This document shows, piece after piece, positions 1 to 22,549 of a stretch of DNA of 22,549 nucleotides (positions are counted from its first letter, which is position 1; each line of letters begins with the position of its first letter). The stretch covers positions 1 through 22,549 of IMG/VR virus record IMGVR_UViG_3300025030_000434, one strand, 5' to 3'. A model generated the notes under the pieces. The model was not told the origin of the DNA. It worked only from the letters and a program-made list of their open reading frames with translations, and made no database searches. Position numbers and translations under genes: made by a program. This stretch comes from a virus.

Positions 1-124
1 TGAGAGTACCCACATAGCGGGAAAGAAAGACAGGTGTCTGATTAAAGATGTATGTGAAATACACCTTATCATTTACCTTTTAGAATAGGTACTGCGTAGC
101 AGTTGAGGAGCGCACTGCGGCGAA

Positions 125-173
125 GGGGGAGGATATGAATAATTGAGGGGGGGTGGGGGGAAACTTTGTGGGG
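125..173 (+). other. G-rich tract, possible G-quadruplex
   Basis: Four runs of G are seen on the plus strand: five at 125-129, seven at 147-153, six at 155-160 and four at 170-173. Four runs of three or more could fold into a G-quadruplex, although the loops of 17 and 9 bases are long. No other stretch in the window looks like this. Folding and function are inferred only. Confidence 0.4.
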
Positions 174-410
174 CCAGTAAAGTGCGAGAGGCACCTTGCT
201 ATAATTTTTATAATTTTTTAATTAACACGTATACCAGTTGGGGGATATCTAGAAACGCACAGAATCAGTTCTTTGCTCTAAGAACGTCACAAAGGCTCTC
301 AGTTGAGTTTGTTTAATTGGGGGTATGTCTGCGTATACCTAGACCAGTATAAATTGATTGTAGATAGGTTCCTGTTGATCCTAGAGGTATATAGACTTGA
401 CACTGTGCTC

Positions 411-435
411 AGTTGGGTTGGGATTGTACCCAACT
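411..435 (+). repeat. Inverted repeat / hairpin, 8-bp perfect stem
   Basis: The left arm AGTTGGGT (411-418) is perfectly complementary to the right arm ACCCAACT (428-435), with a 9-base loop. There is no T-run after it, so it is not a standard terminator. A second hairpin follows 6 bases later. Confidence 0.6.
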
Positions 436-441
436 TCGCGT

Positions 442-463
442 GCCCTCAGCTTTTTATGAGGGC
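442..463 (+). repeat. Inverted repeat / hairpin, 7-bp GC-rich stem
   Basis: The arms GCCCTCA (442-448) and TGAGGGC (457-463) pair perfectly around an 8-base loop. The sequence after it begins TATAAT and is AT-rich but lacks a T-run. With the hairpin at 411-435 it forms a tandem pair immediately before the AT-rich block. Confidence 0.6.
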
Positions 464-492
464 TATAATATAATTATAAATATAAAGACTAT

Positions 493-522
493 TAAACATA
501 GTTCCTCAAAGAACTATGTTTA
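493..522 (+). repeat. Hairpin, 12-bp perfect stem
   Basis: Arms TAAACATAGTTC (493-504) and GAACTATGTTTA (511-522) pair without mismatch around the 6-base loop CTCAAA. The centre contains AAAGAAC (508-514), the same heptamer found in the loops of the two hairpins downstream. Confidence 0.7.
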
Positions 523-536
523 TATAAAAGATATAT

Positions 537-580
537 AGTTCTTATCCTATTATTAAAGAACAAATAATAGTCTAAGAACT
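537..580 (+). repeat. Composite hairpin H1 with AAAGAACA loop
   Basis: The outer stem AGTTCTTA/TAAGAACT (537-544 with 573-580) and the inner stem CTATTATT/AATAATAG (547-554 with 563-570) are both perfect 8-bp stems. They are separated by a symmetrical TC/TC internal loop (545-546, 571-572). The terminal loop is AAAGAACA (555-562). It has the same plan, loop and mismatch as the hairpin at 582-643. Confidence 0.7.
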
Positions 581-581
581 A

Positions 582-643
582 ATAATACTAATATAAATCC
601 AATAATATAAAGAACAATATTATTGTCTTTATATAAGTATTAT
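582..643 (+). repeat. Composite hairpin H2 with AAAGAACA loop
   Basis: From outside in: an 8-bp stem (582-589 with 636-643), an A/A mismatch, a 7-bp stem ATATAAA/TTTATAT (591-597 with 628-634), a TC/TC internal loop (598-599, 626-627), a 9-bp stem CAATAATAT/ATATTATTG (600-608 with 617-625), and the loop AAAGAACA (609-616). Loop and internal mismatch are identical to those of the hairpin at 537-580, while several stem pairs are swapped. Confidence 0.7.
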
Positions 644-738
644 ATATAATAGTATTTAGTTTAACATACTTTGTCTTTGTTGTCAAGTAAAATTTGTCTT
701 AAATCAAAGAATAGTCTTTTATTGACATATTTGTCTTT
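623..738 (+). repeat. TTGTCTTT-type short direct repeats
   Basis: TTGTCTTT occurs exactly at 623-630, 671-678 and 731-738. Near copies are TTGTCTTA at 694-701 and TAGTCTTT at 712-719. TGTCAAG also occurs twice, at 681-687 and 761-767. From 671 on, the spacing between copies is about 18-23 bases, close to two helical turns. Such clusters can be protein-binding sites (iterons or operators), but high AT content makes chance copies likelier. Confidence 0.4.
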
Positions 739-754
739 ATATTATCCTAATAGA

Positions 755-784
755 CTTACATGTCAAGCTTAAAAATGATATAAT
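755..784 (+). promoter_or_regulatory. Probable sigma-70-type promoter for the late operon
   Basis: A perfect TATAAT (779-784) is preceded at 18 bases by CTTACA (755-760), which matches four of six bases of the -35 consensus. Transcription would start near 791, about 38 bases before the first gene. The surrounding AT-richness raises the chance of a random match, but the position just before a long co-directional operon supports it. Confidence 0.5.
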
Positions 785-828
785 GTTAATAAGATAGTGA
801 AAAATTAATTACAACTTCAAGGAGACTT

Positions 829-1098
829 ATGGCATTACTTAGACGTTCTAAAAAAGCTCGGCTTGCACTGAAACGAAAACTAGTTAACATGATGGGTGGT
901 TGTTGTGTTGATTGTGGTTACAGTAGTCATCTTGCCGCATTAGATTTTGATCACAGAAAACCAACTGAAAAATCATTTAATCTTGCACGAGGTTTAAATG
1001 AAAAGTCTGAGTTACTATGTGAACTTGAGGCACAGAAGTGTGATATTAGATGTGCCAACTGCCATCGGATTAAAACACATCCAGATGCAAATGATTGA
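829..1098 (+). CDS. Small HNH endonuclease
   Basis: An 89-residue protein with the layout of a small phage HNH nuclease. A zinc-binding C26-x2-C29 pair comes first, then the catalytic-type core Leu-Asp-Phe-Asp-His-Arg (D41, H42), and then C75-Ala-Asn-C78-H79-Arg. The N-terminus is strongly basic, which suits DNA binding. A strong ribosome binding site (AAGGAGA, 819-825) sits just before the ATG. The gene is more AT-rich than the terminase genes after it, typical of a mobile, free-standing nuclease gene. It is the first gene after the probable promoter, 24 bases before the small terminase. HNH proteins near terminases can also assist packaging cleavage, so a packaging role is an alternative to homing. 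Confidence 0.8.
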   Translation: MALLRRSKKARLALKRKLVNMMGGCCVDCGYSSHLAALDFDHRKPTEKSFNLARGLNEKSELLCELEAQKCDIRCANCHRIKTHPDAND

Positions 1099-1122
1099 GA
1101 TATATTTAGCTAAGGAGCTATG

Positions 1123-1695
1123 ATGGGTTGGAAATATATTAAGCTGAAAAAGACCAAAGCACATCAGCCGGGTCAATGGGGTGAAGCGAAGCGCATTGAG
1201 GCTGTTACTGTGTACATGAGTACAGGCAGTCCTACTGAAGTAAGCCGCATGTTGGGTATCCCACTAAACACAATTAATATGTGGATGGCCCAAGACTGGT
1301 GGAAGGATATGATCCACAAGATCCAGTCCGAAGATGACCAAAAGCTTGATGCCAAAACCAGCAAGATCATTGACAAAGCCCTTGAGGCTCTACTAGATCG
1401 TATCGAGAATGGCGAACATATCTACGATCAAAAGACTGGTCTTATCCGCCGTGCTCCTGCCAAACTAGGTGACTTGAACAAAGCATTCACGTCAATCCTA
1501 GATAAAAGGCAACTTCTCAGGAATAAGCCAACAAAGATTATCGAGCAGCAGACTACTGCTACTCAGCTACAAAATCTAGCCAATTCCTTCGCACAGTTTG
1601 TGCAGAAGAAGATTGACGAACCGCCAACCTCACATCTTATTGAAGGTGAAACAGTGGTTCAAAATGCAGATGGAACTTATGAACTAAAGGAATAG
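1123..1695 (+). CDS. terS: Terminase small subunit (TerS)
   Basis: About 190 residues. The small terminase recognises phage DNA and hands it to the large subunit for packaging. Residues near 25-55 look like a helix-turn-helix: a Gly-Ser-Pro-Thr-Glu-Val-Ser turn, then Leu-Gly-Ile-Pro-x-Asn-Thr-Ile and Trp-rich helix ends. The middle is a charged, helical oligomerisation-type region, and the C-terminus is acidic and probably flexible. Two adjacent ATGs exist (1120 and 1123). The AAGGAG at 1112-1117 lies only 2 bases from the first but 5 from the second, so 1123 is preferred. The family call rests on the HTH, size and position before TerL. Two small nuclease-like genes separate it from the large subunit. 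Confidence 0.7.
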   Translation: MGWKYIKLKKTKAHQPGQWGEAKRIEAVTVYMSTGSPTEVSRMLGIPLNTINMWMAQDWWKDMIHKIQSEDDQKLDAKTSKIIDKALEALLDRIENGEHIYDQKTGLIRRAPAKLGDLNKAFTSILDKRQLLRNKPTKIIEQQTTATQLQNLANSFAQFVQKKIDEPPTSHLIEGETVVQNADGTYELKE

Positions 1696-2027
1696 TGTGG
1701 AAACTAAAATCTGCACATTCAGATAGATTAAAAGATCTCTATTATAAGCGAACCTATGGAATGTCCTTACAAGAGTTTCAATTTTTATTGGAAACACAAC
1801 ATGGAAATTGTAAACTTTGTTATCGTAAGGTGTCTGTTGAAGGGTTAGGACCAGATCGTGCCGTTGTAGATCATTGCCATAAAAATGGACATGTTCGCGG
1901 GATTTTATGTAATGAGTGTAATCGTGCACTAGGATACTTTCACGATAATATAACAGCGATTGAAAATGCTGTTGATTATTTAAGGAATGAAAATGCCCTA
2001 TCAGAAAAATGGTGTTCGCCAGTATGA
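1695..2027 (+). CDS. Endonuclease VII-family nuclease, free-standing
   Basis: A 110-residue protein with the full T4 endonuclease VII signature. Zinc ligands are C39-x2-C42 and C72-x2-C75, the catalytic-type pair is D59-H60 (in Asp-His-Cys-His), and N76 follows the last cysteine. The family cuts branched DNA, and many phage copies are homing nucleases. The GTG start overlaps the TerS stop by one base and has AAGGA (1687-1691) in front. Its own Tyr-Leu-Arg codons near the C-terminus contain the AAGGA that serves the next gene. It sits between the terminase subunits, is AT-rich, and resembles the second endonuclease VII gene at 11977. It could be a Holliday-junction resolvase for packaging, but insertion as a mobile gene fits better. 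Confidence 0.85.
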   Translation: MWKLKSAHSDRLKDLYYKRTYGMSLQEFQFLLETQHGNCKLCYRKVSVEGLGPDRAVVDHCHKNGHVRGILCNECNRALGYFHDNITAIENAVDYLRNENALSEKWCSPV

Positions 2028-2301
2028 TCGAGAATTGGAGTGGGAACACAAACATAAAAAGTCCCGCGTTAAAGATCGCGCTCAGCGAAATGCTGCTAGA
2101 ACTGCTGTGAAAAAGAAGCTAGGAGCGGCAGCGATCAAAGGAAAAGATGTGGGCCACAAGAAAGCAGTCAGCAAGGGTGGCAAGAACGGGTTGTCTAACC
2201 TGTTTGTTCAAAATGCTGGAGAGAATAGATCCTTCAGTCGAACCGCCAAGGGGGCGATGAAGAGTGAAACCAGTAAGCGAGAACGTAGCAAAAAGGCCTG
2301 A
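1993..2301 (+). CDS. Small basic HNH-like protein upstream of TerL
   Basis: About 102 residues, very rich in Lys and Arg. The second half reads like the core of an HNH domain: Asp-Val-Gly-His-Lys-Lys-Ala, then Ser-Lys-Gly-Gly-Lys-Asn, then Leu-Ser-Asn-Leu, ending in Glu-Asn-Arg-Ser-Phe. There are no cysteines, so a zinc-stabilised form is excluded. ATG 1993 is chosen over ATG 1987 because AAGGA (1982-1986) directly abuts the earlier codon but is 6 bases from the later one. The 5' end overlaps the endonuclease VII gene and the 3' end overlaps the TerL start by 38 bases, implying translational coupling. Given its place between TerS and TerL, a nuclease partner for packaging is plausible. Function is inferred. 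Confidence 0.6.
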   Translation: MPYQKNGVRQYDRELEWEHKHKKSRVKDRAQRNAARTAVKKKLGAAAIKGKDVGHKKAVSKGGKNGLSNLFVQNAGENRSFSRTAKGAMKSETSKRERSKKA

Positions 2302-3832
2302 AAAGGTCGTTTGGCCTAAATTAACTGCTGAAATTGTCGAGGGTTTTGCTTCTAGTTGCCTAGTTCAATTCTTCGATGATGCCAGTCAATTTGCAAGTTT
2401 CCATCGTGAGTGGTGGGAATTATGTTGTTCAGATGATAAGTTCGTTGCTGTCTGTGCTCCTCGTGGGCATAGTAAATCCACTACTATCACAATTGTATAT
2501 ACTCTAGCAGCAATGCTCTTTCGCAACCGTCGGTATGCGATTATTGTTGCAGATACAGAAACACAAGCATCTCTATTCTTAGGTCAGATCAAGCAAATCT
2601 TGTATGACTCACAGCAAATTCAAACGCTTTTTGGCCTTGCGGTGAATGATAAGGGAGTGGTTTTTGAAAAGGATTCTGAAACAGATATCATTGTCAAATT
2701 TGCTGATGGTGAGAAGTTCCGAATTGTAGCAAAGGGTGCTGAACAAAAACTACGTGGTATGTTGTGGTCAGGTCAACGACCGGATCTCATTCTCATTGAT
2801 GATTTGATGAATGAAGAACTGGTCGCCAATAAGGATCGTCGAGATAAATTACGCCGTTGGGTGTATGGCTCGTTGATTCCATGTCGAAGTGAGAAGGGGA
2901 TTATTCGATTCGTTGGAACACCGATGAATTTGGATGATCCTCTAGAAGCTTTGATGCCCAGAGAAAATGCTAAAGACACTGTTGTAGAAGATCTGAAGAT
3001 CTGGTCTAAGAAAAAGAAGGGGATGTGGCGTGCTGTTAAGTATAGAGCACACAACCAAGACTATTCTAGACTACTTTGGCCTGAACGCAAAAGCAAACAG
3101 TTCTTTGAAGAACTACGACAAGAGTTCACTGAACAAGGTATTCCTGAAGTTTATGCTTGTGAGTATCTATGTAATCCAATTGATGATTCCATTAGATATT
3201 TCCGCAAAGGTGACTTCCTCACTATGACGGAAGAGGATCACAAGAAGAACTTAACTTACTATATCACTGCCGACTTAGCTATTTCCGAAAAGGAACGTGC
3301 TGACTACACGGCTATGGTGGTAGGTGGAATGGATTCTAATGGTCAGTTACATATCATTCACGTTGTCCGTGAGCGTCTTGCTGGAGATGAAATCGTAGCT
3401 GTGCTTCTATCTCTGCAAAAGATTTACAACCCTCTTGCAGTTGGTATTGAAGATACACAGATTTCTAAGGCTATTGGCCCATATCTCAATAGAGCAATGG
3501 CCGAGTCTAATACCTACATGAATGTGTTGATGTTGAAGCCGCATAGGCAAGACAAGATTCAACGAGCTAGATCCATCCAAGCGCGAATGCGCGCAGGCTA
3601 TGTTAAATTTGACAAACAAGCCGATTGGTGGACAGTGTTCGAGGATGAATGTATGTCTTTCCCAAGAGCTAAACACGACGACGTGGTAGATGCTCTATCC
3701 TACCAAGGTATCCTAATTGATCTGATGACAGAAGGCATGACATCAGACGAACTTAAGGATGAAGAATATAACGATGACCGCGAAGCATCTGATTGGTCCA
3801 ATGAAGGACGATGCACGGAGACTGGCTACTAA
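2264..3832 (+). CDS. terL: Terminase large subunit (TerL)
   Basis: The 522-residue packaging motor has an N-terminal ATPase and a C-terminal RNase H-like nuclease. The Walker A-type loop is Ala-Pro-Arg-Gly-His-Ser-Lys-Ser (65-72). The Walker B strand is Leu-Ile-Leu-Ile-Asp-Asp (175-180), and a Gly-Thr-Pro coupling motif lies at 218-220. Nuclease acidic residues are seen at D337 (Ala-Asp-Leu-Ala), E396/D397 and in His-Asp-Asp-Val-Val-Asp (471-476). The gene starts at a GTG inside the previous gene, with a purine-rich AAGGGGG (2248-2254) 9 bases upstream, so it is probably translated by coupling. Length and motif spacing are normal for the family. The protein docks on the portal encoded next. 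Confidence 0.93.
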   Translation: MKPVSENVAKRPEKVVWPKLTAEIVEGFASSCLVQFFDDASQFASFHREWWELCCSDDKFVAVCAPRGHSKSTTITIVYTLAAMLFRNRRYAIIVADTETQASLFLGQIKQILYDSQQIQTLFGLAVNDKGVVFEKDSETDIIVKFADGEKFRIVAKGAEQKLRGMLWSGQRPDLILIDDLMNEELVANKDRRDKLRRWVYGSLIPCRSEKGIIRFVGTPMNLDDPLEALMPRENAKDTVVEDLKIWSKKKKGMWRAVKYRAHNQDYSRLLWPERKSKQFFEELRQEFTEQGIPEVYACEYLCNPIDDSIRYFRKGDFLTMTEEDHKKNLTYYITADLAISEKERADYTAMVVGGMDSNGQLHIIHVVRERLAGDEIVAVLLSLQKIYNPLAVGIEDTQISKAIGPYLNRAMAESNTYMNVLMLKPHRQDKIQRARSIQARMRAGYVKFDKQADWWTVFEDECMSFPRAKHDDVVDALSYQGILIDLMTEGMTSDELKDEEYNDDREASDWSNEGRCTETGY

Positions 3833-3834
3833 CT

Positions 3835-5850
3835 ATGAAAATATCTGATACACTAAACTCTGTAAACATCGCTAAGGATCTTGACGAAGATAAGCTGATT
3901 TCCATCGGTAATCAAGTTGTCTCTGGGTTTGATTCTGATGTTGAGTCCCGCAAACCTTGGGAAGAAGATCTGAAGAACTGGACTGATCTAGCTCTACAGA
4001 TTGCCTCACAGAAGACTTTCCCGTGGCCCAATGCTGCGAACATCAAGTTCCCCCTACTAGCTACAGCAGCTATGCAGTTCGCTGCTAGAGCCTATCCTAC
4101 ACTAGTCCCTAGTAATGGAAAGATTGTTAAGTGTAAGGTAGTGGGTTCTGATATGGATGGAGAGAAGTCCAAACGCGCCGAGCGCATCTCAACACATATG
4201 TCCTATCAGATTCTAGATCAGATGGAAGGTTGGGAAGAGGATATGGATAAGCTCCTAATCACCTTGCCGATTGCCGGTACATGTTTCAAGAAGACCTACT
4301 GGGATGCAGGTAAGCAAAAGAACTGCTCCAAACTTGTCTTACCAAAGACACTAGTAGTTAACTACTTCTGCCGCTCTCTCGATGATGCTGAACGTATCAC
4401 CGAGATTTTGCATTTAACAAAGCGTAAGATTAAAGAACGTATTAATCAGGATATGTATCTTGATGTTGAACTGGGTGATCCTAGTGCAGATTCTTTAGAT
4501 CCTACTACGTCAGTTAATATGGCTTTCCAGAGGTCTGGTGATGATGACGAAACAACTCCATATGTCATCCTTGAACAGCACACCTATCTTGATCTGGATG
4601 AAGATGGTTACAGTGAACCATACATTGTCACAGTAGAGCAAACCTCTAAGAAGGTTCTGCGAATTGTTCCACGCTTTAATGAAGAAGGAATCAAGGTTAA
4701 TGAAGAAGGAAAACTCATCTCGATTGAAGCAACTCAGTACTATACCAAATATGGCTTCATTCCTAATCCCGATGGCGGTTTCTATGATATTGGTTTTGGG
4801 CGGCTACTTGGTCCCATAAACAATTCAGCAAATACCATCATCAATCAATTAGTAGATGCGGGTTCTCTGTCTAATCTACAAGCAGGTTTCATTGGAAAAG
4901 GCCTGCGGATTAAGATGGGTGAGAGTAGGTTCCAGCCGGGTGAGTGGAAAGCAGTTAATGCGATTGGTGACGATCTCAAGAAACAAATCTTTCCATTGCC
5001 TGTACGCGAACCTTCCCAAGTTCTTTTTAATCTATTGGACCTGTTGCTCAAGTCAGGTAAAGAACTTGCTTCTGTAGCCGAGATTTTCGTTGGTAAGATG
5101 CCGGGGCAAAACACTCCTGCAACCACTACAATGGCTTCTATTGAGCAAGGTATGAAAGTATTCACTGCTGTCTATAAGCGTGTGTATCGCTCTCTTACCT
5201 CTGAGTTCCGCAAGATCTACAAGCTTAATCGTGAATATATGAATCCAGAAGAATATGTATCCGTTCTGGATGAACCAATCCAACAAAGTGATTATGCAGG
5301 TTCTGAGGATGATGTAGTACCCGGTGCTGATCCTACAGCAGTCTCTGCTCAGGAAAAACAAGCGAAGGTACAAGCCTTGATGCAACTATTACAGCTAGGG
5401 ACAATTGATCCAATGGCCGTTACTCAGTTGTATCTAGAAGCACATGAAATCTCTGAACCGCAGAAGTACATCAAACAACCAAGTCCACCTCCGCCAGATC
5501 CCAAGGTAGAAGCTTTGAAAGCCAAAGCTCAACTAGATCAACAAAAGGCCCAGATGGACATGCAAGTGTCTCAACATAAAATGCAGTTAGAGCAAGCTAG
5601 TGCAGAACAAGAAATGCAAATGAAGGCTGCACAAGTTCAACAAGAACTTAAAGCCAAACAGATGCAAGCAATTCTGGAAGCTAAGAAGTCTCAGACTGAA
5701 CATGGCATGAAGATGCACCAAGAAGCACAAGCAACACAAATGAAAATGGCTACTACAGCTATGAGTCATAAGCAGCAAATGCAGCACCAACAAGAAGCAC
5801 ACAAAACCCAGTTAGCGACTTCAAAAAAGAAATCGAGTGACAAAAAATAA
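3835..5850 (+). CDS. Portal protein
   Basis: About 671 residues; the portal is the dodecameric ring through which DNA enters and leaves the head. The N-terminal half has the typical large-portal pattern (Trp-Glu-Glu-Asp-Leu, then a Phe-Pro-Trp-Pro-Asn-Ala motif at about 54-59) and a long central alpha/beta body. After a Pro-rich hinge (about 549-556), residues 557-671 form a very long Gln/Met/Lys/Ala-rich helix, probably a coiled-coil barrel like the P22 portal's. ATG 3835 lies just after the TerL stop. An in-frame ATG at 3811 would add 8 residues, but its AAGGA is only 2 bases away; neither start has an ideal binding site. The call rests on position, size and the N-terminal pattern. Confidence 0.88.
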   Translation: MKISDTLNSVNIAKDLDEDKLISIGNQVVSGFDSDVESRKPWEEDLKNWTDLALQIASQKTFPWPNAANIKFPLLATAAMQFAARAYPTLVPSNGKIVKCKVVGSDMDGEKSKRAERISTHMSYQILDQMEGWEEDMDKLLITLPIAGTCFKKTYWDAGKQKNCSKLVLPKTLVVNYFCRSLDDAERITEILHLTKRKIKERINQDMYLDVELGDPSADSLDPTTSVNMAFQRSGDDDETTPYVILEQHTYLDLDEDGYSEPYIVTVEQTSKKVLRIVPRFNEEGIKVNEEGKLISIEATQYYTKYGFIPNPDGGFYDIGFGRLLGPINNSANTIINQLVDAGSLSNLQAGFIGKGLRIKMGESRFQPGEWKAVNAIGDDLKKQIFPLPVREPSQVLFNLLDLLLKSGKELASVAEIFVGKMPGQNTPATTTMASIEQGMKVFTAVYKRVYRSLTSEFRKIYKLNREYMNPEEYVSVLDEPIQQSDYAGSEDDVVPGADPTAVSAQEKQAKVQALMQLLQLGTIDPMAVTQLYLEAHEISEPQKYIKQPSPPPPDPKVEALKAKAQLDQQKAQMDMQVSQHKMQLEQASAEQEMQMKAAQVQQELKAKQMQAILEAKKSQTEHGMKMHQEAQATQMKMATTAMSHKQQMQHQQEAHKTQLATSKKKSSDKK

Positions 5851-5935
5851 TTTAGACTATATGCGTCAATGGCGCGAAAAGAATAAACAAAAGATTCTAG
5901 ACTACCGACGTGAATATTATACCTTTATGTGGTAA
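5837..5935 (+). pseudogene. Probable remnant of a homing endonuclease gene
   Basis: A 32-codon frame starting at GTG 5837 overlaps the portal stop. It encodes a basic, aromatic helix with the pattern Met-Arg-Gln-Trp-Arg-Glu-Lys-Asn-Lys-Gln followed by Tyr-Arg-Arg-Glu-Tyr-Tyr, then stops. This kind of repeat is common in the N-terminal region of phage endonuclease VII and HNH proteins, but the zinc ligands and catalytic residues are absent. It therefore looks like the stump left after deletion of a mobile nuclease gene downstream of the portal. A short functional peptide is a less likely alternative. Confidence 0.45.
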
Positions 5936-5952
5936 ACAAGTGTCTGGTTTAC
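5932..5952 (+). repeat. Short hairpin after the portal gene
   Basis: GTAAAC (5932-5937) pairs perfectly with GTTTAC (5947-5952) around a 9-base loop. No T-run follows, so it is not a clear terminator. It lies at the 3' end of the probable nuclease remnant. The rest of the gap to 6033 holds a direct repeat of AAATCGAAG (5990-5998 and 6024-6032) and the next ribosome binding site. Confidence 0.35.
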
Positions 5953-6033
5953 ATGTGTAGAATAACCTACAAGTAATTCCACTTAGAGCAAATCGAAGTA
6001 AGAGTAATAAACTTCTCTAGGAGAAATCGAAGA

Positions 6034-6249
6034 ATGGCAATAAGTCTAAGTGACTTTGATGTATGGAAACAAGATTCAGTAACTAAAGCTTTCTTTCTTG
6101 CAATGGTAGAACAGATTGAACAATCTAAGGAATATCTGGCTACCCAAGCAGGTTTGAATCAACTAGAAGACAACTTTCATCGTGGATACATCAGGGCATT
6201 TCAAGATGCTCTCCTGTTCCGCATTGATGATCTGGAGGGTGTAGAATGA
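6034..6249 (+). CDS. Small phage protein of unknown function
   Basis: A 71-residue, acidic, mostly helical protein without cysteines, signal peptide or membrane segment. It begins with Met-Ala-Ile-Ser-Leu-Ser-Asp-Phe-Asp-Val-Trp, followed by amphipathic helices. The ribosome binding site AGGAGA (6019-6024) is 9 bases upstream and partly within a small TTCTC/GAGAA stem-loop (6013-6025). The 3' end overlaps the co-chaperonin gene by 4 bases (ATGA), so the two are coupled. Small proteins of this type sit between portal and scaffold genes in other short-tailed phages; I cannot assign a role. Confidence 0.65.
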   Translation: MAISLSDFDVWKQDSVTKAFFLAMVEQIEQSKEYLATQAGLNQLEDNFHRGYIRAFQDALLFRIDDLEGVE

Positions 6250-6539
6250 TCAAACTACTCCTACACACTGTCCTAGTGAAACTAGATGATGTTGAGACTA
6301 AAACAGCCTCTGGCATTATCCTAGCAATTGATGAAAAGAAAGAACGCAAAGCAGTAGAATACGGCACGGTGGTTCAAGTAGGACCAACCGCTTTCAATGA
6401 TTATGGACGCGATGCGTCTATTTTGGAAGGAGGTGATCGTATCTCTCTTAACCGCTACTCGGGTAAGAGTATTGTGGATAGTGATGGCACTGAGTATGTC
6501 ATCGTGAATGATATAGACATTTTGTGTGTGATTGAATAA
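6246..6539 (+). CDS. GroES-like co-chaperonin (Cpn10)
   Basis: The 97-residue length equals that of E. coli GroES, and the Cpn10 features are in order. An N-terminal strand ends His-Thr-Val-Leu-Val-Lys. The mobile loop reads Glu-Thr-Lys-Thr-Ala-Ser-Gly followed by the GroEL-contacting hydrophobic triplet Ile-Ile-Leu (24-26). Then come Gly-Thr-Val-Val-x-Val-Gly-Pro, Gly-Gly-Asp-Arg-Ile-Ser, and a final Asp-Ile-Asp-Ile-Leu-x-Val-Ile-Glu matching the GroES C-terminus. A GroES-type protein forms a heptameric lid on GroEL. Phage versions such as T4 gp31 adapt host GroEL to fold the capsid protein, and this gene lies inside the head operon, between portal and scaffold. The start overlaps the previous stop. 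Confidence 0.85.
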   Translation: MIKLLLHTVLVKLDDVETKTASGIILAIDEKKERKAVEYGTVVQVGPTAFNDYGRDASILEGGDRISLNRYSGKSIVDSDGTEYVIVNDIDILCVIE

Positions 6540-6548
6540 GGAATTCAA

Positions 6549-7337
6549 ATGACTGAAGAAGTTCAAGCAGCCCAAGGCGGCGAACAAGTAGCAGAACAAG
6601 TGGTAGCACCTGTTGAAAATTCATATGAGACCCAAGCTAAAGAACAAGGCTGGCGTCCGAAAGAAGAGTACGAAGGTGATCCTGAAAAGTGGCGTGATGC
6701 CAAGGAATTCGTTGAGAGAGGCGAACTTTTCGGTAAGATTGATTCTATGGGTAAGGATCTTAAAGAAACGCGCAAAGCGTTGAAGATGCTCCAAGAACAT
6801 CATTCTAAAGTAAAAGAAACAGAGTATAAAAATGCTTTGGTAGAACTCAAGGCGCTTCAAAAGAGGCATCTTGAAGAAGGAAACTCTGATGGTTATCTAG
6901 AAGCTTCCGAACTTTTGACTGACCTTAAGGCAGAACAGAAGGCTCGTGAAGTTGTCGATGAATCAAAGCCACGCGGTCCCGATCCACGGTTCGTAACTTG
7001 GGTAGGTGAGAATAAGTGGTATGAAAAAGATCAGGAACTGCGCGACTATGCAGACACTCTAGGAATGGGCTATGCCCAACGTAACCCCGGACTAGATCCA
7101 GAAGAAGTTTTACAATATGTTACTACCCAAGTAAAGAGTCGATTCAAGGAGAAGTTTTCTAATCCTAATCGAACAAAACCATCCAGCGTAGAGGGCAACA
7201 GTGCCCCAGCAGCCAATAAAAGTTCTTTTGAACTGACAGAGGATGAACGCCGCACAATGAACACATTCGTTCGTGCAGCAGTGATGAGTAAAGAGGATTA
7301 CATTGCAGAAGTCAAAAAGATGCGAGGGACTAAATAA
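6549..7337 (+). CDS. Scaffold (head assembly) protein
   Basis: A 262-residue, highly charged, helical protein without cysteines. An acidic, Gln/Ala/Val-rich N-terminus is followed by a Gly-Trp-Arg-Pro-Lys-Glu-Glu motif (about 35-41). Long Glu/Lys/Leu-rich helices follow (about 65-135), then a low-complexity linker and a basic C-terminal helix ending Lys-Lys-Met-Arg-Gly-Thr-Lys. Scaffold proteins line the inside of the procapsid and leave it before or during DNA packaging, and they usually bind capsid through a basic C-terminal helix. The gene has AAGGA (6539-6543) 6 bases before the ATG and lies shortly upstream of the capsid genes. The call rests on composition and position. Confidence 0.75.
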   Translation: MTEEVQAAQGGEQVAEQVVAPVENSYETQAKEQGWRPKEEYEGDPEKWRDAKEFVERGELFGKIDSMGKDLKETRKALKMLQEHHSKVKETEYKNALVELKALQKRHLEEGNSDGYLEASELLTDLKAEQKAREVVDESKPRGPDPRFVTWVGENKWYEKDQELRDYADTLGMGYAQRNPGLDPEEVLQYVTTQVKSRFKEKFSNPNRTKPSSVEGNSAPAANKSSFELTEDERRTMNTFVRAAVMSKEDYIAEVKKMRGTK

Positions 7338-7723
7338 TGGCACGAGAAATTACTAAGCGGGCAGTCCGCCAACCCCTGTTTCAACGGGGTCCACAATCTA
7401 TCAGTGGGGAGAAAGACCCCAACTTTCATTATCGTTTTGTTAATGATTCTGGTAGTCGTATTCACAACTTTCAACAAGCTGGATATGAACTAGTAACTGA
7501 CACTGATTTATCTGTTGGTGATAATCGTGTAGTTGATGCGTCTGATCTAGGTTCAGGTAAACGTGTGATTAGTAATGATGGTACAGCCTCCTATCTTATG
7601 CGAATTAAGAAAGAGTGGCATGAAGAAGACCAAGCTACTAAGCAAGCATTTATCAAAGAACAAGAACAGGCCATGAAAAAAGAAGCCTCTTCAGGGATGT
7701 ATGGGAAACTTGAAATCAAGTAA
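7337..7723 (+). CDS. Conserved-type head-region protein, unknown function
   Basis: A 128-residue basic protein whose ATG overlaps the scaffold stop by one base (TAATG), implying coupled translation. The N-terminus is rich in Arg, Lys and Gln. The middle has a Phe-His-Tyr-Arg-Phe-Val-Asn-Asp pattern followed by Asn-Phe-Gln-Gln-Ala-Gly-Tyr-Glu. The C-terminus is a charged helix ending in a Ser-Ser-Gly-Met-Tyr-Gly-Lys-Leu segment. There are no cysteines and no membrane segment. It lies between scaffold and decoration-like genes, suggesting a role in head assembly; none can be assigned. Confidence 0.65.
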   Translation: MAREITKRAVRQPLFQRGPQSISGEKDPNFHYRFVNDSGSRIHNFQQAGYELVTDTDLSVGDNRVVDASDLGSGKRVISNDGTASYLMRIKKEWHEEDQATKQAFIKEQEQAMKKEASSGMYGKLEIK

Positions 7724-7761
7724 CTGTATCTTTGGAGAGCTAATCACTTAAAGGAATTTAA

Positions 7762-8394
7762 ATGGCAAACACTTCACGCATTGCGGGTTTCAAGCCTGTA
7801 AAGCATCTGAATGGCTCTCCCTATAACGGCCAATGTAATATTTATGAAGTACCCGCTGGCGAGGCTGTTCCAGTCTTCGTTGGCGATTTTGTTAAGCTGT
7901 CTGACTCTGCTGCTACTGCCGGTTTCCCGGCCGTTGAAGCTGCTGTCGGCGCTTCTGCTCAAGTAGCTGCTGTACCCCTCGTCGGTGTTGTTGTTGGTGT
8001 TATCAATGCCAAGCTCGACCCTGTTGATGGTAACATGAGCGCAGGGTCTATCTCTCTGGATACTCCTGTTTATCGTGCAGCCTCTACCAAGCAGTTTGTT
8101 CTAGTTGCAGATTCTCCAGATCTTATCTTTGAAGCTGAAGCTGATGCTGCTGTTGCTTATGCTACTGTTGGTCTAAACGCTGACATTGGTGCTAGTGCTC
8201 ACACTAACCCATTGCTCACTGGCGCTTCTCCTATGTATGTATATTCAACTACTGCTCCGTCTGCCTCTGCTACTCGCCCCCTGCAAATCGTGGGAATCGT
8301 AAAGCGTCCAGACAACGAAGCCAACTCTGCCTATAACAAGGTGTTGGTTAAAGTCACTACCCATGCGTATGGCAATGCCATCGCCGGTGTTTGA
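7762..8394 (+). CDS. Probable head decoration / virion structural protein
   Basis: A 210-residue, Ala/Val/Gly/Ser-rich beta-type protein with no Cys except one near residue 25 and no membrane helices. It begins Met-Ala-Asn-Thr-Ser-Arg-Ile-Ala-Gly-Phe-Lys-Pro-Val and contains a short barrel-like stretch (Gly-Asp-Phe-Val-Lys-Leu-Ser). Proteins of this size and composition directly before the major capsid gene are often capsid-stabilising decoration proteins. The ribosome binding site AAAGGAA (7750-7756) is well spaced, and the codons are GC-richer than in the endonuclease genes, consistent with high expression. The family is inferred from position and composition. Confidence 0.6.
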   Translation: MANTSRIAGFKPVKHLNGSPYNGQCNIYEVPAGEAVPVFVGDFVKLSDSAATAGFPAVEAAVGASAQVAAVPLVGVVVGVINAKLDPVDGNMSAGSISLDTPVYRAASTKQFVLVADSPDLIFEAEADAAVAYATVGLNADIGASAHTNPLLTGASPMYVYSTTAPSASATRPLQIVGIVKRPDNEANSAYNKVLVKVTTHAYGNAIAGV

Positions 8395-8418
8395 TTAATT
8401 TAAGATAAAGGATAATAT

Positions 8419-9330
8419 ATGTCTGGTGTAATTACTTCTAGCTCATTTGCAAAGCTACTCTGGCCCGGTCTGAATTCGATCTATGGTAAGGAGTATAATG
8501 ACTACCCTGTAGAGTGGGAAAAACTCTTCGAAAAGAACTCTTCTGATAAAGCGTATGAAGAGGATCTCGGTCTAAGTTCTTTCGGTCTAGCTTCAGTTAA
8601 AAATGAAGGTGCTCCGATTACGTATGACACTGAACGCCAAGGCTTCACCTCACGGTACAACCATGTTGTGTATGCACTGGGTTTCATCATCACCCGTGAA
8701 ATTTACGAGGATGATCAATATGGTAAGGTTGGTGCCCAAAAGGCCAAGGCTCTTGCCCGTTCTATGCGTCAGACCAAGGAAATCGTTGGTGCTAACATCT
8801 ACAACCGCGCTTTCACTGCTGCTTATGCAGGGGGTGATGGTAAGGAGCTAATCTCCAGTGCACATCCAAATGTCGCTGGTGGTACTTTCTCTAATATCAT
8901 CGGCACTGCCGCTGACTTGAGTGAAGCTGCTCTGGAACAGGCTACCATTGATATCGCAGGTTTCCGTGATGATCGTGGTCTGTTGATTGCTGCCAAGCCT
9001 GAACAACTTATCATTCCGTATCAACTTCAGTTTGAAGCTGCGCGGATTCTAGGTTCTGATGGTCGTGTTGGTACTGATCTAAATGATCCGAACGTTCTTA
9101 AGCAGAAGGGTATCTTCTCTAATGTTACTACTAACCATTATCTGACTGATGCTGATGCTTGGTTCATCCGCACCAATATCAAGGATGGTCTGAAGTACTT
9201 TGAACGTCGTGGTGATCAGTTCGAGATGGACAATGACTTTGACACTGAGAATGCTAAGTATAAGGCAACTGCCCGTTACTCATTCGGCTGGTCAGATCCT
9301 CGCGCCATCTATGGAAGTGCTGGGGCCTGA
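8419..9330 (+). CDS. Major capsid protein, Mu gpT-like
   Basis: A 303-residue protein resembling the Mu gpT major head subunit family, which has the HK97 fold. The N-terminus has the Ile-Thr-Ser-Ser-Ser-Phe-Ala-Lys-Leu-Leu-Trp-Pro-Gly pattern. A Gly-Phe-Ile-Ile-Thr-Arg-Glu-Ile-Tyr-Glu-Asp-Asp segment lies at about 92-103. A central Ser-Ser-Ala-His-Pro-Asn-Val-Ala-Gly-Gly segment (about 146-155) and a C-terminal Phe-Gly-Trp-Ser-Asp-Pro-Arg motif follow. Hundreds of copies form the icosahedral shell, assembled on the upstream scaffold with the portal at one vertex. It may be a client of the GroES-like protein encoded upstream. Confidence 0.85.
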   Translation: MSGVITSSSFAKLLWPGLNSIYGKEYNDYPVEWEKLFEKNSSDKAYEEDLGLSSFGLASVKNEGAPITYDTERQGFTSRYNHVVYALGFIITREIYEDDQYGKVGAQKAKALARSMRQTKEIVGANIYNRAFTAAYAGGDGKELISSAHPNVAGGTFSNIIGTAADLSEAALEQATIDIAGFRDDRGLLIAAKPEQLIIPYQLQFEAARILGSDGRVGTDLNDPNVLKQKGIFSNVTTNHYLTDADAWFIRTNIKDGLKYFERRGDQFEMDNDFDTENAKYKATARYSFGWSDPRAIYGSAGA

Positions 9331-9398
9331 GCCTAATTAATCTTTGGACAGCGGTGGATATCGAAGCCACCCCCCTCCAATTTATTTAAGGAATAATT

Positions 9399-9830
9399 AT
9401 GGCATTACGTCCTAATCAAGTTGTGACCACGACTACTCCACCGGCTGTTGAAATTCTGAGTAAGACTGTGCAAGTTGTACGTACAGACACTACAGCATTC
9501 AATGCATTTGTGCTACCTAAGGGTAGTGTAATTGCTGGTGTGTATGTTATGGGTAATACTGCATCAGACGCCGCAACTTCTGCGGTAATTGATGTAGGTT
9601 CTAATCCTGGCACTACTAACGAGCTACTTGCTCTGTTTGATGTCAAGGGTGCTACTGGGGTTGGTTATAATCCGGGTGGTGCTACCTCTGGTACTAGTAT
9701 GGGTTCTCAGCTAACTGCTGATACTCTAATCAAAGCTAAGTACACTGAGGCCGGCACTGCATCTGCTACAGGTGGCCCGTGGCTAGTTAAATGTGAGTAC
9801 TACTTCCCACAACAGGGTTTTAGTTTCTAA
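9399..9830 (+). CDS. Beta-rich virion-associated protein, unknown
   Basis: A 143-residue protein dominated by Thr, Val, Gly and Ala, with a single cysteine near the end. Alternating hydrophobic and polar residues suggest beta strands (for example Gly-Ser-Val-Ile-Ala-Gly-Val-Tyr-Val). The C-terminus is aromatic (Tyr-Tyr-Phe-Pro-Gln-Gln-Gly-Phe-Ser-Phe). The ribosome binding site is the TTTAAGGA motif shared by many genes here. It follows the capsid gene and precedes the probable terminator at 9846, so it is likely co-expressed with the head genes. A capsid-surface or head-fibre role is possible; I do not recognise the family. Confidence 0.65.
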   Translation: MALRPNQVVTTTTPPAVEILSKTVQVVRTDTTAFNAFVLPKGSVIAGVYVMGNTASDAATSAVIDVGSNPGTTNELLALFDVKGATGVGYNPGGATSGTSMGSQLTADTLIKAKYTEAGTASATGGPWLVKCEYYFPQQGFSF

Positions 9831-9845
9831 GTTGCAACCCAAAGT

Positions 9846-9880
9846 GGGGATGTTCTGTAAAAAGTTCATCCCCATTTTTA
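9846..9880 (+). terminator. Probable rho-independent terminator
   Basis: GGGGATG (9846-9852) pairs perfectly with CATCCCC (9867-9873) around a 14-base loop, followed by five T (9875-9879) and further AT-rich bases. It lies in the short gap between two co-directional genes and would reduce transcription from the capsid operon into the receptor-binding region. The long loop makes it possibly partial. Confidence 0.65.
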
Positions 9881-9894
9881 TTTAAGGAAATATT

Positions 9895-10209
9895 ATGCGT
9901 CCTACTAGTATTACAGTATCCTCAGCAGCTTCGTCCGCATGGATTCCACTAGACTATAAACAGAATCCCTTTAATGTGGGTTTTGGCGTTGTCATTCCAA
10001 GTGGCACTCTTACATATAAAATTGAACATACATTTGATGATATTTTTGATTCCAGTGTGACTCCGACAGCCTTTGATCATAGTTCTGTTACCGGCAAAAC
10101 GGCCAATGCAGATGGTAACTATGCATTTCCAGTTCGAGCTATTCGCTTGACGGTTACTGCCTATACATCAGGTTCTGCTGTCTTAACCATTCTTCAAGGT
10201 ATTCGATAA
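9895..10209 (+). CDS. Small beta-rich phage protein, unknown
   Basis: A 104-residue protein with Ser/Thr/Ala-rich beta-type composition and no cysteines. It contains Trp-Ile-Pro-Leu-Asp-Tyr (about 19-24), a His-Thr-Phe-Asp-Asp-Ile-Phe-Asp acidic segment, and ends with strands Arg-Leu-Thr-Val-Thr-Ala and Ala-Val-Leu-Thr-Ile-Leu. The TTTAAGGA ribosome binding site directly follows the terminator stem. The stop codon overlaps the SGNH gene start by one base (TAATG). Its position before receptor-binding genes suggests a structural or connector role, which I infer only from context. Confidence 0.6.
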   Translation: MRPTSITVSSAASSAWIPLDYKQNPFNVGFGVVIPSGTLTYKIEHTFDDIFDSSVTPTAFDHSSVTGKTANADGNYAFPVRAIRLTVTAYTSGSAVLTILQGIR

Positions 10210-11741
10210 TGACTGTTTCCATGAGTAATGGAGTTTCTTTGGGTAATTTAGTTTCAGCAGAAACCAATCCCCTCACCGGGGGGAACGAATTTTCAGGCGG
10301 CGTTTTCGTGTCGCGCACAAGTGTTCCGGTTGTGCTGTACGACGGCGACAGCATTACAGCCCGTGGCGTCCAGTTGCCTAATTTCCCGTCCGTGCCGGGC
10401 GCCTCGAATGTTTATTCCGGCTATGGAAATCTCGGCTATCCGGTATGGGAGCGCGGCATTCTCGGCTCGATCTACGATTTTGTGAATCAGGGCGTCAGCG
10501 GCGAAACGATCGAGCAGATAACGACGCGGATGCTCACGACTGATTTTTCTCCATACGCGGCAATCAGCTTGATGTGCGGGATGAACAACGTCGTTACCAG
10601 CACGACGGCCAATGTCGCGGCCGACATGGCAATGATTGTCTCGGTCGTGCAAAGAGCGTCGAGTTACAGCAAGCCGATCCGGGTATTTACGATTACTCCA
10701 AGGGAGTCGACCGAATGGACTGCCGCCGAGCGAGCCTACGTGCTGGCTATGAACTCGGCAATCCGCGCCCTGCCAAAGACGTACCCGTATGTGTTTGTCG
10801 CAGATGCCTTTTCGACGATGCAGACGCAGACCTCGGCCGATCCCGATCCAGATGCCGGCATGCTTGCCGCTGGTGACACGACGCACCCAAGCAAAAAGGG
10901 GTCGTGGCGCATTGCGAAGTACGCTGGCGCGGATGCTCTTGCTGCGGCGCTGACGTTTGCTGGATACGGTCGAGTTCTTGAGGCTCGCCGTCCGTTCGTC
11001 GAAACGGGGTATAGCGAACTGCTGACCAACACAGACTTCAAGACGCAAACTGGCGGCACGGATAGCACGGCGGGAATCCTGACGGTCGGTGCAGTGCCAT
11101 CCGGCTGGCGTCTAATGAATTCGTCATGCACAAACATCAAGAGCTACTTCCCATTCTATGTGACTGAAGCCAAGCGCCAGCGCGGCATGTGGGCAACTGG
11201 CATGGTTGTAATGGTTGGTGATGCGACTACCGAATCTGGCGCTGCCTATGTGGCGCTTGAAAACCACACAGCAGGCACGTTTGCGACTGACCTCGCGGCC
11301 GGCAAATGGATGCGTGTATGGGCAACCGACTACTGCTGGCAAGTCGAGTTCACCGGCGATGCGGCCGACGACGGGATCACCATTCAGCGTGCTGCAAACA
11401 TCGCAGGGCTACCGTCAGACGTGGTTCGCGGGGTGTGCGGCCTAGCCATCGAAGGCAGTGTTGATCTGGTTAAAAGCTGCCCTGTGTTTCTGGAGCAATG
11501 GTCCGATGCCTCGCCGGGTCCATCAAGAGGGCATTTCAACCACGCGACCTATCCGGCAAATGGAGTTGCTGAAATTTCGGTTGCGGATCGAATCGAAGGG
11601 TTTTTCGTGACATCGAAGCAAGCGCCAATGCCGGCTTATACGGGCGCGCTGGCAACAAACCAGTTCAAGGTCACGCCAACATTGACGGGAGCAGGAACGG
11701 CATCAGTCATTCTCTATGTGCCAAGCGTCCGAAAATTCTAA
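10209..11741 (+). CDS. SGNH/GDSL-type esterase, probable receptor-processing virion enzyme
   Basis: A 510-residue protein with the blocks of an SGNH hydrolase. The nucleophile Ser48 lies in Gly-Asp-Ser-Ile-Thr (46-50), the Gly block in Gly-Val-Ser-Gly-Glu-Thr (95-100), and the Asn block in Cys-Gly-Met-Asn-Asn (123-127). The catalytic pair D223/H226 lies in Asp-Thr-Thr-His-Pro-Ser. The enzyme domain ends near 250; about 260 further residues look beta-rich and may bind glycan or form trimers. Phage proteins of this type often de-acetylate surface polysaccharides. The coding sequence is far GC-richer than its neighbours (36 of 60 bases at 10321-10380 against 26 of 60 at 9901-9960), while its first codons look like the rest of the phage. 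This suggests a recently acquired module. Confidence 0.8.
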   Translation: MTVSMSNGVSLGNLVSAETNPLTGGNEFSGGVFVSRTSVPVVLYDGDSITARGVQLPNFPSVPGASNVYSGYGNLGYPVWERGILGSIYDFVNQGVSGETIEQITTRMLTTDFSPYAAISLMCGMNNVVTSTTANVAADMAMIVSVVQRASSYSKPIRVFTITPRESTEWTAAERAYVLAMNSAIRALPKTYPYVFVADAFSTMQTQTSADPDPDAGMLAAGDTTHPSKKGSWRIAKYAGADALAAALTFAGYGRVLEARRPFVETGYSELLTNTDFKTQTGGTDSTAGILTVGAVPSGWRLMNSSCTNIKSYFPFYVTEAKRQRGMWATGMVVMVGDATTESGAAYVALENHTAGTFATDLAAGKWMRVWATDYCWQVEFTGDAADDGITIQRAANIAGLPSDVVRGVCGLAIEGSVDLVKSCPVFLEQWSDASPGPSRGHFNHATYPANGVAEISVADRIEGFFVTSKQAPMPAYTGALATNQFKVTPTLTGAGTASVILYVPSVRKF

Positions 11742-11754
11742 TCCTCTCTGTACG

Positions 11755-11889
11755 ATGCCCATAAACTTACGTATGCAACTAAGCTGGCCGTTCTATTGGG
11801 CGGCTAGCGGAGAGGCCACATATTTTGATGTAGAGCCCTATGATTGGTTTGGAATGTATTGTGCTTGTAGTTTAGACGGAACTTTTTGA
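11755..11889 (+). CDS. Possible 44-residue protein
   Basis: An open frame from ATG 11755 to TGA 11887-11889 encodes a short aromatic protein. It has Trp-Pro-Phe-Tyr-Trp near the start, then Tyr-Phe-Asp-Val-Glu-Pro-Tyr-Asp-Trp-Phe-Gly, a Cys-Ala-Cys pair and Leu-Asp-Gly-Thr-Phe at the end. It fills most of the gap between the esterase gene and the endonuclease VII gene and is on the same strand. No good ribosome binding site is seen; translation could be coupled to the esterase stop 14 bases upstream. The non-random composition suggests a real gene or the surviving end of a longer one. Confidence 0.4.
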   Translation: MPINLRMQLSWPFYWAASGEATYFDVEPYDWFGMYCACSLDGTF

Positions 11890-11899
11890 GAATATAAAA

Positions 11900-11938
11900 A
11901 TGAAAAAGAATTACTTCATCTCAGGCGAGTGCTCGTAA
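11900..11938 (+). pseudogene. Leftover 5' end of the zinc-ribbon gene
   Basis: A 12-codon frame, ATG to TAA, encodes Met-Lys-Lys-Asn-Tyr-Phe-Ile-Ser-Gly-Glu-Cys-Ser. This nearly matches the start of the zinc-ribbon protein at 12386, which begins Met-Gly-Lys-Asn-Tyr-Tyr-Ile-Ser-Gly-Glu. The two copies flank the endonuclease VII gene. The simplest reading is that the fragment is the gene's original start, separated from its body when the endonuclease gene arrived. Confidence 0.6.
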
Positions 11939-11945
11939 ACTCGCC
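11924..11945 (+). repeat. Hairpin upstream of the endonuclease VII gene
   Basis: GGCGAGT (11924-11930) and ACTCGCC (11939-11945) pair perfectly around an 8-base loop. The left arm lies within the leftover Gly-Glu-Cys codons of the split gene. No T-run follows. It ends 20 bases before the endonuclease ribosome binding site (from 11966) and may mark the left insertion boundary or influence expression. Confidence 0.5.
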
Positions 11946-11976
11946 TCGTCACTACGTTTCTCGAAGAAAGGGTTTT

Positions 11977-12393
11977 ATGGAAATATATGAAAAGAAATGT
12001 TCTAGATGTAAAGAAGTAAAACCTCTTTCTGGGTTTTCAAAAGATAAACAACACTGGTCTGGTCATAAATCAGCATGTAAGGTTTGTGCTAGTTTAGATT
12101 TTGCAGAGTGGAAATCTAAGAACTTAGAGAAAAGTAGAAGAGACGATAGAAAAAGACACTACATTAGAACATATGATCTTGATCCAGAATTAGCAGAACA
12201 ACTTGTACAAAATCGCGTTGGTGAGTGTAGTATTTGCGGTTCTATTCTACCCTTAGTAGTAGATCACTGTCATACAACTGGTAAGGTTAGAGGTTTAATT
12301 TGTTCTGCTTGTAATAGGGTTCTTGGGTACAGTAAAGATAACATTAAAACATTAGAAAATGCTATCTTATATTTAAGGACTTTTTATGGGTAA
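11977..12393 (+). CDS. Endonuclease VII-family nuclease with N-terminal zinc finger
   Basis: A 138-residue protein. An N-terminal zinc-finger-like part has C8-x2-C11 and C34-x2-C37, then a basic helical linker (about 45-63). The endonuclease VII domain follows: C84-x2-C87, Asp-His-Cys-His at 96-99 (D96/H97 catalytic-type), C109-x2-C112 and N113. ATG 11977 is chosen because GAAAGG (11966-11972... 4 bases away) is a good ribosome binding site; an in-frame GTG at 11929 inside the hairpin is less likely. The gene is AT-rich relative to its neighbours and overlaps the zinc-ribbon gene by 8 bases. It is flanked by two versions of that gene's start, as expected for an inserted mobile nuclease gene. 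Homing activity is inferred. Confidence 0.88.
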   Translation: MEIYEKKCSRCKEVKPLSGFSKDKQHWSGHKSACKVCASLDFAEWKSKNLEKSRRDDRKRHYIRTYDLDPELAEQLVQNRVGECSICGSILPLVVDHCHTTGKVRGLICSACNRVLGYSKDNIKTLENAILYLRTFYG

Positions 12394-12712
12394 GAATTAT
12401 TATATATCTGGGGAATTTAATTTAGTCTGTGACAGATGCAGTAAAAAGATAAAAGCCCATCAAGCCAAACATGAGTGGACTGGTTTTATAGTTTGTGGTG
12501 ATTGTTGGGAGCCTAGACATGCTCAAGACTTTGTAAAAGCAAACACAGATAAAATATCTGTCCCGTTCCAACGGCCTGTACCAGAGTTCGTATATGTAGA
12601 TGTACCTTATGTGGATGTAGATAATCCTGTCTGTACATTAACTGGAAACACAGCAATTCCATCACAAGCAATACCGGGATGCTTCATCCCAAGTAAAATT
12701 CTTTCGGAGTAA
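12386..12712 (+). CDS. Zinc-ribbon phage protein, 5' end replaced
   Basis: A 108-residue protein with a zinc ribbon: C15-Asp-Arg-C18 and C37-Gly-Asp-C40, followed directly by Trp-Glu-Pro-Arg-His-x-Gln-Asp-Phe-Val (41-50). I recognise this Cys-Trp-Glu-Pro-Arg-His pattern as typical of small conserved phage proteins encoded near tail genes; its function is unknown to me. The C-terminal half is Pro/Val/Tyr-rich. Its start overlaps the endonuclease VII stop by 8 bases, and its ribosome binding site AAGGA lies inside that gene's codons for Leu-Arg-Thr. A near-identical but truncated start survives at 11900-11938. The protein therefore appears intact, with a new N-terminus supplied by the insertion. 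Confidence 0.75.
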   Translation: MGKNYYISGEFNLVCDRCSKKIKAHQAKHEWTGFIVCGDCWEPRHAQDFVKANTDKISVPFQRPVPEFVYVDVPYVDVDNPVCTLTGNTAIPSQAIPGCFIPSKILSE

Positions 12713-12715
12713 TAA

Positions 12716-14437
12716 ATGGCAGACACAACTTATGTAGATTATGTCGCACCAGCGGTAAGTGCAGAGTGGCTTAATGAAGTTAATGATCACGTCTGGAATG
12801 ACACACCAGTGGAAGGAATCAACGTACATTCTGCGACTGTAATTGGAACCACTCCAGCAGGCAGTCTGGTTGCTACCAATGTACAAGCCGCATTAACTGA
12901 ATTAGATACTGACCTAACCGCACATGTGAATGCTACTGTTGATGCACATGATGCAAGTGCAATCAGTAATGTTCCAGCAGGCACAATTGCTTCAACCAAT
13001 GTTCAAGAGGCAATCAATGAAATTGTCTCAGATTTAGCTGCAAGTTCTGGTAGTTCTCTTGTTGGATTTATTCAGACAGGTGCGGGTACAGTTGCTTCCA
13101 CAGCACAAACAAAGTTACGAGAATCTGTAAGTGTTAAAGATTTTGGTGCTGTTGGTGATGGTGTTGCTGATGACACTGCTGCAATGCAAGCAGCACACAA
13201 TACAGGCAAACTCATCTACTACCCAGAAGGCACCTATCTATTCTCGCCCACCGTTACGATTGCATCTGGTGGTATTTGTGGTGACGGTCCAACTCGCACT
13301 ATTCTAACTAGTGCGGATACAGGCTCATCTAACCTAATTAAATATACAGGAGCACTTGGCTCGTATAGTAATGTTCCTGTCTTCAAGGATTTTACCATAC
13401 AGGCAGATGTCAGTAAAACTGCCGGTGCCGGTATTCAAGTCTTTCCTGCAAGTGGAGAATCTTCTTACCTAGATTTCAGGAATGTACACTTTCTATATTG
13501 TCCAATTGGCATTGATTTTGTTGCGGCATCCTTATGGAAAATTATTGGGTGTGACTTCCTCTCTTACACCATTGCAGGCGTTCAGGTGGCTAATACAAAT
13601 AGTCCAGACTCCGGTGACAGTGTTATTAGTTCTTGTGTGTTTAACAATCCCTATACCACTGGCTCAGGCATTCTACAAAAGTCATCTGGAGGGTTGAAAG
13701 TTGTTGGCAATAAATTCTTAGGTGGATTGCGCGGATACACAATGGCTCTAGAGGGCAGTACTAGTGTGCTGCTGATTACTGGAAATTCATTTGAGAATAT
13801 GACTGGGCAGGATCTTGTACTATCTCAAACTACAGGCGGCACCGCCTTTGTTAACGTAGCCATCACCGGGAATGAGTTCAGTGTTGGCGGCGTGGCGATT
13901 GCTACTGACGCAACAAGTTTCTTAAGTGAAGTTGTCATTACTGGAAACAACATCAATATGGGTGCAGCAGGTTCCAATGCATGTGTTTCGTTGAATACTG
14001 TTACGGACTTCTTCATTGGTGGGAATATTATTAAAGGCAATGGTGGTGCCGGATCATCTGCTGTTCTGATTACATCTTGTACTAATGGTAAAATTGGTCT
14101 AAATACATATTCTAATCTACCCACCCCGATCACCGTTTCAGCTTCGGCAACGGTTAGGTATGAACTGGATAGTCAGAGTGCGAGTTCTACCACATCTGCC
14201 GCTGGTTGGGGTGGTTATGGTGTTTTGTTTGTTGGACCAGCAACCAACGTAACGTTCCCACGTGCCTTTCTGATGACACCCTCCATTACAGATTTAACAA
14301 TCTCCCCCGGATCAGCTAATGGAACAGTGGGTGGATTTGTTACTGCTCTAAGTAAAACAGGGTTTACGTACCAAGCCATTTCCTCTGTAACAGGAATTGC
14401 TGCTACGGTGTACTGGAAATGTACAGGCGTTTTGTGA
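12716..14437 (+). CDS. Tailspike, pectate-lyase-like beta-helix
   Basis: A 573-residue receptor-binding protein. The N-terminal virion-anchoring region has two copies of a Pro-Ala-Gly-x3-(Ala/Ser)-Thr-Asn-Val-Gln motif (47-57 and 87-97), common in phage tail fibres. At 140-160 comes the hallmark of the pectate-lyase-3-type beta-helix: [10 protein letters not shown] then Asp-Asp-Thr-Ala-Ala. Next is Tyr-Pro-Glu-Gly-Thr-Tyr. Residues to about 480 show repeating short strands with Gly-Asn turns (Ile-Thr-Gly-Asn-x-Phe/Asn), as expected of helix coils. A C-terminal beta domain of about 80 residues probably trimerises or binds. Such spikes usually bind or cut capsule or O-antigen; substrate cannot be told. 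GGAG lies 8 bases upstream of the start. Confidence 0.88.
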
Positions 14438-14446
14438 TGGTGATGT

Positions 14447-14704
14447 ATGAATGATGAACGACAAAATCGTAGATGTGGAGACAAAGAATTGCAAGAACAT
14501 CAATTGAAGGAGGAGATTCGTCTCCTCGGAATTGAACAAAATATAAAATCTCTAGAGGAAAAAATTACCATTCTTTCTGATAGTGTATCAGATCTTGTTT
14601 CTGCATGGAAAGCCGCCTCGTGGCTAATTAGTCTTATCAAGTGGGTTGGTGGTATTGCAATTTCCATAACAGCCATCGTCACACTACTAAAAGGAATTAA
14701 ATAA
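14447..14704 (+). CDS. Membrane protein with coiled coil, possible holin
   Basis: An 85-residue protein. Residues 12-50 form a charged, Leu/Ile-containing coiled-coil helix, and residues 58-82 form one hydrophobic segment with Trp-Leu-Ile-Ser-Leu-Ile-Lys-Trp-Val-Gly-Gly, ending Lys-Gly-Ile-Lys. This N-coil/C-membrane layout resembles XhlA-type lysis proteins and some single-span holins, and phage holins often sit near tail genes. No endolysin or spanin is seen beside it, so a lysis role is only suggested. A membrane-associated tail or entry protein is the alternative. The gene begins 9 bases after the tailspike stop with a weak ribosome binding site. Confidence 0.55.
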   Translation: MNDERQNRRCGDKELQEHQLKEEIRLLGIEQNIKSLEEKITILSDSVSDLVSAWKAASWLISLIKWVGGIAISITAIVTLLKGIK

Positions 14705-14705
14705 C

Positions 14706-15419
14706 ATGACAAGTGGCTCCACCGATTTCTCGGTTACGAGAGATGATATTATCAAACGGGCACTTCGCTTAATCGGTGTCTTAGCCCAAGGAGAAACTCC
14801 AACTACTGATCAAACAACTGAAGCAGCTTTGGCCTTGAATGGCCTAGTCAAAGCATGGCAAACTGACGGGATGCCTCTGTGGGCACTAAAAACATATTCA
14901 GTTCCGTTGTCTGCTGGTACAAGTTCTTATAGGATTGGTCTTACCCAGACAGTGAATATTCCAAAACCGCTGAAAGTTATTCAAGCCTACAACCATAATA
15001 CAACTTCTAATGTTGACATTCCTATGCGAGTACTCACTAAACAAGAGTACAACATGCTGGGAAATAAGACAAGCTCAGGTAATCCCATTCAAATCTATTA
15101 TGACCCTCAAGTTTCATATGGTGATTTGTTTGTGTTCCCAGTACCAACTTCTACTGAGGCTAGTGCTAACACAATTAAGATTGTATATCAACGGCCATTT
15201 GAGGATTTTGATGCATCAACTGATACACCGGATTTTCCACAGGAATGGTATGATGCTTTTACCTACGGCCTAGCTTGCCGCCTTGCCCCTGAATATGGCG
15301 TAGCTAGTTCAGATAGAAAAATACTCGTGCAAGAGATGACAATTATTAAGAGTGATGCACTCAACTTTGGATTAGAGGAAGGATCGCTTTATTTCCAACG
15401 CGAGTTTCGGGGGTGGTAA
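14706..15419 (+). CDS. P22 gp4-like head-tail adaptor
   Basis: A 237-residue protein resembling the P22 tail accessory factor gp4, which binds below the portal as the first neck ring. An N-terminal helix pair has Ile-Ile-Lys-Arg-Ala-Leu-Arg-Leu-Ile-Gly-Val (15-25), and Leu-x-Lys-Ala-Trp-Gln-Thr-Asp-Gly (47-55) corresponds to gp4's Ala-Glu-Trp-Tyr-Gln-Asp-Gly. Near residue 187, Leu-Ala-Cys-Arg-Leu-Ala-Pro-Glu-Tyr parallels gp4's Leu-Ala-Cys-Arg-Ile-Ala-Pro-Asp-Tyr. The protein is longer than P22 gp4 (about 166 residues) because of an extra beta-rich insertion. It ends directly before the next ATG. P22's next tail protein (gp10-like) is encoded two genes downstream, supporting the call. Confidence 0.8.
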   Translation: MTSGSTDFSVTRDDIIKRALRLIGVLAQGETPTTDQTTEAALALNGLVKAWQTDGMPLWALKTYSVPLSAGTSSYRIGLTQTVNIPKPLKVIQAYNHNTTSNVDIPMRVLTKQEYNMLGNKTSSGNPIQIYYDPQVSYGDLFVFPVPTSTEASANTIKIVYQRPFEDFDASTDTPDFPQEWYDAFTYGLACRLAPEYGVASSDRKILVQEMTIIKSDALNFGLEEGSLYFQREFRGW

Positions 15420-16859
15420 ATGGCAGATCAGATTAATGGTCTTGGTCTAGATCAGGCACAAATTGCGGATGCAATTAACAGACAAAAGCTAGGATCTCAA
15501 AGACAGAAGAATGAAATGATGCGGTTGGGTACAACCGATCCAAATTCGTTTATTGCCCAAAACAAACAGTTTCTACAACAACCGCAACAGCCCTCTGGTT
15601 TAGGTTCGATGTTCTCAGAACCTCCGCCTGTACCCACACCTCAACCGGACTCATATTCTCCAAGGTCTATTACAGATTTACAGGCTGCCAGCGCACCGCC
15701 TGACTCTCGCACATCCTTGCAGAAATTGTTTGGTTCTGGTGGAGACTCTGAATATGCAATGCCTCAAAATCAGGCTGACAACTACCAAAAGAATCTCGCC
15801 AATACTCTAAAACAACTTAATCCAGATACATATAGTAAAACTGCTTTTGTTGGAACCGACACTAACTGGCTGGCCGAAAATTCTAAGTCTCTATTAAACA
15901 GGCCTCTGGATGATGTGACTAATGCACAAGTATTTGGCGCATATAGTCCAATGGCACATCAAGAAGATCCTATAGTGAAGTCACTAAATTCCAAATATAA
16001 GTTTGCGGGTCGTGGTTGGGATTTGGGTGATGGGATGTTCTATTCCCCAAAGAAGGGGAACCAAGGAAATTCTTGGAAGAATAACCTTGTAGGCAATTCT
16101 GAGATGGATGCACCTACATTCAGTCAGAAGATTGAAGAGGGTTGGGCAGATGCTTTCACACAAGAAGGAAAATTTGATCCTGAAGGTTGGTATGTAAATA
16201 AACCTGATTATGACGGTATAGCTAGAAGAGGCATCCTTGGAACTTTGTCTGTTCTAGCTCCTGCCATCTTTGCTGGATTGGGCACGATTGGCACTGCGGC
16301 AGGTGAAGGTGCTTCTACTGCCGCCGCTGCTGGATCGTCCACAGCTATTCCCGCAGGGTCTGAAGGGTTGATGACAGGGGCACTGGCTACAGAAGCTGCA
16401 CCCGCCGCCGCTGGATCTTCAACAGGCATGTTTGGTAATAGTAATTTAGACTCTGGGAATATGTGGTTAAATCGAGCAGGTGAGGGTGCAGTTAAAGGTG
16501 CTATTACCAGCGGAGGTGATCCAAAGAGTACCCTTGCAGGAGTAGTGACTGGTGGAATGAGTCCAGCATTAAATAGTGGGCTGTCCTCATTTGGTAAGTA
16601 TCTCACAGAGCAGGGTCTTCCTTCTAACGTTGTATCTAGTATTACAGACTTTACTTCTGGAGCAGGTACTTCGTTGGTCAAAAACTTATTTGGAAAAAAC
16701 ACTGGTCAAGGAATGTTACAATCCGCCCTAACTTCTGGGGTAGGTAAAACTCTAGGTGGAATATACAACCAAAATGCTGGTGTTACAGACAGACAACATC
16801 AAATGCAAAACTATGGTACAGCACAAACACTGGCACAGTTGTTTAGAAAGGTTCTATAA
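15420..16859 (+). CDS. Virion protein, probably neck- or ejection-associated
   Basis: A 479-residue protein of unrecognised family. Residues 1-110 are Gln/Pro/Ser-rich and probably disordered. A central part (about 115-265) is folded, with motifs such as Trp-Leu-Ala-Glu-Asn and Gly-Trp-Asp-Leu-Gly-Asp-Gly-Met-Phe-Tyr. From about 268 to 330 lies an Ala/Gly-rich hydrophobic stretch (Leu-Ala-Pro-Ala-Ile-Phe-Ala-Gly-Leu-Gly) that could interact with membrane, followed by a Gly/Ser-rich C-terminus. This layout resembles pilot or ejection proteins injected with DNA. It lies between gp4-like and gp10-like genes, abuts the former and overlaps the latter's start by one base. Confidence 0.6.
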   Translation: MADQINGLGLDQAQIADAINRQKLGSQRQKNEMMRLGTTDPNSFIAQNKQFLQQPQQPSGLGSMFSEPPPVPTPQPDSYSPRSITDLQAASAPPDSRTSLQKLFGSGGDSEYAMPQNQADNYQKNLANTLKQLNPDTYSKTAFVGTDTNWLAENSKSLLNRPLDDVTNAQVFGAYSPMAHQEDPIVKSLNSKYKFAGRGWDLGDGMFYSPKKGNQGNSWKNNLVGNSEMDAPTFSQKIEEGWADAFTQEGKFDPEGWYVNKPDYDGIARRGILGTLSVLAPAIFAGLGTIGTAAGEGASTAAAAGSSTAIPAGSEGLMTGALATEAAPAAAGSSTGMFGNSNLDSGNMWLNRAGEGAVKGAITSGGDPKSTLAGVVTGGMSPALNSGLSSFGKYLTEQGLPSNVVSSITDFTSGAGTSLVKNLFGKNTGQGMLQSALTSGVGKTLGGIYNQNAGVTDRQHQMQNYGTAQTLAQLFRKVL

Positions 16860-18298
16860 TGGCACAACAACAAAAACAAATTGGGAAACCGTCTGTCACA
16901 AGACTGCCATTAATTGGAGCATACACTAACAGAGGCGATAGTCCACTAAAAGACCAACGCTTTGTAAACATGTTCCCAGAGACGCGTAAAGTTGAACAAC
17001 TGGAAAACACAAAGATCTTTGTTAACAAACGCCCCGGTCTAACTGTGTACCGTGATTATGGTACAGGAGAGGGTAGGGCGTGTTCTTACTTCAATGGCAA
17101 GTTCTATGTTGCTGTTGGTAATACTGTTTATGAGGATGCCACCTCTCCAGTAGCTAAGATTACTCTTACAGGATCAACTGGAGTAGTGGGCATGTTGGTA
17201 GCAAACTCGGCTAGTATTGGTAATTATCTATTTGTCTGTGATGGTACTAGTGGGTGGATTATTAAGACAGATGGAACAGTTACTCAAATTACGGACCTAG
17301 ATTTTCCAACACCACATACACCCACACCAATCTTCATCGACGGATATGTTATTCTGTCCAAGGGCATTGATGTGTATAACTGTGACTTGGACGATCCATT
17401 GGCATGGACAAGCAGTAACTACCTGTCTGCTGAAATGTTCCCTGACAATGTAGTTGGACTAGTTCGACAGAATAATCAGGTATGTGTTCTAGGAACAAGT
17501 TCCATTGAATTCTTCTATGATGCGGCCAATACGGCAGGTTCTCCTTTAAGTCGAAATGACTCTACTACAATCCAGATGGGCACTTGTTCTCCATATGCCG
17601 TGATTGGAAACGAGAAGTATATATTCTTCTTGTCACAGTCAGATTCCGGCGGTCGGGCTGCTTGGGTTATTGAAGGTTTCCAACCTAAGAAAGTGTCTGA
17701 TGAATACATCGAACGGATTCTTGATGGTGAAGCAACTATCACGACAGTTCGCGGATTTGGCATACGAACAAAAGGTCATATGTTCTATGTGATCAACTTA
17801 CCAGAATCAGGAAGGACTTTAGTATATGACAACGATGAAAAGTTATGGCATGAGTGGTCTTCTTACTCCGCTGGAAATCATGCAGTTTTCAAGTGCGATG
17901 CTGCTACAGACAATGCTACTGGCTCCGCATATCTGCTTCATACCTCAGATGGTACTTTGTACAAACTTGACACAGAAGCCTATCAAGACAACACAGATCC
18001 CATCCTAGTAGAACTTGTCACAAACAAGTATGACATGGATACCTACAATAGAAAGTTTCAGTCCTCTTTAAAGATTATTGGTGATAGATACTCCACCACA
18101 AACACTCTAACTGTTAAGTGGAGTGATGATGATTATCAAACATGGTCTAATGCAAAGACAATCTCTCTTACGGATGACTTTCCAGCATTCCATCGTTTAG
18201 GATCGTTTCGTCGTAGGGCATTTAAGTTTACACATGAACTAAATCAACCGCTTCGTCTAGAAGCAATTGAAGTTGTTTATACTGAAGGAATTTCATAA
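16859..18298 (+). CDS. P22 gp10-like tail / DNA-stabilisation protein
   Basis: A 479-residue protein close in length to P22 gp10 (472), the hub that closes the neck below gp4 and holds packaged DNA. It has beta-propeller-like repeats: Tyr-Phe-Asn-Gly-Lys-Phe-Tyr-Val-Ala-Val-Gly (about 77-87) and a Val-Leu-Gly-Thr-Ser-Ser-Ile-Glu-Phe-Phe-Tyr segment near 210. The latter parallels gp10's Cys-Phe-Gly-Ser-Ser-Thr-Ile-Glu-Tyr-Phe, followed in both by a Thr-Ala-Gly step. The N-terminus (Leu-Pro-Leu-Ile-Gly-Ala-Tyr, then Phe-Val-Asn-Met-Phe-Pro-Glu) also fits. Start and stop overlap the neighbouring genes by one base each. The gp4/gp10 pair implies a P22-type short tail. Confidence 0.8.
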   Translation: MAQQQKQIGKPSVTRLPLIGAYTNRGDSPLKDQRFVNMFPETRKVEQLENTKIFVNKRPGLTVYRDYGTGEGRACSYFNGKFYVAVGNTVYEDATSPVAKITLTGSTGVVGMLVANSASIGNYLFVCDGTSGWIIKTDGTVTQITDLDFPTPHTPTPIFIDGYVILSKGIDVYNCDLDDPLAWTSSNYLSAEMFPDNVVGLVRQNNQVCVLGTSSIEFFYDAANTAGSPLSRNDSTTIQMGTCSPYAVIGNEKYIFFLSQSDSGGRAAWVIEGFQPKKVSDEYIERILDGEATITTVRGFGIRTKGHMFYVINLPESGRTLVYDNDEKLWHEWSSYSAGNHAVFKCDAATDNATGSAYLLHTSDGTLYKLDTEAYQDNTDPILVELVTNKYDMDTYNRKFQSSLKIIGDRYSTTNTLTVKWSDDDYQTWSNAKTISLTDDFPAFHRLGSFRRRAFKFTHELNQPLRLEAIEVVYTEGIS

Positions 18299-19137
18299 TG
18301 GCTGGATTACCACCTCCCCCGATCAATGACAAGCCGGGTTCATTTACTTGGCTAGAATGGTATCGACAACTTCGTAACTATGTCTCTACCTCTGGGTCTG
18401 TTCCTTGGTACATCATTAACTTTGCAGGTTCTAACATTACTGATATCTCACTAAGAGATCATGGAAATCTACAAGGTCTGCAAGGAGGTACTGCTGGAGA
18501 GCATTACCATCTTACACAAGATACTGTGGATAATGTACTTGCATATCTAAATGGAGGTTCTACTGGAGAAGGTTGGAATGACCTGTTAGGTCAGCCGGGT
18601 ATTAAAACCATTGGTGTGAACGATCCTACGTGGAATGTGTATCGTGGAACTATTAGGCAGTATCAATTCTCTCAAGCAAATATGAATGAGTTGTGGTTTA
18701 CCTATCACATACAGCATGATTATAAGCCCGGAAGTGATCTGTTCTTACATGTCCATTGGAGTCAGAATACTGTAGATACTGGCGGTACAGCCGGTGCTCC
18801 CGGCAATGCTAAATGGTACTTTGATGCAACCTATGCTAAGGGCCACAATCAAGCAGCCTTTCCAGCACCAATTACTACTTCTGTTGTTGGTACTGCAAGT
18901 GGAACCCAATACCAGCATATGCTTACGGAAGTTCAATTGTCTGCGGCTACACCCACGGCATCTCAACTGGATTCAGATCTAATTGAACCTGACGGTGTTA
19001 TTTTACTCCGCTTGTATCGTGATCCTACTGACGTGGCTGATACTTTGAATCAAGCACCTTTCTTACATTTCTGTGATATTCATTATCAGACAGATCGTGT
19101 AAATACAAAAAACAAAGCACCTAATTTTTACTCTTGA
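18298..19137 (+). CDS. Tail-tip or needle-position protein with beta-sandwich-like C-domain
   Basis: A 279-residue protein in the position held by the tail needle gp26 in P22, right after gp10. The N-terminus is Pro-rich and has Trp-Leu-Glu-Trp-Tyr-Arg-Gln-Leu (18-25). Residues 57-72 hold a Gly-Leu-Gln-Gly-Gly-Thr-Ala-Gly-Glu-x-Tyr-His-Leu motif that I know from phage tail-fibre-type proteins. From about 110 a beta-rich domain has the sequence Leu-Phe-Leu-His-Val-His-Trp (148-154), reminiscent of a widespread phage virion domain. No long coiled coil like the gp26 shaft is seen, so a needle role is uncertain; a second fibre or head-fibre role is an alternative. Confidence 0.6.
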   Translation: MAGLPPPPINDKPGSFTWLEWYRQLRNYVSTSGSVPWYIINFAGSNITDISLRDHGNLQGLQGGTAGEHYHLTQDTVDNVLAYLNGGSTGEGWNDLLGQPGIKTIGVNDPTWNVYRGTIRQYQFSQANMNELWFTYHIQHDYKPGSDLFLHVHWSQNTVDTGGTAGAPGNAKWYFDATYAKGHNQAAFPAPITTSVVGTASGTQYQHMLTEVQLSAATPTASQLDSDLIEPDGVILLRLYRDPTDVADTLNQAPFLHFCDIHYQTDRVNTKNKAPNFYS

Positions 19138-19147
19138 GGATTAAATA

Positions 19148-20005
19148 ATGGATGAAGAAAACTTTAACTGGGATGATTTTGATGCCCAATCCGCTGAGTA
19201 TCTAAATAGCTCAGATTATACTGGAGGTGGATTTGAGACTCCTGATGGGCAATCTTGGGGTTATGGTGATGCCAGTGCATATGGAGCACAGCCAAGTCAA
19301 TTTGATTATAATGCCAGTATGCCACAAGGAACATTTGAACTTCCTCAAGGAGATCAGTTTGGCTTTGGTGGCGCGGGTGTGGGTATTCAAGCAAATGAGC
19401 AGTATGCTCCGCAAAATAGTATGCTCCAAGATTTTGGCGGAGGTGCTAGTAATGTTCTCTCTCAGATATTTAATGGTCTGGGTGGTCAGACTGGAAAGAT
19501 CGCTTTGTCTGGTCTAGGTGCTCTTATTGAAGGATATCAGAATAAGAAGAAGGCATCCTCCACACAGAACATTGTACAACAGCAGCAGGCACGGCTAGAT
19601 CCATTTGCCTCACAGCGACCTGTCTATCAACAAGCCTTGCAGAGCACCATACAAGATCCATATAGTCAGCCTATGGTCAAGGATCAAGTAGCTCAGATTG
19701 CGCGCGCACAGGCGATCAAGGATGCAGCAGCCGGTCGGCGTAGCAACTCCGCTACAAGTGATCCTGCAATGCTAGCTGCTCAAGCGCAGATTGCACAGCA
19801 GTACATGAACAGTCTGATGGCTCCTTCAGGTGCAAACATTAATCCAAGTGGCGGTGGTGGATTGGAAGCACTGCTCCAAGCTAATAATGCAAGTATCAAT
19901 GGGTATGCGTCTCCTATGATGAGTGCTCTAGGTAGGCAGAATCAGACTGGAAATAATAATGAGACTATCGACGCTCTTAGGAAACTTCTCATGGGAGGTC
20001 AGTAA
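19148..20005 (+). CDS. Gln/Gly-rich virion protein, probable ejection protein
   Basis: A 285-residue protein. Residues 1-100 are acidic and rich in Gly, Gln, Tyr, Phe and Asp, probably disordered. A short Gly/Leu hydrophobic helix follows (about 115-130), then a Gln/Ala-rich helical part with Asp-Pro-Phe-Ala-Ser-Gln-Arg-Pro-Val-Tyr (about 151-160). The end is Asn/Gly-rich. The composition and place after the tail genes match the small DNA-ejection proteins (P22 gp14, gp7 or gp20 positions), although no direct family match can be claimed. GAGGA (19136-19140) lies 7 bases upstream of the ATG, and the stop overlaps the next start by one base. Confidence 0.6.
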   Translation: MDEENFNWDDFDAQSAEYLNSSDYTGGGFETPDGQSWGYGDASAYGAQPSQFDYNASMPQGTFELPQGDQFGFGGAGVGIQANEQYAPQNSMLQDFGGGASNVLSQIFNGLGGQTGKIALSGLGALIEGYQNKKKASSTQNIVQQQQARLDPFASQRPVYQQALQSTIQDPYSQPMVKDQVAQIARAQAIKDAAAGRRSNSATSDPAMLAAQAQIAQQYMNSLMAPSGANINPSGGGGLEALLQANNASINGYASPMMSALGRQNQTGNNNETIDALRKLLMGGQ

Positions 20006-20853
20006 TGGCCTTACCTGAGATCAGTACAGGATATAAACCTGAGTTTGGTCTAGGTGCTTTGTATCAAGGCTTCAATGCTGCAAATGCCGAGCAAGGTGCA
20101 GAGCTAGAGTTGATTAAACAGTTTCTAGCTAATCAACGTTCTATGCAGATGAATCCGCTAGAAGCACAGACTGCTCAACAGAATCTTGATATAAACGATT
20201 ACAAGACTGCTCCTGCATATAAACAAGCAATGACTGACACTCAGGTCGGTCAGAGCATGTCAAGTTTGTCTGCTGGTCAGACAGCTTCTGCTCTACAACC
20301 CTTCAAGCAACGCGCTGGTCAAGGAGAGTTGCAGAACCAGATTAGGCGTGAATCTATGTTAGATCAAATGGGCCAGATGGATGAACAGATTCAAACTGAA
20401 CAGAATCCTCTAACGAGGATGGCCTATACAAGAGCACGAGATCAGCTACTACATCAACTAAAGATGACTCCTGAGTTCGATCAGAAACGCGAACTTCGTG
20501 AAACTGGCACTGACTCTGCTGAGTACATTGCAGAACTTCGGGCTAGGGAAGCACGGTTACTTGCAGAAGCAAGAGCACAAGGTTCTGGTGACAAGCCAGC
20601 AAAAACTTTTGAAGAAACTATTCAACGCATTCTTGCTAAGAAGCGTGCTGGTGAGGAACTCACAGAAGCAGATTTGGCTGCGTGGGCTGAGGCTACTAAC
20701 GGCTTCAATGCTAAGGTTGCTGCTAAGATTCAACCGGGGAACATTGTTAATCCTAATGTTGCTCCCGACGTTCTCATGCCTAAACCACAACAGCAACAAT
20801 ATGTACCCAATCAACCTGCACAACAAAAGGCAGATCCACTAGGAATTAGATAA
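20005..20853 (+). CDS. Gln-rich helical virion protein, probable ejection protein
   Basis: A 282-residue protein without cysteines, rich in Gln, Ala, Glu and Leu and predicted by eye to be nearly all helical. It begins Met-Ala-Leu-Pro-Glu-Ile-Ser-Thr-Gly-Tyr, followed by helices with Gln-Gly-Ala-Glu-Leu-Glu. The middle has a Glu/Arg/Ala-rich coiled-coil region (about 160-200), and the C-terminus is Pro/Gln-rich and disordered. Both ends overlap neighbouring genes by one base. Position and composition resemble P22 gp7/gp20-type proteins ejected into the host to help carry DNA across the envelope; the assignment is by context. Confidence 0.6.
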   Translation: MALPEISTGYKPEFGLGALYQGFNAANAEQGAELELIKQFLANQRSMQMNPLEAQTAQQNLDINDYKTAPAYKQAMTDTQVGQSMSSLSAGQTASALQPFKQRAGQGELQNQIRRESMLDQMGQMDEQIQTEQNPLTRMAYTRARDQLLHQLKMTPEFDQKRELRETGTDSAEYIAELRAREARLLAEARAQGSGDKPAKTFEETIQRILAKKRAGEELTEADLAAWAEATNGFNAKVAAKIQPGNIVNPNVAPDVLMPKPQQQQYVPNQPAQQKADPLGIR

Positions 20854-22549
20854 TGAACTTTCAAGAAATTCGTCAAAAATATCCAGATTACAACGACATG
20901 TCAGACGACGATTTTGCACAAAAATTCCATCAGAAGTTCTATAGCGACATGGACTTTGGTACCTTTGCGTCCAAGGTTGGATATGCTAAAGGACAATCTG
21001 CTCCTGTTGCTAAGGAACCTTCCTTTCTAGATAAGGCTATCGGGGTTGGCGAAGCTGGCCTAAGCACCTTGACTGGTCTTACTACAGGTATGGCCGCTGG
21101 TGCAGTTGGTGGTCTTCAAGGTGTTCTTGACACTGCTATGAATGGCACCTTTGGTACTCAAGAAGGTGTTGCTCAATCTGGTGAGAAGTTTCATGAACAG
21201 TCTACTATGGCAACCTACGAACCTCGCACAGAGGTTGGTAAGGAGTATGCCGGTAAGGTTGGTCAGTTCATTGCAGAACAGGCTCCCGCGCTGGTCGCTG
21301 TTGCTCCGCAGCTAGAAGCTCTTGGTGGTCTAGCTAAGTTTGCTAAACAGAACAAGGATGCTGCTGCACTACCAAAAGCACCTTCAGCAGATGCTGCAAA
21401 ACTACAGGAGATGCGTGCCAAGGTTGCAGAGCCTGTCAAGGAGATGCCAACTAAACAAGCTGAACTCGATCTTGGTCAGCCTAATCAATATGGTCATCGT
21501 CCTAGTGAGTTTACTATTGACGAGAATGGTATCCCAATCCGTCGTAATGCCTCTCTAGAGGCTCAGGAGACTGTCAGGCAGGGTGATCTATTCAGCTACG
21601 AGAATCAAGCAACTGAGCTTCGTAATGACGTTCTGAACAACGCTAAAGCGGGTGAAGAAGGTATCCCTGGTTCTCGGGACTATCTGCGTAAGCAGGAAGA
21701 AGAACTAGCCTATCAACAGAAGGCTAAACAAGATTCACTGTTCCCTGAAGAAGCTGTGGCTGAACCTAGCCAACGATCTATTGAGATGGTAAAGCCATGG
21801 GGCCAAACAAGGATTGGGAATAAACAGCGCGGTTCTATTGATTTCTCTTTTGGTAAAGAACGTGAAAAGCAGCTTGTCAGAGAAGAGGAAGCAGAGACAA
21901 AACAAATCATTAAAGATTTAGAAGCGCATAGAAACTCTAATTATGCAAAAGCTGCTCTAGACTCCTTGGAGTGGATGAAAACCGTTCGTCCATTATATGA
22001 CAAAGTTCAGCAGTTACAAAAAACTCTTGCCCACGAGAGGATTCCATATGAACTTGTTATGAAAATGGAAGACGCGTACCAAGACGCTAACCGCCTTTGG
22101 AGAGATGTACAGACGTTTGCTCACGGTGACCCAGAGGCATTGCACCCCTTGGGACATAAATTATCTGAAGATCAAGGTAGATCCGTTGCAGGTTCTAATC
22201 TAAGTAGAACAGCTAAAAATATTCCTCAAATGGAGCAGGCCTTTAAAGAGTATATTCAGGGAATTGAGGACTATAAAAACACTCTAAACCTTCGTTCTAA
22301 GTATGATCGTCAGGTCAAAGCAGAGCTAGATCCCATTCTTAGCAATGTTCAGAAATTAGGACAAACTAAATTTGGTAAAGGACAAAAAGGTTCCATCGGT
22401 TTTTTCGGTAAAGATCCTTACGAGAAATTTGCTGAGAATCTGCGTAAGGAAGTACCTAATGTTACTGAAGCTGAACTAACTAAACTCTGGGAAGAGAAGC
22501 AGAAGCAGTCTGGTAATGCAATTACTAATCAGAAAATGGCAACTACGCA
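20853..22549 (+). CDS. Large internal virion / ejection protein, 3' end missing
   Basis: An open frame of about 565 codons starts at ATG 20853, overlapping the previous stop by one base, and runs off the window. The first 45 residues (Ile-Arg-Gln-Lys-Tyr-Pro-Asp-Tyr, then Met-Ser-Asp-Asp-Asp-Phe, then Phe-Tyr-Ser-Asp-Met) form a small helical motif I associate with large phage internal proteins. Residues about 70-95 are Gly/Ala/Leu-rich and could insert in membranes. The rest is charged and helical with disordered links. Two related motifs, Lys-Gln-Arg-Gly-Ser-Ile-Asp (about 324-330) and Gly-Gln-Lys-Gly-Ser-Ile-Gly (510-516), may be linker elements of a polyvalent-type protein. Catalytic domains, if any, would lie beyond the window. 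Confidence 0.7.
   Translation, partial: MNFQEIRQKYPDYNDMSDDDFAQKFHQKFYSDMDFGTFASKVGYAKGQSAPVAKEPSFLDKAIGVGEAGLSTLTGLTTGMAAGAVGGLQGVLDTAMNGTFGTQEGVAQSGEKFHEQSTMATYEPRTEVGKEYAGKVGQFIAEQAPALVAVAPQLEALGGLAKFAKQNKDAAALPKAPSADAAKLQEMRAKVAEPVKEMPTKQAELDLGQPNQYGHRPSEFTIDENGIPIRRNASLEAQETVRQGDLFSYENQATELRNDVLNNAKAGEEGIPGSRDYLRKQEEELAYQQKAKQDSLFPEEAVAEPSQRSIEMVKPWGQTRIGNKQRGSIDFSFGKEREKQLVREEEAETKQIIKDLEAHRNSNYAKAALDSLEWMKTVRPLYDKVQQLQKTLAHERIPYELVMKMEDAYQDANRLWRDVQTFAHGDPEALHPLGHKLSEDQGRSVAGSNLSRTAKNIPQMEQAFKEYIQGIEDYKNTLNLRSKYDRQVKAELDPILSNVQKLGQTKFGKGQKGSIGFFGKDPYEKFAENLRKEVPNVTEAELTKLWEEKQKQSGNAITNQKMATT

Follow-up and report, generated by a model that had tools for sequence, protein, structure and literature searches.

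The two hairpins at positions 536 to 641 of the window, a 22.5-kb viral contig fragment with a head and packaging module (22,549 nucleotides), appear to belong to the minus strand, opposite to the strand on which they were first read, and look like the start of a structured RNA. The possibility that we tentatively put first is that they open a structured leader RNA at the 5′ end of the early-arm transcript, which would act in cis on the transcription complex in the manner of HK022 put RNA.

No convincing gene was found in bases 1 to 828 of the window. The genes that follow encode an HNH endonuclease (829-1098), a TerS-like protein (1120-1695), an endonuclease VII-like protein (1695-2027), and TerL (2264-3832), with portal and head genes beyond. 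By TerL, the closest relatives with names are Alcaligenes phage vB_Af_QDWS535 (QDWS535) and a Manatee Spring phage (uncultured), at only 48 to 49% identity. In both, the genes to the left of the region (replication and nucleotide metabolism) all or nearly all point leftward, while the late genes run rightward, which places the hairpins, H1 and H2, in a divergent control region. In QDWS535 the leftward arm that the element heads is 28 kb long and carries replication and nucleotide genes. Three HNH/endonuclease VII-like genes (829-1098, 1695-2027, and 11929-12393) are scattered amid the packaging and tail genes of the window, and some relatives, e.g., L022, lack the first two at these places. 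Between the control region and TerS, contig L006 has a tRNA-like sequence with a CCA end (~843-940), in which ARAGORN finds no tRNA.

H1 (536-581, minus strand) consists of a 9-bp outer stem, a tandem GA/GA, an 8-bp inner stem, and the loop TGTTCTTT, while H2 (584-641, minus strand) has an outer stem with a conserved U.U, a tandem GA/GA, a 9-bp inner stem, and again the loop TGTTCTTT. The original prediction had described an identical loop (AAAGAACA on the plus strand) and a TC/TC mismatch beside the inner stem in both hairpins, with pairs 2, 5, and 8 of the inner stem changed in a compensatory way and the H2 stem one pair longer, and all of these features were found as described. Its outer stems, said to be perfect, are so in H1 but not in H2, where one conserved A.A mismatch on the plus strand (U.U on the minus strand) leaves 7 + 6 bp. 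Dinucleotide-preserving shuffles of 464-800 produced two hairpins with stems of at least 8 bp and an identical octaloop in 0 of 20,000 cases, and at least two compound 7+7-bp hairpins with a 2×2 internal loop in 3 of 20,000. Folding of 536-641 gives a z-score of about −8 whichever strand is used. Because a covariance model made from H2 copies alone recovers H1 of the window (E = 5e-5; it also finds H1 of L019), H1 and H2 look like paralogues. A further minus-strand hairpin, H0 (493..522; 12 to 13 bp), has no GA/GA and was seen in none of the relatives inspected.

The minus-strand form of the TC/TC mismatch is 5′-GA-3′ opposite 5′-GA-3′ (or GA/GAA), i.e., a tandem G.A motif, which stabilizes both RNA and DNA stems. 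A systematic search of 15 leaders returned 18 such GA hairpins on the minus strand and none on the plus strand (shuffle mean, 0.03), a result at odds with the plus-strand reading first proposed; over 294 kb of the same phages there are almost no others. The minus strand also gives the more stable fold in all 10 leaders compared, with an energy difference that is partly due to base composition, since the folding z-scores are similar on both strands, and permissive stems favor G.U over A.C pairs by 6 to 1, which as a strand test is suggestive only. Both observations speak for a leader RNA.

The relatives examined were contigs retrieved via TerL or TerS that extend into the control region. H1 and H2 occur at the same place upstream of the terminase genes, with covarying stems, in six lineages: the window, L019/L020, L021 (=L002), L022 (=L003), L024 (=L005), and L079, the last five at 70 to 87% TerL identity. 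A seventh lineage, L029/L030, carries a version that is longer and more diverged and shows these same internal loops when folded. (L079 was binned in a Bacteroidetes metagenome-assembled genome, while the relatives' promoters and the one cultured host point to Proteobacteria, so that this may be a binning error.) H2 was modeled, while H1 was compared by hand because MAFFT misaligns it. In the alignment of six H2 sequences, 99% of cells are paired, and two-sided changes affect 10 of 23 pairs with no one-sided change, a level of covariation that 0 of 500 shuffles reached; the GA/GA is invariant although the flanking stems change. The idea of selection on structure is thus borne out by relatives that keep the paired pattern at the same position with other stem bases, and the combination of a covarying H2 with a fixed GA/GA supports the leader-RNA reading. 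The identical octaloop, in contrast, is special to the lineage of the window and was dropped as a hallmark. On the minus strand, H2 loops read TGTTCTTT (window), TGTCTTTT (L019), or GTCTTTT, and H1 loops read TGTTCTTT (window), GGTTCTTT (L019), GGTTTAT, or GGTTTTA; within each of L021, L022, L024, and L079 the two loops differ.

The original prediction stopped at two hairpins, and a third with the tandem G.A motif, H3, lies at 407-439 of the minus strand: GC-[GA]-AGTTGGGT(ACAATCCCA)ACCCAACT-[GA]-GC. Under a strict rule 10 of 23 loci have it on the minus strand and none on the plus strand (0.01 expected), and it reaches L006, L025, L032, L090, L091, and QDWS535 (loop GCGA); looser forms were recognized by eye in L024, L029, L061, L079, L089, and L092. 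Its stem sequence is changed in most relatives with complementarity kept. H3 is GC-rich and more widely conserved than H1/H2, and the fact that distant relatives, QDWS535 among them, have it with this GA motif is a further argument for a leader RNA. Another GC-rich hairpin often immediately precedes it; in the window this is GCCCTC..GAGGGC (442..463, minus strand), which adjoins H3 and whose stem is not the same in several relatives. Judged by their sequences, H2, H1, and H3 are modules of one kind, a stem of variable sequence with a tandem G.A interruption.

A sigma-70-like promoter, P(−), is predicted at 658-686, directed leftward on the minus strand (TTGACA-N17-TAAACT with TG before the −10; 10 of 12 positions match). 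H2 begins ~17 nt past its −10 element, and H1 follows 2 nt after H2. P(−) is found at the same place in most relatives, with a 12/12 match in four (L021, L062/QDWS535, L089, and L090), and a clear P(−) is absent from L079 and L061. Its position just before the array in most members supports the leader-RNA reading, which is weakened by the two members without an obvious P(−) and by some weaker promoter-like sites closer to the early genes in L021 and QDWS535. The transcript probably starts in the P(−) region. On the plus strand, a rightward promoter-like site of the terminase operon is located at 755..784 (CTTACA-N18-TATAAT in the window; 12/12 in L024 and L090). Between the two promoters, in the region 672-738, are TGTCTT(T)-type repeats (AAAGACA on the minus strand) at 672-678, 695-700, and 732-738, with a variant at 713-720; one overlaps the P(−) spacer, and together they are a possible operator. 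About three phage-specific repeats likewise lie between the divergent promoters of L019, L021, L022, and L091 (AAAGACA type; AAAGAAGATTTA in L091).

From the observed anatomy, covariation, strand-specific GA motif, promoter sequence, and position, we infer the following course of transcription, action in cis, and antitermination. Host sigma-70 polymerase would start at P(−) and head leftward to the early gene arm, transcribing in turn H2, H1, an AU-rich stretch, the GC hairpin, and H3, and the RNA would fold at once into its G.A-type hairpins. These modules could then act cotranscriptionally in cis, offering a recognition surface for RNA polymerase or for a phage or host factor, and the most likely effect would be a complex that resists pausing and termination along the long early arm. 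Gene order suggests that P(−) is used early, and the 28-kb arm of QDWS535, a phage with no annotated RNA polymerase, is consistent with such a role.

Against the leader-RNA reading stands the fact that the H1/H2 fold is not universal. A covariance search (R1) did not find H2 in L032, L062, L061, L006, L025, or L030, and the AU-rich array of L026, L032, and L062 folds no better than shuffles. Pattern scans of viral contigs (AAAAGACA, ATAAACC, and AAAGAACA hairpins) returned known relatives and unrelated sequence and nothing else, and a scan for the CACCTT..TTTTTATA box added no further lineage. AT-richness (array GC content, 2 to 24%) and a C-tract are more widely shared than this fold. The tract, TTTCCCCCCACCCCCC at 148..163 of the minus strand (a G-tract on the plus strand), is matched with 0 to 4 mismatches in 15 of 18 leaders, distant ones included; as plus-strand G6TG6AAA (148-163) it is kept across the phage group even at ~40% TerS identity. 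Two more boxes are conserved on the minus strand. One, at 192..208, is AAAATTATAGCAAGGTG, with 0 to 3 mismatches in the window, L019, L021, L006, L062, and L032 (shuffle P ≤ 0.005); its plus-strand form, CACCTTGCTATAATTTT (192-208), beside the G6TG6AAA tract, is common to several members. The other, at 351..364, has the family consensus CCTAGAATCAATTA, exact in L024 and L026 and with 1 mismatch in L079 and L061; the window has 3 mismatches, which is not significant there alone.

It is because of the wider sharing of AT-richness and the C-tract, and in view of a fitting set of replication genes, that a transcription-primed replication origin ranks second, after put-like action, as a reading that we consider doubtful but worth serious attention. 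RNA from P(−) would open the AT-rich array and provide a primer or an R-loop, the hairpins and GA motifs would shape or anchor that RNA, and the C/G-tract 300 to 500 nt downstream would mark where DNA synthesis takes over, a scheme with some likeness to ColE1 RNA II or T7/T4-type origins. A noncoding region of 0.5 to 1 kb with several conserved boxes between divergent arms suits an origin, as does QDWS535, with its PolA-family polymerase, DnaB-like helicase, and primase and no annotated initiator protein. The RNA, however, would bear the C-rich side of the tract, the reverse of stable R-loops, and the recurrence of the GA motif in three hairpins is not accounted for by an origin alone.

An intrinsic terminator was considered for H1, H2, and H3 and rejected, as they have no U-run and are not listed in a terminator scan of either strand; the only listed hairpin is H0, a weak one on the minus strand. 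The minus strand of the L021 leader has no terminator-like site, in support of a leader that is read through, and none is found just past H1/H2 in L021 or L024. These two relatives, and the window with only its weak H0, make it unlikely that the region encodes a stand-alone small RNA, or a 5′ stabilizing or RNase-processing leader, that leaves transcription unaffected. The compact fold adjoining a promoter would fit such an RNA, and in L089 and L090 terminator-like sites do follow soon after P(−). Lying between P(−) and H3, those sites also make a simple antiterminator at H3 awkward in these two distant phages.

The pair changes in H2 are A-U/U-A flips (one to C-G) with no G-U steps, which is unusual for RNA and weakens the leader-RNA reading. 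Such flips, in arms that are near-perfectly Watson-Crick on both strands, would suit an element acting as DNA, i.e., a cruciform or single-stranded hairpin bound by a phage protein at an operator, an origin, or a packaging site, the promoter being a mere neighbor, and the adjoining terminase genes and nearby TGTCTTT-like repeats agree with it. We nevertheless regard this as improbable, because the plus arm of a cruciform would have an unfavorable gap at TC/TC, the GA hairpins are always on the strand read from P(−), and H3, short and GC-rich, would make a poor cruciform. Neutral maintenance of functionless palindromes by template switching during replication, a process that needs no selection to yield perfect compensation and to which AT-rich inverted repeats lend themselves, is already disfavored and very improbable, as it should also have erased the GA/GA and U.U kept amid changing stems in six lineages and leaves H3 and the shared position unexplained.

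No known RNA family or tRNA was matched: Rfam 15 gave no hit at gathering thresholds for the window and 8 relatives, and up to E = 10 only chance-level matches, in keeping with the earlier remark that no named element is known to have such a plan. There was no Rfam match to the hammerhead or any other known ribozyme, and the arms flanking the GA/GA pair directly with each other. A literature search of partial coverage found no description of the element. A lambda-type boxA (CGCTCTTTAACA-like) next to a hairpin was likewise rejected, with 17 of 18 leaders, the window included, no better than shuffles; the exception is L092 (2 mismatches; P = 0.045), where boxA-like CGCTCTTTAAAC (2325-2336) lies within a long H3-like loop.

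To our knowledge, RNA-only modifiers of RNA polymerase are few, and the well-studied phage case is put of HK022, an RNA that suppresses termination and binds the β′ zinc-binding domain. It is conceivable, though a still more cautious proposal than put-like action itself, that repeated tandem-G.A hairpins with freely evolving stems represent a new leader RNA family of an undescribed phage clade, whose task for the whole early arm would be to reprogram host RNA polymerase in cis or to prime replication. If so, such a covarying, promoter-linked family leading into a 28-kb early arm would be a second, unrelated design beside put, or it would reveal the way in which PolA/DnaB phages that have no annotated initiator begin replication. 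The cultured relative vB_Af_QDWS535 makes the H3 module and the promoter open to direct testing.

Among known systems, the ColE1 RNA II primer resembles the predicted leader as a structured transcript that crosses AT-rich DNA ahead of a G/C homopolymer tract, and differs in that the tract polarity is opposite here. Lambda-type nut (boxA/boxB) shares a leader RNA hairpin near an early promoter, whereas boxA-like sequence is at most weak in these phages (L092). HK022 putL consists of two stem-loops right after an early promoter, through which polymerase comes to ignore terminators, and put features include a stem I triplex and a C26-G29 loop (PMC9378689). The likeness extends to tandem stem-loops that have internal noncanonical parts and come first in an early sigma-70 transcript (a predicted one here), in a phage without its own polymerase (PMC9378689); H2/H1 are two tandem stem-loops close to a promoter whose early use is suggested by gene order. 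Unlike put, of ~70 nt, the AU-rich H2 + H1 measure 106 nt, share the tandem G.A, and are accompanied by a third hairpin. The comparison with put drew on its published description. We file the element as a candidate structured phage leader RNA and not as a member of put.
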